DNA from: Geothrix sp.
Lineage (GTDB): Bacteria; Acidobacteriota; Holophagae; Holophagales; Holophagaceae
Direction: 5' to 3'
Length of the DNA stretch: 64,000 nt
Assembly (NCBI RefSeq): GCF_030219325.1
Contig: NZ_CP126625.1
Location: forward strand, 1,724,857-1,788,856
Numbering within the stretch: position 1 is the first letter of the stretch; each line of letters opens with the position of its first letter. A program made the translations under genes and the position numbers. Below the pieces are notes generated by a model, which was not told the DNA's origin, did not search any database, and was given only the letters and a program-made list of their open reading frames with translations. Shown one piece after another: positions 1-64,000 of this stretch.

Positions 1-182
1 CCGGTGGCAGCGGCGACCTGCTGGCCGGCATGGTGGCGGGCTTCCGGGCCCAGGGTCTGCCCATGCGCGAGGCGGTGGCCGCCGCGGCCTGGTTCCATGG
101 TGCCGCCGGGGATCGCCTGCCCGGGGCCGGCCTGCTCCCCACGGATCTCGCGGGGCTCCTGCCGGAGCTCCTGCGTGCCTGA
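1..182 (+). CDS. nnrD: ADP-dependent NAD(P)H-hydrate dehydratase, 3' end only
   Basis: C-terminal 59 codons of a gene entering from the left edge (frame begins at base 3). The translated start of the fragment, GGSGDLLAGMVAGF, matches the nucleotide-binding GTGSGDxLAG signature of the YjeF C-terminal / NnrD kinase-like fold, which repairs hydrated NAD(P)H using ADP or ATP in the cytoplasm. The remaining residues form the usual closing helices (EAVAAAAWFHGAAGD). The next gene, tsaE, starts 8 nt inside it; the nnrD-tsaE order is common in bacteria and supports the call. The N-terminal epimerase half, if present, lies outside the window. Confidence 0.85.
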   Translation, partial: GGSGDLLAGMVAGFRAQGLPMREAVAAAAWFHGAAGDRLPGAGLLPTDLAGLLPELLRA

Positions 183-609
183 GCTGTTCCTGGCCGATGA
201 AGAGGCCACCGAGGCCCTGGGCGAAGCCCTGGCCCGGCTGACGCCTCCCGGCGGCACTTGGCTTCTGAAGGGCGAGCTGGGCGCCGGCAAGACCACTTGG
301 ACCCGCGGCTTCCTGCGGGGGCTTGGCGGCGATCCAGAGGAAGTGGCCTCGCCCACCTATGCGGTCCTGCACCGCTACGGCTGTGCCGGAGGGCGCCTGT
401 TCCACCTGGACCTCTTCCGCACGGGGCCCGAGGGCGCCTGGTCGCTGGGCCTCGAAGAGAGCCTCGGCGCCGAAGACCGGCTGGTGGTGGAGTGGGCCGG
501 GGGAGGTGGGCCCTGGCCCACGGACTGGGTGGCCCGTCTGGAGCTCAGGGCGCGGGAAGCGGGACGGCAGGCCGATTGGACACTGCCTGACGAGCCGGCC
601 GCGCGATGA
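175..609 (+). CDS. tsaE: tRNA threonylcarbamoyladenosine biosynthesis ATPase TsaE
   Basis: A 144-residue P-loop protein with Walker A GELGAGKTT near residue 32 and the family-typical SPTYAVLHRY and HLDLFR segments. TsaE is the ATPase partner of TsaB/TsaD in making t6A37 on ANN-decoding tRNAs. I chose the GTG at 175, which overlaps the upstream stop by 8 nt, because it puts the Walker motif at the usual distance from the N terminus; the frame is open further upstream, but that sequence does not resemble the family and lies under nnrD. Length fits the family (about 150 aa). rmuC follows 7 nt downstream, so the three genes probably share a transcript. Confidence 0.9.
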   Translation: MPELFLADEEATEALGEALARLTPPGGTWLLKGELGAGKTTWTRGFLRGLGGDPEEVASPTYAVLHRYGCAGGRLFHLDLFRTGPEGAWSLGLEESLGAEDRLVVEWAGGGGPWPTDWVARLELRAREAGRQADWTLPDEPAAR

Positions 610-616
610 TGGACGC

Positions 617-1888
617 ATGAGCCTCGCCCTCGTCCTTTCCGTTCTCACCTTCCTCCTGGCTGCCGTGGCGGCCTGGGCCAGCCTGCGCCGGCCCACCGCG
701 GATCCCGCCCCCTTTGACGCCCTGCGGCGCCATGCGGAGGAACTGGCCTCGCGGGATCGGACGGAATCCCACCAGGCTCTGGTGTCCCAGCTTCAGCCCC
801 TGGTGGCTGAGCTGGGCGGGATCCGCACCGCCCAGGCCGAAAAGCTGGCCGAGGGCTTCCGGCTGCTCGTCACGACCACCCAGGAGGCCCTGAAGTCCTC
901 CCGGGACGAGCAGGCCGCGCAGCTGAACCAGGTACAGCAGCAGGTGGAGAAGCGCCTGGCGGCCATCCAGACCTCGACGGAAGAACGCCTGGAGCAGATG
1001 CGGCGCACGGTGGACGAGAAGCTGCACGAGGCCCTGGAGAAGCGCCTGGGCGAGAGCTTCAACCTGGTGGCCCAGCGCCTCGAGCAGGTGCAGAAGGGAC
1101 TGGGCGAGATGCAGTCCCTGGCCCAGGACGTGGGCGGTCTGAAGCGGGCGCTTACCAACGTGAAGACCCGCGGCGTGCTGGGCGAGGCCCAGCTCGGGGC
1201 GTTGCTGGAGCAGTTCCTTTCGCCCGGGCAGTACGCCGCCAACGTGAAGATCCGGCCCCGCTCGCCGGAGATCGTCGAGTTCGCCGTGAAGCTGCCGGGG
1301 GCCGAGGAGGGTGGCACGGTCTGGCTGCCCATCGACGCGAAGTTCCCCCTGGAGGACTACCAGCGGCTCATGGAGGCCTACGAACTGGGCGACCTCCCCG
1401 CCGTGGAGGCCGCCGGCCGGGCGTTGGAGGTCCGGCTGCTGTCCCAGGCCCGGGACATCCGCGACAAGTACATCGCCCCCCCCAACAGCACGGACTTCGC
1501 GCTGCTGTTCCTGCCCTTCGAAGGCCTCTATGCCGAGGCCCTGCGGCGGCCGGGCCTGCTGGAGCGGATCCAGCGGGAATGCAAGGTCACCTTCGTGGGC
1601 CCCACCACGCTGACGGCCTTCCTCAACAGCCTGCAGGTGGGCTTCAAGACCCTGGCCATCAGCAAGCAGAGCGGCGAGGTCTGGAAGGTGCTCGGGCAGG
1701 TGAAGACCGAATTCGGGAAATTCGGGGAGTCCCTGGCCTCGGTCCAGAAGAAGCTCGACGAGGCCAGCACCAAGCTGGGCGAAGTGTCCAAAGGCAAGGA
1801 ACGCATGGAGAAGCGTCTGGCGGGGGTGGAGGCCCTGCCGGAAGTGGAGGTCCAGGGCACGCTGCCGGGCCCGTACCGGGGGGAATAA
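617..1888 (+). CDS. rmuC: DNA recombination protein RmuC
   Basis: A 423-residue protein starting with a single hydrophobic N-terminal anchor (LALVLSVLTFLLAAVAAW), then a long coiled coil (about 50-190) rich in Q, E, K and A, then the RmuC core (about 200-390) with segments such as GVLGEAQLGALLEQFL, LPIDAKFPLEDYQ and PPNSTDFALLFLPFEGLYAE. RmuC limits inversions and short-repeat rearrangements in E. coli; its core is nuclease-like. ATG 617 is chosen because it places the membrane anchor at the N terminus; the open frame upstream is the overlap with tsaE. The C-terminal helical tail ends in EVEVQGTLPGPYRGE. Cytoplasmic face of the inner membrane is the expected location. Confidence 0.9.
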   Translation: MSLALVLSVLTFLLAAVAAWASLRRPTADPAPFDALRRHAEELASRDRTESHQALVSQLQPLVAELGGIRTAQAEKLAEGFRLLVTTTQEALKSSRDEQAAQLNQVQQQVEKRLAAIQTSTEERLEQMRRTVDEKLHEALEKRLGESFNLVAQRLEQVQKGLGEMQSLAQDVGGLKRALTNVKTRGVLGEAQLGALLEQFLSPGQYAANVKIRPRSPEIVEFAVKLPGAEEGGTVWLPIDAKFPLEDYQRLMEAYELGDLPAVEAAGRALEVRLLSQARDIRDKYIAPPNSTDFALLFLPFEGLYAEALRRPGLLERIQRECKVTFVGPTTLTAFLNSLQVGFKTLAISKQSGEVWKVLGQVKTEFGKFGESLASVQKKLDEASTKLGEVSKGKERMEKRLAGVEALPEVEVQGTLPGPYRGE

Positions 1889-1940
1889 TTCACTTCACAA
1901 TCCCAGGGAATGCCTTAGGATTCGGGCAAACACCGGGGGG

Positions 1941-2450
1941 GTGATGCTGAAGGGACGCGAACGCCACGGGGCCGGCGATGTCATCGCCGTGGACCGGAAC
2001 TATGTCCCCATGCAGGAAGTCAGCCGCCGCCGGGCCCTCTGCGCGGTCGTTTCAGGGCGGGCCCATGTCCTGAACCCCGCCACCTTCGAGCGCCACGGCG
2101 ACCTGGCGGGGCGGCTGGAGCTGATCATCTTCCCCCACGCCCAGGCCTGCAGCGATTCCAAGCTGCTGCTGGGGAGGCTGGAGCGCCGGGTCCTCCGCCG
2201 CGACCACTTCCTCTGCCAATACGAGGGTTGCGCGAAGAAGGCCACTACCGTGGACCACGTGGTCCCGCTCTGCCAGGGCGGCTCCACCACCTGGCAGAAC
2301 CTGGTGGGCTGCTGCCTCACCTGCAATCAGACCAAGGGCGGGCGCACGCCGGAGCAGGCGGGCATGGTGCTGAAGCGCCAGCCCAAGGGGCCCAGGGCCC
2401 ATCTCTTCGAGCGCTTCGAGGAACTCCTGAAGCGAGCCAGCGCCGCCTGA
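1941..2450 (+). CDS. HNH endonuclease family protein
   Basis: A 169-residue protein with a C-terminal HNH/McrA-like domain: C92-x4-C97, the DHVVP histidine at 106, N120 in WQNLVG and the CLTCN motif around 128. The N-terminal half (VIAVDRNYVPMQEVSRRRALCAVVSGRAHVL) matches the widespread stand-alone HNH proteins of Acidobacteria, Cyanobacteria and Deltaproteobacteria whose role is unknown. GTG 1941 or the adjacent ATG 1944 could start it; both follow a G-rich stretch. It is not flanked by a methylase, a terminase or repeats, so nothing here suggests restriction or phage. It converges end to end with pabB, with the two stop codons directly abutting. Confidence 0.8.
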   Translation: MMLKGRERHGAGDVIAVDRNYVPMQEVSRRRALCAVVSGRAHVLNPATFERHGDLAGRLELIIFPHAQACSDSKLLLGRLERRVLRRDHFLCQYEGCAKKATTVDHVVPLCQGGSTTWQNLVGCCLTCNQTKGGRTPEQAGMVLKRQPKGPRAHLFERFEELLKRASAA

Positions 2451-3731
2451 TCAGCCCGTGATCGCCCGGGTCTTCAGGTGCAGCTCGGCCCATTCCCGGG
2501 CCGGATCGCTGCGCCGGGTGATGCCGCCACCCGTCCAGTAGGTCAGCTGTTCCCCCTGGATCTGGGCGGTGCGGATGGGCAGGGCCAGGTCCAGGTCCCC
2601 TTTGGGGGAGATCCAGCCGACCGCCCCGCAGTAGAACCCCCTGGCCCCCGCCTCGGCCTGTGCCAGGTGGCCGCAGACGGCATGTTTGGGGGCGCCGGTG
2701 ACGCTTCCACCGGGCAGCACGGCCCGCAGGAGCTCAGCCAATCCCAGATCGGGCCGGGCGGTGGCCTCCACGGTGCTGACCAGGTGCTGGACCGTGGGGT
2801 AGGTCTCCACCGCCATGGGGTTGACCACCTGGACGGATCCCGCCACGGCCACCCGTCCCAGGTCGTTGCGTACGAGATCCAGGATCATGGTGTGCTCCGC
2901 CCGTTCCTTGGGATCGGCAGCGAGGGCTTCGGCCGCCGCGCGATCACGCCCCGGATCCCCGGTCAGCGGGGCACTGCCCTTGATGGGCTGGGAGCGGAGC
3001 AGGGCCCCCCGGCGGGACAGCAGGCGCTCCATGCTGAGGCTCAGCAGCTGGATTCCCCTGAGATCCAGGAGGGCGCCAAAGGGTGGTCGCGCCCGCCCGA
3101 ATGCCATGAGCGCCTGGGCCACGGGATCCCCGGAGAGCCGCCCCTTGAAGGGGACGCAGAGATTCGCGACATAGAAGCCTCCGTCCAGGATGCAGGTCTG
3201 GATCTGCTCCACCGCCGCCTTGTGCTGTGCTTCGGTCCAGAGCGGCACCAGATCCACGGATGCGCGGCCCAGGTCAGGGGCCGGAGCCAGCCGATCCCTC
3301 CAGTGATCGGGATCGGCGGGGGAATCGGCCCAGGACCAGAGCTCCGCCTCGCCGTCCTTCACGTGCAGGGCTTCCGCCACGGGGGCCCAGTGCTGGCCGA
3401 GGGTACCAATCTCCAAGGGCTTCCGGGGAAGCCCCGCCTCGTCACAGGCCAGTTCGAAGGTGGCGGCGCCGATCCAGGGAAATGGCTGGCGGGCCACGGC
3501 GGTGGCCAGGGCCTCCCAGGGCGAGCCGGGCCATGGCGTTTCGCCGAGCTGGGTATCCCAGTGGCGGCCATCCCAGCGGGAAACCAGGGCAGGTCCGGGC
3601 AGGCCCAGGAGGCTTTCCCCGGTATCACCGGTGTGCAGCCAGGCGGCGCCCTGCTGGAGCAGCCCCTGGGCGCAGGCCGGCCAGGGGCCGGGAAGCGGGA
3701 GGGGCTGGCGGTATCGGGGAGCGAGGTCCAT
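2451..3731 (-). CDS. pabB: Aminodeoxychorismate synthase component I (PabB-like chorismate-binding enzyme)
   Basis: A chorismate-utilising enzyme of about 426 residues. The diagnostic PIKGS motif (the lysine form seen in PabB, against PIAGT in anthranilate synthase), the segment ERAEHTMILDLVRNDLGRV and the C-terminal LPGGSVTGAPK and YCGAVGWI blocks are all present. PabB converts chorismate with ammonia to 4-amino-4-deoxychorismate for folate synthesis, normally with a PabA amidotransferase, which is not in the window. The frame is also open to ATG 3746 and TTG 3758; none of the starts has a clear Shine-Dalgarno. TrpE or isochorismate synthase is less likely given PIKG. It is divergent from pepA across about 155 bp. 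Confidence 0.85.
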   Translation of the reverse strand: MDLAPRYRQPLPLPGPWPACAQGLLQQGAAWLHTGDTGESLLGLPGPALVSRWDGRHWDTQLGETPWPGSPWEALATAVARQPFPWIGAATFELACDEAGLPRKPLEIGTLGQHWAPVAEALHVKDGEAELWSWADSPADPDHWRDRLAPAPDLGRASVDLVPLWTEAQHKAAVEQIQTCILDGGFYVANLCVPFKGRLSGDPVAQALMAFGRARPPFGALLDLRGIQLLSLSMERLLSRRGALLRSQPIKGSAPLTGDPGRDRAAAEALAADPKERAEHTMILDLVRNDLGRVAVAGSVQVVNPMAVETYPTVQHLVSTVEATARPDLGLAELLRAVLPGGSVTGAPKHAVCGHLAQAEAGARGFYCGAVGWISPKGDLDLALPIRTAQIQGEQLTYWTGGGITRRSDPAREWAELHLKTRAITG

Positions 3732-3887
3732 GGGACATGATCCCATCGGAAACTGCAACTGGCTCAGGCGACTAGCGTTTGAAAAGTGGCCGTTAACAAA
3801 TTGCAGGACTGTGACAATTAAAGAGCGGAAAATGAACTTTCCTTTTTTACCGAATCGATCTAGCCTCGTTTTCCAGGAGGAACTCCC

Positions 3888-5360
3888 ATGCCTTCAGTGG
3901 ATATCAGCTCTCAGACTGGTAAGGATTTCGCCGGAGACGCCTTGATCGTTCCGGTGTTTTCCGGGCGTGAACGCCACCGTCTGCCGCTTGCCATCAGCAA
4001 GGTCGCCCGCCAGGTGATGGATGAAGAGGATTTCAAGGCGGACTATCTTGAAGTTGTGCCGCTCCACCACCCCAATGGCGTGAAGGAAAGCCGGTGGATG
4101 GTGCTGGTGGGCCTCGGCGATGAAGAGAAGGTGACGCTCAACAAGATCCGCAAGGCCGTGGGCACCGCCGGACGCTTCTGCCTCAAGAAGAAGTGGAAGA
4201 AGATCGGGATCCTCTCTCCCTCCACCTCCACCATCGACCATGACGCCGTGCAGGTGGCCGTGACTGAGGGCGCGCTGCTCGCGAATTATGATTTCGTTTC
4301 CTTCAAAGGCGGAAAGCCGGAAGCAAAACAGTTTTCCTCCATCGAGATCTTCACCAACGGCGACGATACCCGCAAGGCCCGGCGCAAGCTGCCCGCGGTC
4401 GAGGCCGGCGTGGCCGCCTGCCACCGCGTCCGCGACCTTGCCAACACGCCGGCCGGGGACCTCTACCCCGAAGTTTTCGCCGATATGGCCGTGAAGCTCG
4501 CGAAGCAGCACAAGCTCCACTGCGAGGTGCTGGATGTCCCGGCCCTCGAGAAGGGCGGCTTCCGGTCCGTGCTGGCCGTCGGCCAGGGCAGCGTCAGGCC
4601 GCCCCGGGTCGTCAAGCTGGAGTACAAGCCCAAGGAGAAGCCGAAGAAGCACGTGGTCCTCGTGGGCAAGGGTGTCTGCTTCGATTCCGGCGGCCTCTCC
4701 CTCAAGGATGCCTCGGGCATGGAGACCATGAAGGACGACATGACCGGCGCGGCCATCGTCCTGGCCACGCTGGTGGCCTGTGCCCAGCTGGAGGTGCCGG
4801 TCCAGGTCACGGGCCTGCTGGGGCTGGTGGAGAACATGCCCTCGGGTTCCAGCTACAAGCCCGGTGATGTGCTCCGCAGCCGCAGCGGCAAGACCATCGA
4901 GGTGCTCAACACGGACGCCGAGGGGCGCCTGGTGCTGGCCGACCTGCTCCACCACGCCGGTGAGCTGGGCGCGGACCACGTGGTGGACCTCGCCACGCTG
5001 ACCGGCGCCGCCCTCATCGCCATGGGCGATGGGGTCTCCGCGGTGATGGGCACGGATCAGAAGCTGGTGGACCGCCTCATGGATGCGGGCGGCTCCGTCG
5101 GCGAGTATCTCTGGCAGCTGCCCCTGGTGGAGGAGTACACCGACCTGCTCAAGAGCCCCCTGGCCGACCTGAAGAACATCACGGGCATCCGCTGGGGCGG
5201 GACCATCACGGCTGGCCTGTTCCTGCGCGAGTTCGTGGGCCAGGCCTCCTGGGCCCACGTGGACCTGTCCGGCAGCTGGTCCGGCAAGGAACGGGATTAC
5301 CGGACCCACGGGGGGAGTGGCGAAGGCCCCCGCTTCCTGCTCGAGTGGCTCATGGACTGA
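3888..5360 (+). CDS. pepA: Leucyl (cytosol) aminopeptidase, M17 family
   Basis: 490 residues, the normal length for PepA. The C-terminal catalytic domain carries GKGVCFDSGGLSLK, the lysine/aspartate metal site MKDDMTGAA and the M17 signature NTDAEGRLVLADLL, which bind the two metals. The N-terminal macro-like domain (about 1-160) is typical. It removes N-terminal residues from peptides in the cytoplasm; some homologues also bind DNA. An AGGAGG ribosome site sits 7 nt before ATG 3888. The unusually A/T-rich stretch at 3780-3870 upstream is the likely promoter region, shared with divergent pabB, but I could not fix a convincing -35/-10 pair. A strong intrinsic terminator follows. Confidence 0.95.
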   Translation: MPSVDISSQTGKDFAGDALIVPVFSGRERHRLPLAISKVARQVMDEEDFKADYLEVVPLHHPNGVKESRWMVLVGLGDEEKVTLNKIRKAVGTAGRFCLKKKWKKIGILSPSTSTIDHDAVQVAVTEGALLANYDFVSFKGGKPEAKQFSSIEIFTNGDDTRKARRKLPAVEAGVAACHRVRDLANTPAGDLYPEVFADMAVKLAKQHKLHCEVLDVPALEKGGFRSVLAVGQGSVRPPRVVKLEYKPKEKPKKHVVLVGKGVCFDSGGLSLKDASGMETMKDDMTGAAIVLATLVACAQLEVPVQVTGLLGLVENMPSGSSYKPGDVLRSRSGKTIEVLNTDAEGRLVLADLLHHAGELGADHVVDLATLTGAALIAMGDGVSAVMGTDQKLVDRLMDAGGSVGEYLWQLPLVEEYTDLLKSPLADLKNITGIRWGGTITAGLFLREFVGQASWAHVDLSGSWSGKERDYRTHGGSGEGPRFLLEWLMD

Positions 5361-5383
5361 GGGACCCGCCGGTCCTCTTCAAA

Positions 5384-5408
5384 GAGGGGGCTTCGGCCCC
5401 CTTTTTTT
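5384..5408 (+). terminator. Intrinsic terminator of pepA
   Basis: GGGGGC stem, TTCG tetraloop, GCCCCC, then seven T residues: a textbook rho-independent terminator 25 nt after the pepA stop. Confidence 0.9.
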
Positions 5409-5430
5409 CAAATGGATGAAGATGTCCCTC

Positions 5431-5460
5431 TTGACCGCGGGGCTCGGATGGGGATTTATT
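5431..5460 (+). promoter_or_regulatory. Candidate sigma70-type promoter for the HU/IHF-like gene
   Basis: TTGACC at 5431-5436 followed 18 nt later by TTTATT at 5455-5460, lying between the pepA terminator and the next start codon. Five of six and four of six matches to the consensus hexamers; spacing is acceptable. Assigned by eye. Confidence 0.4.
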
Positions 5461-5508
5461 GAGGACTGCCCTCACGTCACCTAAGCCCCCTCACCCCTCG
5501 GAGTTCCC

Positions 5509-5805
5509 ATGGAAGCGATGGAGACCCTCACCAAGGCCGACCTCTCCCGACACTTGATGGAGCGGCTCGAACTGGGGAAGAAAGATGCCGATCTCCTGGT
5601 GAATACGTTCCTGGAGAGCATCATTGAATCCCTCAAGACCGGGGAAGGCGTTGAGTTGCGCGGCTTCGGCAGCTTCCGTCTGCGGGACCGCCGGGCCCGG
5701 CAGGGACGCAATCCGCGCAGCGGCGAGAGCATCCAGGTGCCGCCCAAGCGCGTGGTGTATTTCAAGCTGGGCAAGGAGCTGCGCAGCAAGCTCATCGACG
5801 ACTGA
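5509..5805 (+). CDS. HU/IHF family nucleoid DNA-binding protein
   Basis: 98 residues with the whole HU/IHF fold: helical half (LTKADLSRHLMERLELGKKDADLLVNTFLE) and the beta-arm half with GEGVELRGFGSFRLRDRRAR and the arm-tip GRNPRSGESIQVP. These proteins bend DNA as dimers. The GFGSF and GRNP motifs do not separate HU from IHF; the acidic C-terminal tail (KLIDD) and position next to a CsgG-like gene do not decide it either. ATG 5509 is used; ATG 5518 is an alternative three codons later. It probably shares a transcript with the next gene, which starts 25 nt downstream. Confidence 0.9.
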   Translation: MEAMETLTKADLSRHLMERLELGKKDADLLVNTFLESIIESLKTGEGVELRGFGSFRLRDRRARQGRNPRSGESIQVPPKRVVYFKLGKELRSKLIDD

Positions 5806-5830
5806 CCCCCTGTTTTCGACCGGAGTCCCC

Positions 5831-6568
5831 ATGCGCCTTCGCAAGCTGATCCTCTCCCTCCTGGCCGTTTTCGCCATCGCCGCACCCGTCTTCGCCCAGA
5901 AGAAGATGTCCAAGGAGGAGAAGGCCAAGCTGCCCCGCCTGGCCATCCTCGACTTCAAGGCGGCCCCCGATTGTTGGCACGGCTGGCGCCACGGCGGCTG
6001 GGGCAACCAGATGGGCACCATCTCCAACCAGCTGCGGGATCTCTTCACCACCGAGATCATGGACAAGGCCAACGGGAAGATCCGGCTCATCGAGCGGGAG
6101 CGCCTCCAGGACATCCGGTCCGAGCTGAACTTCCAGCAGAGCGGTGAAGTGGATACCGCCACCGTGCAGAAGATCGGCAAGCTGCTGGGCGTGAAATACG
6201 TGATGACCGGCAAGGTCACCCGCTTCGCCTACAAGGAATCCGGCTTCAGCTCCGGCTGGGGCGTGGGCGCCCTGGTGGGCAAGCTCACCAAGGACGGTAC
6301 GGCCGGTGCCGTGGCCGGCAGCGTGAACATCAAGAAGGCCTCCTTCACGGGCCGGCTCGACATCCGGCTCATCGAAGTGGAGACGGGCGAGATCCTGTTC
6401 GCCAAGGGGGATGACGGCAAGGTGGACGACACCAGCGTGAAGGTCGCCGGAACCGGCGCCGAGGTCTCCTACGACGAGGAGCTGGTGAACAAGGTCTTCG
6501 AGCCCATCGTCCAGCGCCTCGCCCCCAAGCTGATCCGCGCCACGGGCCAGGCCCACGAAGAGGAGTAG
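5831..6568 (+). CDS. CsgG/HfaB-family secreted protein
   Basis: 245 residues with a cleavable signal peptide (MRLRKLILSLLAVFAIAAPVFA, cut before Q). The mature part resembles the CsgG / curli-assembly-type fold: LPRLAILDFK at the start, then a helix with LRDLFTTEIM, LIERERLQDI, and LGVKYVMTGKVTRF, followed by the strand block FTGRLDIRLIEVETGEILFAKG. In CsgG this domain forms an outer-membrane lipoprotein pore, but here there is no lipobox cysteine after the signal, so a periplasmic or peripheral outer-membrane location is more likely. No curli genes are nearby; homologues of this stand-alone type are of unknown role. A GC-rich hairpin follows. Confidence 0.75.
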   Translation: MRLRKLILSLLAVFAIAAPVFAQKKMSKEEKAKLPRLAILDFKAAPDCWHGWRHGGWGNQMGTISNQLRDLFTTEIMDKANGKIRLIERERLQDIRSELNFQQSGEVDTATVQKIGKLLGVKYVMTGKVTRFAYKESGFSSGWGVGALVGKLTKDGTAGAVAGSVNIKKASFTGRLDIRLIEVETGEILFAKGDDGKVDDTSVKVAGTGAEVSYDEELVNKVFEPIVQRLAPKLIRATGQAHEEE

Positions 6569-6577
6569 GCCCGCCTC

Positions 6578-7570
6578 TCAGCGGACGGGAAGGGGCCTCT
6601 CGGGGCCCCTTCCCGCGTCCAGGGGAAACCACTCGTCGACCGCCGAACGGATCGCGGTCGTGTAGGCGGGGCCCAGGATCTCGGCGCAGTGGAGGTGCCA
6701 GGTGGGCACCTCGACCACGTGGCTGTGCTGGAACCGGGCCGACAGGTACCTTTGGACCTCTGGCGGCGCCAGCCGGTCCTGGGTCGCCAGAAAACATAGA
6801 CTGGGGGTCGCCAACCGCATGCCATCCGTGCGGCGGAGCAGGTCCGTGTCCGCAGGCGCGTAGCCGCCCATGCGTCCCGCGGCGAAGGCGGCCGCGGCCC
6901 CGATGGGCGGAGCGAGCACATGCCACCAGCGGTCCTCGGGTCCACGCACCAGACGCTCCGCGAAGCTGCGGCTGCTGGCCGGGGCGCCCTCCCAGATGAG
7001 GCCAGCCAGGGGGCCCCGGCCTTCGCGTTCCAGGTCCGCCAGGGCCAGCAGGCCCACCGAGGCGCCCAGGCTTCGCCCGAGCAGCAGGATCCGGCGGCGT
7101 TCGATGCCAGAGGCCTCCAGGTGATGAACCATCCGGACGACATCCCTGGATTCCATGGCTCCGAAAGTGACGGCGGGGGCGGGCCTGCCTCTCCGCAAGG
7201 CATCATCCCGCCGGCGGTAGGTGAAGATGGCCGCATCGAGACGGGGAAACCACTTGAGGGCGGGGCTGGTGCCCCAGCGATCGTCGCCAAAGCCGTGGAG
7301 CAGGAGCACGACGCCCGGAGATGGGGTGGGGCGGGTGAAGCGCCAGAGCTGCAGGCCATCCACCTCCTCGCTGCGCCACGTGCCTCCTGGATCGCCGTCC
7401 CGGCCCTCGGCCAGTTCCCGGTAGGTCGCCTCCACCCGGGCCAGGGGCTGGGGCCGGTAGAAGGGGGGATCCACCAGTTCGCAGGCCACCGCGCGGGTCT
7501 TCCAGGCCATGAACCCGCCAAGGCCCAGCAATGGGAGCAGGCTCAGGGATAGCCAGCCTCCCCGCCTCAC
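6578..7570 (-). CDS. Alpha/beta hydrolase, membrane-anchored
   Basis: 330 residues. An N-terminal hydrophobic segment (WLSLSLLPLLGLGGFMAW) acts as anchor or signal, then an alpha/beta hydrolase: oxyanion-region LLLHGFGDD, nucleophile elbow GRSLGAS, acid near ATQDRLAPP and a histidine in PTWHLHCAE. This arrangement resembles the YqiA/BAAT-like esterase and peptidase-like hydrolases; substrate unknown. The GTG start at 7570 overlaps the ferredoxin stop in a GTGA, so translation is probably coupled. It is last in a minus-strand run that starts with the lipoprotein at 8288. Confidence 0.75.
   Translation of the reverse strand: MRRGGWLSLSLLPLLGLGGFMAWKTRAVACELVDPPFYRPQPLARVEATYRELAEGRDGDPGGTWRSEEVDGLQLWRFTRPTPSPGVVLLLHGFGDDRWGTSPALKWFPRLDAAIFTYRRRDDALRRGRPAPAVTFGAMESRDVVRMVHHLEASGIERRRILLLGRSLGASVGLLALADLEREGRGPLAGLIWEGAPASSRSFAERLVRGPEDRWWHVLAPPIGAAAAFAAGRMGGYAPADTDLLRRTDGMRLATPSLCFLATQDRLAPPEVQRYLSARFQHSHVVEVPTWHLHCAEILGPAYTTAIRSAVDEWFPLDAGRGPERPLPVR
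6587..6614. terminator. Bidirectional hairpin between convergent genes
   Basis: Perfect 11-bp inverted repeat (GGGAAGGGGCC / GGCCCCTTCCC) around a 6-nt loop. It begins 18 nt after the CsgG-like stop and lies inside the last codons of the convergent hydrolase, so it could end transcripts from the plus side. No T tract follows on the plus strand. Confidence 0.5.
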
Positions 7571-7860
7571 CAGTAGCCCGTGGTGAAGAGGAGGTCGGCC
7601 TCCCCGGCCGGCACCTGGAGCTGGCAGCTGAGGCGCTGATCCGGTCCGGCAGCGTTCCTCGCCAGGACCTCGGCCTCATGTGCATCAGCCGGGTCGAGCA
7701 GGTCCGAACCTTGCAGGAGCGTGATCACGCACTTGCCGCAGGCACCCCGGCCAGAGCAGGCGGAGGCCACCGGCAGGCCCGCGGCCAGGCAACGGGCCAT
7801 GAGGGTCCCCCGGCCATGGAGCAGGTGGTCCCGTGTCCGGGTCCGGGCCACCGCCACCAT
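7567..7860 (-). CDS. 2Fe-2S ferredoxin-type protein
   Basis: 97 residues with the plant-type [2Fe-2S] cluster loop: three cysteines in ACSGRGACGKCVI and a fourth in RLSCQLQV. The fold is the small electron-carrier ferredoxin found alone or in multi-domain reductases. ATG 7860 is selected because it lies 2 nt after the upstream stop and precedes the RTRDHLLHGRGTLM start of the domain. Its redox partner is not obvious: neighbours are a small lipoprotein and a hydrolase. The 4-nt overlap with the hydrolase suggests coupled expression. Confidence 0.85.
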   Translation of the reverse strand: MVAVARTRTRDHLLHGRGTLMARCLAAGLPVASACSGRGACGKCVITLLQGSDLLDPADAHEAEVLARNAAGPDQRLSCQLQVPAGEADLLFTTGYW

Positions 7861-7862
7861 GG

Positions 7863-8288
7863 CTACTTGAGGAGGACGGCCGTCACGCCCGGGAGCCCCT
7901 CGGCGGGCGGGAGGGGATCGGGCTTGCCGTAGAGGACGGAATCGAGCTTCTGGGAGAGGGTGACCTGGTAGAGGCCCTTGTCGGCGGGCAGGTCCAGTTC
8001 GCCCATGTCCGGGCTGAAGGTCTCGCGCTGGCTGGTCAGGAAGTAGCGGTGCTTGCCGGGAGTCAGACCCTTCACCTGGAGGCTGATGGCGCCCTTGGGG
8101 GACTGCTGCACGGGGATGCGGGCCCCGTCGAGCGAGAGCTCCACAGGACCGCGGACGACGCGGGTGAACCGGAAGACCACTGAACCCGCGGGGACCGGCG
8201 TCCTGGGCGTCAGGGGCACCTTGCTGCACCCCAGGAACAGCGTGGCGCCCAACAGCACCATGGCGGGAAGAACGGCGTGGAACTTCAT
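7863..8288 (-). CDS. Small lipoprotein of unknown function
   Basis: 141 residues beginning with a lipoprotein signal peptide (MKFHAVLPAMVLLGATLFLGC, lipobox LFLGC), so it should be lipidated at that cysteine. The mature part has a beta-rich pattern (SVVFRFTRVVRGPVELSLDG, ISLQVKGLTPGKHRYFL) like small immunoglobulin-like or PEGA-type envelope proteins. I do not recognise a family. It leads the three-gene set lipoprotein - ferredoxin - hydrolase, with a good GGAGG site 4 nt before ATG (read on the minus strand). Confidence 0.65.
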   Translation of the reverse strand: MKFHAVLPAMVLLGATLFLGCSKVPLTPRTPVPAGSVVFRFTRVVRGPVELSLDGARIPVQQSPKGAISLQVKGLTPGKHRYFLTSQRETFSPDMGELDLPADKGLYQVTLSQKLDSVLYGKPDPLPPAEGLPGVTAVLLK

Positions 8289-8340
8289 GAATCCTCCGGA
8301 ACTCCCATCATATGCGATGAAGGGAGCAGAGGTCCCGCGT

Positions 8341-8832
8341 TCATGACCGCTGGAGCAGGACGACCGCCTGGGCGGCCAGACCCTCGCCGCGGCCCGTGAA
8401 GCCGAGTTGTTCCGTGGTGGTGGCCTTCACGTTCACCGCCTCGGGTGGGAGCCCGAGGAGGAGCGCCGCCCGGTCCCGCATCTGCTGGCGATGGGGGCCG
8501 ATCTTCGGCCGCTCGCCGATGAGGCAGACGTCCGCGTTCACCACCTGCCAGCCCCGCTCCGCCAGGTCGCCCATGACCCGGGCGAGAAGCCCGGCGGAGT
8601 CTGCGCCCTTGTAGGCGGCATCCGTGTCGGGGAAGTGCTGGCCGATGTCCCCGAGTCCCGCGGCGCCCAGGAGGGCGTCCATGAGGGCATGCAGCATCAC
8701 GTCGGCATCGCTGTGCCCGGCCAGGCCCCGGTCATGGGGGATCACGCAGCCCATCAGGATCAGGGGACGGCCCTCTCCGGGCGCCGCGAACCGGTGGACG
8801 TCGAAACCCTGGCCGACCCGGATGGCCGTCAC
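8341..8832 (-). CDS. ispF: 2-C-methyl-D-erythritol 2,4-cyclodiphosphate synthase
   Basis: 163 residues, the usual IspF size. Zinc ligands D11 and H13 (FDVHRF) and H48 in the [18 protein letters not shown] block are visible, along with IGQHFPDTD and the C-terminal [16 protein letters not shown] signature. IspF makes the cyclic diphosphate of the non-mevalonate isoprenoid pathway; the isoprenoids would feed, among others, the prenyltransferase at 12987-13988. GTG 8832 overlaps the stop of the histidine kinase (GTGA), so ispF is likely co-transcribed with it. ispD is not adjacent, unlike in many bacteria. Confidence 0.95.
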
Positions 8833-10355
8833 GCGCCCTCCGTCCCCAGGGCCCGGTGGTTTCCCGTGGATTCGTCCGAGACCTTGAAGGTGCCGGTGAT
8901 GGGGTGCTCGGGCAGGGTGATGATCACCTCGGTCCCCCGACCCTCTTCGCTGAGGAATTCCAGGGTGCCGCCGTGCTCCTCGACGATCTTCTTCACGGTG
9001 GCCATGCCGAGCCCGGTGCCCTTCTTCTTCCCGTAGCTGAAGAAGGGCTCGAAGATGCGCTTGATCACCTTCCGCGGAATGCCGTGGCCCCGGTCCTTCA
9101 CGCGGACCTGGACGCCCCCCGTCACCTGGGTCCAGGACACGAGCACTTCCCCGCTCATGTCCGTGGTCGCGTCGAGGGCATTGGCCATGATGTTCTCCAT
9201 GACCCGCGTGAAGCGTCCCGGATCGATCTTCACCAGGCACATGGGGCCTTCCGCCCGGAGCTGGACGCCCAGTTCCGCCGCGCGCGGCACCATGGGTTCG
9301 AGAATGGCCTCGAGGAAGGCCCGCAGATCCACGGTCTCGCGCTTGGGCTCACGCACTTTGGCGAAGTCGAGGACGTCCTGGCTGAGGTGCGTCAGCCGGT
9401 CCACGCACTCCAGGATCTTCCGGCAGTGGTGGCGGATCTTGTGATCCTCCGTGGACAGCTCCAGCAGATCGGCGTGGCCGCGCAGCACGAACAATCCGTT
9501 CTTGAAGTCGTGGACGATGGAACTGGCCACCTGGCCCACGGTGGCGAGCACGTGGGTGCGGAGGTTCTCCTCCGAGAGGCGTGTCCGTTCGATGGCGATG
9601 GCGCACAAGGCGACGATGGCTTCGAAGGTCTCCCGGTCTGGTGGCTCGGTGATGGGCCGGCGGCTGTCGAGGTAGACCACGCCCAGCCGCCGGCCCTGCA
9701 GCAGCAGAGGCAGGCAGAGGATGGTCTTCAGTTCGAGGCGCTGGATGGAGTGCTGGTTGAGCAGGTGGTGCTCATCGGCCACGTTCAGGATCCAGATGGG
9801 ATCGCCGGTTTCGAACACCTTGTGGACGCTGGAGAGCGAGAGCTGGATGGATCCCTCGAGTTCGTGCCCCAGGTTGCGCTGCACCCGGGTCTCGAGCTCC
9901 CCGTTTTCGAGCAGCATCAGGAAGCCCCGGTCCGTGCCCGAGATGGACAGGAGCTTGTCCATGGACTGCTCGAGCAGGTCCTCGAGGTCCACCTCCTCCG
10001 CGAGGAGCTGGGCCGTTTCGAGGATGGCCTGGAGGTGCAGCTCGGAACTGGACTGGTCGAGGCTCAGCAAGGTGAGGGTGTAGGCGCCGTCCGCCAGGCG
10101 GAGGGGCGTGCCGGCCTCCCACGCCACCCTACCGAGCTGCTGGTCCTTGTAGAAGCTGCCGTGGGTGGTCTGCAGGTCCTCGGCCCACCAGATGTCGTCG
10201 CGGAGCTCCATCCGCAGGTGGTTGCGGCTGATCATGCTGTCCGACAGGACCACGTCGCAAAGGCTCTGCCGCCCCAGGGTGACGGAGCGGGAGAGCGGCA
10301 CGGTGCGCTCAAAGCCATGGCGATCTCGGATCAGGAGCTGGTAGCGCTGGGCCAC
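8829..10355 (-). CDS. Soluble FHA-GAF-histidine kinase
   Basis: 508 residues without membrane segments. FHA domain at about 5-95 (LGR at 27-29, SRNH at 43-46, which bind phosphothreonine), GAF domain at about 120-260, HisKA dimerisation domain with phospho-acceptor H282 in VHDFKNG, and a HATPase domain with the N box around 388-392, DRGHGIP at 421 and GTGLG at 446. The HDFKN form of the H box is that of NtrB/AtoS-like kinases. No response regulator lies next to it, so its partner is elsewhere. The FHA domain suggests its activity or location responds to Ser/Thr phosphorylation, which fits the kinases at 15.8-26 kb. Confidence 0.9.
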
Positions 10356-10462
10356 AGCACCTCCCGGGTGGTGGAGGGGGAAGGCGGGGTTGGACTGCGT
10401 GAACCAAGATTATCCGTCCATCGGCTGGACACAAGTGGAAGTCCCGTGAGGGAATAGGAGCC

Positions 10463-11476
10463 ATGCATCGACATCCCGACCTTGATCCCACCGGCGGCGC
10501 CGAGGACCCTGCCGAATACTCCCTGAGGCCGCAGAGGCTCCAGGAATATATCGGCCAGGACAAGGTGAAGGCCCGCCTGGAGATCGCGCTGAAGGCCGCC
10601 ACCAAGCGCGGCGAGGTCCTCGACCACGTGCTGCTCTTCGGTCCCCCGGGCCTCGGCAAGACCACCCTGGCCCACGTCCTGGCCAACGAGATGGGCGCCC
10701 CCTGCAAGGTCATCCAGGCCCCGGCCCTGGAGAAGAAGGGGGATCTGGCGGCCATCCTCACGAACCTCGAGGAAGGCGAATTCCTCTTCATCGACGAGAT
10801 CCACCGCCTGTCGGCGCCCATCGAAGAGCTGCTGTACTCGGCCATGGAGGACCGGAAGCTGGACATCCTCATCGGCCAGGGACCCAGCGCCCAGACCCTG
10901 AAGGTGGACCTGCGCCCCTTCACCCTGGTGGGTGCCACCACGCGCGCCGGGCTGATCTCCAAGCCCCTCCATGACCGGTTCGGCATGGTGCATCGCCTGG
11001 AGTTCTACACCCGCGTGGATCTGGCCATCATCGCCAACCGCTCGGCGGCGCTCCTGGGCATCCACCTGGCCACGGAGGGCGCCGAGGCCATCGCCCGGCG
11101 GAGCCGTGGCACGCCGCGCATCTGCAACCGGCTGCTCCGGCGCTGCCGCGACTATGCGGAAGTGAAGGGGGACGGCACCATCACCGAGGCCTCAGCGGAT
11201 GCCTGCCTGAAGCTGCATGAGGTGGATGATCTCGGCCTGGATGCCCTGGACCGGGAATATCTCCAGGCCATCTGCCACAAGCATCGCGGCGGGCCCGTGG
11301 GGCTCAGGACCCTCGCTGCGGCCCTGGGCGAGGATGAGGGTGCCCTTGAGGATCTGGTGGAACCCTACCTCATGCAGGTGGGCTTCCTGGATCGCACGCC
11401 CCAGGGGCGCAAGGCCACCGATGCCGCCTATGCCTACCTGGGCGTGAAGTCGGACCCCGGGCCGCTGTTCCGCTGA
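10463..11476 (+). CDS. ruvB: Holliday junction branch migration DNA helicase RuvB
   Basis: 337 residues. AAA+ ATPase with EYIGQDKVKARLEIALKAA, Walker A FGPPGLGKTTLA, Walker B LFIDEIHRL, sensor GATTRAGLIS, and the winged-helix C-terminal end (YLQAICHKHRGGPVGLRTLA and PYLMQVGFLDRTPQGR). RuvB hexamers drive branch migration with RuvA; ruvA and ruvC are not in the window. ATG 10463 has a TAGGAG site 5 nt before it. Divergent from the FHA kinase over 107 bp and convergent with the bactofilin. Confidence 0.97.
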   Translation: MHRHPDLDPTGGAEDPAEYSLRPQRLQEYIGQDKVKARLEIALKAATKRGEVLDHVLLFGPPGLGKTTLAHVLANEMGAPCKVIQAPALEKKGDLAAILTNLEEGEFLFIDEIHRLSAPIEELLYSAMEDRKLDILIGQGPSAQTLKVDLRPFTLVGATTRAGLISKPLHDRFGMVHRLEFYTRVDLAIIANRSAALLGIHLATEGAEAIARRSRGTPRICNRLLRRCRDYAEVKGDGTITEASADACLKLHEVDDLGLDALDREYLQAICHKHRGGPVGLRTLAAALGEDEGALEDLVEPYLMQVGFLDRTPQGRKATDAAYAYLGVKSDPGPLFR

Positions 11477-11486
11477 CCTGGGTGCC

Positions 11487-11939
11487 CTAGCGCTTGATGT
11501 CGGCCTTCTTGGCCTCGGGGTCCGCCTGCTTGGCTGCGGGCAGGGAGCCGCCCTTGGCCGCAGCATGGGATTCGGCCTGGTCCTTGCGGACGCAGACGCC
11601 CTGGAGCGTGCCTCCTTCATCCACCACCAGCGAACCCACCTCCACGTCGCCTTCCACGTAGCCGGTGCCATGGATTTCCAGACAGTCGGTGATCTTCATG
11701 ATGCCTTCGGCCCGGCCGGTGACGACCAGGTGCTTGGCGAAGATGGTTCCCTTCACGAGGCCACCGGGCGCGATGGAGACTTCGCCCGTGGAGTGGATGG
11801 TGCCTTCCACCACGCCCTCCACCCGGAAGCTGCGGGAGTTCGTGTGGACCTCGCCCTTGAACAGCACGTCCTTGCCGAGCAGGGAGTGGATGGCGGGTGC
11901 GGGCTCGGGCTTGGGCTTGTTGCTGCGGAAGACGGCCAT
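11487..11939 (-). CDS. Bactofilin
   Basis: 150 residues with the right-handed beta-helix repeats of DUF583: SLLGKDVLFKGEVHTNSRSF, VEGVVEGTIHSTGEVSIAPGG, LVKGTIFAKHLVVTGRAEG and GTGYVEGDVEVGSLVVDEGG, framed by short disordered tails. Bactofilins polymerise without nucleotide into cytoskeletal filaments that place cell-wall enzymes. The gene directly follows an M23 peptidase, the same pairing used in several bacteria for cell shape and stalk control. The lysine-rich C-terminal tail (EAKKADIKR) could be a binding peptide. TGA-ATG spacing between the two genes is 15 nt. Confidence 0.93.
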   Translation of the reverse strand: MAVFRSNKPKPEPAPAIHSLLGKDVLFKGEVHTNSRSFRVEGVVEGTIHSTGEVSIAPGGLVKGTIFAKHLVVTGRAEGIMKITDCLEIHGTGYVEGDVEVGSLVVDEGGTLQGVCVRKDQAESHAAAKGGSLPAAKQADPEAKKADIKR

Positions 11940-11954
11940 GGGTCACTCCTCGAG

Positions 11955-12926
11955 TCAGGACTGCTTGCCAAGGGCGCGGAGCCACTGGCGTTGGAGCCGC
12001 AGGTAGGGCTGGGGATTCACGGGTTTCCCGTTCCGGCGGACCTCGTAGTGGAGGTGGACGCCCGTTGCGTTTCCCGAGCGTCCCATGGCCCCCAGAATAT
12101 CCCCGCGTGAAACCTTCTGGCCCACTTTCGCGTCCAGCCGGTTCAGGTGGGCGTACAGGGTTTCCTGGTCGTCGGTGTGGCGGACACGCACGCCCCAGCC
12201 GTAGCGGTCCATCCAACCCGCTTCCACGACTTCGCCATCGGCCGTGGCCTGCACGGGGGTGTCGATGGCGTTGCTGATGTCGATGCCCGTGTGGTACCCG
12301 AGCAGGCCATCACCTTCCTCATTGGATCTGGAGAAGGGGCTCACCCTGACGCCAAAACCCGAGCTGAGGTAGCCGGCGGTGGGCGGGATCGAGGGCGTGT
12401 GGGACCAGGCCCGAATCACCGGCTCCATGCGCGCACGCACCACGGCGGCCTGTTTCGAGGTGTAGTCGAGGTCCTGCCGCAGGCGCGAGAGGCGTTCCTG
12501 GGTTCCCGGTGGAAGGGGAGTGGCGTTCGGCTGGCCCGGCAGGGCGGGAAGGGGGGATCCGGCCGGGGCCTTGGGATCCAGCAGCTTCAACAGTTCCGTG
12601 TGCTGCTTGCGCAGGGTGGCCACTTCGCTTTCGAGGGCCTGGGCCTGGTCCAGTGAGGAACGCAGCTGCTCCTGCTGCTCCTGGGTCTCCTTGGCCAGAC
12701 GGCCGAAGCTCATGATCTTCTTCGTGGCCCACAGGCCGTAGCCTGACCCGATCATGGCCAGGGCCCAGAAGCCCACGACGCCGCCCAGGACCCAGAGCAT
12801 CAGCCGGCGGGTGAGGGACCAGCGGAAAGTCCGGTCGCTGAAGACCACCATCACCGTGAGCCAGCGCCCGGAATCAGGGCGGCTGGAGCGCAGGGCGCGG
12901 CGGCGTTCAGGCTGATGCGAGGACAT
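11955..12926 (-). CDS. Membrane-anchored M23 peptidoglycan endopeptidase
   Basis: 323 residues. A basic cytoplasmic head, one membrane helix (about 45-70, LMLWVLGGVVGFWALAMIGS), a periplasmic coiled coil (about 75-115) and a C-terminal LytM/M23 domain. Zinc and catalytic residues appear in GYHTGIDIS and GVHLHYEVR, with GRSGNATG between them, so it looks active rather than an EnvC-type degenerate activator. It would cut peptide cross-links in the wall. It sits 15 nt upstream of the bactofilin, which probably localises it. Start is the first ATG of the open frame. Confidence 0.92.
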   Translation of the reverse strand: MSSHQPERRRALRSSRPDSGRWLTVMVVFSDRTFRWSLTRRLMLWVLGGVVGFWALAMIGSGYGLWATKKIMSFGRLAKETQEQQEQLRSSLDQAQALESEVATLRKQHTELLKLLDPKAPAGSPLPALPGQPNATPLPPGTQERLSRLRQDLDYTSKQAAVVRARMEPVIRAWSHTPSIPPTAGYLSSGFGVRVSPFSRSNEEGDGLLGYHTGIDISNAIDTPVQATADGEVVEAGWMDRYGWGVRVRHTDDQETLYAHLNRLDAKVGQKVSRGDILGAMGRSGNATGVHLHYEVRRNGKPVNPQPYLRLQRQWLRALGKQS

Positions 12927-12986
12927 GGCCCCCCAGCATACCTGGGAACAGTGACACAGGCGAATCGTCTTCTTACAACCAATGGT

Positions 12987-13988
12987 CTAGAGAGGTGCCA
13001 GCAACGACCTCGACAGCCAGTATTCCAATGCGTGCCCTGCGAAAAAGACGAGACCGATCAGGCTGTTCAAAGTGAAGAAGGCCTGGTCGATGTGGGTCAG
13101 GTCCCCGCTCCGCACAAGCCATTGTTCCCGGGCCAGCATGGCCGCGACCGCGCCCCATCCGGCCCAGGACCACAGGTGGCCACCCATCTGGTGGTTGAAC
13201 AGGCCCCAGCAGACCAGGGCCCCGATGTGCAGGGCGCGGGACAGGAAGAGGGCCCCGCGGGTGCCCAGCTTCGAGGGGATCGAGTGGAGGCCCCTCGACC
13301 GGTCGAAGGCCTCGTCCTGCAATGAGTAGAGGATGTCGAAGCCCGCCGTCCAGGCCAGCACGCCCGCGGATAGCCACAGGGCCGGTGCTTCGACCCGCCC
13401 TGAAACGGCGATCCAGGCACCGAGGGGCGCGCCGGACAGGGACAACCCCAGCACCAGATGGGCCCAGGCCGTGAAGCGCTTGCAGAGCGAGTAGCCCAGG
13501 ATGATGACCAGGGCCAGGGGGGAGAGGGCCCAGGTGAGGGGCCCGAGGGCTCCCGCGGCCAGGCCGAAGAGGACGATGCCAACGCCCAGGAGGGCCATGG
13601 CCGCCGCCTTCGACACCCGGCCGGCCGGCAAAGCGCGGCTGGCCGTACGCGGATTCTCGGCGTCCACATCCATGTCCACCAGACGGTTGAAGGTCATGGC
13701 GGCCGTGCGCGCGCCCACCATGGCCGCCAGGATCCACAGTGCCGTGCGCAGGGGGGGGAGCCCCTGCGCCGCTCCGATGGCTCCCAGCAGGGCGAAGGGC
13801 AGCGCGAACACCGTGTGCTCGAACTTGATCATGTCGAGCAGCTCTGGCAGCGACCGGAGCCCGGATCTGCTGGAATGGACGGGCTGATTGGATTCCCCCG
13901 GGCGTGGGGAGGCTGGATGGTCCGCCGGGTCGGCGGGCGGGGCCTGGGGGGCCTGGACTTGCTGCAGGTCGGGTTCAGAAGGTTCCAT
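12987..13988 (-). CDS. UbiA-family prenyltransferase (4-hydroxybenzoate or MqnP type)
   Basis: 333 residues, eight to nine membrane helices. Both Asp-rich prenyl-diphosphate motifs are seen: NRLVDMDVDAENPRTASRAL and DILYSLQDEAFDRSRGLHSI. These are closest to the UbiA / MqnP subgroup that prenylates an aromatic ring in quinone synthesis. No other ubiquinone or menaquinone gene is adjacent, so the acceptor is open; MqnP of the futalosine menaquinone route is my preferred reading. The first 43 residues are a proline-rich extension (VQAPQAPPADPADHPASPRP) that most homologues lack; a later ATG at the MIKFEHTVFALPF segment would remove it. Confidence 0.85.
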   Translation of the reverse strand: MEPSEPDLQQVQAPQAPPADPADHPASPRPGESNQPVHSSRSGLRSLPELLDMIKFEHTVFALPFALLGAIGAAQGLPPLRTALWILAAMVGARTAAMTFNRLVDMDVDAENPRTASRALPAGRVSKAAAMALLGVGIVLFGLAAGALGPLTWALSPLALVIILGYSLCKRFTAWAHLVLGLSLSGAPLGAWIAVSGRVEAPALWLSAGVLAWTAGFDILYSLQDEAFDRSRGLHSIPSKLGTRGALFLSRALHIGALVCWGLFNHQMGGHLWSWAGWGAVAAMLAREQWLVRSGDLTHIDQAFFTLNSLIGLVFFAGHALEYWLSRSLLAPL

Positions 13989-14058
13989 CGCCTCTCATGA
14001 TCGGATGAAACCCTGCGTTTGTCTCCGAGGGTAGGGCCGACGCCGGTCCACCCCGAGT

Positions 14059-15696
14059 TCAGGTCTTCCGCAACATCAGCAGCGTGCGGTCATCCGGGTA
14101 GGGTGCCCCCTGGGTGAACCGGTCCAGCTCCCCGAGCAGGCCGGCGTCCAGGGCCGGGAGTGGTTCGCCGCGCCGGGCCCGCACGAAGGTGGTGAGGGCC
14201 TCGACGCCGAATTCCTCCTCCTGGGGATCGGTGGCTTCCGTGATGCCATCGGTGTACACCACCAGCAGATCGCCGGATTCCAGCTGGATCGTGGCCTCTT
14301 CGTACGGGTTGCCCGGCAGCATGGCCAGGGGCAGGCCCTGGGCTTCCAGGTTCCGGATCGTGCCACCCGGGCAGAGGAAGAGCGCGGGATTGTGGCCCGC
14401 GTTGGTGTAGGTGAGCGCGCCCGTCCGGGGATCAAGCAGGGCGAGGAAGGCGGTTACGAAGCGCCGGCCGTCGGTGTGGCGCGCCAGCATCCGGGAAAGC
14501 TGGAAGGCCAGGTCCGCCGTGGAGAGGTCGCGCTCGGTCCACGCCTCCAGAGTGGCCTGGAGCGAGGCCATCAGCAGGCCCGGACCCAAGCCCTTGCCGC
14601 TCACGTCCGCCAGACAGAAGAGCCAGCGTCCATCGCTCCGTGGCCACCAGCCGAAGAGATCCCCCGAGACCTGGCGGCTGGGCAGGTTGTTGCCATGGAT
14701 TTCATAGCCTGCGATGTCCGGCGGGAAGCCCGGCAGCAGACCCTGCTGGATGTGGCGGGCCAGATCCAGTTCCTGATCCACCTTCTTGCGGGCCATGGCC
14801 TCCTCGCGCATGCGGCCCTGTTCCAGCTTGGCCGTGGCCAGATGAGCCAGGATGCTGGCCAGACGAAGATCCTCCTCGTTGAAGGGCGGGCGGGGAGGAT
14901 GGGAGTCCAGGTAGAGCAGACCTTTCACGACGCCCTGGTGCTCCAGGGGGGTGACCATGGCCGAGGTGACCCCGCTGAGCATGAGGGAGGGCGAAGCAAG
15001 GCCCTGGTTGTCCCCGAAGTCGTTGAAGAGCACGGACTCCTTGCGCTCGAGGGCGGCGTCCACGAGGCTGCGTGCCAGCAGGATGGGCTGGTTGCCTTCA
15101 GGCCCACGGGAGGCCACGGTATGGAGCCCGGCCCGGTTGTCCTGGATCAGGACGGCAGCCCGCCAGGGTCTCAGCAGGGTCCAGAGGCGATCCAGGAGAT
15201 GGGAGAGCAGCTGCTCGGGCGGGCTGTCCTCCAGCAGTTCCAGCGAGAGGGCCTGGATCTCGCGGATCACTTCCCGCAGGCGCAGGGTCTCCGGCGCCTC
15301 GCTGCGCCGATCCGGACCGGCCCGGAGGCGATCCAGCGGCAGCACGATGGAGCCCGCGGAAGAGGACGCATCCGATTCCGCGCCGATCCGGACGCGGGGC
15401 CCCTGCGAGGGGGAGCCCAGTCGGATGGGCACCTGGCCCAGCCGGATCTCGTCCTCCTCCCGCAGGGGATGGGGCACCGTGATGCGCTCACCGTTCAGGG
15501 ACGTCCCGTTCAGAGAACCGAGATCCTCGAGGTAGGGAATCCCGTCCTTCAGGCTGATGCGAGCGTGGTGGCGGCTCAGGCTGGCATCGGGGATGGCCAC
15601 GTCATTCTGTGAAGAGCGGCCCAGCGTCCAGGCCTTCGCCTCTCCCTCCAGCGGGATGGGTGGTCGACCGGGAATGTGCAGCACGAGCGGCTTCAT
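14059..15696 (-). CDS. FHA-GAF-SpoIIE (PP2C-type) protein phosphatase
   Basis: 545 residues, soluble. FHA domain at about 20-90 (LGRSSQNDVAIPD, SRHHARI), GAF domain at about 150-300, then a SpoIIE/RsbU-type PP2C phosphatase at about 325-540 with SGDLFGWWPR, DVSGKGLGPGLLMASLQA, TYTNAGHNPAL, VVYTDGITEA and the final YPDDRTLLML. Such enzymes dephosphorylate anti-anti-sigma-type partners or receiver proteins. The gene is divergent from a Ser/Thr kinase at 15807 across 110 bp, and its FHA domain can read phosphothreonine, so it is a plausible output of that kinase. No anti-sigma antagonist gene is nearby. Confidence 0.92.
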   Translation of the reverse strand: MKPLVLHIPGRPPIPLEGEAKAWTLGRSSQNDVAIPDASLSRHHARISLKDGIPYLEDLGSLNGTSLNGERITVPHPLREEDEIRLGQVPIRLGSPSQGPRVRIGAESDASSSAGSIVLPLDRLRAGPDRRSEAPETLRLREVIREIQALSLELLEDSPPEQLLSHLLDRLWTLLRPWRAAVLIQDNRAGLHTVASRGPEGNQPILLARSLVDAALERKESVLFNDFGDNQGLASPSLMLSGVTSAMVTPLEHQGVVKGLLYLDSHPPRPPFNEEDLRLASILAHLATAKLEQGRMREEAMARKKVDQELDLARHIQQGLLPGFPPDIAGYEIHGNNLPSRQVSGDLFGWWPRSDGRWLFCLADVSGKGLGPGLLMASLQATLEAWTERDLSTADLAFQLSRMLARHTDGRRFVTAFLALLDPRTGALTYTNAGHNPALFLCPGGTIRNLEAQGLPLAMLPGNPYEEATIQLESGDLLVVYTDGITEATDPQEEEFGVEALTTFVRARRGEPLPALDAGLLGELDRFTQGAPYPDDRTLLMLRKT

Positions 15697-15744
15697 GAGG
15701 CCTTCGAGGTCAAGAATGGGCTGGATCCGACTGGTGAATTACAG

Positions 15745-15763
15745 GCAAGGTACACCACCTTGC
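15745..15763. promoter_or_regulatory. Inverted repeat in the phosphatase/kinase divergent region
   Basis: Perfect 7-bp arms GCAAGGT and ACCTTGC separated by ACACC, centred midway in the 110-bp gap between two divergent signalling genes and followed by a TATGAT hexamer at 15779-15784. It has the shape of an operator for a dimeric repressor; a short hairpin is the alternative. Confidence 0.4.
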
Positions 15764-15806
15764 GCCAGCACGGTTGACCTATGATGAGGACGATCCCAAG
15801 GAAACC

Positions 15807-18413
15807 ATGTCCCTACAGCCAGGTATCCATCTTGGCCCCTACGAGATCCTTTCACCCCTTGGTGCGGGTGGCATGGGTGAGGTGTGGAAGGCCAAGGACA
15901 CTCGGCTGGATCGCTTCGTGGCCGTGAAGGTGCTTCCGGAACACCTGGCGAAGCATCCCGAATCGCTGGCCCGCTTCGAGCGGGAAGCCAAGGCCGTGGC
16001 TGCGCTGAACCATCCGAACATCACGGGGATCTTCGACCTCGGCACCACCGGGGGCACGGCCTACGTGGCGATGGAGCTGCTCGAGGGCGAGTCGCTGCGG
16101 ACGCGGCTGGAGAGCGGTCCGCTCTCGCCGAAGAGGGCCACGGAGCTGGCCATCCAGCTGGCGCAAGGATTGGCGGCGGCCCACGAGAAGGGCGTGGTGC
16201 ACCGCGACCTCAAGCCCGACAATCTGTGGATCACGAAGGATGGCCGCCTCAAGATCCTGGATTTCGGCCTGGCCAAGCAGCTCCCGGGCATCGGTCAGGG
16301 TTCGGATTCCTACCTGCCTACGGCGGCCATCCAGGCGGAACACCACACCGAGAAGGGCATGATCCTGGGCACGCTGGGCTACATGTCGCCGGAGCAGGTG
16401 CGGGGTGAGGCGGTGGATGCCCGCGCGGATCTGTTCAGCTTCGGCGTGGTGCTGTTCGAGATGCTGACGGGCAGGAGGGCCTTCGCCCGGGACACGGCCA
16501 GCGACACCATGGCGGCGATCCTGCGCGACGATCCGCCAGAGCTTGAAGGCACCAGCCGGCCCATTCCCATGGCCCTCCGCCGCATCATCGACCACTGCCT
16601 GGAGAAGGCGCCGGCGCGGCGGTTCCGCGATGCCCACGATGTGGCCTTCGCCCTGGAAAACCTGTCTTCGCCCGAGGGCCCGGCGCCCATCACGGCCCCC
16701 TTCGCGCCGCAGAACCGTCGGGCCACGCAGGCGTGGGCCCTGATCGCCGGGGCCGCCATGCTCGGCGCGGGCCTCGCGGGGTGGCTACTGCGCGGCGGCG
16801 CTCCGGCCCCGCCAACCTTCCAGCCGCTCACCAATGAGCGGGGCACCCTCAGCGCCGCTCGTTTCATCCCCAACACGTCCGAGGTCCTCTACAGTGCGCG
16901 CTGGGGAGTCCAACCCGAGCAGTGGTACACGCGCAAGCTCGAGCAGCCTGGGGTGCAGGCCGTTCCGGGCGGCGAGGGGCCCATCCTCTCCGTGACCCGG
17001 GATGGGGAAGTGTTGGCACTCACCCAGGCCTATCTCACGCACGGTCAGCTCTCCGGCCGCCTCTTCAGCCTGCCCGTCGTGGGCGGAAGCCCGAGGGAGT
17101 GGGCCGAGGGCACCTGGGGCTGCGACCAGGGGGAACGCAGCGGGGACATGGCTTGCATCCTCGGTTCCTACGGTGCGGAGATCCGCATCGAGTGGCCCCT
17201 GGGACACACCGTCTACCGCTGCCTGAATACCCTGCGGTCGCTGCGCATCCGGGGCGACCAGCTCGTGGTGTTCCAGGAAAAGCAGGGGAACGTGGAAGAG
17301 GGCGTGCTGCTCCTGCTGGACAGGAAGGGGCTGGTGCGGGAGCTCTGCAGCCTGAGGGGCTTCACGGGGCTGGCCTGGGGGCCCCGGGCCGATGAGATCT
17401 GGGTGTCGACCTATCACCGGGGCGAGAGCCGGATCCTGGCCCTGGACCTGGCGGGCAAGTCGCGAGTCCTCCTCCATCACGCCGGACGTTTGGAGATCCA
17501 GGATGTGGATGGGCGGGGCCGGGTGCTCGCGGCCCTCCACACCTACCAGCGCCACACCTTCGCCCACCTCGAAGGGGAGCCATCGGATCGGGATCTGGGG
17601 TGGCTCGACGCCCAGGCGACCATGGGCATGACGTCGGATGCAAGGACGGTCCTGCTGGCGAACCTCGGGGAGTGGTCCACCACCGAGGGCGCCCTGTACC
17701 TGCGGCCCATCGCCGGGGGCCCGGCCCAGCGGATGGGCATGGCCGGAAGCAGCCAGCCGACGCTCTCCTTGAACGGGAAATGGGTGGGCAGCTTCACGCG
17801 CGACCCGGAGTTCAGCCTGATCGTGACGCCCACGGGGCAAGGCATCGCCCGGAAGGTGCCCTTGCCGGAAATGCGGGATGGAGACATTTCCGCAAACGTC
17901 TTCAACGACGGGCGGCAAGCCTTCGTCTGGGGCAGCCTCAACCGGGGCCCCTTCGGCGGGTTCTCGCTGGACCTGGCGTCGGGTTCGATCCGCAAGGTCA
18001 CCCGGGACGGCCTGTCCCCCTTCCTCTTCGAGTCTCCGTGCTCCCCCGATGGCCAGTGGCTGGCACTCATCGATGGCAACAAGACGGAGAAGGGCGCCAA
18101 CCCGATCGTCATCATCCATCCAGACGGGACGGGAGAGCGCATCTACACCTGGCTGAAGCCGGGTGAGGCCATTTCCAGCTGGGGAGCGGATTCCGCCAGC
18201 CTCATCGTGTGGGACCGCAACCGCCTGCCCGCCGTGGTGGAGCGACTGGACCTCGCCACCGGGCGGCGCACGCGCATGGCCCAGATCACGCCCCCCGATC
18301 CCGCCGGCGTGCCGGGCATCCAGGGGGTCTTCCTCTCCCCGACCGGCACCCGCTACGCCTACAACTTCGTGCGAAGACTCTCGCAGCTCTACACCATCGA
18401 GGGGCTGAAATGA
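15807..18413 (+). CDS. Receptor Ser/Thr protein kinase with divergent beta-propeller sensor
   Basis: 868 residues from ATG 15807 (AAGGAA site 3 nt before; the frame is open 11 codons further up). Kinase domain about 12-270: glycine loop LGAGGMGEV, K41, HRDLKPDN with D134, DFG at 152-154 and GTLGYMSPEQ. One membrane helix near residues 308-330 (AWALIAGAAMLGAGLAGWLL). The outer part (about 335-868) is a beta-rich, propeller-like domain, but unlike its paralogue it has few clear SPDG repeats (one is CSPDGQWLALIDGN). Its first 60 residues differ from the kinase at 19755 at eight positions only. It precedes an M19 dipeptidase by 43 nt. Confidence 0.93.
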   Translation: MSLQPGIHLGPYEILSPLGAGGMGEVWKAKDTRLDRFVAVKVLPEHLAKHPESLARFEREAKAVAALNHPNITGIFDLGTTGGTAYVAMELLEGESLRTRLESGPLSPKRATELAIQLAQGLAAAHEKGVVHRDLKPDNLWITKDGRLKILDFGLAKQLPGIGQGSDSYLPTAAIQAEHHTEKGMILGTLGYMSPEQVRGEAVDARADLFSFGVVLFEMLTGRRAFARDTASDTMAAILRDDPPELEGTSRPIPMALRRIIDHCLEKAPARRFRDAHDVAFALENLSSPEGPAPITAPFAPQNRRATQAWALIAGAAMLGAGLAGWLLRGGAPAPPTFQPLTNERGTLSAARFIPNTSEVLYSARWGVQPEQWYTRKLEQPGVQAVPGGEGPILSVTRDGEVLALTQAYLTHGQLSGRLFSLPVVGGSPREWAEGTWGCDQGERSGDMACILGSYGAEIRIEWPLGHTVYRCLNTLRSLRIRGDQLVVFQEKQGNVEEGVLLLLDRKGLVRELCSLRGFTGLAWGPRADEIWVSTYHRGESRILALDLAGKSRVLLHHAGRLEIQDVDGRGRVLAALHTYQRHTFAHLEGEPSDRDLGWLDAQATMGMTSDARTVLLANLGEWSTTEGALYLRPIAGGPAQRMGMAGSSQPTLSLNGKWVGSFTRDPEFSLIVTPTGQGIARKVPLPEMRDGDISANVFNDGRQAFVWGSLNRGPFGGFSLDLASGSIRKVTRDGLSPFLFESPCSPDGQWLALIDGNKTEKGANPIVIIHPDGTGERIYTWLKPGEAISSWGADSASLIVWDRNRLPAVVERLDLATGRRTRMAQITPPDPAGVPGIQGVFLSPTGTRYAYNFVRRLSQLYTIEGLK

Positions 18414-18456
18414 TTCCGGCCTCTTTGCCCGGCCACCCTTGAGGAGATCCCTTTCG

Positions 18457-19689
18457 ATGATCCGATCAGCCGCCCTAGCCATTCTCTGGTCCGCCCTCCT
18501 GGCAGCCCAGGCCGACCCTGCGCTGCTGCATGCCCGGAAGCTGCTCAAGTCCACCGTCCTCGTGGACGGACACAACGACCTGCCCTGGACGATCCGCGAG
18601 GACCCGAAGGCGCCCCGGGACGTGGAGGCCTACGACCTGCGCAAGAGGACCACCAGTGAGGTGGACCTGGCCCGACTGAAGCAGGGGCTCCTGGGTGCCC
18701 AGTTCTGGTCGATCTATGTGCCCGGGGAAACCAAGGAGGGCTTCGCCAAGGTCCAGCTGGAGCAGTTCGACATCGCCCGCCGCATGATCGCGAAATATCA
18801 CGAGGCCCTGGAGCTGGCCTTGTCCACCTCGGACATCCGCCGCATCCGCGCCAAGGGCAAGCTGGCCTCCCTGCTGGGCATGGAGGGGGGGCACGTGCTG
18901 GAGAACTCCCTGGGGGCGCTTCGCACTTACCACGACCTCGGGGCGCGCTACCTGACGCTCACCCACAACGTGACCCTGGACTGGGCGGACGCGGCCATGG
19001 ACAAGCCGACCCACGGCGGCTTGACGCCCTTCGGCAAGGAGGTGGTCCGCGAGATGAACCGCCTGGGCATGCTGGTGGACATCAGCCACGTGAACCCGGA
19101 CGTCATGCGGGACGTGCTCGACACCAGCGAGGCCCCCGTCATTTTCTCGCACAGCTGTGCCAGGGCCCTGGTGGACCACCCCCGCAACGTGCCCGATGGC
19201 ATCCTGCAGCGCATGGCCGGCAATGGCGGCGTGGTGATGGTGACCTTCATCCCGCCCTTCGTGAACCGGGCCTCCAGAGCGTGGGAGGCAGGCCTGGAGA
19301 AGGCGGCCAAGGGCATGAGCTACGACGAGGCGGGCTACAAGAAGCTCGAAGCCGACTACATCCAGGCCCAGGGCCCCTCGCCGAAAGCGTCGCTGAAGGA
19401 CGTGGCGGACCACATCGACCATGTGGCCAAGGTCGCCGGCCATGACCACGTGGGCATCGCCTCTGACTTCTGGGGCGGCACGACGCCGGTGGGCCTGGAG
19501 GATGTCTCCAAATATCCCGACCTCTTCGCCGAGCTCATCCGCCGCGGCTGGAGCGACCGCGACTTGCGGAAGCTCGCCGGGGAGAACCTGCTGCGGGCCT
19601 TCGCCAAGGCCGAGGGAATTGCCAGGCGGCTGCAGAAACAACGCCCGGCCAGCACCGCCACCATCGAAGGTCTGGACCGCAAAAAGTAG
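18457..19689 (+). CDS. Secreted membrane-dipeptidase-like peptidase, M19 family
   Basis: 410 residues. Signal peptide MIRSAALAILWSALLAAQA, then an amidohydrolase TIM barrel with the dizinc ligands expected of renal dipeptidase: DGHNDLPW (H, D), GMEGGH (bridging E), ISHVNP (H), IFSHSCARAL (H) and HVGIASDFWGG (D). These enzymes hydrolyse dipeptides including those with a C-terminal D-residue. ATG 18457 is chosen for its GAGGAG site 10 nt before; the frame is open six codons further up. It lies between two paralogous receptor kinases and probably shares their transcript, so its periplasmic product or substrate could be what they sense (inference). Confidence 0.9.
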   Translation: MIRSAALAILWSALLAAQADPALLHARKLLKSTVLVDGHNDLPWTIREDPKAPRDVEAYDLRKRTTSEVDLARLKQGLLGAQFWSIYVPGETKEGFAKVQLEQFDIARRMIAKYHEALELALSTSDIRRIRAKGKLASLLGMEGGHVLENSLGALRTYHDLGARYLTLTHNVTLDWADAAMDKPTHGGLTPFGKEVVREMNRLGMLVDISHVNPDVMRDVLDTSEAPVIFSHSCARALVDHPRNVPDGILQRMAGNGGVVMVTFIPPFVNRASRAWEAGLEKAAKGMSYDEAGYKKLEADYIQAQGPSPKASLKDVADHIDHVAKVAGHDHVGIASDFWGGTTPVGLEDVSKYPDLFAELIRRGWSDRDLRKLAGENLLRAFAKAEGIARRLQKQRPASTATIEGLDRKK

Positions 19690-19754
19690 GGTGGATCACC
19701 ACCCCTCGACCCCTCCCCCGTCTGCCTCTGATGGACCCAACCCCACAAGGAACC

Positions 19755-22472
<2,718 letters not shown>

Positions 22473-22503
22473 GGCTGACGGGCGCGGGGCCGGGGGTCGC
22501 TGG

Positions 22504-25500
22504 ATGAGCGAAGGCATTGAAGGCGCCCGCGACCTCGTCCCGGACCCGTCCCGGGCCGAGACCCTGGCGGATCAGACCGACCGGCCCTCCGATCCCAACC
22601 TGTCGCAGGCGGAGACCTATGCGGGCGACTCCTCCGCATTCGAGGGGCCACCGCGTCCCCGCCCCGGGAAGGAGCCCGACTTCCCCGTGAAAGACTGGGA
22701 CCGGTACGAGTTCCTGGGCTTCCTGGGCCAGGGTGGCATGGGCATGGTCTTCCTCGCCCGGGATCGCAAGCTCGGGCGCGAGGTGGCCATCAAGTTCGTG
22801 CGCCTGGAGGATGAGCGACACCTGCAGCGCTTCATGGTGGAAGCCCGCGCCCAGGCACGGGTGGACCACGAGCATGTCTGCAAGGTCTTCGAAGTCGGCG
22901 AGGTCGAGGGCCGGGTCTTCATCACCATGCAGCGCATCACTGGCGACTCTCTGGATGTGGCGACTTCGGGCCTGTCCCTGGAACAGAAGGTCATCGCCCT
23001 GCGGGACGCGGCCCGGGGCGTGCACGAGGCCCACCGCGTGGGCATCATCCACCGGGATCTGAAACCGTCGAACATCATGGTCGAGCGGGGGGAGGATGGC
23101 GCGCTGCGGACCTTCGTCATGGACTTCGGCCTGGCCCGCGAGTGGAACCAGGACGTCACGGAGACCGGCTCGGTGCTCGGCACACCCGCCTACATGTCGC
23201 CGGAGCAGGCCCGGGGCGAGCTCGACCTGCTGGACCGGCGTACGGACATCTACAGCCTGGGCGCCACGCTCTACCAGGTGACCACCGGCCGCCCGCCCGT
23301 CCCGGGCGCCAACGCGCTGGAGATCCTCAGCGCCATCGGCTCGGTGGACATCCAGCCCATGCGGGTCCACAGCCTGGACATCCCCAGGGACCTGGAGGCC
23401 ATCACCCTCAAGTGCCTGGAGAAGGACCGCGCTCGGCGCTATGACTCCGCCAAGGCCCTGGCCGATGACCTGGACCGGTTTCTCGCGGGTGAGTCCGTCG
23501 TGGCGCGGCATGCCGGCCTCATCTACCGCACGCATCGCCGGTTCATGCGCCACAAGGCACTGGCCATCACTGGCACCGTGGCCGTGGTCCTGGTGCTCCT
23601 GGCCCTGGGCCTGGCCCTCAAGACCCGCCGGGACGCGGCCCGCCGGGAGCGCCTGGCCCAGCAGTTCATGGAGTCCATGGCCCGCATCGAATCACTGGCG
23701 AGGTATTCGGCCCTTTCCCCCCTGCATGACATCCGGCCCGACCTGCAGACCGTCCGGGCCCACATGACCCAGCTGCAGGAAGACATGCGACGGGCGGGTG
23801 CCCTGGCCAACGGACCCGGCCACTATGCCCTGGGCCGCGGGTACCTGACGCTGGACGACCAGGAGAAGGCCCGAGAGCATCTCCAGATGGCCTGGGACGC
23901 CGGGTATCGCGAGCCGCGAGTGGCTTTCGCGTTGGCCCTGGTACTGGGCCACCAGTACCAGGAAAAGCTCCTGGAAGCGGAGCGCATGCCATCGGCGGAT
24001 CAGCGCGAGGCGCGAACGCGGCAGATCGACGCCACCCTGCGCACCCCGACCCTCGGCTTCCTTCGGCAGGCCCGGGGGGCGGACGTGCCTTCGCCCGCCT
24101 ACCTGGAAGCGCTCATGGCGTTCTACGAAGGGCGGCTCGATGAGGCGCTGGCGCGGCTGAAGGCACTGGGAAGCGAACTGCCCTGGTTCTTCGAGGCCCC
24201 GCTGCTCCGGGGCTCGCTCCTGCAGGCCCGGGCCTGGACTTGGTGGAACCAGGGAAAGCCAGAGGCCGCGCTCGCGGACTTCGAGACCGGCCGTCGCGAC
24301 CTGGCCGCTGCCGCGGCCAGTGGGCGCAGCGCACCGGCCGCCTACGCGGCGCTCGCGGAGCTGGAGCTCAACGCGCTGATCATGGAGAAGTACGGCCAGG
24401 GCCAAGTGCGGCCCGCCTTCGAGCGGGGCATGGCGGCCGTGAGGCAGGCCCTGGCGGCGCAACCCGACCATGTGGCCTCGCTGATTCTCCAGGCCGCCCT
24501 CCTTGGGCAGTACGCCGACTCCCTGACGACGCGCGGCGAGAACGCCGACGCCCTGGTGCAGGAGGCGGTGGCGGTGGCCTGGCAGGCGCAGCGCGCAGGC
24601 CCAGCCCGGGTGGACGCCTGGGTGGCCCTCGGCAAGGCCTACTACCAATGGGGCAATGCCCGGCAGGAGAAGAACCTGGATCCCACGGAGCAGCTGGAGA
24701 AAGGGCTGAAGGCGCTCGAATCCCTGTCTCTGGAGAAACGGGATTACACGGTGGAGAACCACCTCGGCCTCATCCACCAGACCTGGTCAGATTACGAGGA
24801 CCAGCAGGGCAGGGACCCCTCGGGCCACCTGAGCGGCGCCATCGCGGCCTATGAGCGGGCCACGCAGATGGAGCCGCACCTGCTGCCGGCCTGGATCAAC
24901 CTGGGTACGTGCCTCCAGCAGCGGGCTGGGCTGCCGCGGGCGGCCGACCCGGAGGCCGACCTGCAGACGGCCCTCCAGGTGCTGGCGCAGGCCCACACCC
25001 TGAACCCCAGGCATTTCGTCCCCTACTACGTGCAGGGGAAGGTGCTGTTCAGCTTGGCGCTGCGCAAACAGGAGCGGGGCGAGAACCCGGAACCTGACCT
25101 GCTGCAGTCGGTGGACGCGAACCGCCGGGGGCTGGCCATCAACGCGGGCATTCCCCACCTGCACAATGGCGTGGGGGTGGCCCAGCTGCTCCTGGCGCGC
25201 CAGGCCTGGGATACCGGACGCGATCCGAAACCCTTCCTCGCCGGTGCTGATCGCGCGTTCCGCAAGGCCATCGAGGTGGCTCCGAAGCAGGTGCTCGGCT
25301 ACATCAACCTGGGTGACCTGCTCATCTGGAAGGCCCGGCATGGCCAGGGGGCCATCGACCTCCAGGCGGCCCTGGAGGCCGAGACCATGCTGCGCAGAGG
25401 CCTGGCCGTGTCTCCTGGCGATCAGGGCTCTCTGGTGAACCTGGGACGGCTGGCGGCCGTCCGCGTCGAAGGGAGCCTCCGGCATGGCGGTGAGTTCGCT

Positions 25501-26028
25501 TCGTTCCAGGCTGGCGGGGAGGCGGTCCTGGCCAAGGTGCTGACCCGCGATCCCCGGCACCGCGACGCCCTCGAGTATCTGGGCGAGCTGCGGACCGCCG
25601 CTGCCATGGCGAAGGCCCGCCGGGGTCAGGCCCAGGCGAAGGATTTCGAAGTGGCCGACCAGATCCTGGCCAGGGCCCTGGAGATCCTTCCGGATTCACA
25701 GGAATCCTGGCTGCAGCGGGCCCGCCTCTGTCTGGCCCGCGCGGAGTGGGAGCGGAGCACGGCCCGGGATCCGGCTCCCAGCCTGGCGTCCGGGGAAGCC
25801 TGCCTGGCCCGCGTCCTGAAGGTCCGGCCGAAGCTGGGCGAGGCCATCGCCCTGCAGGGGGCCCTGAAACTGGAGGAGGCCAGGAGCCTTTCCGCATCCT
25901 CCAGGACGCGACGAGTCGAGGAGGCCCAGCAGGCCTTCCGCGAGGCCTTTTCCCTCAACCGGAACCTGATGGGGGAGTGGAAATCCCTGGCGGACTCCAC
26001 CCAGTCCCTGGCGCGGCCAGCCTCGTGA
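22504..26028 (+). CDS. Ser/Thr protein kinase with membrane helix and large TPR-type domain
   Basis: 1174 residues from ATG 22504; the longer open frame upstream overlaps the preceding kinase and is not used. A proline- and acid-rich N-terminal tail (1-65) precedes the kinase (about 67-330): LGQGGMGMV, K97, HRDLKPSN with D185, DFGLAREW and GTPAYMSPEQ. A membrane helix lies near 350-372 (ALAITGTVAVVLVLLALGLA). The remaining 800 residues are helical repeats of the TPR kind, e.g. GHYALGRGYLTLDDQEKARE and HLLPAWINLGTCLQQRAG, ending in GEWKSLADSTQSLA. It resembles the Pkn-TPR kinases of Acidobacteria and Myxobacteria. The TPR region probably binds partner proteins. Confidence 0.92.
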   Translation: MSEGIEGARDLVPDPSRAETLADQTDRPSDPNLSQAETYAGDSSAFEGPPRPRPGKEPDFPVKDWDRYEFLGFLGQGGMGMVFLARDRKLGREVAIKFVRLEDERHLQRFMVEARAQARVDHEHVCKVFEVGEVEGRVFITMQRITGDSLDVATSGLSLEQKVIALRDAARGVHEAHRVGIIHRDLKPSNIMVERGEDGALRTFVMDFGLAREWNQDVTETGSVLGTPAYMSPEQARGELDLLDRRTDIYSLGATLYQVTTGRPPVPGANALEILSAIGSVDIQPMRVHSLDIPRDLEAITLKCLEKDRARRYDSAKALADDLDRFLAGESVVARHAGLIYRTHRRFMRHKALAITGTVAVVLVLLALGLALKTRRDAARRERLAQQFMESMARIESLARYSALSPLHDIRPDLQTVRAHMTQLQEDMRRAGALANGPGHYALGRGYLTLDDQEKAREHLQMAWDAGYREPRVAFALALVLGHQYQEKLLEAERMPSADQREARTRQIDATLRTPTLGFLRQARGADVPSPAYLEALMAFYEGRLDEALARLKALGSELPWFFEAPLLRGSLLQARAWTWWNQGKPEAALADFETGRRDLAAAAASGRSAPAAYAALAELELNALIMEKYGQGQVRPAFERGMAAVRQALAAQPDHVASLILQAALLGQYADSLTTRGENADALVQEAVAVAWQAQRAGPARVDAWVALGKAYYQWGNARQEKNLDPTEQLEKGLKALESLSLEKRDYTVENHLGLIHQTWSDYEDQQGRDPSGHLSGAIAAYERATQMEPHLLPAWINLGTCLQQRAGLPRAADPEADLQTALQVLAQAHTLNPRHFVPYYVQGKVLFSLALRKQERGENPEPDLLQSVDANRRGLAINAGIPHLHNGVGVAQLLLARQAWDTGRDPKPFLAGADRAFRKAIEVAPKQVLGYINLGDLLIWKARHGQGAIDLQAALEAETMLRRGLAVSPGDQGSLVNLGRLAAVRVEGSLRHGGEFASFQAGGEAVLAKVLTRDPRHRDALEYLGELRTAAAMAKARRGQAQAKDFEVADQILARALEILPDSQESWLQRARLCLARAEWERSTARDPAPSLASGEACLARVLKVRPKLGEAIALQGALKLEEARSLSASSRTRRVEEAQQAFREAFSLNRNLMGEWKSLADSTQSLARPAS

Positions 26029-26057
26029 TCAGGGTTCCGCGGAGAGCCGGGGCTTGG

Positions 26058-26204
26058 TCAGCCCGTCACCTTGATGGTGCCCGTGCCGCCGGTCGTTGCC
26101 TTCGGCATGATGGACAGACTGGCCTCGAGGGCGGCCTGGGCCTGCTCCGGGCTGGGCTCCGGCGCGGGGTTCTCCGGTTCCTCGTGGGTGGGCTTGGGAG
26201 ACAT
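26058..26204 (-). CDS. Small 48-residue protein, unknown function
   Basis: A 49-codon frame on the minus strand, convergent with the TPR kinase and divergent from the cyclophilin. ATG 26204 has a perfect AGGAGG 5 nt before it, a strong argument for translation. The product starts MSPKPTHEEPENPAPEPSPE (acidic, Pro-rich, disordered), continues with a short Ala-rich helix (QAQAALEASLSIM) and ends with ATTGGTGTIKVTG, a Gly/Thr/Val tail. There is no signal peptide or membrane helix. The charged leader followed by a small Gly/Thr-rich C terminus resembles precursor-peptide architecture, but no modifying enzyme or transporter is adjacent. Real but unassigned. Confidence 0.6.
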   Translation of the reverse strand: MSPKPTHEEPENPAPEPSPEQAQAALEASLSIMPKATTGGTGTIKVTG

Positions 26205-26235
26205 GGGAACCTCCTGATGGAAAGGGGAGAAGGGT

Positions 26236-26261
26236 CCAGGATTCTGAGACTCAAATCCTGG
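26236..26261. promoter_or_regulatory. Inverted repeat in the leader of the 48-residue gene
   Basis: CCAGGATT ... AATCCTGG arms enclosing TGAG-A-CTCA, giving a nearly continuous 12-bp stem with one unpaired C. It lies 32-57 nt upstream of the small gene's ATG and about 145 nt upstream of the cyclophilin start, so it could be an operator or an mRNA leader hairpin. Confidence 0.45.
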
Positions 26262-26404
26262 TGGAGTTGGAACTGGGCCAAGCCTAGTCGCTTCATGGAG
26301 AAAACCAAAGGATTTTGTCGGGACAGCTTTCCGGGGGATAGAAGTTGATGCTGACTCAGACGAGGGTGGAACCTATCCTGATGGTTTGACCGAAAGAGGT
26401 GACC

Positions 26405-26866
26405 ATGACCCGCGTGCTCTTCCAGACCGACAAGGGCGACATCAACCTGGACCTGTTCCCGAAGGAGGCGCCGGGCACTGTGGCGAACTTCGTGAAGCTC
26501 ATCGAAGCGGGCTTCTACGATGGCCTGGCCTTCCACCGCGTGATCCCCGACTTCGTCATCCAGGGTGGCTGCCCCAACACCAAGGCCGGCGCCTCGGGCA
26601 TGCCCGGTACTGGCGGCCCCGGCTGGAAGATCAAGTGCGAGACGGCCGGCAATCCCCACAAGCACAAGCTGGGCGCCCTCTCCATGGCCCACGCGGGCCC
26701 GAACACGGGCGGCAGCCAGTTCTTCATCTGCAACGGCAGCGCCCCCAGCCACCTCGATGGCGTCCACACGGTCTTCGGCCAGTGCGCCTCTGAGGCAGAC
26801 GTCAAGGTCGTCCAGGCCATCAAGGCCAACGACCGGATCGTCAAAGCGACGGTGGTGGAAGCGTAG
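26405..26866 (+). CDS. ppiB: Cyclophilin-type peptidyl-prolyl cis-trans isomerase
   Basis: 153 residues, no signal peptide, so cytoplasmic. Cyclophilin landmarks: [19 protein letters not shown] (catalytic Arg in FHRV), [15 protein letters not shown], and [11 protein letters not shown]; the usual tryptophan of that last site is replaced by H in this class. It catalyses prolyl isomerisation in protein folding. ATG 26405 is preferred over GTG 26399 since the GAGGTGA site overlaps the GTG. Monocistronic by appearance: own upstream region and a 15-bp terminator hairpin behind it. Confidence 0.93.
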
Positions 26867-26880
26867 AAGGTCCCAACTCG

Positions 26881-26915
26881 CGCAGAATCGGGCGGCACAG
26901 CCGCCCGATTCTGCG
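26881..26915 (+). terminator. Long perfect hairpin after the cyclophilin gene
   Basis: 15-bp arms CGCAGAATCGGGCGG / CCGCCCGATTCTGCG with a 5-nt loop, 14 nt after the stop. No T run follows, only GTTAAG. The CGCAGAA ends recur in the hairpin at 37517-37552. Confidence 0.7.
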
Positions 26916-26940
26916 TTAAGAACGGCAATGGGAGGAACCG

Positions 26941-27498
26941 ATGCCTGAACGGTGCGGCTGGTGCGGTACCGATCCGCTCTACATCGCCTACCACGACGAG
27001 GAGTGGGGCGTTCCCCAGCACGATGACCGCCGGCTCTTGGAGAAGCTGGTCCTCGAAGGGGCCCAGGCGGGATTGAGTTGGATCACCATCCTGCGCAAGC
27101 GGGCGGCCTACAGGAGGGCTTTCCACGGGTTCGACCCCGTGAAGGTCGCGGCCATGACGGATGCAGACTTGGAGGCCGTCCTGCTGGATCCGGGCATCGT
27201 GCGGAACCGGCTGAAGGTCTTCTCGGCCCGGAAGAACGCCCTGGCCTTCCTGGCCGTCCAGCGGGAGTTCGGCAGCTTCGACGCCTTTCTCTGGGCTTTC
27301 GTGGGAGGCCGGCCGCAGGTGAACCATCCGAAGGCGCTGAAGGACGTTCCCGCGGTGACGCCCGAAGCCGAGGCGTTGAGCAAGGCCCTCAAGAAGCGCG
27401 GTTTCACCTTCGTGGGGCCCACGATCATGTACGCCTACATGCAGTCCATGGGCCTGGTGGATGATCACCTCACCACCTGCTGGCGCAAGGCACTCTAG
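26941..27498 (+). CDS. tag: DNA-3-methyladenine glycosylase I
   Basis: 185 residues. Tag signatures throughout: RCGWCGTDPLYIAYHDEEWG at the N terminus (zinc cysteines and the conserved Glu), LEGAQAGLSWITILRKR, and the C-terminal GFTFVGPTIMYAYMQSMGLVDDH with the HX zinc histidine. It excises 3-methyladenine from alkylated DNA. ATG 26941 follows a GGAGG site (TGGGAGGAACCG) by about 6 nt. Flanked on both sides by hairpins, so probably its own unit. With exonuclease III at 30151 this is a small base-excision repair neighbourhood. Confidence 0.95.
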   Translation: MPERCGWCGTDPLYIAYHDEEWGVPQHDDRRLLEKLVLEGAQAGLSWITILRKRAAYRRAFHGFDPVKVAAMTDADLEAVLLDPGIVRNRLKVFSARKNALAFLAVQREFGSFDAFLWAFVGGRPQVNHPKALKDVPAVTPEAEALSKALKKRGFTFVGPTIMYAYMQSMGLVDDHLTTCWRKAL

Positions 27499-27526
27499 AA
27501 CTCTTTTCGCGAACGCGAAAAGAGTT
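27499..27526. terminator. Palindromic hairpin between tag and metG
   Basis: 13-bp perfect arms AACTCTTTTCGCG / CGCGAAAAGAGTT with a 2-nt centre, starting immediately at the tag stop codon. It contains A/T tracts in both arms and may terminate tag; metG starts 34 nt later. Confidence 0.6.
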
Positions 27527-27559
27527 AGGAAACGCTAGACTGAAGGATCCGGAGTCCCT

Positions 27560-29464
27560 GTGTCCAAGCCCTTCTACGTCACCACGCCCATCTACTACGT
27601 GAACGACCGGCCCCACATCGGCCACACCTACACCACAGTGTTGGCCGACGTCATCGCGCGGTTCCATCGCATGCGCGGCGAACAGGTGTTCTTCCTCACG
27701 GGCACCGACGAGCACGGCCAGAAAGTGGAAAAGGCCGCCGCGGCCCGGGGCATCACGCCCAAGCAACTGGCGGACGAGGTGGTGGCCAACTACACCGAGC
27801 TATGGAAGCAGATGGGTATGACCCACTTCCGGTTCATCCGCACCACCGACCAGGACCACAAAGACCAGGTGCAGCGCCTCTTCAAGCGCCTGCTGGACAA
27901 GGGCGACATCTACAAGGCCACCTACAAGGGCCTCTACTCCGTCAGCGACGAGGCCTACGTTACCGAGACCCAGGCCAAGGAGCTGCAGGCCCAGGGCTTG
28001 GCCCACCAGCTGGTGGAACTGGAGGAGGAGACCTACTTCTTCCGGCTCAGCGCCTATCAGGACCGTCTCCTGAAGCTCTACGAGGAGCGGCCCGACTTCG
28101 TGCAGCCGGACTTCCGCTTCAACGAGGTGAAGCGCTTCGTGGAGGGCGGCCTCCAGGACCTCTCCATCAGCCGCACCAGCATCAGCTGGGGCATCCCGGT
28201 GCCGGGCGACGAGAAACACGTCATCTACGTCTGGTTCGATGCCCTGCTGAACTACCTGACGGGCTGCCCCGCCAACAGCTGGCCGCCCGATCTGCAGATC
28301 GTCGGCAAGGACATCCTCCGCTTCCACGCCGTCTACTGGCCCGCCTTCCTCATGGCCGCGGGCATGTTCCAGCCCACGACCATCCTGGCCCACGGCTGGT
28401 GGCTCATGGGCGAGGACAAGATGTCCAAGAGCAAGGGCAACGTGGTGCGCCCGGACACGCTGCTGCGCTTCGGCAACGACGCCCTGCGCTTCTACTTCAT
28501 GCGCGACATGCAGGTGGGTCACGACCGGGGCTTCAGCTACGAGGGCTTCATGGACCGGCTCAACGCCGACCTGGCCAACGGCCTGGGCAACCTGGCCTCC
28601 CGCACGCTGAGCATGATTCAGCGCTACCGGGATGGCATCGTCCCCACCCCTGTCGTGATGGACGCATTGGATCAGGAGATGGCCACGCAGCTGCTGGCGG
28701 TCTTCCCCGAGTACCTCGAAAAGGCCCGGGCCAATGACTTCCACGCAGCCCTGAACGCACTCTGGACCTACCTGCGGACTTTGGATGGCTACATCGTCAA
28801 GGCCGAGCCGTGGAAGCTGGCCAAGGACCCGGCCAACGATCCCAAGCTGGATGCCGTGCTGGCGAACCTCTACCGGGCCTTGCGCGCGACCGCCCTGCTG
28901 GTGGCGCCGGTGATGCCGGAGATCGCGCAGACCCTCTGGGAATCTCTGGGGCACAGCACCAGGGTGGCTGAGACCACCTTCCACGGCTTCGCCCTGGACG
29001 GCCCGGCCATCGGTCCCATCGGCGATCCGAAACCCCTGTTCCAGCGCATCGACAAGGAGAAGGAATTGAGCGAATTGGAAGCCACCGCAGCACCTGCCGC
29101 TGACGCCAAGCCCACCCTGGATGTGCCGGAGATCCGCGAAGTCGTGGATGCCGACACCTTCTTCAAGGTGGATCTGCGCGTCGGAAAGATCCTCGAGGCC
29201 GAGCGCGTCCCCAAGAGCGACAAGCTCATCAAGATGAAGGTCGACATCGGCCTGGAGCAGCGCACCATCGTGGGCGGCATCGGCAAGGCCTACGAACCGG
29301 CGGATCTGCTTGAAAAGCTGGTGGTCGTGGTAGCCAACCTGGCGCCCCGGAAGCTCATGGGCATCGAAAGCCACGGCATGCTGCTGGCCGCCAGCGACAA
29401 CGCCAGCAAGCCCTACCTGGTGGCGCCTCCAAACGACGCCCAGCCCGGGTTCCTGGTGAAGTGA
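27560..29464 (+). CDS. metG: Methionyl-tRNA synthetase
   Basis: 634 residues from GTG 27560. Class I synthetase with PIYYVNDRPHIGHTYT (HIGH) near residue 20, FLTGTDEHGQK, and KMSKS in GEDKMSKSKGN near 290; anticodon helices follow and a C-terminal EMAP/Trbp111-type tRNA-binding domain lies at about 530-634 (IREVVDADTFFKVDLRVGKI). The connective region reads GLYSVSDEAYVTE where zinc-binding enzymes have CVSCE, so the Cys knuckle is absent and this is the zinc-free class. It overlaps the next gene by 4 nt. Confidence 0.97.
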   Translation: MSKPFYVTTPIYYVNDRPHIGHTYTTVLADVIARFHRMRGEQVFFLTGTDEHGQKVEKAAAARGITPKQLADEVVANYTELWKQMGMTHFRFIRTTDQDHKDQVQRLFKRLLDKGDIYKATYKGLYSVSDEAYVTETQAKELQAQGLAHQLVELEEETYFFRLSAYQDRLLKLYEERPDFVQPDFRFNEVKRFVEGGLQDLSISRTSISWGIPVPGDEKHVIYVWFDALLNYLTGCPANSWPPDLQIVGKDILRFHAVYWPAFLMAAGMFQPTTILAHGWWLMGEDKMSKSKGNVVRPDTLLRFGNDALRFYFMRDMQVGHDRGFSYEGFMDRLNADLANGLGNLASRTLSMIQRYRDGIVPTPVVMDALDQEMATQLLAVFPEYLEKARANDFHAALNALWTYLRTLDGYIVKAEPWKLAKDPANDPKLDAVLANLYRALRATALLVAPVMPEIAQTLWESLGHSTRVAETTFHGFALDGPAIGPIGDPKPLFQRIDKEKELSELEATAAPAADAKPTLDVPEIREVVDADTFFKVDLRVGKILEAERVPKSDKLIKMKVDIGLEQRTIVGGIGKAYEPADLLEKLVVVVANLAPRKLMGIESHGMLLAASDNASKPYLVAPPNDAQPGFLVK

Positions 29465-29802
29465 AGCGTCCCGTCTTCGCCTTCGAGGCAGAACTTCTCA
29501 CCGATGCGCCCTTCGACCACATCGCCGGGCGGCTCCGACGCGAAGGACCGCAGGCCTTCAAGAGTCTCGGCGCGTTGAGCGCCTGGGCCATACCGGAAGA
29601 CGACTCCGGGCGGTTGGTGTGCCGCTGGGAGCGGATGATTGGGGGCGCAGAAGAGTCCGGTTCACTCACCCTCGCCCCGGACGCCAAAGGCGCCCACCTG
29701 CGCCTGGAGGGCCGCATGAGGGGCTGGCCCGCCTTCCTGCTCTTCGGGTTGCTGCGCTGGCGGACGGACCGGCTGCTGGATCGCTTCGTGGAGGAGCTGT
29801 GA
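29461..29802 (+). CDS. Conserved hypothetical, 113 residues
   Basis: GTG start at 29461 overlaps the metG stop in a GTGA. The product begins VFAFEAELLTDAPFDHIAGR and holds GALSAWAIPEDD, LVCRWERMIGG, SGSLTLAPDAKGAHLRLEGR and a hydrophobic stretch (GWPAFLLFGLLRW) before a basic end. The alternation of strands with a final amphipathic segment recalls the SRPBCC/START-like small proteins, but I see no diagnostic motif. Probably coupled to metG and to the ArsC-like gene that overlaps its own stop by 3 nt. Confidence 0.6.
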   Translation: MKRPVFAFEAELLTDAPFDHIAGRLRREGPQAFKSLGALSAWAIPEDDSGRLVCRWERMIGGAEESGSLTLAPDAKGAHLRLEGRMRGWPAFLLFGLLRWRTDRLLDRFVEEL

Positions 29803-30140
29803 CGGCCGTGCTCTGGATGAAGTCGAGTTGTACCACCTGCCGCAACGCCAAGGCGAAACTGGCGGAGCTGGGCATCGCAGTCGAGATCCGCGACTACTTC
29901 AAGCAGCCCCTGGAGGCTGCAGAGCTGGACCGCCTGCTGCCGGCCGACCCCAGTCCCATGCTGGGCACCAAGAGCCCCAGGTACAAGGAACTCGGCCTGA
30001 AGGACCGCAAGCTCAGCAAAGCCGAGGCCATCAGCCTGATGGTCGCCGACAACAACCTGCTCAAGCGGCCCATCCTGGTGCACCCCAAGGGTGTGATCAT
30101 TGGATTCGATGCGGGTGCCTATGCCACCCTGGTCTCCTGA
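29799..30140 (+). CDS. ArsC/Spx-family thioredoxin-fold protein
   Basis: 113 residues from GTG 29799, which overlaps the previous stop; GTG 29808 or an ATG at 29817 are alternatives closer to the first strand. A CxxC (SSCTTCRNA) sits on the first helix, followed by VEIRDYFKQPLEAAEL and the KRPILVHPKGVIIGFD block typical of ArsC/YffB proteins. Known members are arsenate reductases, Spx regulators or glutathione-linked reductases; the second arsenate cysteine set is not evident and no ars genes are nearby, so a YffB/Spx-like redox role is likelier. Coupled to the upstream gene and followed 10 nt later by xth. Confidence 0.8.
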   Translation: MTAVLWMKSSCTTCRNAKAKLAELGIAVEIRDYFKQPLEAAELDRLLPADPSPMLGTKSPRYKELGLKDRKLSKAEAISLMVADNNLLKRPILVHPKGVIIGFDAGAYATLVS

Positions 30141-30150
30141 AGGAGGTCCC

Positions 30151-30927
30151 ATGCGCTTCTACAGCTGGAATGTAAACGGCTTCCGCTCAGTCCTGAAGAA
30201 GGGCTTCATGGATTGGCTGGAGGAGACGGAGCCGGATGCACTCTCGCTCCAGGAGATCCGCTCCGAGTGGGAAGAGGTGGACCTCGGCGTGCGCCGGCAG
30301 CTGGAGAGCGCCTACGACGTGTGCTGGTTCCCCGCCACCAGCAAGAAGGGCTACGCGGGGTCGGCCACGCTCACGAAGAAGGACCTGGGCTTCAAGCACA
30401 CCAAGGGATTGGGCATCGAGGGCTACGACGCCGAAGGGCGCATGATCGTCTCCCGGAAGGACAAGCTGGTCTTCATCGCGGGCTATTTCCCGAACGCCTC
30501 GCAGGGACTGGTGCGGCTGCCCTTCAAGCGCCAGTTCGCCAAGGATCTCGCGGCCATCGTGGCGAAGCATCACAAGGCGGGGGATCAGGTGATCCTCACC
30601 GGCGACATGAACGTGGCCCCGGAGGAGATCGATCTGGCCCGGCCCAAGGACAACACCAAGAACCCGGGCTTCACGCCGGAGGAACGCGAGGACTTCAAGC
30701 TCTACCTGGGCGCCGGTCTGGCGGACGTGCTGCGGGAGCGGAACCCGACCACACCCGGCCTCTACACCTGGTGGACGGCCCGCGGCGGGGCGCGGGAGCG
30801 GAACGTGGGCTGGAGGATCGACCTCTTCCTGGCCAGCCGCGACCTGATGAAGCAGGTGAAGGACGTCCGCATCCATGCCGATGTGCTGGGTTCGGATCAC
30901 TGCCCCATCAGCCTCGAACTGGCATGA
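30151..30927 (+). CDS. xthA: Exodeoxyribonuclease III / AP endonuclease
   Basis: 258 residues. The ExoIII fold starts right after ATG 30151 (MRFYSWNVNGFRS; AGGAGG 4 nt upstream), then LSLQEIRSEW with the catalytic Glu, YDAEGRMI, LTGDMNVAPEEIDLARP (Asp, Asn) and the closing NVGWRIDLFLASR ... LGSDHCPISLEL with the catalytic Asp-His pair. It nicks abasic sites and degrades 3' ends in base-excision repair. The longer open frame upstream is discarded because the motif and ribosome site both fix the ATG. A terminator hairpin overlaps its stop region. Confidence 0.95.
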   Translation: MRFYSWNVNGFRSVLKKGFMDWLEETEPDALSLQEIRSEWEEVDLGVRRQLESAYDVCWFPATSKKGYAGSATLTKKDLGFKHTKGLGIEGYDAEGRMIVSRKDKLVFIAGYFPNASQGLVRLPFKRQFAKDLAAIVAKHHKAGDQVILTGDMNVAPEEIDLARPKDNTKNPGFTPEEREDFKLYLGAGLADVLRERNPTTPGLYTWWTARGGARERNVGWRIDLFLASRDLMKQVKDVRIHADVLGSDHCPISLELA

Positions 30928-30953
30928 GAAAGGGCCCCGGTCGGGGCCCTTTC
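30928..30953. terminator. Terminator hairpin between xthA and the TPR protein
   Basis: 12-bp arms GAAAGGGCCCCG / CGGGGCCCTTTC directly after the xthA stop. It sits in the convergent gap, so it could serve both genes; TTT in the right arm is the only T run. Confidence 0.7.
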
Positions 30954-30969
30954 CCGGAGCGTCATCCGC

Positions 30970-31995
30970 CTACTTGATGTTCTTGAGGGAGGGATCCTTC
31001 AGCATGTCCTTGGCGGTGGCGGCGTTCTTCCCGTTGGGAGCCAGTTCCACGTACTTCTGCAGGTTGTGCTTGGTGCCTTTGAGGTTGTTCTCGCCGAACT
31101 CGACCATGGCCAGGAGGAAGTGCGCCTCGGCATACTTCGGGTCGACTTCGAGGGCCTTGGTCAGGTGGGCCTTGGCCTCCTTGGTCTTCCCCGCATTGAA
31201 GGCCTCCACGCCCTTGTTGTAGATCAGGTCCGGGTTCGGCCCCTGGAGGGTCTCGAGCAGGGTGGTGTACTTCTGCTCGGCAGCCTTGTCGGCCTTGGCC
31301 TTGCTGGTCTCGATGAGGCCGAGGATCACTCGCTCGTCCTTGGGATTGCGCTCCAGCGCCTTCAGGAGGTAGGGCTCAGCCTCCTCCTTCTTGGAACCGG
31401 CCTGGGCGATGCAGATGCCCAGCACGCGTTCGATCTTGAGGAGTTCGGGGGCGAGGTCGGCCTTGGCCTGATCGTCCTTCAACTTGTCCTTGGCTTCCGT
31501 GAGCGTCTTGAACGCCTTGTCGACCAGTGGGAGGGCTTCCTCGTACTTCCCCTCGTTGTAGAGCGGAATGGCCGAGTTGAAGGCATCTCGGCCTGCGATA
31601 TCCAGAGACGCACCAGGATCCTCGGAGCTGGCCTGCTGGCCTCCAGCCGTGAGGGCCTGTGTTCTGGCCTCCGCAGGCGTCAGGAGGGTGATGTTCTTGA
31701 CGATGACATCTGCGAGCGGAATCTTCACAGGCGATTCCGTGTAGGTGACATAGCCTTCAGCCGTGACCGTCATGGTGAAGTCCTTGGGTTCCAGGCCCAC
31801 CTGCAGGAAGTTGCCATTCTTGTCCGGAATGAGGTCCTTGCTCCAGTTGCGGTCGACCCGCTTGAGGTTGACCTTGGAACCGGGGATGGGCTTGCCCTCC
31901 TTGTTGAGGACCTTTCCGGAAATCCGGCCGGTCTGTTCTGCGTGGACCGATAGGCAAATGGCGGGGAGCATAAGCGCGAGAGCGAGGCGTCGCAT
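30970..31995 (-). CDS. Secreted protein with carboxypeptidase-regulatory-like and TPR domains
   Basis: 341 residues. Signal peptide (MRRLALALMLPAICLSVHAE), then a CarboxypepD_reg-like beta domain (about 20-110: GRISGKVLNKEGKPIPGSKV, FTMTVTAEGYVTY), then TPR repeats (about 130-330), e.g. AIPLYNEGKYEEALPLVDKA, AEPYLLKALERNPKDERV and AKAHLTKALEVDPKYAEAHF. Carboxypeptidase-regulatory-like folds with TPRs are frequent in Acidobacteria and are assumed to scaffold envelope complexes. It has its own leader with no adjacent functional partner. Conventional ATG at 31995 with GGAAGA 5 nt upstream. Confidence 0.8.
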   Translation of the reverse strand: MRRLALALMLPAICLSVHAEQTGRISGKVLNKEGKPIPGSKVNLKRVDRNWSKDLIPDKNGNFLQVGLEPKDFTMTVTAEGYVTYTESPVKIPLADVIVKNITLLTPAEARTQALTAGGQQASSEDPGASLDIAGRDAFNSAIPLYNEGKYEEALPLVDKAFKTLTEAKDKLKDDQAKADLAPELLKIERVLGICIAQAGSKKEEAEPYLLKALERNPKDERVILGLIETSKAKADKAAEQKYTTLLETLQGPNPDLIYNKGVEAFNAGKTKEAKAHLTKALEVDPKYAEAHFLLAMVEFGENNLKGTKHNLQKYVELAPNGKNAATAKDMLKDPSLKNIK

Positions 31996-32180
31996 GGGTC
32001 TTCCTCCAACCCCATCATCGTTCCACAGGGCTGCGTTTATACCGAGTGCTTTTCGTCAAAAATAGCCCTCACCAGAGACGATAGGCCCGGGAAGGGGCGC
32101 GAATCCGGGCCGGATGCAGGAAAATTCGGGCTGTGGTAGGCTTCCCCGCAGACAAGTCCTGAAAGTGTTCGAGGTAGCCC

Positions 32181-32468
32181 ATGACTCCAGCGGTGCCGGA
32201 AGCCTCCTTGACGGCCCTGATGCACCTTCTGACCGAACAGGCTCTGCTGTCGATGGGCGTTCCACATCCGATGGTGAAGGAGGCCCCTCCTGCGAACCCT
32301 GCGGTGGCAAGGTTCTACGTCGACCTTCTCAGCGTGCTGAAGGAGAAGACGGAGGGATCGCGGTCGGAAGCTGAAACCGCCCAGCTGGAGGAAATCCTCT
32401 ACCAGCTGCGCATGCGCGTGATGGATCTCAAACCTGCGGCGGACACGCCCGCGGCCCCGAAGTCATGA
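32181..32468 (+). CDS. DUF1844 protein
   Basis: 95 residues. The family pattern is plain: LTALMHLLTEQALLSMGVPH, then NPAVARFYVDLLSVLKEKTE and LEEILYQLRMRVMDL. DUF1844 proteins are small, helical and widespread in Acidobacteria, Deltaproteobacteria and Planctomycetes with no known role. GAGGTAG lies 7 nt before ATG 32181. Its last codon overlaps the ATG of the membrane TPR gene (ATGA), so the two are translationally coupled. Terminal Pro/Ala tail (PAADTPAAPKS) is low complexity. Confidence 0.85.
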   Translation: MTPAVPEASLTALMHLLTEQALLSMGVPHPMVKEAPPANPAVARFYVDLLSVLKEKTEGSRSEAETAQLEEILYQLRMRVMDLKPAADTPAAPKS

Positions 32469-34363
32469 GCGGCAGGAGGATCAGCATGGGATTCTTGCAG
32501 GCCTTCCGGACGGCTCTCCTGTTGGCCACCATGGTCGCGTCTCTCGCTGCGGCGCCTTCGGTTCCGGCGGCCCGACCCGTGCCGCTGGCCCCCCCCCTGG
32601 CATCTTCCGTGAACGACCCGGTGCCGGCCATCGCGCTCAGCCACCGGGCACGGCATCTGATGGCCGCCCTCGCCAAGGGCGATGCGGAGGCTGTCCGTGC
32701 GGCGCAGCTGGAAGTCGAGGCCCTCCGCCGGACCTACTCCACGCTGGATGTGGCCCCCCTGGTCGAGGCCATGGCCCTCTGGGCCCGCAAACAGGGCATG
32801 GATGGAAACGTGGCCCTGGGGCTGGAGGGACTGCAAGCCGTCGAGCGCTGGGCCCCGGAACACCCGACCCTGCTGGGTACGCGCATCACCCTCATGAGGC
32901 AGCAGGGGATCCAGGGCTGGCTCTGGAGTTTCCCCGACCTCCTGAGGCTGACCCGGCATCGCATGGAACACCCAGCCCATCGTTGGCTCTGGATGGTCCA
33001 GCACCTCGGCATGCTCCGTCTCGCCGCGACCCTGCTCCTCTGGGGCTGGGCCCTGACCATGGGCCTCCGGTACCGCAACGTCCTCCGGCACCTGTGGGAG
33101 GAACCTCTCAAGCGCCGGGGCGTTTCCCCGATCCTAGCCGCCCTCCTGGGGGCCCTGATCCTGACCGCGCCCGTCATCCTGGGCCTGGACCCGATGGTGG
33201 CGGCCATCCTCTGGCTCTTCCTGCTCGCCCCCTTCCTGCTCGCCGCCGAGGTGAAGGTGACGGCCTTCATCCTGGTGCTGCAGCTGGTCCATCCGGCCCT
33301 GGCCGCCCTCGAACCCTGGGCCGCCCGGGAACCCCAGCCCAGCCTCATGACGCTGCAACTGCAGCCCCAGGTCCAGCCGATCTCCCCATCGACCCTCCGG
33401 CTGCTTCCGCCCTCCGACCAGGCCTTCCTGGCCGGCTGGAGCCAGCTGCAGAACCAGGACTGGAAAGCTGCAGAGACCACCTTCCAGGGCTTGGTAGGTC
33501 GGCACCCCGACCAGGCCGCCGTACTCAACAACCTCGGTGTGGCCAAGTGCCAGTCGGGCGATGGGCCCGGCGCCGACAAGGCCTTCGAGATGGCGCTCCT
33601 GGCCGGGCCGAAGATGGAGGTCCTGCTGAACCAGAGCATCCTCGCCTTCAACCGGTTGGATACCGCCCAGGGGGCCTCCAAGCGGGATGATGCCCAGGCG
33701 GCCGCACCTGAGGCCTACGCGCTTCTGATCGCGCTGAACGACGCGCAGAAGGAAGTCCGGACCTATCCGATCCCCCTTCCGGACACGCCGGAGCGGGTGC
33801 AGGCCCTGGCGGAAGCCGCCGGGGGAAGCCGGGGGGTCGAGGCCTTCCGCCTCACGGAACGAGCCTTCCTGTTCGCCCTGCTGCTGCCCATCCTCGGCCT
33901 CATCGCCTTCCTCGCGCGAGTCAGGGCCAGCGTCCGCATGGCGCATCCGACCCAGTGCGTCCGCTGCGGCGAGCCGTTCCACACCACGGACAGCCCTGAT
34001 ACCGAGGTCTGCCAGAAATGCCACCACCTCTTCGTCCTGCGGGACGGCCTCCACGCGGAGAACCGCCGGAAGAAGCTCGACGAGGTGGCGGGCCACCAGC
34101 AGGCCACGCGCTGGATGCACAAGTCGCTCATCGTCCTGCTGCCCGGTTGCGACCTCTCCTTCCTGGGAGAGACCCGCGAAGGGCTGGTCGAGTTCCTGCC
34201 CTTCTGCCTGGCGGTGGGGATGGTTCTCGCCACAGGCCGCTCGGTGCGCTATCCCGGTGAGATCCTGGCGGATCCCACCTCCACCTGGCTGGCCGTGGGT
34301 GCCGCCCTCGTGGCCCTCTACTACGTCCGCTCCTGGCTGAAGCTCGTCTTGAGGAGGGTCTGA
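32465..34363 (+). CDS. Membrane protein with TPR and C4 zinc-ribbon segments, unknown
   Basis: 632 residues. An N-terminal hydrophobic segment (AFRTALLLATMVASLAAAPS) that may be a signal anchor, a helical region, then at least four membrane helices (e.g. LAATLLLWGWALTMGL, LLGALILTAPVILGL, FLLALLLPILGLIAFL). Between them is a TPR-like block (LAGWSQLQNQDWKAAETTFQ, AAVLNNLGVAKCQSGDG). After it a cytoplasmic zinc ribbon CVRCGEPF ... CQKCHH and two more hydrophobic segments at the end. I do not recognise the family. ATG 32465 overlaps the DUF1844 stop; only one base separates its stop from the next ATG. Confidence 0.65.
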   Translation: MSGRRISMGFLQAFRTALLLATMVASLAAAPSVPAARPVPLAPPLASSVNDPVPAIALSHRARHLMAALAKGDAEAVRAAQLEVEALRRTYSTLDVAPLVEAMALWARKQGMDGNVALGLEGLQAVERWAPEHPTLLGTRITLMRQQGIQGWLWSFPDLLRLTRHRMEHPAHRWLWMVQHLGMLRLAATLLLWGWALTMGLRYRNVLRHLWEEPLKRRGVSPILAALLGALILTAPVILGLDPMVAAILWLFLLAPFLLAAEVKVTAFILVLQLVHPALAALEPWAAREPQPSLMTLQLQPQVQPISPSTLRLLPPSDQAFLAGWSQLQNQDWKAAETTFQGLVGRHPDQAAVLNNLGVAKCQSGDGPGADKAFEMALLAGPKMEVLLNQSILAFNRLDTAQGASKRDDAQAAAPEAYALLIALNDAQKEVRTYPIPLPDTPERVQALAEAAGGSRGVEAFRLTERAFLFALLLPILGLIAFLARVRASVRMAHPTQCVRCGEPFHTTDSPDTEVCQKCHHLFVLRDGLHAENRRKKLDEVAGHQQATRWMHKSLIVLLPGCDLSFLGETREGLVEFLPFCLAVGMVLATGRSVRYPGEILADPTSTWLAVGAALVALYYVRSWLKLVLRRV

Positions 34364-34364
34364 C

Positions 34365-35534
34365 ATGGCGCTGGAAGGATCCCTCCGGGACTTCGACCTC
34401 TTCTCCCTGTTCAACATGATCAAGATCCAGGGGAAGAACGGCACCCTGGTGCTCTCTCAGGGCCAGGAGTTCGTCAAAGTCTTCTTCGAGAACGGCGAGA
34501 TCGTGGGTTGCGATTCGAACCAGGTCCGCATGGAAGACCGGCTCGGCACCATGCTGGTCCGCCTTGGGCGCCTGACGGGTGAGGAACTCCTGGGCATGGT
34601 CCAGGTCCAGCGTCAGACCCTCAAGCGCATGGGAACCCTCCTGCTGGAAAGCGGCAAGGTCACGCCTTCGGATCTGCAGGACGCCCTGTTCAACCAGGCC
34701 ACGTCGATCCTCCATCGCACCTTCCGGTGGGTGGAGGGCGACTACCGCTTCGATTCCATGCTGCCGCCGGACCTCGACCGCGACCATTTCGTCCCGATCC
34801 CGGTGGACACCGTGCTGATGGAGGCGGCCCGGATCCAGGACGAGTGGCCGGAGGTGGAGCGGCGCCTGCCCGGCATGGACGTGCCACTTGGCAAGTCTCC
34901 GCGCGCCCAGTCCCTCCACCTCGACATCGACCGGGACGTGTCGTCCGTTCTGGACGGCAAGGGGCAGATGCAGCACGGAACCTCCGGGCTCACCCATGAG
35001 CAGGAGATGGTGCTCTCGTATTTCGACCATGCCCAGGCCATCAAGGATGTGGTCCAGGTCAGCCGCTACGAGGAACTGGATACTTGCAAGGCCATCGCCG
35101 ACCTCATCGAAGCCGGATTGCTGGAACCCATCACCGGCGACGCCCCGAAGGTGGTGCGCCCCTGGGTGGTGGATGGCCATCCCGATCTGGTGCCCGGGGA
35201 ATGGGAGGCCAGCCGCTTCCTCTGGCCCATCGTGGCCCTGGCGTTCGTGGTGCCTCTCGCCCTGTATGTTCCCCACCATCGCGGTTCCATGAACATGGGA
35301 CTCGCCAGCCTCCAGCCCGTGGACGTGCGGGTGGTGCCCGAGGGGCCGACGCGGCTCCGGCAGGCCTGGGCCCTGCGGTTGGCCTCGCCGAAGGACGGTG
35401 GTGTCATGCTGGCCAAGGCCCTGGGACGCCCCCTGGATGGAATGAACCCCGTCCCGGACCTCTCGAAATTCCCGGATCCCATGGCCCAGCCGGTCGCGCC
35501 GCCTCCGGAACCTGCCCCCACCCCCAAGAAGTAA
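34365..35534 (+). CDS. DUF4388 protein with C-terminal membrane helix
   Basis: 389 residues. DUF4388 N-terminal domain (MALEGSLRDFDLFSLFNMIK, GKNGTLVLSQGQEFVKVFFE, VRLGRLTGEELLGMVQVQRQ, ATSILHRTFRWVEGDYRFDS), a middle winged-helix-like region (EEMVLSYFDHAQAIKDVVQ) and one membrane helix (FLWPIVALAFVVPLALYV) near 290. The tail (APPPEPAPTPKK) is disordered. In Myxobacteria and Deltaproteobacteria DUF4388 is found in gliding and signalling proteins such as PatA-like regulators. It follows the TPR membrane protein with a 1-nt gap and precedes tdk by 9 nt. Confidence 0.85.
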   Translation: MALEGSLRDFDLFSLFNMIKIQGKNGTLVLSQGQEFVKVFFENGEIVGCDSNQVRMEDRLGTMLVRLGRLTGEELLGMVQVQRQTLKRMGTLLLESGKVTPSDLQDALFNQATSILHRTFRWVEGDYRFDSMLPPDLDRDHFVPIPVDTVLMEAARIQDEWPEVERRLPGMDVPLGKSPRAQSLHLDIDRDVSSVLDGKGQMQHGTSGLTHEQEMVLSYFDHAQAIKDVVQVSRYEELDTCKAIADLIEAGLLEPITGDAPKVVRPWVVDGHPDLVPGEWEASRFLWPIVALAFVVPLALYVPHHRGSMNMGLASLQPVDVRVVPEGPTRLRQAWALRLASPKDGGVMLAKALGRPLDGMNPVPDLSKFPDPMAQPVAPPPEPAPTPKK

Positions 35535-35543
35535 GGATTTCCG

Positions 35544-36143
35544 ATGTTCGTGCACCAGCGCCAGGGTTCCCTGGAGGTGATCTGCGGTCCCATGTTCTCC
35601 GGCAAGTCCGAGGAACTCATCCGGCGCATCAAGCGGGCCATCATCGGCAAGCAGAAGGTCCAGGTCTTCAAGCCGGCCCTGGACGACCGCTACGATGCCT
35701 CCGCCATCGCGAGCCACAGCCAGCGCAAGCACGAGGCCATCCCGGTGAAGGACACCGTGGAACTGGCCCGCCTTCTCGATCCCGAGGCGCAGGTGGTGGC
35801 TCTGGACGAGGTGCAGTTCATGGACGAGGGGCTCATCCCCATCATCGAGGACCTGGCCAACCGCGGCGTGCGCGTCATTGCCGGGGGGCTCGACCAGGAC
35901 TCGAACGGCGAACCCTTCGGCATCATGCCGCTGCTGCTGGCAAAGGCGGAGTATGTCACCAAGCTGCAGGCCATCTGCATGGTCTGCGGAGCCCTTGCCG
36001 GCCGCACCCAGCGCATGGTGCACACCGGCGGCCAGGTGCTGGTGGGTGCCGCGGAAGCCTACGAGGCCCGCTGCCGCCACTGCCACGAAGTGCCCCACGC
36101 CACCGGGGACCGGCTGCTCGAGGATCTTACCCAGAGGTCGTGA
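35544..36143 (+). CDS. tdk: Thymidine kinase
   Basis: 199 residues. P-loop GPMFSGKSEELIRRIKRA near residue 15, catalytic Glu in ALDEVQFMDEG, and the thymidine-loop zinc site made of CMVCG and CRHCH. It phosphorylates thymidine to dTMP in nucleotide salvage. It starts at ATG 35544 and is the last gene of the DUF1844-TPR-DUF4388 run, with no functional link apparent. A 28-codon frame overlapping its stop (36140-36223) is probably chance. Confidence 0.95.
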   Translation: MFVHQRQGSLEVICGPMFSGKSEELIRRIKRAIIGKQKVQVFKPALDDRYDASAIASHSQRKHEAIPVKDTVELARLLDPEAQVVALDEVQFMDEGLIPIIEDLANRGVRVIAGGLDQDSNGEPFGIMPLLLAKAEYVTKLQAICMVCGALAGRTQRMVHTGGQVLVGAAEAYEARCRHCHEVPHATGDRLLEDLTQRS

Positions 36144-36312
36144 TTTTCCAGATCGTCAAGCTGATCGCCGACATGACAGGCATCCTCCCCGTGGAACGGG
36201 ATGGGCCCCTGGCCTGGCTTTGACGCAGCGGTAGACTGGCTCCGGCGCGCTGCTGCAGCGCTGTTTCCACCCATCCATCGCCCGAGGCTTCAGGGCACAC
36301 CAGGAGGTCCCC

Positions 36313-37503
36313 ATGGCTGGCGCCTACGCCACCTTCACCCACATCACCGACTACATGGGCTTCGAGGGCCTGCTCACCGACGAGGAGCGGATGATCCGCG
36401 AGTCGGCCCGCAAGTTCATCAACGCTGAAGTCCTGCCCATCATCGAGCAGCACGCCCAGGCCCAGACCTTCCCCAAGCACCTCATCCCCATGATGGGTGA
36501 GTTGGGCTTCTACGGTCCCTCGCTGCCGGAGGAATACGGCTGCATGGGTGTCTCCAACGTGGCCTATGGCCTCCTGATGTACGAGCTGGAGCGCGGTGAC
36601 TCTGGCCTGCGCTCCTTCGCTTCGGTGCAGGGCAGCCTGGTCATGTGGCCCATCTACGCCTACGGCAGCGAGGAGCAGCGGAAGCACTGGCTGCCCAAGT
36701 TGGCGACTGGCGAGAAGGTCGGCTGCTTTGGCCTCACCGAGCCCGACTTCGGCTCAAACCCTGGCGGCATGCTCACCAAGGCCGTGCGCGAGCCCGGCGG
36801 CAAGTGGCGCATCAACGGCACCAAGATGTGGATCACCAATGGGACCGTCGCCGACGTGGCCGTGGTCTGGGCCCAGACTGAGGATGGCATCCGCGGCTTC
36901 CTGGTCGAGAAGGGCACTCCCGGCTTCAGCGCCCCCGAGATGAAGGGCAAGTGGAGCCTGCGGGCCAGCACCACGTCGGAGCTCGTCCTCGAGGACGTGA
37001 TCGTGGACGAGGCCAAGTCCCTGCTGCCCAACGTGAAGGGCCTTAAGGGCCCCCTGGGCTGCCTCACCCAGGCCCGCTACGGCATCGCCTGGGGCGCCCT
37101 GGGCGCCGCGGACGCCTGCTACCAGTGCGCGCTCGATTACGCGAAGAGCCGCATCCAGTTCGACAAGCCCATCGCCAGCTACCAGCTGCAGCAGGAAAAG
37201 CTGGCCTGGATGGTCACCGAGCTCACCAAGGGACAGCTGCTGGTCCACCAGCTGGGCCGCCTCAAGGACGCCAAGACCTACACCACCGCCCAGGTCTCCA
37301 TGGCGAAGATGAACAACGTGAACGTGTCTCTCGAGATCTGCCGCAAGGCCCGCACCATCCTCGGCGCCAACGGCATCCTGGACGAGTACCCCATCATGCG
37401 CCACATGGCCAACCTCGAAAGCGTCTACACCTACGAGGGCACGCACGACATGCACACCCTCATCATCGGCCAGGAGGTCACGGGGATTCCGGCTTACCGC
37501 TAA
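36313..37503 (+). CDS. gcdH: Acyl-CoA dehydrogenase, probably glutaryl-CoA dehydrogenase
   Basis: 396 residues. FAD-dependent acyl-CoA dehydrogenase with FGLTEPDFGSNPGGM, WITNGTVADVAVVWAQ, ARYGIAWGALGAADACYQCA and the catalytic-Glu segment YEGTHDMHTLIIGQEVTG near the C terminus. The RSFASVQGSLVMWPIYAYGSEEQ stretch is close to that of glutaryl-CoA dehydrogenases, which oxidise and decarboxylate glutaryl-CoA to crotonyl-CoA in lysine, tryptophan and aromatic degradation. No other genes of those routes are next to it, so GcdH is the best fit rather than certain. ATG 36313 has AGGAGG 6 nt upstream. A strong 16-bp hairpin ends the unit. Confidence 0.85.
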   Translation: MAGAYATFTHITDYMGFEGLLTDEERMIRESARKFINAEVLPIIEQHAQAQTFPKHLIPMMGELGFYGPSLPEEYGCMGVSNVAYGLLMYELERGDSGLRSFASVQGSLVMWPIYAYGSEEQRKHWLPKLATGEKVGCFGLTEPDFGSNPGGMLTKAVREPGGKWRINGTKMWITNGTVADVAVVWAQTEDGIRGFLVEKGTPGFSAPEMKGKWSLRASTTSELVLEDVIVDEAKSLLPNVKGLKGPLGCLTQARYGIAWGALGAADACYQCALDYAKSRIQFDKPIASYQLQQEKLAWMVTELTKGQLLVHQLGRLKDAKTYTTAQVSMAKMNNVNVSLEICRKARTILGANGILDEYPIMRHMANLESVYTYEGTHDMHTLIIGQEVTGIPAYR

Positions 37504-37516
37504 AGGTTTGTTCTGA

Positions 37517-37552
37517 CGCAGAAAAGCGGGCCATCCGGCCCGCTTTTCTGCG
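37517..37552 (+). terminator. Long perfect hairpin after gcdH
   Basis: 16-bp arms CGCAGAAAAGCGGGCC / GGCCCGCTTTTCTGCG with an ATCC loop, 13 nt after the stop and just before a convergent gene. TTTT lies in the right arm rather than after it. Confidence 0.75.
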
Positions 37553-37572
37553 CAAGGGTGGAGACGGTTTAG

Positions 37573-38001
37573 TCAATTCGCCTTCTCCGTTCGCACCACC
37601 AGCACGTCGCAGGGCGCCAGGCGCACCACCCGGGCGGCGGTGCTGCCGAAGAGCAGGCGCTCCAGGGTGGAGTGGCCCACCTGGGCCACCACCAGCAGGG
37701 TCTTCGGATCGGCCTCGGAGACCAGCTCCTCCGCCGGGCCACCCCATTTCACGATGACGGAGGCCCCGGGGAAGGGCTTGACCCAGCCCTCCAGCTGCTC
37801 CCGGGCGTGGTCCTCCATGGTGTGCAGCCAGGCGGGGTCGGGCAGGGCGATCTGGGCCTCAGGCAGCATGGGCGCCGGGGGCTGAAGGACGTGCATGGCC
37901 ACCAGGGGCACGCCGCACTGGGCGGCCCAGCTGCCGGCCCGCTCCAGGGCCTGCTTCGAGGCCTCGGAGAAATCCACCCCCACCAGCACCCGCGTGATCA
38001 T
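37573..38001 (-). CDS. Universal stress protein (UspA-type)
   Basis: 142 residues. Single USP domain starting MITRVLVGVDFSEASKQALE, with the ATP-binding motif VAQVGHSTLERLLFGSTAARV (the G-2x-G-9x-G(S/T) pattern) and the ending CDVLVVRTE. USPs bind ATP and help cells survive stasis and oxidative stress. ATG 38001 chosen over longer frames since it sits 5-7 nt after GGGAGG and begins the beta strand of the domain. Divergent from the pirin gene across 118 bp. Confidence 0.92.
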   Translation of the reverse strand: MITRVLVGVDFSEASKQALERAGSWAAQCGVPLVAMHVLQPPAPMLPEAQIALPDPAWLHTMEDHAREQLEGWVKPFPGASVIVKWGGPAEELVSEADPKTLLVVAQVGHSTLERLLFGSTAARVVRLAPCDVLVVRTEKAN

Positions 38002-38074
38002 GGCGACCTCCCGTCGGACACCCCAAAGATAAGTCATGGGTCTTCAATGAACCTGGATTTTTTCAACCCGGGGC

Positions 38075-38102
38075 TTGAAATACGAGTTGCAACACCTATA
38101 CT
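38075..38102 (+). promoter_or_regulatory. Sigma70-type promoter of the pirin operon
   Basis: TTGAAA at 38075-38080, 16-nt spacer, TATACT at 38097-38102: five of six matches at both hexamers. A start near 38109 would leave a leader of only about 11 nt before the ATG at 38120, with GGGAGG inside it. Confidence 0.65.
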
Positions 38103-38119
38103 GGAATCCGGGAGGCACC

Positions 38120-38818
38120 ATGATCACGCTTCGACCCGCCGAATCCCGGGGCCACATCGATTTCGGATGGCTGGACACACACCACACCTTCTCTTTTGGC
38201 GACTACTTTGACCCCGAGCACACCCAGTTCCGGGCCCTGCGGGTCCTGAACGAGGACCGTGTCCAGCCCGGCAGGGGCTTCGGCACCCACAGCCACCGGG
38301 ACATGGAGATCCTGACCTGGGTGCTCTCCGGGGCCCTGGAACACCGGGACAGCCTGGGCACCCACGGCGTCATCCGGCCCGGTGAAGCCCAGGTCATGAG
38401 CGCGGGCACCGGCATCCGCCACAGCGAGTTCAATGCCTCGGCCGCGGAGCCGGTCCACTTCCTCCAGATCTGGATCCTGCCGGAGCGGCAGGGCCTGGCG
38501 CCCCGCTATGACCAGGTGGCCTTCCAGGAAGCGGATCTGCGCAACCACCTGCACTTGATCGCCAGTCCCGATGGCGCCGATGGCTCCGTCCGGCTGTTCC
38601 AGGACGTGAAGGTCTTCGCCGCCCGCCTGGATGCGGGGCGCGAGATCGAGGCCACGATCCCACCAGGTCGGGCGGGCTTCCTCCAAGTGGCCGCCGGGTC
38701 CGTCACGCTCCAGGGGCGGACCCTGAACGCCGGGGACGCCGCGCGCATCGAAGGTGAGCCCTCTCTTGCCGTGGTGGCCGGAGTGCCCGCCGAGATCCTG
38801 TTCTTCGACCTTGCCTGA
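38120..38818 (+). CDS. Pirin family protein, YhhW-like
   Basis: 232 residues. Bicupin with the N-terminal metal motif FGTHSHRDMEILTWVL and GTGIRHSEFN, plus VHFLQIWILP. This matches the YhhW group (E. coli YhhW 231 aa), some members of which have quercetin 2,3-dioxygenase activity in vitro. ATG 38120 follows GGGAGG by 4 nt; the frame upstream to 38075 is covered by the predicted promoter. A second pirin of a different subgroup starts 10 nt after its stop. Confidence 0.92.
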   Translation: MITLRPAESRGHIDFGWLDTHHTFSFGDYFDPEHTQFRALRVLNEDRVQPGRGFGTHSHRDMEILTWVLSGALEHRDSLGTHGVIRPGEAQVMSAGTGIRHSEFNASAAEPVHFLQIWILPERQGLAPRYDQVAFQEADLRNHLHLIASPDGADGSVRLFQDVKVFAARLDAGREIEATIPPGRAGFLQVAAGSVTLQGRTLNAGDAARIEGEPSLAVVAGVPAEILFFDLA

Positions 38819-38828
38819 GGAGCCATCC

Positions 38829-39695
38829 ATGAGCCCCAAACCCGTTGCCTCCCTTGTGACCGGACTGCCCACGCAGGACGGGAACCGCGTGCCCCTGGTC
38901 CGTCTGGTGCCCGGCCGGGGCCAGCATGGCACCGAGGCTTTCCGCGCCATGGACCCCTTCCTGCTCATGGACCACTTCGGACCCATGGTGCTGCCGCCGG
39001 GCACGGATGCGGGCTTCCCGCCCCACCCCCACCGGGGCTTCCAGACCCTCACCTACCTGATCCAGGGCGCGTTCAAACACCGGGACAGCACAGGCGGCTC
39101 CGGCCTGCTGCGGCCCGGTGGCGCCCAGCTCATGAATGCGGGCGCAGGCATCGTCCACGAGGAGATGCCGGTGCCTGAGCACCTGGAGACGGGCGGGCCC
39201 ATCGAGGGCGTCCAGCTCTGGATCAACCTGCCGAAGGCGGACAAATGGAGCCAGCCCGGCTACACGGACCTGCAGCCCGAGAGCATGCCCTGGACGGTCC
39301 TTCCGGGCGGCCGCATCCGCGTGTTGGCGGGCTCTTGGGCCGGCGTCACCGGCCCGGCCCGCACTCCCGCCCGGATCGCCTACGCGCACCTGGAGCTGGC
39401 GGCTGGCGGGCGCTTCCAGCAGACCATTCCGGAAGGCTGGACGGCGGCCGTGGTGCCCCTGCACGGTTCGGTCCGCCTAGAAGGCACTGAGGTGCCTGCG
39501 GACACCGTGGCCCTGCTGGGGAACGGCGAATCCCTGGCGCTGGAGGCCCTCACGCCCGTGAGCCTCATGCTGCTGGCGGGCGAGCCGCTCCGCGAGCCCA
39601 TCGCCCACTACGGCCCCTTCGTGATGAACACCCGGGAGGAACTTGAGCAGGCGGTCCTGGACTACCAGCAGGGACGCATGGGCCACCTGGACTGA
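38829..39695 (+). CDS. Pirin family protein
   Basis: 288 residues. N-terminal cupin with GFPPHPHRGFQTLTYLIQG, GSGLLRPGGAQLMNAGAGIV and HEEMPVP; LQLWINLP-type strand (VQLWINLPKADKW) follows, and a pirin C-terminal cupin ends the chain. Metal-binding histidines of the first cupin are present. Function of bacterial pirins is poorly known (transcriptional cofactor, quercetinase, or pyruvate-dehydrogenase regulation reported). It starts at ATG 38829 after a TGAGGAG site and is 10 nt from the first pirin, so both share the 38075 promoter. Confidence 0.93.
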   Translation: MSPKPVASLVTGLPTQDGNRVPLVRLVPGRGQHGTEAFRAMDPFLLMDHFGPMVLPPGTDAGFPPHPHRGFQTLTYLIQGAFKHRDSTGGSGLLRPGGAQLMNAGAGIVHEEMPVPEHLETGGPIEGVQLWINLPKADKWSQPGYTDLQPESMPWTVLPGGRIRVLAGSWAGVTGPARTPARIAYAHLELAAGGRFQQTIPEGWTAAVVPLHGSVRLEGTEVPADTVALLGNGESLALEALTPVSLMLLAGEPLREPIAHYGPFVMNTREELEQAVLDYQQGRMGHLD

Positions 39696-39749
39696 ACTTC
39701 AGAGCTGCGCCGCCCCGCCGATAGGAGGGCATCCACGGAAAGGCCAGGC

Positions 39750-41324
39750 ATGTCCGAGTCCGCCCCGAGATCCGCTTTGGCTGGCTTCGCGGCAGGCGAT
39801 GGGGAGCAGCTCAACCGGGACCTAGCCGGACTGGAGAAGGTGATCAACAAGTCCGCCGCCGGCGCCGCCAGGACCTCGGTCCGGGTGCAGACCCTGGCGC
39901 GGGAGATCGATCAGATCCTCGCCAGCACCCGCACCATGCAGGAGACCCTGGACAACCTGGGGGGGAACATCTCGCTGTCTGCGATCGCCACGGAGGAGGC
40001 CGCCGAGTCCACCCGTCGCATGGCGGACCAGACGCAGAAGGGCCGCCAGGAGAGCGACCAGGCCGTGGCCACGGTGCGGCAGCTCCAGCAGCAGACGACG
40101 GTGACCTCCGAGCGCCTGGAGTCGCTGCTGGGCCACATCCTGAAGGTCAACGAGGTATCCCAGGTCATCGGCGAGATCGCGGATCGCACGGGCATGCTCA
40201 GCCTCAACGCCGCCATCGAGGCGGCCCATGCCGGCGCCGCTGGCCGGGGGTTCGCCGTGGTGGCCGAGGAGGTCCGGAAGCTGGCGGATCGGACCTCGCT
40301 GCAGACCCAGGAGATCGCGGCCCTGCTGGAGGCCATCCGGAAGGATCTGGATCCGGCCCGGGAGGCCATGGAGCAGAGCCTGGGGCTGGCAGCCACGACG
40401 CGCGTCCAGGTCGAGGCCGTCGAGCAGCGTCTGTCGGACATCGCGGATCTGGCGGAATCCACCGCCGGGAACGTGTCCAGCCTCGCGGGGACCGCCACGG
40501 AGGAGCAGGAGGCGGCCCAGAGCCTGATGGAGGCCTCCGGGAGGCTGCTGGAGTCCACCGGAACCTTGAAGTCCGCAGCCGAGGCCGTGGCCCAGGACGC
40601 CTTCGCCGTGACCTCGCTCACGGAGGAGGGCCACCGGCATTTGGCGGCCTACGACACGGGCTCCCTCTTCCATCGCGCCCTTGGCCTGGCCAGGGATCTG
40701 GCCACCACCAGCGCCACCATCCTCGAAGGCCCTGTCCGGGAAGGACGCATCAGCGCCGAGCAGCTGCTGGCCCTCGACTACACTGAGATCCGGGGTCCCG
40801 AGATCCAGAGCCTGTCCCGGTTCTTCAACGTCCTGCACGTGCCCCAGGAAGGGTTCACTCCGCCCAAGTTCCGCACGGCCTACGACGGCCTGGTGGACCG
40901 GACCCTGCAGGAGGCCTTCGACCGCGTCCTGGAGCAGGAGCCGCGGCTGACCTTCGCCCTGATCATCGACCTGAACTCCTATGGGCCCTCGCACAACAAG
41001 GCCTTCGCCAAGGACTGGACCGGACAGCCGGACAGGGACCTGGCCGGCAACCGCGTGAAGCGCTTCTTCACGGACAACCGGGTGCTGGTCCGGGGTGCGC
41101 GGCATGGGCTGGGCGAAGCGGCCGAGGCCCTGCCGGATCGGGTGGATCGGACCGCCTTCCAGCGAGTGGCCGATCTCGGTGAGAAGGCCGCCAGTCGCGA
41201 GGAGTTCCTGGTGCAGACCTACGCCCGGGACACCGGTGCCATCATCACCGTCCTCACCGTGCCGCTCTTCGTCCGGGGCCAGCGCTACGGCGTCAGCCTC
41301 CTGGGCTGGAGCAGCGACGACTGA
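39750..41324 (+). CDS. Soluble methyl-accepting chemotaxis-type protein, sensor at C terminus
   Basis: 524 residues with no membrane segment. The MCP signalling hairpin is in the N-terminal half: [20 protein letters not shown] and [18 protein letters not shown] around residues 145-190, with coiled-coil arms on both sides. The C-terminal third holds a sensor-like domain: [34 protein letters not shown], and [20 protein letters not shown]. This C-terminal block recurs in cytoplasmic MCPs of Geobacter-like bacteria and looks Cache-like. The reversed order (signal first, sensor last) is unusual but known. No che genes in the window. Confidence 0.88.
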
Positions 41325-41327
41325 AGG

Positions 41328-42719
41328 CTAGGCGAGGGGTTTCGCTTCGAGCCTGCGCAGAAGCGTGAAGCGCCCCGAGGCCAGCTTGCCCAGGGCCCGG
41401 GCCAGGGCCTCCCGGCTGCAACCCAGTGCCTCGCTCCAGGCTTCCAGCGGGAGCTCGCCGCCCTCGGGGTGGGCGTCGACCCAGCTCTGCCACAGCGAAG
41501 CCAGGGCCGCAGCCTCCGGTTCCTGGCGGTCCCGCCAGCTGCGCTCCTGGGGCCGCCTGGGCTCGTAGAAGGCGGTGCCACGCAGCTTGTCCGGCAGGAA
41601 GGTCTGCTCGCGGTCGTAGTCATCGTGGGAGTAGTGGTAGCCCGCGCCCCGTCCGGCCTTGCGGGCCGTGGCCGTGTGGGCATCGCGGATGGCCTCGGGA
41701 ATCGGCGCGTCCTCCGCCGCCAGGGCGGCGTCCACGGCCAGGATGGTGGCGTTGCTCTTGGGGGCGTTGGCCACGTAGATGATGGCCTGGGCCAGGGGGA
41801 TGCGGGCCTCGGGCCAGCCGATCTGCTCCACGGCGCGGCTGGCGGCCTCGCAGAGGATGAAGGCCTGGGGGTCGGCGTTGCCCACGTCCTCGGCGGCGCA
41901 GACCATGAGGCGCCGGGCGATGAAGCGGGGATCCTCGCCGCCCCGGATCATGCGGCTCAGGTAGTAGAGGGCGGCGTCGGCGTCTGAGCCCCGCAGGCTC
42001 TTCTGGAAGGCGCTGGCCAGGTCGTAGTGGCCGTCCGCCCGGTCGAACATCATGCGGCCACCCAGGGCGCCCTGCAGCGACTCCAGATCCGGCTCGGGCA
42101 TCTCCAGCCAGGTCTCCAGTCCCGAGAGGGCCGAGCGCAGGTCGCCACCGGCCCAGTTCGAGAGCCATTCGAAGACCTGCGCCGGCTCGGGCTCGGCGTC
42201 CCGCTCCTTGGCCCAGGCCCGCTTGAGCACAACCAGGATGTGGGCCGGTTCCAGGGGCTTCAGGGCAATGAGCTGGCAGCGGCTGCGCAGCGCCGGGTTC
42301 AGGTAGAAGGCCGGGTTCTCGGTGGTGGCGCCGACGAGGATGGCCTCACCGCGCTCAAGATAGGGCAGGAGAATGTCCTGCTGGGCCCGGTTGAAGCGGT
42401 GGATTTCGTCCAGGAACACCACGGGCGGCACCGTGCGGAACAGCGGCATCTCGCGGCTGTCCGCCAGGAACTTCTTCAGCTCCGCGGCACTGCCGCTGAC
42501 ACCCGAGAACTCGATGAAACCGTGCCCGGTGGCCTCGGCCAGGATGCGGGCCAGGGTGGTCTTGCCCGTGCCCGGCGGGCCCCACATCACCATGGAGGGC
42601 AGGCGGCCCCCCGCCGTGAGCCGCGTCAACGCGCCCCTGGGGCCGAGCAGGTGCGCCTGCCCCACTACCTCGTCGAGGGTGGCCGGGCGGAGGCGTTCTG
42701 GGAGGGGGATGTGGGACAT
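41328..42719 (-). CDS. rarA: Replication-associated recombination protein A (AAA+ ATPase)
   Basis: 463 residues, MgsA/RarA/WRNIP1 family. N-terminal LPERLRPATLDEVVGQAHLL, Walker A WGPPGTGKTTLA, Walker B FLDEIHRFNRAQQD, sensor GATTENPAFYLNPALRSRC, and the C-terminal tetramerisation domain with KSLRGSDADAALYYLSRMI, EDVGNADPQA and GRGAGYHYSHDD. RarA acts at stalled replication forks. The C-terminal 60 residues (after FYEPRR) form a short extra tail. Convergent with the MCP gene, only 3 nt apart; divergent from the AlaX gene across 45 bp. Confidence 0.95.
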   Translation of the reverse strand: MSHIPLPERLRPATLDEVVGQAHLLGPRGALTRLTAGGRLPSMVMWGPPGTGKTTLARILAEATGHGFIEFSGVSGSAAELKKFLADSREMPLFRTVPPVVFLDEIHRFNRAQQDILLPYLERGEAILVGATTENPAFYLNPALRSRCQLIALKPLEPAHILVVLKRAWAKERDAEPEPAQVFEWLSNWAGGDLRSALSGLETWLEMPEPDLESLQGALGGRMMFDRADGHYDLASAFQKSLRGSDADAALYYLSRMIRGGEDPRFIARRLMVCAAEDVGNADPQAFILCEAASRAVEQIGWPEARIPLAQAIIYVANAPKSNATILAVDAALAAEDAPIPEAIRDAHTATARKAGRGAGYHYSHDDYDREQTFLPDKLRGTAFYEPRRPQERSWRDRQEPEAAALASLWQSWVDAHPEGGELPLEAWSEALGCSREALARALGKLASGRFTLLRRLEAKPLA

Positions 42720-42764
42720 GGCGACCCCTCCAGCCTATCAGCCCGCCTGTGCTAGGCTCCCCGC

Positions 42765-43952
42765 ATGCCCACGCTGCCCGCCTACGAACGCGACCCCTTC
42801 GCCACCTCCCTGGAGACCCGCATCCTGCGCGTGGGCGAGGAAACGGGAAGACCCTTCGCCATCCTGGAGGACACGGTCTTCTACCCGGAAGGCGGTGGCC
42901 AGCCCTGCGACCTCGGCACCCTGAACGGTGCGGCCGTGGTGGATGTCCAGAAGCGCGATGGCGAGATCCGGCACTACCTGGATTCGGTCCAGGAGGCTGG
43001 CCCGGCCTCGCTGCGGCTGGATTGGACCCGCCGCTTCGACCACATGCAGCAGCACACGGGTCAGCACCTGCTCACGGCCGTGGCCCAGGATCAGTTCAAA
43101 TGGGAGACCACGGCCTTCCACCTGGGGGCGTCGGTCTGCGACATCGAATTGGATGCACCCTCGGTTTCCCCGGCCGAGATGGCCCGCCTCGAAGAGGCTG
43201 TGGCCGCCGAGATCCGCGCCCGGCGGGAGGTCACGGCCCGCTGGGTGAGTGCCGAGGCCTACGGCCGCGAGGCCGTGCGCTCCCGAGGCCTTCCGGAAGG
43301 TCACAGCGGTGACATCCGTCTGGTGCAGATCGCGGGGGTGGACCTGAACACCTGCGGCGGTACGCATCTGCGCCACACGGGCGAGATCGAGGTCCTCAAG
43401 CTGCTGGGCACCGAGTCCATCCGGGGTGGCACGCGCCTCTTCTACGTGGCCGGAAGGCGGGCCAGGCTGCGCCTGGGCGCGCATGAACAGCGCAATGCGG
43501 GGCTGCGCGCCCTGCTGGGTGCACCCGACGAGGAACTCGTCGCCGCCCTCCAGATCAAGCTGGACCAGCTGCTGGCCCTGGAGCGCCGCAGCCGGAAGCT
43601 GGAGGAGGACCTGGCCGAGTACCAGGCGGCGGCCCTCGCCGCCCAGCCGGGCGTCTTCGCGGAGGTCCATGTCGAAGGCCGGGACATGGCTTTCCTGCAG
43701 AAGCTGGCCCGGGGGATCCTCGCCATCGATCCCGCCAAGGCCGTGTTCGTGACGGCCGACCTGGGCGGGCAGGGGATCTTCCTGCTGAGCGCGGGGGAGG
43801 GTTCGGCGCTGGACGTCCCGGCCGCCGGCAAGGCGGTGGCGGCCATCCTGGGGGCCAAGGGCGGCGGTTCGGGGAAGAGCTTCCAGGGCAAGGCGTCGAC
43901 ACTGGCGGCCCGGGAGCAGGCGGTGGCCCTCCTGCGAGAGATGGGACAATAG
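42765..43952 (+). CDS. AlaX-type trans-editing protein with DHHA1 domain
   Basis: 395 residues. Resembles the editing half of alanyl-tRNA synthetase: an N-terminal barrel (AILEDTVFYPEGGGQPCDLG), the zinc motifs HMQQHTGQHLL and CGGTHLRHTGEI, a coiled coil (about 245-285) and a C-terminal DHHA1 domain ending GGGSGKSFQGKAS. Synthetase catalytic domain is absent, so it should hydrolyse mischarged Ser- or Gly-tRNA(Ala) (AlaX-L type). ATG 42765 as first in-frame start. The cysteine desulfurase gene begins 7 nt after its stop. Confidence 0.9.
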   Translation: MPTLPAYERDPFATSLETRILRVGEETGRPFAILEDTVFYPEGGGQPCDLGTLNGAAVVDVQKRDGEIRHYLDSVQEAGPASLRLDWTRRFDHMQQHTGQHLLTAVAQDQFKWETTAFHLGASVCDIELDAPSVSPAEMARLEEAVAAEIRARREVTARWVSAEAYGREAVRSRGLPEGHSGDIRLVQIAGVDLNTCGGTHLRHTGEIEVLKLLGTESIRGGTRLFYVAGRRARLRLGAHEQRNAGLRALLGAPDEELVAALQIKLDQLLALERRSRKLEEDLAEYQAAALAAQPGVFAEVHVEGRDMAFLQKLARGILAIDPAKAVFVTADLGGQGIFLLSAGEGSALDVPAAGKAVAAILGAKGGGSGKSFQGKASTLAAREQAVALLREMGQ

Positions 43953-43959
43953 CTCTGCC

Positions 43960-45120
43960 ATGGACCTGATTTACCTCGACCACAACGCCACGACGGCGCT
44001 CGACTCCGAGGCCTTCGAGGCCATGCGGCCCTGGTTCACGGAGCGCTTCGGCAATGCCAGCGCGGCCTATGCGCTGGGACACCTGTCGGATGGCGCGGTG
44101 GTGGCGGCGCGGGAGCAGGCGGCGGCCCTGGTGGGCTGCACGCCGGCCGAGGTCGTCTTCACCAGTGGTGGTACCGAGAGCCTGAACCATGCGGTGAAGG
44201 GGGTCTGGGAGGCCCTTCCCGCGAAGCGGCACCTGGTCACCACCGCCGTGGAGCACCCTGCGCTGCGGGCCCTGGTGGTGTGGTGGAAGGGGCAGGGCGG
44301 CGAGATCACGGATGTGGGCGTGGATGGTGAGGGCCGACTCGACTTGGCTGCCCTGGAGGCCGCTGTGCGGCCGGACACCGCCCTGGTGGCCATCATGGCC
44401 GCCAACAACGAGACCGGCGTGTTGTTTCCCGTGGCGGAGGCGGCCCGCATCGCCAAGGCCCGGGGGGCGCTCTTCCTGGTGGATGCGACGCAGGCCGCCG
44501 GGAAGATCCCGGTGGATGCCGTGGCCTGGGGCGCGGACCTGCTCTGCCTCAGCGGCCACAAGTTCCACGGGCCCAAGGGTACGGGGCTGCTCATGATCCG
44601 CCGCGGCGTGCGACTGAAGCCGCTGATGCTGGGTGGCTCTCAGGAGCGTGGGCGCCGGGGCGGCACCGAGAACGTGCCGGGCATCGTGGGGCTCGGCAAG
44701 GCAGCCGAACGGGCTCGCCTCGGCCTGCCACGCATGGAGCGGGTCCGCCAGCTGCGGGATGGCCTGGAAGCGCGCCTGGGAGAGGACATCCCGGAGCTCC
44801 GGATCCACGGCGGAGGCGCGTCCCGTCTGCCCAATACCAGCCTGGTGGGGTTCGCGGGCCTCGAAGGCGAGGCCCTCCAGCTCAGGCTCGGGGAACACGG
44901 CATCTGCGTGTCCACTGGCAGCGCCTGCAGTACCGGCATGCGTGAACCCAGCCACGTGCTCCGGGCCATGCAGGTGCCGGAGGCCTATGCCATCGGCACC
45001 GTGCGTTTCAGCCTGGGACGCGACACCACGGAGGGGGAACTGGCCATGGTCCTCGACCTTCTGCCGGGACTGGTCCTCGCGCTCCGGGAAAACTGGAGTT
45101 TCAAGGGACATAGACGGTAA
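43960..45120 (+). CDS. Cysteine desulfurase (NifS/IscS family)
   Basis: 386 residues. PLP-dependent: YLDHNATTALDSEAFEAM, TSGGTESLNHAVKG, EHPALRAL, and the Schiff-base lysine in LSGHKFHGPKGTG; the active-site cysteine is in STGSACSTG near 325. It removes sulfur from cysteine for Fe-S clusters or thiolated tRNA. No iscU, iscA, sufs or mnmA is adjacent, so the sulfur acceptor cannot be told. Class (IscS or NifS) not separable by eye. Starts with ATG 43960, 7 nt after the AlaX gene. Confidence 0.92.
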   Translation: MDLIYLDHNATTALDSEAFEAMRPWFTERFGNASAAYALGHLSDGAVVAAREQAAALVGCTPAEVVFTSGGTESLNHAVKGVWEALPAKRHLVTTAVEHPALRALVVWWKGQGGEITDVGVDGEGRLDLAALEAAVRPDTALVAIMAANNETGVLFPVAEAARIAKARGALFLVDATQAAGKIPVDAVAWGADLLCLSGHKFHGPKGTGLLMIRRGVRLKPLMLGGSQERGRRGGTENVPGIVGLGKAAERARLGLPRMERVRQLRDGLEARLGEDIPELRIHGGGASRLPNTSLVGFAGLEGEALQLRLGEHGICVSTGSACSTGMREPSHVLRAMQVPEAYAIGTVRFSLGRDTTEGELAMVLDLLPGLVLALRENWSFKGHRR

Positions 45121-45234
45121 TTGCCCAGTATGATCCAGGAAGCGATTGCTTTTTTGGATCTTCCAGGGCGGTTATTTCCCGGGCCACTTGCCTTGGGAAT
45201 AAAGCTCCGTAGTCGTCGGCGGAAGGGGAATGTC
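45121..45234 (+). promoter_or_regulatory. Leader region before the propeller-like gene, with hairpin
   Basis: 114 nt of lower-GC sequence. GATCCA at 45132 and TGGATC at 45155-45160 close a hairpin with an inner AAGC/GCTT stem. The same frame as the next gene stays open through it (from TTG 45121, ATG 45130), so an N-terminal extension cannot be excluded. Confidence 0.35.
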
Positions 45235-46491
45235 ATGGCCATCGAACGCCTGAGGCGCTTCGCGCAAAGCCTCCGCCCAGGCAGGTCCAAGGCGATGACA
45301 CCCTGGCGCACACCCGTGACGCTGGATCGGGGCAGCATCGGGGAGGCCTGCATGGCCCTGGACGGACATGGCCTCGGGGCGGCGCTGTGGGAGAGCAGCG
45401 GCCGACTCTGGACCATGCCCATCGGCCCCCAGTCCGCTCCGGCGCTGGTACGGCTCCCCTTGGGTGCGGGCACGACCCCGCGGATCCTCCTGAACCCGGA
45501 AGGGCGCGGGCTCGCCCTCTGGCAGGCTTTGGCGGGGGAGGAGCGGCAGCTCCTCGGCAAGATCCTGGGCGGTGGTGAAGGGGAATCCCATGTCCTGTTC
45601 AGGACCGCGGGCCTGGTCTACCACCTCCAGGCTGCCGTGGACCGGCGCGGCAATGCCCTGGTGGTGTGGCTCCTGGAGACGGACGGGCGCTACGAGGTGA
45701 TGGCGCAATCCTTCGATACCCGCGGCCAAGTCTGGGAACAGGCCCCGACGATCTTGGGCATTCCCAACGCCGCGATGGTGGAACCCCGCCTGGCCGTGAA
45801 CCACCGCGAGCACGCCATGGTGCTCTGGGAAGTCGAAGGAAGTGGCCAGGAGGGGCTTGTGGCCAGCCACTACTGGCCCTCCGACCGCATCTGGTCCGAC
45901 CGCCCCGTGTCCGTGGTATCCCATGCCACCCGCCATCACCAGGTGGTCATGGACAACCTGGGGAATGCCCTGGCGCTCTGGATCCATGCCCCCCGCGGTC
46001 AGCGGAGCAGCCTCGAGGCCAGCTACTACGACGGACAACGCTGTGAATGGGGGGCGCCCGAGGTCCTCAGCACGGCCCAGACCTTCACCCATCCAAGGCT
46101 CGTGATGAACGGCGAGGGGGAGGCGCTGGCCGCATGGTGCCAGGCGGAGGGCCACGGCGCCTCGCGCCTGATCAGCAAGGCCTTTGCTAGGGGAAACTGG
46201 GAGACAGGGGTGGAGTGCCTGGAACTGGGCCATGCCCCTGTGCGGGAATTCAGCGTCGACTTGGGGCCCGAAGGACAGGCCGGACTGATCGCCGTGCATC
46301 ATGGGACCAATGGCGACTGGGTTTCCGCGCGGTTGCGCCATGGTTCCTGGGGAGAGGCCTTCACCCTGGCGCCCGCATCCGCTCAGCTCTGCGCCCTTCC
46401 CCAGATCCGGCTCTGTCCGCAGGGGGCCTCCGCGATCTGGGTCCAGGGCACGGGTCGGGAGGGGAACCTGATGCTGGTGGAAACGTGGTGA
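45235..46491 (+). CDS. Propeller-like repeat protein, unknown function
   Basis: 418 residues from ATG 45235 (AAGGGGAA site upstream). No signal peptide or membrane helix. The chain is built of about eight repeats spaced near 45-50 residues, each ending in a strand like GxALxxW: GLGAALWESSG, RGLALWQALAG, GNALVVWLLETDGRYE, REHAMVLWEVEGSG, GNALALWIHAPRG, GEALAAWCQAEG, GQAGLIAVHHGTNG and GASAIWVQGTG. This spacing and the W-terminated strands suggest a seven- or eight-bladed beta-propeller. I do not recognise a family. A possible upstream extension is in frame (see leader). Confidence 0.6.
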   Translation: MAIERLRRFAQSLRPGRSKAMTPWRTPVTLDRGSIGEACMALDGHGLGAALWESSGRLWTMPIGPQSAPALVRLPLGAGTTPRILLNPEGRGLALWQALAGEERQLLGKILGGGEGESHVLFRTAGLVYHLQAAVDRRGNALVVWLLETDGRYEVMAQSFDTRGQVWEQAPTILGIPNAAMVEPRLAVNHREHAMVLWEVEGSGQEGLVASHYWPSDRIWSDRPVSVVSHATRHHQVVMDNLGNALALWIHAPRGQRSSLEASYYDGQRCEWGAPEVLSTAQTFTHPRLVMNGEGEALAAWCQAEGHGASRLISKAFARGNWETGVECLELGHAPVREFSVDLGPEGQAGLIAVHHGTNGDWVSARLRHGSWGEAFTLAPASAQLCALPQIRLCPQGASAIWVQGTGREGNLMLVETW

Positions 46492-46509
46492 TCCGGTTCC
46501 CTCTGGACG

Positions 46510-47481
46510 CTAGCCCAGGAGCTGCCGAGCGTAGTGCTCGACGGCGTAGGGGAGCCACCGGTGCCCCGGCACGTCGCGGCTGAGATAGCCCATGTGGCCG
46601 CCATGGGCCTCGAGGTGGAGATGCACGTGGCTGGAGGGTCCCGGTTCGAGGGCGTGCCGCCAGGGGATGAAGGGATCGTCCTTGGCCATGAGGATCACCG
46701 TGGGCACGGTGATCTTCGGCAAGTGGGGCCGCGCCGAGCAGCGGGCGTAGTAGTCATCGGCGTTTAGGAAGCCGCCCGCCTTGGTCGTGTAGGCCTCGTC
46801 GAATTCGCGGAGGCTCATGAGAGGCCAGGTCCGGTAGGCAGCGGGGATGAGGCCATCCTCCACACGCTGCTGGATGGCCTGGCGGCAGCGCCGGATGAAG
46901 CGGAGTTCGTAGAGGCGGCTCAGGCCGCCGTGGATGGACTCCGCACAGGCGCCCAGGTCCACGGGCGGGTTCACGGCGATGGCGGCATCGGGGGCCGCGG
47001 CTGGTTGCGGCAGGCCCCCGCCCAGGTTCAGCAGCAGGGCATTGGCGGAGAGGGAGTAGCCGATGGCCAGCTGACGCAGGCCAGGGTGACGCTGGCGGGC
47101 CGCGGCGAAAACGGCGCCCAGATCGTCGCCGGAGCCGCTGTGGTAGGGTCTCCGGGCCAGGCCGCGGCCCGCGCCACAGCCCCGGTGGTTCACGGTCCAG
47201 ACGTGGTGGCCCAGATGGCGGGCCAGGGCCACTGTGCGTCGCACGTAGTGGGCTTGGTCGTCTCCCCCCAGGCCATGGAAGACCAGCGTCAGGATCGGCT
47301 CCTCGCCGGGGTAGTGGCGTGCCGCGAGCTGGTCCCCGTCCGGCAGTGCGATGTGCAGTGGCACGGAGGGATGGTTGGGCGATTCCCCCGGCAGGTAGTT
47401 GCCCAGGATCGTCTGCAGGTGGCCCGAGGCCGCCCACCAGGGGGGGCGGCAGGGCAGGGGCGGTGGGGCGAGCTGGAGCAT
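46510..47481 (-). CDS. YheT-family alpha/beta hydrolase
   Basis: 323 residues. The YheT/ABHD1 family pattern: GHLQTILGNYL near the N terminus, FHGLGGDDQAHYVRR, nucleophile in GYSLSANALL, acid in MAKDDPFIPW and histidine in HGGHMGYLSRD. These cytoplasmic hydrolases are of uncertain substrate; eukaryotic relatives act on acylglycerols. ATG 47481 is used, GTG 47499 six codons upstream is possible; neither has a good ribosome site. Its stop converges with the propeller-like gene over 18 nt. Confidence 0.85.
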   Translation of the reverse strand: MLQLAPPPLPCRPPWWAASGHLQTILGNYLPGESPNHPSVPLHIALPDGDQLAARHYPGEEPILTLVFHGLGGDDQAHYVRRTVALARHLGHHVWTVNHRGCGAGRGLARRPYHSGSGDDLGAVFAAARQRHPGLRQLAIGYSLSANALLLNLGGGLPQPAAAPDAAIAVNPPVDLGACAESIHGGLSRLYELRFIRRCRQAIQQRVEDGLIPAAYRTWPLMSLREFDEAYTTKAGGFLNADDYYARCSARPHLPKITVPTVILMAKDDPFIPWRHALEPGPSSHVHLHLEAHGGHMGYLSRDVPGHRWLPYAVEHYARQLLG

Positions 47482-47506
47482 CCTTCCAGTGTGCCCCACG
47501 CGGCGG

Positions 47507-48055
47507 TCACTCCTTGCGCTTGTAGACGAGCTTGTAGCTGAACGGATTGTCCAGTTTGGGATGGGTGTAGGTCACCTGCAGGGCCAGGGAGCTTCCGTCC
47601 TTCCGCATGGAATAGACATGCTTCAGCACGTAGCTCTCCCCGGCGAGGGTCTGGACGAGGGTCGGCCCCTGGCCGCTGAGCGAGACCTTGAATGCCTCGC
47701 CATCGCTGCGCTTCCAGGATTCCTCGGTGCCGTCGAAGGGCGTGTCGATGGAGCGTTCCTTGTCCAGGGTCACGGAGAAGGTGCTCCCGGCCAGGATGTC
47801 GAGTTGGCCATAGCTGCGGCAGGCGGACTGGAGCTTCTTCTTCCAGACCAGCTTGAGGGCGAAGTTCAGGTCCTTGAGGTGGGTCTCGATCTGCTCGTCG
47901 ATCTTGTCACTTTGTGAAGCATGCAAGGTCCATTCACCGTCCCAGTCAACCTTGCCTTCCTTGGCGGTCTCGACCTTGGCGGGCGCCGGTCTGGCCTTCT
48001 GGGCGCAGACGGGAAGGGCCAGGAGACAAGGCAGCAGCAGGGTCAGGGCGCGCAT
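47507..48055 (-). CDS. Secreted protein of unknown function
   Basis: 182 residues from ATG 48055 (GGAGG 5 nt upstream). Signal peptide MRALTLLLPCLLALPVCAQ. Mature part: DWDGEWTLHASQSDKIDEQI, helix, then strands (DILAGSTFSVTLDKERSIDT, FKVSLSGQGPTLVQTLAGES, LALQVTYTHPKLDNPFSYKL) consistent with a small beta-barrel of the lipocalin-like kind. Six-nt gap to the YheT gene. No family recognised. Confidence 0.65.
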   Translation of the reverse strand: MRALTLLLPCLLALPVCAQKARPAPAKVETAKEGKVDWDGEWTLHASQSDKIDEQIETHLKDLNFALKLVWKKKLQSACRSYGQLDILAGSTFSVTLDKERSIDTPFDGTEESWKRSDGEAFKVSLSGQGPTLVQTLAGESYVLKHVYSMRKDGSSLALQVTYTHPKLDNPFSYKLVYKRKE

Positions 48056-48235
48056 GGGGACCTCCAGAAGGAGCCTACGCCCGCCCACGTACTTCTGGAA
48101 GTTTTGAAACCATTCCATGTGATCGGCGCAACAAAGAGGCTGATTGATGACCTTCCAGGGAAGATCGCGTGATGCGAGGTGTAAGCTGATGGCGTTCAGC
48201 CCACAGACAGGGCACTCAAACCAAGGAGTGTGGCC

Positions 48236-50491
48236 ATGAAGAAACAGGAAGCCCTCGATTACCATTCGATGGGACGGAAGGGGAAGATCGAGGTCATCGC
48301 CACGAAGCCCTGCTCCACCGCCCGCGATCTCTCCCTGGCCTATTCCCCCGGCGTGGCGGAGCCCTGCCTGGCCATCGAGAAGGACCCGGAGCTGGCCTAT
48401 GAGTACACCGCCAAGGGCAATCTGGTGGCCGTGCTCTCCAACGGCACGGCCGTGCTGGGCCTCGGCAACCTCGGAGCCCTGGCGGGCAAGCCCGTCATGG
48501 AAGGCAAGGGCGTGCTGTTCAAGCGCTTCGCCGACATCGACGTGTTCGACATCGAAGTGGATGAGACCGACATCGATCGCTTCTGCCAGGTGGCCCGCGC
48601 CCTCGAACCCACCTTCGGTGGCATCAACCTTGAGGACATCAAGGCCCCTGAGTGCTTCGAGATCGAGACCCGCCTGAAGAAGGAAATGAACATCCCCGTC
48701 TTCCATGACGACCAGCACGGCACGGCCATCATCAGCACCGCCGCGCTGATGAACGCCTGCGAGATCACCGGCAAGAAGATGCCCGACTTGAAGGTGGTGT
48801 TCTCCGGCGCCGGCGCTTCCGCCATCGCCTGCGCGAACATGATGATCGAGGCCGGCGTCAAGCTGGAGAACCTCTGGCTCTGCGACACCAAGGGCCTGGT
48901 CTACACCGGCCGGACGGAAGGCAACAACAAGTACAAGGACAAGTTCGCCAAGCCCAGCGAGTGGCGCACCCTGGCCGACACCATCAAGGATGCGGACGTG
49001 TTCGTGGGCTGCTCCAGCAAGGGCGCCCTGACGCCCGAGATGCTGCTGAGCATGGCCAAGAACCCCATCGTCTTCGCCCTGGCGAACCCCGATCCCGAGA
49101 TCGACTATCCCACCGCCATGGCCACCCGGAAGGACATCATCCTGGCCACGGGCCGCAGCGACTACCCGAATCAGGTGAATAACGTCCTGGGCTTCCCCTT
49201 CATCTTCCGCGGGGCGCTCGACGTGCGCGCCTCCGAGATCAACGAGCCCATGAAGATCGCCGCTGCCAAGGCCCTGGCCGCCCTGGCCCGGCAGGAAGTC
49301 CCTGAAAGTGTGTCGCGGGCCTATGCGGGCCAGAAGTTCAGCTTCGGCCCCGAATACATCATTCCCAAGCCCTTCGATCCCCGCGTGCTGCTGTGGGTGG
49401 CTCCCGCCGTGGCCCAGGCGGCCATGGATACGGGCGTGGCCCGGAAGCCCATCGCCGACATGAAGGCCTACATCGAGCGCCTCGAGGGCCTCCAGGGCCG
49501 CAGCAAGGACGTGATCCGCAGCGTGGTCCACCGCGCCAAGGAGAACCCCAAGCGCGTGGTCTTCCCCGAGGGCGATCACCCGCTGATCCTCCAGGCCGTC
49601 TCCCAGATGGTGGACGAGGGCATCTGCATCCCCATCCTGCTGGGCGAGCCCGCCAAGATCCAGGCCGTGGCCGCCGATCACGGCATCGGCATCGAAGGCA
49701 TCGAGATCCTCGATCCCGGCACCGTGGCCTGGCGCCAGGAAGCCGAAGAGGCCTTCTTCGACCTGCGGAAGCGCCGCGGCGTCACCCGCACGGAAGCCAA
49801 GCGCCAGATCCGCCGCCGCATCTACTTCGGCGCCATGATGTGCCGCATGGGCAAGGCCGATGGCATGATCGCCGGGCTCACGATGTACTATCCCGACACC
49901 ATCCGCCCCTGCCTCGAAGTCATCGGCACCCGCAAGGGCGTGAAGAAGGTGTGCGGCGTCTACACCATGGTGCTGAAGAACCGCGTGCTGTTCTTCTCCG
50001 ACACCACCATGAACATCGAGCCCACGGGCGAGGAACTGGCCGAGATCGCCATGCTCACCTCGGACCTGGTGAAGGACACCTTCAACATGGAACCCAAGGT
50101 GGCCATGCTCTCCTTCTCCAGCTTCGGCAGCGTGGAACATCCCCTGGTCCGCAAGGTCCAGAAGGCCGTCGAGATCGTGAAGGCCACCCGCCCCGAGCTG
50201 AAGTGCGATGGCGAGATGCAGGCTGACACGGCTCTGGGCGAAGGCATCCTGGCCGAGAACTACCCCTGGGTGGACCTGCCGGGCGGCCCGAACGTGCTGA
50301 TCTTCCCAGACCTCACCAGCGGCAACATCGGCTACAAGCTGGTGCAGCGGCTGGCGGGCGCCGAGGTGATCGGCCCCATCACCTGCGGCATGGCCGCTCC
50401 GGTGCACGTCCTGCAGCGGCACAGCGACCTGAATGACATCATCCACCTCACGGCGCTTACCGTCGTCGAGGCGCAGCAGAAGCAGAAGTAG
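48236..50491 (+). CDS. maeB: NADP-dependent malic enzyme with phosphotransacetylase-like domain
   Basis: 751 residues. Malic-enzyme half (about 1-420): [59 protein letters not shown]-terminal phosphate-acetyltransferase-like domain (about 430-751): [29 protein letters not shown], and [15 protein letters not shown] with [20 protein letters not shown]. This fused build is the MaeB type; the PTA part is regulatory rather than catalytic in the studied enzymes. ATG 48236 has AAGGAG 7 nt upstream; GTG 48230 is alternative. It makes pyruvate and NADPH from malate. Confidence 0.95.
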
Positions 50492-50506
50492 GCCGTTGGA
50501 ATACCT

Positions 50507-50533
50507 GCAGCGGGGGCCGGTGGCCCCCGCTGC
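50507..50533. terminator. Terminator hairpin between maeB and a lipoprotein gene
   Basis: 12-bp arms GCAGCGGGGGCC / GGCCCCCGCTGC with a GGT loop, 15 nt after the maeB stop and 4 nt from the convergent gene. Symmetric, no T tract. Confidence 0.65.
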
Positions 50534-50537
50534 TCGT

Positions 50538-51128
50538 TCAGGGCCGTGCGGGGAGTGGCTGCAGCAGCTGGTGCACCGCCGCTTCGATGCTGAGGGGCCG
50601 GCCATCGGAACCCTTCTCCCGGTGGTCCAGGTTCGCCTCCCCCTGCCAGACCTGAAGACCGGATCTGCGGTCCTGGATCTGCACGATGACCACAAAGTTC
50701 CCCTTGGATCCTCCGTCCCGTCCGCCGGCGGGGTCGCCGCCGCCGTCCGGCCCCCCCCTGCCGCCTCCGCGGTGCCCTTCGCCTCCTCCGGACCGGGGAG
50801 AGCCCTTGGCGCCGTGGTTCCCGCCACCGTCCGGGCGACCGCCGGTCAGGACATAGACGGCCACCCAGAGGTCGGCTTCCGCCGCCGGGGCGGACCGGTA
50901 CTTCCTGCCCTCCAACTCGGCGCACACGGCGCGGAGGTGGAGCTCGGGATTCAGCGGCCGCATCCCTTCACGGATGAGGATCCGATCCTTCCGGGGATCG
51001 GGGGCCATGGTCGCGTAGGACCTGGCCTGGAAGGCAGGGTCCACGTCATAGGCGAACTTGGGTGAGGCACATCCCAGGGCGGCCATGGCCATGAGGATGG
51101 GTAAGCTCCAGGGCATCAGGGATCGCAT
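50538..51128 (-). CDS. DUF4136-like lipoprotein with a Gly-rich insert
   Basis: 196 residues from ATG 51128. Lipoprotein signal (MRSLMPWSLPILMAMAALGC, lipobox ALGC). Mature start SPKFAYDVDPAFQARSYATM and the later PLNPELHLRAVCAELEGRKY, DLWVAVYVLTGG and VVIVQIQDRRSGLQVWQGEA match DUF4136. Between two strands there is a roughly 45-residue insert almost free of hydrophobic residues, e.g. RSGGGEGHRGGGRGGPDGGG. DUF4136 homologues normally lack such an insert. The frame stays intact, so the insert is translated. Probably outer-membrane, exposed to the periplasm. Confidence 0.75.
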   Translation of the reverse strand: MRSLMPWSLPILMAMAALGCASPKFAYDVDPAFQARSYATMAPDPRKDRILIREGMRPLNPELHLRAVCAELEGRKYRSAPAAEADLWVAVYVLTGGRPDGGGNHGAKGSPRSGGGEGHRGGGRGGPDGGGDPAGGRDGGSKGNFVVIVQIQDRRSGLQVWQGEANLDHREKGSDGRPLSIEAAVHQLLQPLPARP

Positions 51129-51162
51129 GCCTGAAGGATGCCTCAACGGGGGGCGGCGTTCC

Positions 51163-51957
51163 TCAGGATTGTTCGATCTGCGCGAGCCAGGCCTGGATTT
51201 CGGGATCGGGGTCGGGGCTCAGACGCAGGGCCTCCCGGAGGTCCAGCAGGGCCGGTCCCGGCTCGTCGCGCTGGAGGTGGATGAAGGCCCGTTCCTTGTG
51301 GGCCCTGGGATTCCCGGGGTCGAGCAGGATGAGGTGGGTGGCCGTCCACAGCGCCTCCTCCCAGTCCTCGGCATGCATGAACCGCAGGTGGAGGTTCCGC
51401 ACCAGTCGGACGAGGGTGGCGCGGTTGGTGGCGGGGTGGAGCATGTCCCGGTGGAAGGCCACTCGGCCTGCCGTGGCCGACTGCACCAGCTCGGCACCGC
51501 GCTCTTCGCCCACGGCGCGGCCCTTGTGGAACGGATCGAAGCAGAGCAGTCCGAAGTCCGTGCGCAGGGCGGCGATGTAGTGTCCGGGCAGGCCCACGCC
51601 CACGGCATCGAAACCCATGCGACGGGCCAGGTCCACCCACAGGATGGAGAGGGAGATGGGCAGCCCCTTCCGGCGGGCGATGACCGCGGGCAACAGGGCG
51701 TTGAGCGGGTCATCGTAGGTGTCGCGGTCCCCGTCGAAGCCCAGCTCCTCGAACAGCAGGTGGTTCAGGGCGTCGATGGCCTTGTGCGTGTTCCAGGGCA
51801 GGGGCATGCGCCCAGCGAGGGTGAAGGCCCACTCGTTGAGCTGCATGGACACCTGGTCGGGGTCCGGGTCGTCGAGGGCAGGAGCCACCGCATGCACGGC
51901 CCCTTCGGCCAGGTTCCGGCAATCCGGATCCTCACGGAGGTAGTCGAGCAGCGACAT
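51163..51957 (-). CDS. SirB1-family transglutaminase-like/TPR protein
   Basis: 264 residues. N-terminal SirB1/transglutaminase-like domain: FEELGFDGDRDTYDDPLNAL, PAVIARRKGLPISLSILWVD, ARRMGFDAVGVGLPGHYIAA and FDPFHKGR; TPR-like helices in the C-terminal part (WEEALWTATHLILLDPGNPR, LLDLREALRLSPDPDPEIQA). The usual catalytic cysteine is not evident, as in other SirB1 proteins. The ATG overlaps the upstream stop by 1 nt (TGATG), so it is coupled to the two genes upstream. Confidence 0.85.
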   Translation of the reverse strand: MSLLDYLREDPDCRNLAEGAVHAVAPALDDPDPDQVSMQLNEWAFTLAGRMPLPWNTHKAIDALNHLLFEELGFDGDRDTYDDPLNALLPAVIARRKGLPISLSILWVDLARRMGFDAVGVGLPGHYIAALRTDFGLLCFDPFHKGRAVGEERGAELVQSATAGRVAFHRDMLHPATNRATLVRLVRNLHLRFMHAEDWEEALWTATHLILLDPGNPRAHKERAFIHLQRDEPGPALLDLREALRLSPDPDPEIQAWLAQIEQS

Positions 51958-52448
51958 CAGGCGCGCCGGCGGATCACCGAGCGCCCCACCAGCGCCAGGG
52001 CCACGAGGCCGAGGGCACCCCAGACCCAGCCCTGCCAGGAACTGGTTGCAGCCTGGATCTTGCGCGCCTCTTCAACCTTGCGGGCGTTCTCCTCGATGGA
52101 CAGCTTGGATTGGGCCTCCCGGGCCTCCTTCACAGCCTTGTCCGCGGATTCCCGGGAGGCCTTGAGCTCCTTGGCCGCCGCCTCCTGCTCCTCTTCCGCT
52201 CCCAGGACGGCCACCTTCTTGGGCGGAACGGCCGGTGGACCGAAACTCGCCGGAACGGCCTCGCCTTCATCCTGGTAGTCCGCCGGAGACTGGCTGTTCT
52301 CGATGGATTCCGTGAGTGCCTGGATGTCCTCGCGCAGCCCCAGCAGCACCTGATTCTGACGGTGGAGCTGGGCGCCCTGGATCCAGAGCAGCCCCAACTG
52401 GAGGGCCAGGAAGGTGGGGATGATCCATCGGAGAGAAGAGCGCTTCAT
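51957..52448 (-). CDS. Two-helix coiled-coil membrane protein, unknown
   Basis: 163 residues. N-terminal membrane helix (LRWIIPTFLALQLGLLWI), a Glu/Lys/Ala coiled coil (AAAKELKASRESADKAVKEA) and a C-terminal helix (GWVWGALGLVALALVGRSVI) before RRRA. The middle AVPASFGPPAVPPKK is flexible. No family recognised. Both ends overlap neighbours by 1 nt as TGATG, so it is translated together with the SpoIIE phosphatase upstream and the SirB1-like gene downstream; it may help anchor or tune that phosphatase. Confidence 0.7.
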   Translation of the reverse strand: MKRSSLRWIIPTFLALQLGLLWIQGAQLHRQNQVLLGLREDIQALTESIENSQSPADYQDEGEAVPASFGPPAVPPKKVAVLGAEEEQEAAAKELKASRESADKAVKEAREAQSKLSIEENARKVEEARKIQAATSSWQGWVWGALGLVALALVGRSVIRRRA

Positions 52449-55003
52449 CAGGCCTCCCTCCCTAGGATAAACAGGGTCCGGTCATCGCGGTTCTGGGTAT
52501 CGAAGGCGGCGACGTCATGGAAGACCGCCTCGCAGGCGGCGCGGGGGCTTCCCGTCCCCCACAACCGCCGCAGCTGGGAACTGAGCCGGCCCAGGCCGTA
52601 GAGTTCGCCCTCCCGATTCATGGCTTCGGATAGCCCGTCACTGTAGAGCACCATCCACCCCCTGGGGGGGAGTACCCCTTCGATGACCTGCCAGTCGCCA
52701 GGCCCGGCGGGCCGCAGCCCCAGGCCGCGGCCGTGGGGAAGCACCTCGCGGGGGCCCTCTTCGCCCGATTCCTCGAGCACCAGAGCTCCCGGATGGCCGG
52801 CCCGGGCGAGCCGATAGTTCCCGGCCTCGTCCCATTCCAGCAGGATGAGCGTGAGGAACCCCCGGTGGCCGAGCAGCTGCCTCAGGGTGAGGTCAAGCGA
52901 ACAAAGGATCTCCTCCAGTTTCTGATTTTCCGTCTGAGCGGCCTGTTCGAGCAGGGCCGTGGCCTGGGCCATGTAGAGGGCGGCGGCGAGGCCCTTGCCG
53001 CAGATGTCGCCCACGGCAGCGAGCCAGGTGCCGCTGGGTCGGCGCTTGACGAAGAGCAGGTCCCCGCCGGTCTCCAGGGCCGGCTCGAGGCGCAGGGCCA
53101 CGTGGAAGCCCGGGATGGGCGGCACGTGGGAGGTGACCAGGCCCTCCTGGATGCGGCGGGCCGTCTCCAGCTCCTGGCTCAGGCGCTCCTGGACCACCAG
53201 CCGCTGGTGCATCACGGCGGTCTCGAGGACCTGCCCCGCAGCCAGGGCCACTTCGCGCAGCAACTCGCGATCCTCCCGGCCGTAGTTCAGCTCGGCGTAT
53301 TTCCCCCCCAGGAGCACGACGCTGTGGGGCGTGTCACCGGCGAGGATGAGCAGCAGCAGCTGGGCTTCGAGGGCATCCACGTGGGCCCGGGCCGTGCCGC
53401 CCTGGTCGCGGATCCAGTCCGCCTCCTCGCTGCCGAGGCCCAGCACCAGCTCGCGGTTCTCCCGGGCCAGACGGAGGAGGCCCGGGGGGATCCGGAGGGG
53501 TTGGGGGGGGAAGTAGATCCGGCGATCCTCCCGATCCGAGGCCTCGGCCGCAGGCAGCAGGATCTGGCGATCCTCGATGCGCAGGATCTCGAGCAGCTGG
53601 GGCTGGAAGGCTTCGCCGAGGGCCCGGCGGAGGGACTTGACCAGGGCCTCCTCGCTGAAGCGCTTCCTGGGTTCGCGTACCGCGCTGAGGGCGATGTCCC
53701 GGGTGCTGGAGAAGTCGCGCCGGAAGCGGCGGCGGATGCCCTTCAGCAGGCGCCGCAGGGCCCAGCCGAGGGGCAGGGCGAGGATGCCGATGAGGGCCCC
53801 GGCCCAGCCTGGGGGGATGGCGGAGAGGTGCGAGAAGGCCCAGGCCAGGCCACCGAGGTAGGCGGCCACCGTGAGGGCCAGGATGGCCATGTAGCTCACC
53901 CAGCGCAGCAGCACCTTCTGCACGTCGAAGAGCCCGTGGCGGAAGATGGCGTAGGCGAAGCTGATGGGAATGAGCGGGGCCGGCAGGATGAAGATGAAGA
54001 TCTGCCGGCGGAAGAGGAGGCTGTTCCCGTACTTGGCCTGGAGGATCGTCCAGGCCAGCAGGTCGAGGCAGATGGCCGCCGTCACGATCAGGGAGGGCAG
54101 GAGGGCCCTCCGGAGCCGCTCGGGTGCCTTGAACGCCCCCGCGATGAAGAACCCGAGGCCGGTGAGCGCAGCGGCAATGTAGAGAGGGGTGGCCACGATC
54201 CCGAAGGCATTGAGCAGCAGCTTCAGCAGACCGTCCGGCGGCGTGCCGGCAACGGTTTTCAGGACGCCATCACCGGCGATCGCCCAGAAGCGGACCAGCA
54301 CCTGTACCAGGGCCAGCAGGGCGAAGGTCCCGTAGACGGCCTGGAGGACGCGTCGGTGCCTCCGCCATTCCGAAGGGTGCGGGAAGCGCAGGAAGAAGTG
54401 GATCCAGAGCGGGGGCAGGAGTGCCGAGGCGATCCCGGCCATGAGCGTCACCAGCACCAGCATGACCAGGGGCGGGTTGCCGGAGATGGCCGCTCCCGAC
54501 ATCAGCAGGGCCGTGGCCGCCAGGTAGAAGAAGTGGCGCGAGGATTTCCGTTCCGGGGCGGAGAGCACCACCAGCAGGCTCACGGCCCAGGCGAGGATGC
54601 CGTTCGCCAGGAGGGCCAGCTGCACCCAGTCCAGGGGCTTCACCAATCGCACCGGCAGGAGGATCTGGCGCCCCTGGCGTTTCACCGTGTAGATGAGGAT
54701 CGCCCCTTCGGGCTTTCCGTTGATGAAGCGCTGGGCCCTCAGGGTGCCCTCCAGGGTGGCCTCGTAGGCCCGGCCCTGGATCTTCACCAGCTCATCGCCC
54801 TCCAGCAGCCCCGCCTCCTCAGCCACGCCGTCCGGCAGGATCTCGCGGATGACGATCTTCCCCTTCTCCACGACCCAGGAGCACTGGTCGTCCGAACCCG
54901 CATAGACCCACTGGTTGAGGGCGAAGGAGCCCAGGGCCAAGGTCAGGCACGCGAAGCTGATCCACAGCAGGCGCCATCGGATGCGTTTCAGATAGGGGTT
55001 CAT
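52448..55003 (-). CDS. Membrane PDZ / SpoIIE (PP2C-type) phosphatase
   Basis: 851 residues. A first membrane helix (LLWISFACLTLALGSFALNQ), a periplasmic PDZ-like domain (about 40-115; ILPDGVAEEAGLLEGDELVK), seven or more membrane helices (about 125-400), a GAF-like region (about 460-600) and a SpoIIE/RsbU phosphatase (about 625-845) with GGDLLFVKRRPSGTWLAAVG, DICGKGLAAALYMAQATALL, VLYSDGLSEAM and NRDDRTLFILG. A membrane-sensing phosphatase for a partner-switching module is the likely role; no antagonist gene adjacent. The start codon overlaps the opposite-strand ATG of the SDR gene. Confidence 0.9.
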   Translation of the reverse strand: MNPYLKRIRWRLLWISFACLTLALGSFALNQWVYAGSDDQCSWVVEKGKIVIREILPDGVAEEAGLLEGDELVKIQGRAYEATLEGTLRAQRFINGKPEGAILIYTVKRQGRQILLPVRLVKPLDWVQLALLANGILAWAVSLLVVLSAPERKSSRHFFYLAATALLMSGAAISGNPPLVMLVLVTLMAGIASALLPPLWIHFFLRFPHPSEWRRHRRVLQAVYGTFALLALVQVLVRFWAIAGDGVLKTVAGTPPDGLLKLLLNAFGIVATPLYIAAALTGLGFFIAGAFKAPERLRRALLPSLIVTAAICLDLLAWTILQAKYGNSLLFRRQIFIFILPAPLIPISFAYAIFRHGLFDVQKVLLRWVSYMAILALTVAAYLGGLAWAFSHLSAIPPGWAGALIGILALPLGWALRRLLKGIRRRFRRDFSSTRDIALSAVREPRKRFSEEALVKSLRRALGEAFQPQLLEILRIEDRQILLPAAEASDREDRRIYFPPQPLRIPPGLLRLARENRELVLGLGSEEADWIRDQGGTARAHVDALEAQLLLLILAGDTPHSVVLLGGKYAELNYGREDRELLREVALAAGQVLETAVMHQRLVVQERLSQELETARRIQEGLVTSHVPPIPGFHVALRLEPALETGGDLLFVKRRPSGTWLAAVGDICGKGLAAALYMAQATALLEQAAQTENQKLEEILCSLDLTLRQLLGHRGFLTLILLEWDEAGNYRLARAGHPGALVLEESGEEGPREVLPHGRGLGLRPAGPGDWQVIEGVLPPRGWMVLYSDGLSEAMNREGELYGLGRLSSQLRRLWGTGSPRAACEAVFHDVAAFDTQNRDDRTLFILGREA

Positions 55004-55028
55004 GAAGCCTTTGTGGAAGAATGCCCAG

Positions 55029-55763
55029 ATGGAGCGGAATTCTGGGAATGACAGGGCCTGCTGGGTTCTGGTCGGGGGAAGGCGGCGGCTGGGCCGGGCC
55101 TTGGCGGAAGATCTGGCCCGGGATCACGACCTGGTGCTGACCAGCTCAGAGCCCTGGACCGGGGAAGCCTGGGTGGATGGCTTGTCGAAGACGGGAAGGA
55201 TCCGGACGCTCCAGTGGGATGCCGAGAGCCCGGACCTGGTTTCCCGCATGATGGCAGATCTGGACACGTTGGAGACGCAGGGCTGGGTTATTTCAGGAGC
55301 CGTGATTCTCGCCGGATCCTTCCCCGAGAACCCCTTCGGAACCTGGACAGCAGAGGCCCTGGAAGCCACCTGGCGCCTGAACCTGGGCTTCCCCTTCCTC
55401 TGCGCCCAGGCCCTCGCCCCGCGGATGTCGGAAGGCTCGTGCCTCCAGATTCTGCTCGACACCTCGATCCACCGCCCCTGGCTGCAGCGGCTGCCCTACA
55501 GCGCTGCCAAGGCCGGCCTGGCCAGCCTCGTGCCGGGCCTGGCCCAGCTGCTGGCGCCCGAGGTGCGGGTGGTGGGCCACGCCCTGGGCGTGCTGCTTCC
55601 CCAGGAGGGCAGCGATGCCGCCTGGCTGGGCAGCCGCACCCTGCTGAACCGCATCGGCGACCCTGCCGACCTCTGCCGGGCCGTGCGGTTCGCTGCCGAC
55701 AGTCCCTTCCTGACTGGCGAAATCCTGACCCAGGACGGCGGAAGGCGCTGGGTGGACCGATGA
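55029..55763 (+). CDS. Short-chain dehydrogenase/reductase (SDR) family protein
   Basis: 244 residues from ATG 55029 (an in-frame ATG at 55002 lies within the opposite gene's start). Rossmann start WVLVGGRRRLGRALAEDLA (GGRRxLG is the FolM/PTR1-like form of the TGxxxGxG motif), then NLGFPFLCAQALAPRM, YSAAKAGLASL (YxxxK) and a C-terminal DPADLCRAVRFAADSPFLTG and ILTQDGGRRWVD. NAD(P)H-dependent; a pteridine-reductase (FolM)-like activity is possible but unproven. Its stop overlaps the queE ATG, which suggests a deazaguanine or pterin theme. Upstream DNA to the divergent phosphatase is only 25 bp. Confidence 0.8.
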   Translation: MERNSGNDRACWVLVGGRRRLGRALAEDLARDHDLVLTSSEPWTGEAWVDGLSKTGRIRTLQWDAESPDLVSRMMADLDTLETQGWVISGAVILAGSFPENPFGTWTAEALEATWRLNLGFPFLCAQALAPRMSEGSCLQILLDTSIHRPWLQRLPYSAAKAGLASLVPGLAQLLAPEVRVVGHALGVLLPQEGSDAAWLGSRTLLNRIGDPADLCRAVRFAADSPFLTGEILTQDGGRRWVDR

Positions 55764-56428
55764 AATTCAAGGTCAATGAGGTGTTCCACAGCATCCAGGG
55801 GGAAGGCGCCCGGATCGGACGCCCCTGCCTCTTCATCCGCCTCACCGGCTGCCCCCTGCGCTGCGTCTACTGCGACACCGAGTACGCGTTCTACGACGGG
55901 ACCATGCGGGAACTGGATGACCTCCTCACCGACGTGCGTCAGCGCCTGGGCCCCCCAGGCCATGGCCCCAACGCCCCCTTCGTAGAACTCACGGGCGGTG
56001 AGCCCCTGGCCCATCCCCAGGCTCCGGAGCTGCTGCGGGCGCTGCTGGACCTCGGCTATGAGGTGGCCCTGGAGACCGCGGGCAGTCACGATCTGGCCCC
56101 GGTGCCCCGCGAGGTGATCAAGATCGTGGACCGCAAGACCCCGGGGAGCGGCGAAGGCCACCGCTGGCTCGAAGCCAACCTGGACCACATGGTGCCCGGC
56201 CAGGACGAGCTGAAGTTCGTGCTCTGCGATGAAGCCGACTACGCCTGGGCCAGGGCCTGGTGCGCCGAGCGCGCCGTCTGGGACCGCCTGGAAGTGCTGT
56301 TCAGCCCCGTCTGGGGAGGCCTCGACCCCGCCTGGCTCGCGAGGCAAGTCGTGGCCGATGGCCTGCCCGTGCGGGTCCAGGTGCAGCTGCACAAGGTCAT
56401 CTGGGGGGCGCAGCAGAAGGGCGTCTGA
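55760..56428 (+). CDS. queE: 7-carboxy-7-deazaguanine synthase
   Basis: 222 residues. Radical-SAM enzyme of the queuosine/7-deazaguanine pathway: FHSIQGEGARIGRPCLFIRL, the cluster motif CPLRCVYCDTEYAF, FVELTGGEPLAHPQ, and ETAGSHDLAP. It turns carboxy-tetrahydropterin into carboxy-deazaguanine. ATG 55760 overlaps the SDR stop (ATGA). queC, queD and queF are not in the window. C-terminal VQVQLHKVIWG is typical. No terminator hairpin is obvious, though the following 199 nt contain GATCCG/CGGATC arms. Confidence 0.95.
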   Translation: MKFKVNEVFHSIQGEGARIGRPCLFIRLTGCPLRCVYCDTEYAFYDGTMRELDDLLTDVRQRLGPPGHGPNAPFVELTGGEPLAHPQAPELLRALLDLGYEVALETAGSHDLAPVPREVIKIVDRKTPGSGEGHRWLEANLDHMVPGQDELKFVLCDEADYAWARAWCAERAVWDRLEVLFSPVWGGLDPAWLARQVVADGLPVRVQVQLHKVIWGAQQKGV

Positions 56429-56627
56429 CGGATCCGAAGATTCGCGGGATCTCGAGGAACCACGCTGGTCACAGGAGGGGATCGGATCCGTCGCGTCGCC
56501 TTCACGGCGGATCGCTACTCTGTCCCGTCGCACGGGTCCCACGGCCCGGACTCCGGTCGAAACTGGGCCGGGTCCACTCTCCCTATTCCCTTCAATCATT
56601 CCCGCGAATCACCCCACGAGGCATGCG

Positions 56628-57434
56628 ATGACTGGCGTGGATTCCCTGATCGTCCGGACGGCCACGGTCGAACCCATCCCCTCCCTGGAGACTGTTTCCA
56701 CTGGCCTCGTGCCGGGGACGGCGGTGGGGCGATTGTTCCGGGTGTTCTCCGGCATCCTTCGGTACAACCGGCTGGCCGCACGGTGCGAGGCGCTCCACGG
56801 CGGACACCTCCCGTCGAGTGAGCTGCGGACCTTCCTGACGGGGTGGTCCAGCGAGGTGCTGCCCTTGCTGAACCTGGAGGTGCGGCGCCTGGGGAGGATC
56901 GAGCCCCTCCAGACTCCCGCCCTCTTCGTGGGCAACCACATGAGCTACCTGGATATCCCCCTGCTCATGAGCCAGGTTCCCGTGGTGTTCCTGGGCAAGC
57001 AGGAGATCGCCAAGTGGCCTGTCCTGGGGGCCGCGGGACGGCGCGCCGGCATGGTGTTCGTCAAGCGCGAATCGGATGGTTCCCGGCGCCAGGCCGTCCG
57101 GGCCATCGCCGAATGCCTGCAGGCCAGGGGTATGAGCCTGGGGCTCTTCCCCTCGGGCACGACCTCCCTGGATGAAGCCCGGCCCTGGCGCACCGGCGCC
57201 TTCCGGATTGCCAGGGAATTGGGCTTCCCCATCCAGCCCTTCCGGCTGACCTACGAGCCGATCGGGCGGGCCGCCTTCGTCGGCGAGGATCTCCTCCTGC
57301 CGCACCTGTACCGTCTGCTGCAGGCAGGGCGCATCTCGGCCCGGATCGAGTTCGGCGAGCCCAGGATGATCGGGGATCCGGAGGCCGATGCCCGCGAGCT
57401 GTGGGCCTGGAGCCGGGAGCTGGTCCTGGATTGA
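56628..57434 (+). CDS. PlsC-type 1-acylglycerol-3-phosphate acyltransferase
   Basis: 268 residues from ATG 56628 (GAGG site 6 nt upstream). Acyltransferase motifs: NHMSYLDIPLL (HX4D), GKQEIAKWPVLG, GMVFVKRES and LFPSGTTSLDE. It adds an acyl chain to a glycerophospholipid precursor; the unusually long N-terminal portion (about 90 residues before NHMSYLD, predicted hydrophobic segments weak) could be a lid. It converges with the carbon-nitrogen hydrolase, 8 nt apart. Substrate class (lysophosphatidate or other) is not fixed by sequence. Confidence 0.85.
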   Translation: MTGVDSLIVRTATVEPIPSLETVSTGLVPGTAVGRLFRVFSGILRYNRLAARCEALHGGHLPSSELRTFLTGWSSEVLPLLNLEVRRLGRIEPLQTPALFVGNHMSYLDIPLLMSQVPVVFLGKQEIAKWPVLGAAGRRAGMVFVKRESDGSRRQAVRAIAECLQARGMSLGLFPSGTTSLDEARPWRTGAFRIARELGFPIQPFRLTYEPIGRAAFVGEDLLLPHLYRLLQAGRISARIEFGEPRMIGDPEADARELWAWSRELVLD

Positions 57435-57442
57435 GGCCCGGC

Positions 57443-58381
57443 TCAGTCCGGGAGATGCCTGTGGACGGTCTTCACTTCGCCGTCGAACCGGGTGTGCAGG
57501 GTGTCGTCCTGGCTGTCGCGGAAGGTTTGTACGCTGCCGTGGCTGCGGGCGCGGTCCAGGGTCGCCAGGTCGAGGTCGGCGACGATCACTTGTTCCACAT
57601 TGGCCGCCGCCTCGGTGGCGATGCCGTCCATGGGGAAGGCGAAGTCCGCCGGGCTGTAGATGCCGCTCTGGGCGTACTGGCTGGTGAGATCCGTCATCAG
57701 GGGCAGGCTCCCCACCATGCCGGCAGTGACCGTGAAGATCTGGTTCTCGATGGCCCGGGCGCGGGCGCAGGTCGTCACCCGGCAGGTGCCGCGCCGGTCG
57801 TCCGTCATGTAGGGGACCACGAGCAGCTCGACGCCGTGATGGTTGCAGAGGATCTTCACCAGCTCCGGGAACTGGACGTCGTAGCAGATGGCCACGGCGA
57901 ACTTGCCGAAGTCGGTGTCGATGACCAGCAGGTCCCGTCCCGGAGAGAACTTCCAGATCTTCCGCTCGGCTGGGGTCAGGTGGAGCTTCGCCTGATGAAG
58001 CGGGTCGGCCCCGGGGAAGTACACGGAGGCCACGTTCAGCAGCCGGTCCCCCTCGAGGCGGGGCATGGTCCCGCCGACGATGATCCGCTCATAGTCCGTG
58101 GCCAGCCGCTTGAAGAGCCCGTCGAAGGCCTCTGCATGCTCGCCGGCGAGGTGCCGCATGGCCTCGGCGGGTTCGCCAGCGCCATTGTTGAGTCCCATGA
58201 GCTGCACCCCGAGCAGCTCGGGGAACACGATGAGATCCGCGTCGTAGTCATCGGCCACGTCCACGAAGGTCTCCACGTGGTCGGCGAATTCCTGGAAGCT
58301 GCTGATCGTCCGGAGGGCGTACTGGACCGCGCAGACCCGGATGGGGCGGGACATCACGGGTTTGGGGGCCGAGAAGCGCAT
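57443..58381 (-). CDS. Carbon-nitrogen hydrolase (nitrilase superfamily)
   Basis: 312 residues. Catalytic triad visible: Glu in DLIVFPELLGVQ, Lys in KLHLTPAERK, Cys in VAICYDVQFPEL. The domain starts PIRVCAVQYALRTI. Such enzymes cleave amides. ATG 58381 overlaps the upstream GNAT stop (TGATG). In Bacillus YhcX-like proteins and many other bacteria, an N-terminal GNAT domain is fused to this same hydrolase; here they are two adjacent genes totalling 532 codons, about the size of the fused form. ATG 58354 is an alternative start. Confidence 0.92.
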   Translation of the reverse strand: MRFSAPKPVMSRPIRVCAVQYALRTISSFQEFADHVETFVDVADDYDADLIVFPELLGVQLMGLNNGAGEPAEAMRHLAGEHAEAFDGLFKRLATDYERIIVGGTMPRLEGDRLLNVASVYFPGADPLHQAKLHLTPAERKIWKFSPGRDLLVIDTDFGKFAVAICYDVQFPELVKILCNHHGVELLVVPYMTDDRRGTCRVTTCARARAIENQIFTVTAGMVGSLPLMTDLTSQYAQSGIYSPADFAFPMDGIATEAAANVEQVIVADLDLATLDRARSHGSVQTFRDSQDDTLHTRFDGEVKTVHRHLPD

Positions 58382-59043
58382 CAGAGTTCCATGGAGATGA
58401 GGGCGGCACAGTCGGAGCTTTCGGGATCCGAGATGTAGTTCCGCAACAGCCCCCGGACCCGGAAACCCAGCCGCAGCTGCTTCGATAGCGTGGGGTCGTA
58501 GATGAGCCCCCGCTCCACCAGGGCCAGGTAGGCGTCCGGTGGAAGCAGGTCCGCCGCAAAGTGGTACCCGGGCATCCTGGCCCCAGCCACGAAGGAGCGG
58601 CAACCCAGGCGGAGGGCGAGTGCGATGCGCGCCGCATACAGGTGGTGGGCCAGCCCCATGCCCTGGAATTCCGGATCGACGGCCAGGTCCACTCCGTAGA
58701 AGGTGTCACCCTGCGGATCATGGGAGGCCAGAGATCCCCGCTCCGTGATCTCGGACCAGCGATGGGGCCGCAGTGCCCGCTCCGCCGACACCATCATGGA
58801 TGTCGAATCGGCGATCAGGCGGCCCTGTCCATCCAGGATCGACAGCTGACCCTCGGGGAACACTTCGAAGTGCCGCAGCAGGGTCTGGGCGGGCCAGACG
58901 GCTTCGGGGCCGTGGGGTTCGGCATAGACCCGGCGCATGAGTTCGATGACGTCCGGGATGTCCTCCGGTCGGCGCGGCCGGAGGACCCACTCATCGGGAA
59001 GGGAACGGAGGATCGAGGTGGCTGCAATCAGGGCCGGCGTCAT
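58381..59043 (-). CDS. GNAT family acetyltransferase, partner of the adjacent hydrolase
   Basis: 220 residues from ATG 59043 (AGGAAGG 7 nt upstream; frame open to 59100). The GNAT core: LRPRRPEDIPDVIELMRRVY, FYGVDLAVDPEFQGMGLAHH (acetyl-CoA loop), LYAARIALALRLGCRSFVAG and a C-terminal GFRVRGLLRNYISDPESSDC. This is the N-terminal half of the YhcX-type bifunctional GNAT/carbon-nitrogen hydrolase, separated here by a TGATG stop-start. Substrate unknown. Confidence 0.88.
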   Translation of the reverse strand: MTPALIAATSILRSLPDEWVLRPRRPEDIPDVIELMRRVYAEPHGPEAVWPAQTLLRHFEVFPEGQLSILDGQGRLIADSTSMMVSAERALRPHRWSEITERGSLASHDPQGDTFYGVDLAVDPEFQGMGLAHHLYAARIALALRLGCRSFVAGARMPGYHFAADLLPPDAYLALVERGLIYDPTLSKQLRLGFRVRGLLRNYISDPESSDCAALISMEL

Positions 59044-59593
59044 GGCCAATCCTTCCTGGGATTCCATTGCACCCTCTCGGTGAGCCGCGAGTGTGACCAC
59101 GGCGTAAAAGGAACGGTCTGAGTGGGGTCACCCTGGTTCGTGGCGCCTCTGGCCAGGCGAGGAAACCAGGCGGATACGTTCGGAAGCGGACTGAAGCGGG
59201 TCAGAACGGTCTGGATGAGCCCTGATGGGACCAGTGCCGGGACCACCGCGAAAGCTGAAGGGCCAGCAGCTCGATGGCACCCCAGATCAGGGCCCCTCCC
59301 AGGGCCAGGATGGCGATCAGTCGGGTTCGCATGGACAGGGTTCGCATGGGATTCCTTCACAAGGTGGCCGGGTGCGGCACAGGTCCGCGGCGTTTGGCCA
59401 GACGGCGGGAGTGGAAGAAACCAGGAACTGCGGGCCGATGGCGGCAAGAGGCACTGAACGTCAATGTAATCCGCCGGATGCCGTGGCCATGTCGGCGGTG
59501 TGACGATTGCGTGAATCGGAACATTGAGTGGTGGTCCTGGCTCCGTGGCGGGCTATGCTTCGGGCTCTTCCTCCCCCTTCTCTGACCGTGCCC
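59044..59593. other. 550-bp gap, mostly without recognisable genes
   Basis: Holds the small ORF at 59201-59347 and otherwise nothing that I can support. Its base composition is slightly less GC-rich than the flanks and it must carry the promoters of the GNAT gene (leftward) and of the M14-like gene (rightward). No tRNA or repeat seen. Confidence 0.5.
59201..59347 (-). CDS. Small membrane protein, 48 residues, unknown
   Basis: Minus-strand frame of 49 codons between GNAT and the M14-like gene. ATG 59347 has AAGGAA 4 nt upstream. Product begins MRTLSMRTRLIAILALGGAL, a basic start with a single membrane helix (LIAILALGGALIWGAIELLA), then QLSRWSRHWSHQ. The MRT-x-MRT start comes from a near-tandem ATGCGAACC. 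Low information; a coding call rests on the ribosome site and on the helix pattern. Confidence 0.45.
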   Translation of the reverse strand: MRTLSMRTRLIAILALGGALIWGAIELLALQLSRWSRHWSHQGSSRPF

Positions 59594-60625
59594 ATGCTGC
59601 GCCTGCAACTCCTCGACGACCTTGCCAGGTGCATCGACACCGGTGGCGCCCACTTCGAGACGCGCACGCTGTGCGAGGTGACCTGCCAGGGCCAGCGCCT
59701 GCCCGTACAGGCGGTCATGGTGGGCAACCCGGACCTCCGCGTTCCCGCGGTGGGGTTCTTCGGTGGTGTCCATGGGCTGGAGCGGATCGGGGCGGAAGTG
59801 GTCCTGGCCTTCCTGCAGAATCTGGCCGGACGCCTGCGATGGGACACCACCTTGAATGCCCTGCTGGAGTCGGTTCGCATCGTGTTCGTGCCCCTGGTCA
59901 ATCCGGGCGGCATCCTGACCGGAACGCGCGCGAATCCCAACGGCGTGGACCTGATGCGGAATGCGCCCGTGGATTCACTGGAGCGGGTTCCCTGGCTGAT
60001 CGGCGGGCAACGCCTCAGCCCCAGGCTGCCCTGGTTCCGGGGTGAGCCGGACCAGCCCATGGAAGCGGAGAGCCGCGCCGTGTGCGAGGTCGTCACCAGC
60101 GAGCTGTTCACCCACTCCTTCTGCATCGCCGTGGATTGCCACTCGGGCTTCGGCATGGCCGACCGGATCTGGTTCCCCTATGCGCACACCCGGGTTCCCA
60201 TCAGCCACCTCGCGGAGATGCACGCCCTCAAGGACCTGCTCCAGGAGACGCTCTGCAACTACCGGTACGTGTTCGAACCGCAGAGCGGGCAGTACCTCAC
60301 CCACGGCGATCTCTGGGACCACCTTTACCTGGCCTCCCTGCAGCGGCCGGAACGGGTCTTCCTGCCCTTGACCCTGGAGATGGGCTCCTGGAGTTGGGTG
60401 AAGAAGAACCCCCGGCAGTTCTTCTCACTCCTGGGCAACTTCAATCCCCTGATCGAGCACCGCCAGCAGCGGGTGCTGAGGCGGCACGTCCCCTTGCTGG
60501 AATTCTTCGCACGGGCCGCCTGCAGCCATGACCGCTGGCAGCCGTCCGGCAGCGAACGGGCGCGGCACCGGGCGCTGGCCATGGCGCACTGGTACCCGGA
60601 GTTGGCAGGCGGAGAGGGGACATGA
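59594..60625 (+). CDS. M14-like zinc deacylase (succinylglutamate desuccinylase/aspartoacylase-like)
   Basis: 343 residues from ATG 59594; in-frame ATG 59555 and GTG 59528 extend it. Zinc ligands: H and E in FFGGVHGLERIG, third H in VDCHSGFG; the substrate region VNPGGILTGTRANPNGVDLM with the Arg/Asn pair matches M14 and AstE/AspA-type enzymes. C-terminal EMGSWSW carries the candidate catalytic Glu. It should remove an acyl or amino-acid group from a small substrate. The alpha/beta hydrolase gene starts inside its last codon (ATGA), so they form a pair. Confidence 0.75.
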   Translation: MLRLQLLDDLARCIDTGGAHFETRTLCEVTCQGQRLPVQAVMVGNPDLRVPAVGFFGGVHGLERIGAEVVLAFLQNLAGRLRWDTTLNALLESVRIVFVPLVNPGGILTGTRANPNGVDLMRNAPVDSLERVPWLIGGQRLSPRLPWFRGEPDQPMEAESRAVCEVVTSELFTHSFCIAVDCHSGFGMADRIWFPYAHTRVPISHLAEMHALKDLLQETLCNYRYVFEPQSGQYLTHGDLWDHLYLASLQRPERVFLPLTLEMGSWSWVKKNPRQFFSLLGNFNPLIEHRQQRVLRRHVPLLEFFARAACSHDRWQPSGSERARHRALAMAHWYPELAGGEGT

Positions 60626-61380
60626 ATACTTGGATTCTGCTCCGGGGGCTGACCCGTGAAAACCGGCACTGGGGGGCGTTTCCCGAGAGGCTCGCGAAGG
60701 CGCTTCCGGAAGCCCGCGTGGTCCTGCTGGAACTTCCGGGAAACGGAGAACGCAATGGCGAGGCCAGTCCCTGGACCATCACCGAGGCGGCGCAGCAGTG
60801 CCGGACCGACTTGAAGAAACTCGGCCTTCCACCCCCCTACCACCTGCTGGCGATGTCGCTGGGGGGGATGGTGGCCACGGCCTGGGCCGCCGGCCATCCG
60901 GAGGAGATTGCGGCCTGTGTCCTGGTCAACACCAGCTTCGGTTCCGTCAGTCCACTCCACCACCGCCTGCGCCCCCGGGCCTGGCCCACCCTGCTGCGGC
61001 TCCTGATCTCGGGTCGACCGGAGGCCCGCGAGCGCCACATCTTCCAGCTCACCACCTGCCTCGCGGCGGCCTCGGACGAGCTCATCCGGGAATGGACCGC
61101 CATCCGTCAATCGCGGCCTGTCCGCGTGGGCAATGCCTGGCGGCAGCTGATCGCCGCCGCGCGATTCCGACCACCCCAGGCGCCGCCGGTGCCCACCCTG
61201 GTATTGGCTGGAGGCGGAGACCGCCTGGTCGATCCACGGTGCTCGGCTGAGATCGCCCGTCGGTGGCGCTGTCCCCTGGTGATCCATCCGACGGCGGGGC
61301 ACGACCTTCCCCTGGATGACGGGGGCTGGGTCGCCCGCCAGGTGGCGGAGTGGTGCCCGGCCAACGCCGAGCCGTGCTGA
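60622..61380 (+). CDS. Alpha/beta hydrolase
   Basis: 252 residues. Hydrolase fold with the nucleophile in AMSLGGMVA, acid in LAGGGDRLVDPR and histidine in PTAGHDLPLD. The oxyanion segment is WILLRGLTRENRHWG at the very start. Similar to BioH-like or MhpC-like esterases; the substrate cannot be set. The ATG at 60622 overlaps the upstream stop, and its stop faces the EAL gene 25 nt away. Confidence 0.8.
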   Translation: MNTWILLRGLTRENRHWGAFPERLAKALPEARVVLLELPGNGERNGEASPWTITEAAQQCRTDLKKLGLPPPYHLLAMSLGGMVATAWAAGHPEEIAACVLVNTSFGSVSPLHHRLRPRAWPTLLRLLISGRPEARERHIFQLTTCLAAASDELIREWTAIRQSRPVRVGNAWRQLIAAARFRPPQAPPVPTLVLAGGGDRLVDPRCSAEIARRWRCPLVIHPTAGHDLPLDDGGWVARQVAEWCPANAEPC

Positions 61381-61405
61381 TCCGGCCACGGATCCGCCAG
61401 GACCG

Positions 61406-63232
61406 TCAGGCGGGGCTGGGGATCGTCCGGGCTGGGGGCAGCCGGCGTTCGAGAAAGCAGGAACAGCCGGCCTCCCGCTTGGCCATCTTCTTGGCTCCGC
61501 TCGCTGCGGAAGCCACTTCATGGACATTGGCGTAGGCGCCAGGCTGGGCGCACACCACGCCCACGGACATGGTCACGAGAGGGTGGAATTCGAGCTGCCC
61601 CTTGCGGTCCTCAGAGGCATAACCTCCGGCTTCGATGTCCTCCTGATTGAAGAACGAGGACCGATCCGTCCCGAAGCGGCCGAGCAGGCCGTGGACCCTC
61701 TCCTCCCAGCCGACCTCCGGCAGGACCGTGATGAAGTCGTCCCCGCCCACATGCCCGATGAAATCGTCCGTTCCGGTGAACACGTCCTGGAGGAGCTTCC
61801 CGGTCCACTGGATCAGCTCATCCCCCCGCCGGTAGCCGTACACGTCGTTGTAGGGCTTGAAGTGATCCAGATCCCAGTAGCAGACCACGAAGGATTCCTG
61901 GGCATCCAGGCGCGCGTTGAGGTGGTCCTGGATGGGCACGTTGCCGGGCAGCTGAGTGAGCGGGTTGGCATAGCGGGCGGCGGCCAGCTGCATCTGGGTG
62001 ATCTCCCGGATGAGATCGTGGCCAGAGCCCATGCCGATGTAGCGGCCGCTCCTGGTCAGGATGAAGCCGTGCAGGATGTGGCGTGGATCCGATTCCACCA
62101 CCCGCTCGCTGAGGGCATGGATGGTGAGGTTCTGATCCACGACCAGGAAGTCCCGCTCCATGAACTGAGTGCAGGGCCGCTTGCCGTACAGCTCGGGGCT
62201 GTAGGGGCGCGACATCATGTCCGTGAAGGCGTAGCGGTTCAGGAGCCCCAGAGGAATGCCATCCAGGACGACCGGCAGGGACTGGAGCTCGGGCTGGCTG
62301 ATGAAGCGGGCCAGGACCTCCTGGTTGCTGACCTCGGGGGAGACGGGAAGGGTCGGCACCAGCAGGCGTTCAGCCGTGGCCCGGCTGGAGGTCTCGAGCG
62401 TCCGGGACGCGGGCCTCTCCTTGCTGGGGCGCAGGCGGCGCACGAGGGAAGGGGACTGCCGGGAGTTGGGCTGGGGCGCGGGACGGCCGAGGAGGAAGCC
62501 CTGCCCGAAATCGATGCCCAGTTCCTGGATGACGGCCAGATCACCGTCCGTCTCGATGCCCTCGGCGATGACGCGAGCACCGGTCCGATTCGCCAGCTCA
62601 TGGATGGATCTCAGGAAGTGGAGCTTCACGGGGTCCGAGCCCACTCCCTGCACGAAGTGCTTGTCCACTTTGATGAATTCGGGGCGGAGCTCGGACCAGA
62701 GGCGAAGGCTCGAGAAGCCCTCGCCCAGGTCATCCAGGGCGATGGTGAAGCCGAGCGCCCGCAGGTATTCGGCAGCCTCCAGCAGCGGGCCGTACTCGAA
62801 GGTGGGCTGGCTCTCTGTGAGCTCGATCACCACGTTCCCCGGCAGCAGGCCCAGCTGCTCCACCAGGTGGGTTCCGTTGGTGGCCCGGCCCTTGGCGTCG
62901 AGCAGCGCGCTGGGGCTCAGGTTGACGAAGATCCGGTAGTGCTGGGGCGCCTTGGCCCAGGTGCCCAGGATGGCCTCGATGCAGGACCGCTCCAGCTCCG
63001 GCAGGAGCCCGCCCTGACGGGCCGCGCCCAGGAGGTTCAGCGGCGCATGCAGGATGGAGTCGCTGGGCCCTCGGATGAGTCCTTCGAACCCGTACAGCTC
63101 CCCGATCCGCAGGTCCAGGATGGGCTGGAAATGGGGGGTCAGCGCCTTCCGGTCCAGGATGGCCCGCAGCTCCGCAAGGTAGCCGGTCGGCTCCACGGCG
63201 GGGTCGCAGTCGGCGTGGGTGCACTGGTCCAT
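61406..63232 (-). CDS. EAL - CBS pair - GGDEF c-di-GMP signalling protein
   Basis: 608 residues, no membrane helix. N-terminal EAL domain (about 18-255): FEGLIRG (EGL in place of EAL), VNLSP, ELTES, DDLGEGFSSL, KVDKHFVQG and EGIET. A linker, then a CBS pair (about 295-425; IPLGLLNRYAFTDMMSRPYS), then GGDEF (about 430-590) with HVGGDDFITV, NPLTQLPGN and WDLDHFKPYND. This EAL-CBS-GGDEF order is a recognised family. Signature residues are mostly kept, with GGDDF instead of GGDEF. Good GGGAGG ribosome site before ATG 63232. Confidence 0.92.
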   Translation of the reverse strand: MDQCTHADCDPAVEPTGYLAELRAILDRKALTPHFQPILDLRIGELYGFEGLIRGPSDSILHAPLNLLGAARQGGLLPELERSCIEAILGTWAKAPQHYRIFVNLSPSALLDAKGRATNGTHLVEQLGLLPGNVVIELTESQPTFEYGPLLEAAEYLRALGFTIALDDLGEGFSSLRLWSELRPEFIKVDKHFVQGVGSDPVKLHFLRSIHELANRTGARVIAEGIETDGDLAVIQELGIDFGQGFLLGRPAPQPNSRQSPSLVRRLRPSKERPASRTLETSSRATAERLLVPTLPVSPEVSNQEVLARFISQPELQSLPVVLDGIPLGLLNRYAFTDMMSRPYSPELYGKRPCTQFMERDFLVVDQNLTIHALSERVVESDPRHILHGFILTRSGRYIGMGSGHDLIREITQMQLAAARYANPLTQLPGNVPIQDHLNARLDAQESFVVCYWDLDHFKPYNDVYGYRRGDELIQWTGKLLQDVFTGTDDFIGHVGGDDFITVLPEVGWEERVHGLLGRFGTDRSSFFNQEDIEAGGYASEDRKGQLEFHPLVTMSVGVVCAQPGAYANVHEVASAASGAKKMAKREAGCSCFLERRLPPARTIPSPA

Positions 63233-63608
63233 GAACTCGACCTCCCTGGAATTCGTGGAGAGAGGAAAACACCATCAATGTCCACTATTCGTTCCATCAG
63301 GGACCTGACTCGATGGTCCAGGGGTGAATAGCCTGTAACAAACTCGGGTCGCCTCCCGAAGCCGCAGTGAGAGCGCCCCACGACCCCAAGAAGGGGCCGG
63401 TCATGAGCTGCCGAGGCTGGTCCTATGCACCCGATGGACTTATCTTCTGCCAGCAGTTCCCGTTGGCCTTCATTGGCCGGTTCTGGGTGGCCTCCCGGGC
63501 AGGGCTGGGGTGCTTTCCGGGAGTGGGACAGCCGCGAAGAAATGGCTGGGAATCATGTCATTACAGCAAGTTGACGAAAACAGGTCTGGATGAGCATCTG
63601 GAGGATCC
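63233..63608. other. 376-bp divergent gap, regulatory
   Basis: Between the c-di-GMP gene and a chemoreceptor. I compared it with the GEMM c-di-GMP riboswitch consensus and found no match. No gene or repeat recognised. A TTGTTA (minus strand) lies about 17 nt from a weak GACCAT, and TTGACG at 63572 on the plus strand lacks a matching -10. Confidence 0.4.
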
Positions 63609-64000
63609 GTGCGCCAGTCAATTCTCGATCGAATCTCCGTTCGCGCGAAGCTCTGGCTGCTGGCGGGAAGCCTCATGCTGGCTGCCCTGACGCTGGGCAT
63701 CGCCGGGTTCTGGGTGGCCTACCGGCTCACGGTCCAGTCCACCGAACTGGCGGACACCATGCTGAAACTGGCCCAGGCCGGGGATCTGGCGCGAGAGGCA
63801 CAGAACGATTTCAAGACCCAGGTCCAGGAATGGAAGAACATCCTCGTCCGGGGGCACGATCCGGCGCAGATGACCAAGTACCGGACGGCGTTCGACACGA
63901 GCGAGAAGGAAGTGGAAGCCGATCTGGGCAGGCTCAAGGTGGCGCTGAAAGATCTGGACATCCCGACTCAGCCGCTCGACAAGACCCTGCAGGAACTCCA
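63609..64000 (+). CDS. Methyl-accepting chemotaxis protein, 5' part
   Basis: First 130 codons, running off the right edge. GTG 63609 has GGAGG 4 nt upstream. Membrane helix (LWLLAGSLMLAALTLGIAGF), then a periplasmic helical-bundle sensor (MLKLAQAGDLAREAQNDFKT, VQEWKNILVRGHDPAQMTKY), as in four-helix-bundle receptors of Geobacter/Geothrix. The MCP signalling end is outside the window; the family call rests on the N-terminal arrangement. It has no in-frame stop to the window end. Confidence 0.75.
   Translation, partial: MRQSILDRISVRAKLWLLAGSLMLAALTLGIAGFWVAYRLTVQSTELADTMLKLAQAGDLAREAQNDFKTQVQEWKNILVRGHDPAQMTKYRTAFDTSEKEVEADLGRLKVALKDLDIPTQPLDKTLQEL

Follow-up and report, generated by a model that had tools for sequence, protein, structure and literature searches.

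The 64,000-nucleotide stretch of Geothrix sp. DNA analysed here (hereafter the window) contains a 48-amino-acid gene which belongs to a family of small proteins with a common C-terminal tail of nine residues, and which accompanies a TPR Ser/Thr kinase from genome to genome. We see about an even chance that its product is a cytoplasmic partner of this kinase and that the tail is the element recognised or phosphorylated, a mechanism that we infer from the genes. To our knowledge, bacterial TPR Ser/Thr kinases are common and few of them have known partners. A partner gene tied to its kinase and pared to a nine-residue tail would offer a directly testable peptide, and would illustrate the reduction of a domain protein to a microprotein of the kind that family libraries overlook. 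The main features are as follows.

26058..26204, minus strand: 48-amino-acid gene, short form of the kinase-linked small-protein family (family search, codon-position GC)
26210..26215, minus strand: ribosome-binding site AGGAGG, five bases ahead of the ATG
26061..26087, minus strand: conserved nine-residue tail GTGTIKVTG directly ahead of the stop (motif in 22/22 members; pS/pN)
22534..26028, plus strand: partner Ser/Thr kinase with a Pkinase domain, one membrane segment and TPR repeats (start codon provisional)

The first-pass annotation had described a 48-codon frame whose ATG follows AGGAGG at a distance of five bases and whose N-terminal half is acidic and Pro-rich, and this description is correct in each respect. 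The frame runs on the minus strand from the ATG at 26204 to the TGA at 26058, residues 1-24 include seven Pro and five Glu, and the protein ends in ATTGGTGTIKVTG. The gene converges with the TPR kinase gene (stop at 26028, some 30 bp distant) and diverges from a cyclophilin gene with its ATG at 26405. The GC content at the three codon positions is 0.61/0.59/0.90. The AGGAGG match is unremarkable taken alone, as the window holds two such matches against 0.71 expected (at least two in 20 of 100 shuffles), the other one being the opening of a 396-amino-acid gene. The case for the gene is thus built on comparison, and it is conservation in other genomes that lifts the frame beyond chance. With the conserved tail, the linkage to the kinase in 21/21 genomes and the codon test on the tail, the earlier proposal of a real small protein gene is now well supported. 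The 48-residue protein has no match in Pfam or NCBIfam, only chance-level matches were seen in the search for a second copy in its own genome, and we found no mention of the gene in the literature searched.

Family members were sought in all 77 genomes of the host's family, and a gene of the same small-protein family with the same C-terminal tail was found in 22 of them. Full-length relatives sharing the end occur in nine genomes including that of the window, with profile E values of 3.3e-21 or lower. Searching for the tail and its stop codon with a DNA pattern gave matches in 11/77 genomes (reversed control 0) and added two members, G032, with a 57-amino-acid form, and G030, in which the tail closes a different protein of 112 amino acids at the same genomic place. 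The complete set of 22 came from reading downstream of each kinase, together with G032. The window gene has both features by which the family is defined here, the tail motif and the position convergent to a TPR kinase. Two forms can be distinguished, eleven of each.

Domain forms, 97-118 amino acids: G004, G005, G006, G008, G009, G012, G013, G027, G030, G044, G049
Short forms, 45-57 amino acids: G000 (the window's own genome), G017, G021, G028, G032, G039, G040, G041, G046, G047, G048

In the short forms, an unconserved linker takes the place of the fold, and its net charge ranges from -3 (acidic) in the window protein to +12 (strongly basic) in G047. The family appears to be restricted in its distribution. 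With the short-form profile, strong matches in a phylum sample of 396 genomes were confined to the window's genus; weaker ones (0.0065-0.05, 12 genomes of that sample) were taken as chance. The domain-form profile recovered, among the 77 genomes, the same eleven domain forms plus a partial one in G059, and, in the phylum sample, 9/396 genomes, namely eight of the window's genus and G059. The partial gene of G059, which belongs to another genus, is the beginning of a domain-form gene that is cut off by the contig end (L110 1-98); it was left out of the 22 members, and no piece of the kinase was found in G059.

The first-pass annotation had pointed to the end of the protein as the part whose conservation should be looked at, and it is here that the family is most coherent. 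The motif x-[TSA]-G-[ST]-[IV]-x-V-[TNS]-[GR]-stop is present in 22/22 members in the form of 13 distinct 9-mers, and in every one of the 22 it abuts the stop codon exactly. Across the last nine codons, synonymous differences (pS 0.28, 21.0/74.7 sites) far exceed non-synonymous ones (pN 0.07, 14.0/195.3 sites; p ~2e-5), as measured on ten disjoint, not fully independent pairs covering 20/22 members (G027 and G039 omitted). Purifying selection acts on the tail. No constraint is detectable in the N-terminal half when distant pairs are compared, with non-synonymous change per site equal or nearly equal to synonymous change. Whole-frame ratios among nine short forms range accordingly from 0.19 to 1.16. 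It had been suggested beforehand that a ratio near 1 would speak against the gene; such values were indeed reached over the whole frame in comparisons with G041, G017, G039 and G048 (0.93-1.16), a consequence of the free evolution of the N-terminal half, but not with G021 and G028 (0.23-0.27), and the tail itself is selected. The free evolution of the N-terminal half in distant pairs is what one would expect if the short forms were functionless, decaying leftovers of a domain protein. We consider this very unlikely, since the tail is under purifying selection, the start codon, ribosome site, promoter-like box and frame are retained in nine short-form genomes, and the separate short form of G047 has kept the tail as well.

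There is good support for linkage of the small gene to the TPR Ser/Thr kinase and not to the cyclophilin. Close kinase orthologues (56-100% identity) are present in 21/77 genomes and remote ones (32-33%) in two. All 21 genomes with a close orthologue contain the small gene, directly convergent with the kinase in 20; in the remaining one, G041, the kinase end and the small gene lie 189 and 520 bases, respectively, from the ends of different contigs. Among same-genus genomes that lack the kinase, the small gene was found in 1/26, namely G032. A Fisher test of 21/0 versus 1/25 gives 2e-12, which overstates the linkage because the genomes are related and their co-occurrence counts are not independent. 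Moreover, the three family searches applied to kinase-less genomes all missed G047, which was found by position alone, so some of the absences may be false. The cyclophilin adjoins the small gene in only 7/22 members, and the association with the kinase persists through different genomic settings, which argues that kinase and small gene travel as a unit. No other constant neighbour was seen beside the family genes, and no modification or export gene is kept with them.

Several observations on these loci may be added. In two genomes, a ten-base tandem array (TTCATCGGTG) lies between kinase and small gene (G039 and G040; L040 3071-3210 and L038 6454-6543), and related sequence adjoins the small gene in G017 and G041. 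In the window, the TPR kinase is directly preceded by another Ser/Thr kinase (19731-22472, plus strand), which carries PD40 beta-propeller repeats; this pair is kept in G028 and G046, and the TPR kinase stands apart from the PD40 kinase in several others. As for the two remote kinases, that of G060, a genome of another genus, has a convergent 100-amino-acid gene three bases from its stop (L101 3576-3878, minus strand), which looks unrelated and has no tail but is possibly a parallel partner; no convergent small gene was seen in G052.

The case of G032 bears on what the tail does. Here the small gene is intact and adjoins a kinase remnant (53-56% identity over 91-98 amino acids); at L074 1531-1900 the TPR kinase is reduced to its last 90-odd residues, followed by unrelated sequence. 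This persistence without an intact kinase counts against reading the small protein as a kinase partner, and it would fit a tail with its role elsewhere, such as a recognition tag read by a protease or a different partner, with the kinase regulating that route or being linked on other grounds. A short, terminal, conserved tail borne by unrelated N-termini would also suit such a tag. Nevertheless, the kinase is the only constant neighbour, and in the window's own genome nothing else carries the tail pattern with its stop, so we regard this explanation as unlikely.

How the tail came to stand almost alone can be traced through the domain forms. The 112-amino-acid form is predicted to be a beta sandwich (pTM 0.64, mean pLDDT 69, about 80 in the core) with a disordered tail (pLDDT about 30). 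The model of the 97-amino-acid form makes a beta strand of the tail, with low confidence (about 48), so that in domain forms the tail may be just the last strand. Structural comparison gave a best VIA Z of 5.5 (e.g. PDB 4hcf; 83 residues aligned, rmsd 3.3), and the 50 structural matches listed are mainly cupredoxin-type folds. Sequence-based searches returned less: Pfam Cupredoxin_1 matched 3/11 domain forms (best E 0.038), a PDB sequence search gave only matches at E 0.65-0.98, one of them a stellacyanin, NCBIfam yielded weak, scattered matches only, and Foldseek found no match for the domain-form model at E<=0.001. The copper ligands of cupredoxins are His, Cys, His and Met; these are not conserved in the domain forms, which have one invariant Cys and neither an invariant His nor, beyond the start, an invariant Met. 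Thus, a cupredoxin-like fold followed by the tail has weak to moderate support from the models for the domain forms, and the likeness to Cupredoxin_1-like domains is limited to the predicted fold of these forms, the window protein having no domain.

On a tree of 23 kinases, in which G032 is unplaced because its kinase is gone, the distribution of the short form requires two changes (5-95% bootstrap range 2-2). Nine short forms make up one clade, sister to the domain-form G027 (97/93), and G047 falls apart from it, its exact place being weakly supported. The simplest history would be an ancestral domain form followed by at least two losses, each of which kept the tail. Evolution appears, then, to have stripped this gene at least twice to little beyond nine residues, and the window's short form would be what remained after loss of the fold.

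In the short forms the tail is the sole conserved part, it was retained when the rest was lost, more than once, and it accompanies the kinase; from this we infer that the kinase handles it. The pattern of conservation suggests the tail as the target of recognition or phosphorylation by the kinase. The kinase has a single predicted membrane segment, between the kinase domain and the TPR part, and no membrane segment was predicted in the small proteins examined, so the two are expected to meet on the kinase-domain side. With ordinary topology the TPR part would then be outside, and a small protein lacking an export signal would come into contact with the kinase domain. In the proposed mechanism, the product of the 48-amino-acid gene would be a small cytoplasmic partner of the neighbouring membrane-bound kinase, its last nine residues would be the working part, presented to the kinase domain in the cytoplasm, and the N-terminal fold, where present, would be a dispensable carrier. 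A candidate phosphate acceptor is the Ser/Thr that is invariant in G-[ST]-[IV]-x-V; it would either be phosphorylated or be held as a pseudosubstrate, and the small protein would be an output of the kinase (a phospho-switch) or a brake on it. The first-pass annotation had offered a small regulator of the kinase as one option, and this option is made plausible by the linkage in 21/21 genomes and the conserved tail, although regulation as such is still a conjecture.

The same topology bears on a different placement of the tail. As it sits exactly at the stop in 22/22 members and the kinase carries many TPR repeats, its free C-terminus might dock into a groove of the TPR repeats instead of serving as a substrate for the kinase domain, and in PknG the TPR domain regulates substrate phosphorylation (PMC8546545). 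However, the predicted membrane segment would put the TPR part outside the cytoplasm and the small protein is without an export signal, so we consider TPR docking unlikely.

A more specific, and in our view rather improbable, version of contact with the kinase domain would make the tail a decoy of the activation loop (T-G-[ST]-[IV]), evolved on a small beta-sandwich protein and released at least twice as a nearly naked peptide, disordered and either competing for the autophosphorylation activity of the kinase or receiving it. The activation-loop piece ETGSVLGTP belongs to the five most tail-like kinase windows in 21/21 orthologues; this likeness was spotted afterwards, ranks first in only 1/21 kinases, and counts about once because the loop is nearly identical in all orthologues. 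For handling of the tail by the kinase in general, as for the decoy, we take it as a hint only.

Two further roles that had been raised for the small gene fared less well than the kinase partner. A secreted factor is unsupported, as simple hydropathy reveals no hydrophobic N-terminal segment or export signal in the 48-residue protein (maximum 19-residue mean 0.39). The small size and the Gly/Thr-rich end would agree with a precursor from which a signalling or modified peptide is made, but here the C-terminus is conserved and the N-terminus varies, no modification or export gene is constantly kept alongside, and there is no family match; we judge this role extremely unlikely.

Among known systems, two offer working parallels to a cytoplasmic kinase partner. 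In OdhI and GarA, a beta-sandwich is combined with a flexible segment that is phosphorylated, the phosphosite being in the N-terminal tail. They carry an FHA domain, whereas the present family has a C-terminal tail with a cupredoxin-like fold or none, and FHA was not matched by Pfam in the window protein nor seen among the matches of the 11 domain forms. PknG of Actinobacteria, a Ser/Thr kinase with TPR repeats, phosphorylates this small dedicated partner (PMC8546545). The likeness lies in the combination of a TPR Ser/Thr kinase with a small partner, a role that in our case is deduced from the genes; unlike PknG-OdhI/GarA, the kinase here has a membrane segment and is directly linked to the small gene. 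In Streptococcus suis, the small protein CcpS is phosphorylated by the membrane Ser/Thr kinase Stk1 on a Thr in a flexible end, near the N-terminus, and binds the phosphatase CpsB (PMC10148854). The likeness to CcpS-Stk1 is one of description, with the phosphosite near the N-terminus there and the tail C-terminal here. By analogy, PknG-OdhI and Stk1-CcpS would be the nearest parallels, and the small gene is filed in neither family. We would describe the present genes as a new and lineage-restricted family of probable partners for a kinase of a known type, unusual in its reduction to a tail.

The leader of the small gene contains two further elements.

26236..26261, minus strand: 26-base dyad CCAGGATTTGAGTCTCAGAATCCTGG, with the core GAG[AT]CTC in 11/22 family leaders
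26281..26286, minus strand: promoter -10-like TAGGCT, 81-87 bases ahead of the start codon

TAGGCT is exact in 18/22 leaders, with one-base variants, admitted after looking, in three more; the candidate -35, TTGGTT at 26303-26308, is weak (3/6 matches). The dyad corresponds to the inverted repeat that the first-pass annotation had noticed, and the covariance check proposed for it gave a modest signal. In ten of the eleven leaders with GAG[AT]CTC (G039 omitted as a near-copy of G040), 4/9 pairs have changed on both sides, a value reached by 5/500 shuffles and exceeding slid controls. Pairing is found in 76.7% of cells; with 23% unpaired, an RNA hairpin was rejected as the sole account of the leader. 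Rfam at gathering score gave no match over 25800-26500. The genome has a single perfect copy of the 21-base dyad consensus, which makes a wide regulon unlikely. Given the covariation, this uniqueness, and the different predicted hairpins that several other members have at a similar place in the leader, the dyad is likely a gene-specific cis element, either a hairpin or a protein-binding site, and together with the promoter-like box it would set the small gene's own expression. Its 13-base core is found in 8/77 genomes, once in each, lying ahead of a family gene in seven of them and elsewhere in G056.
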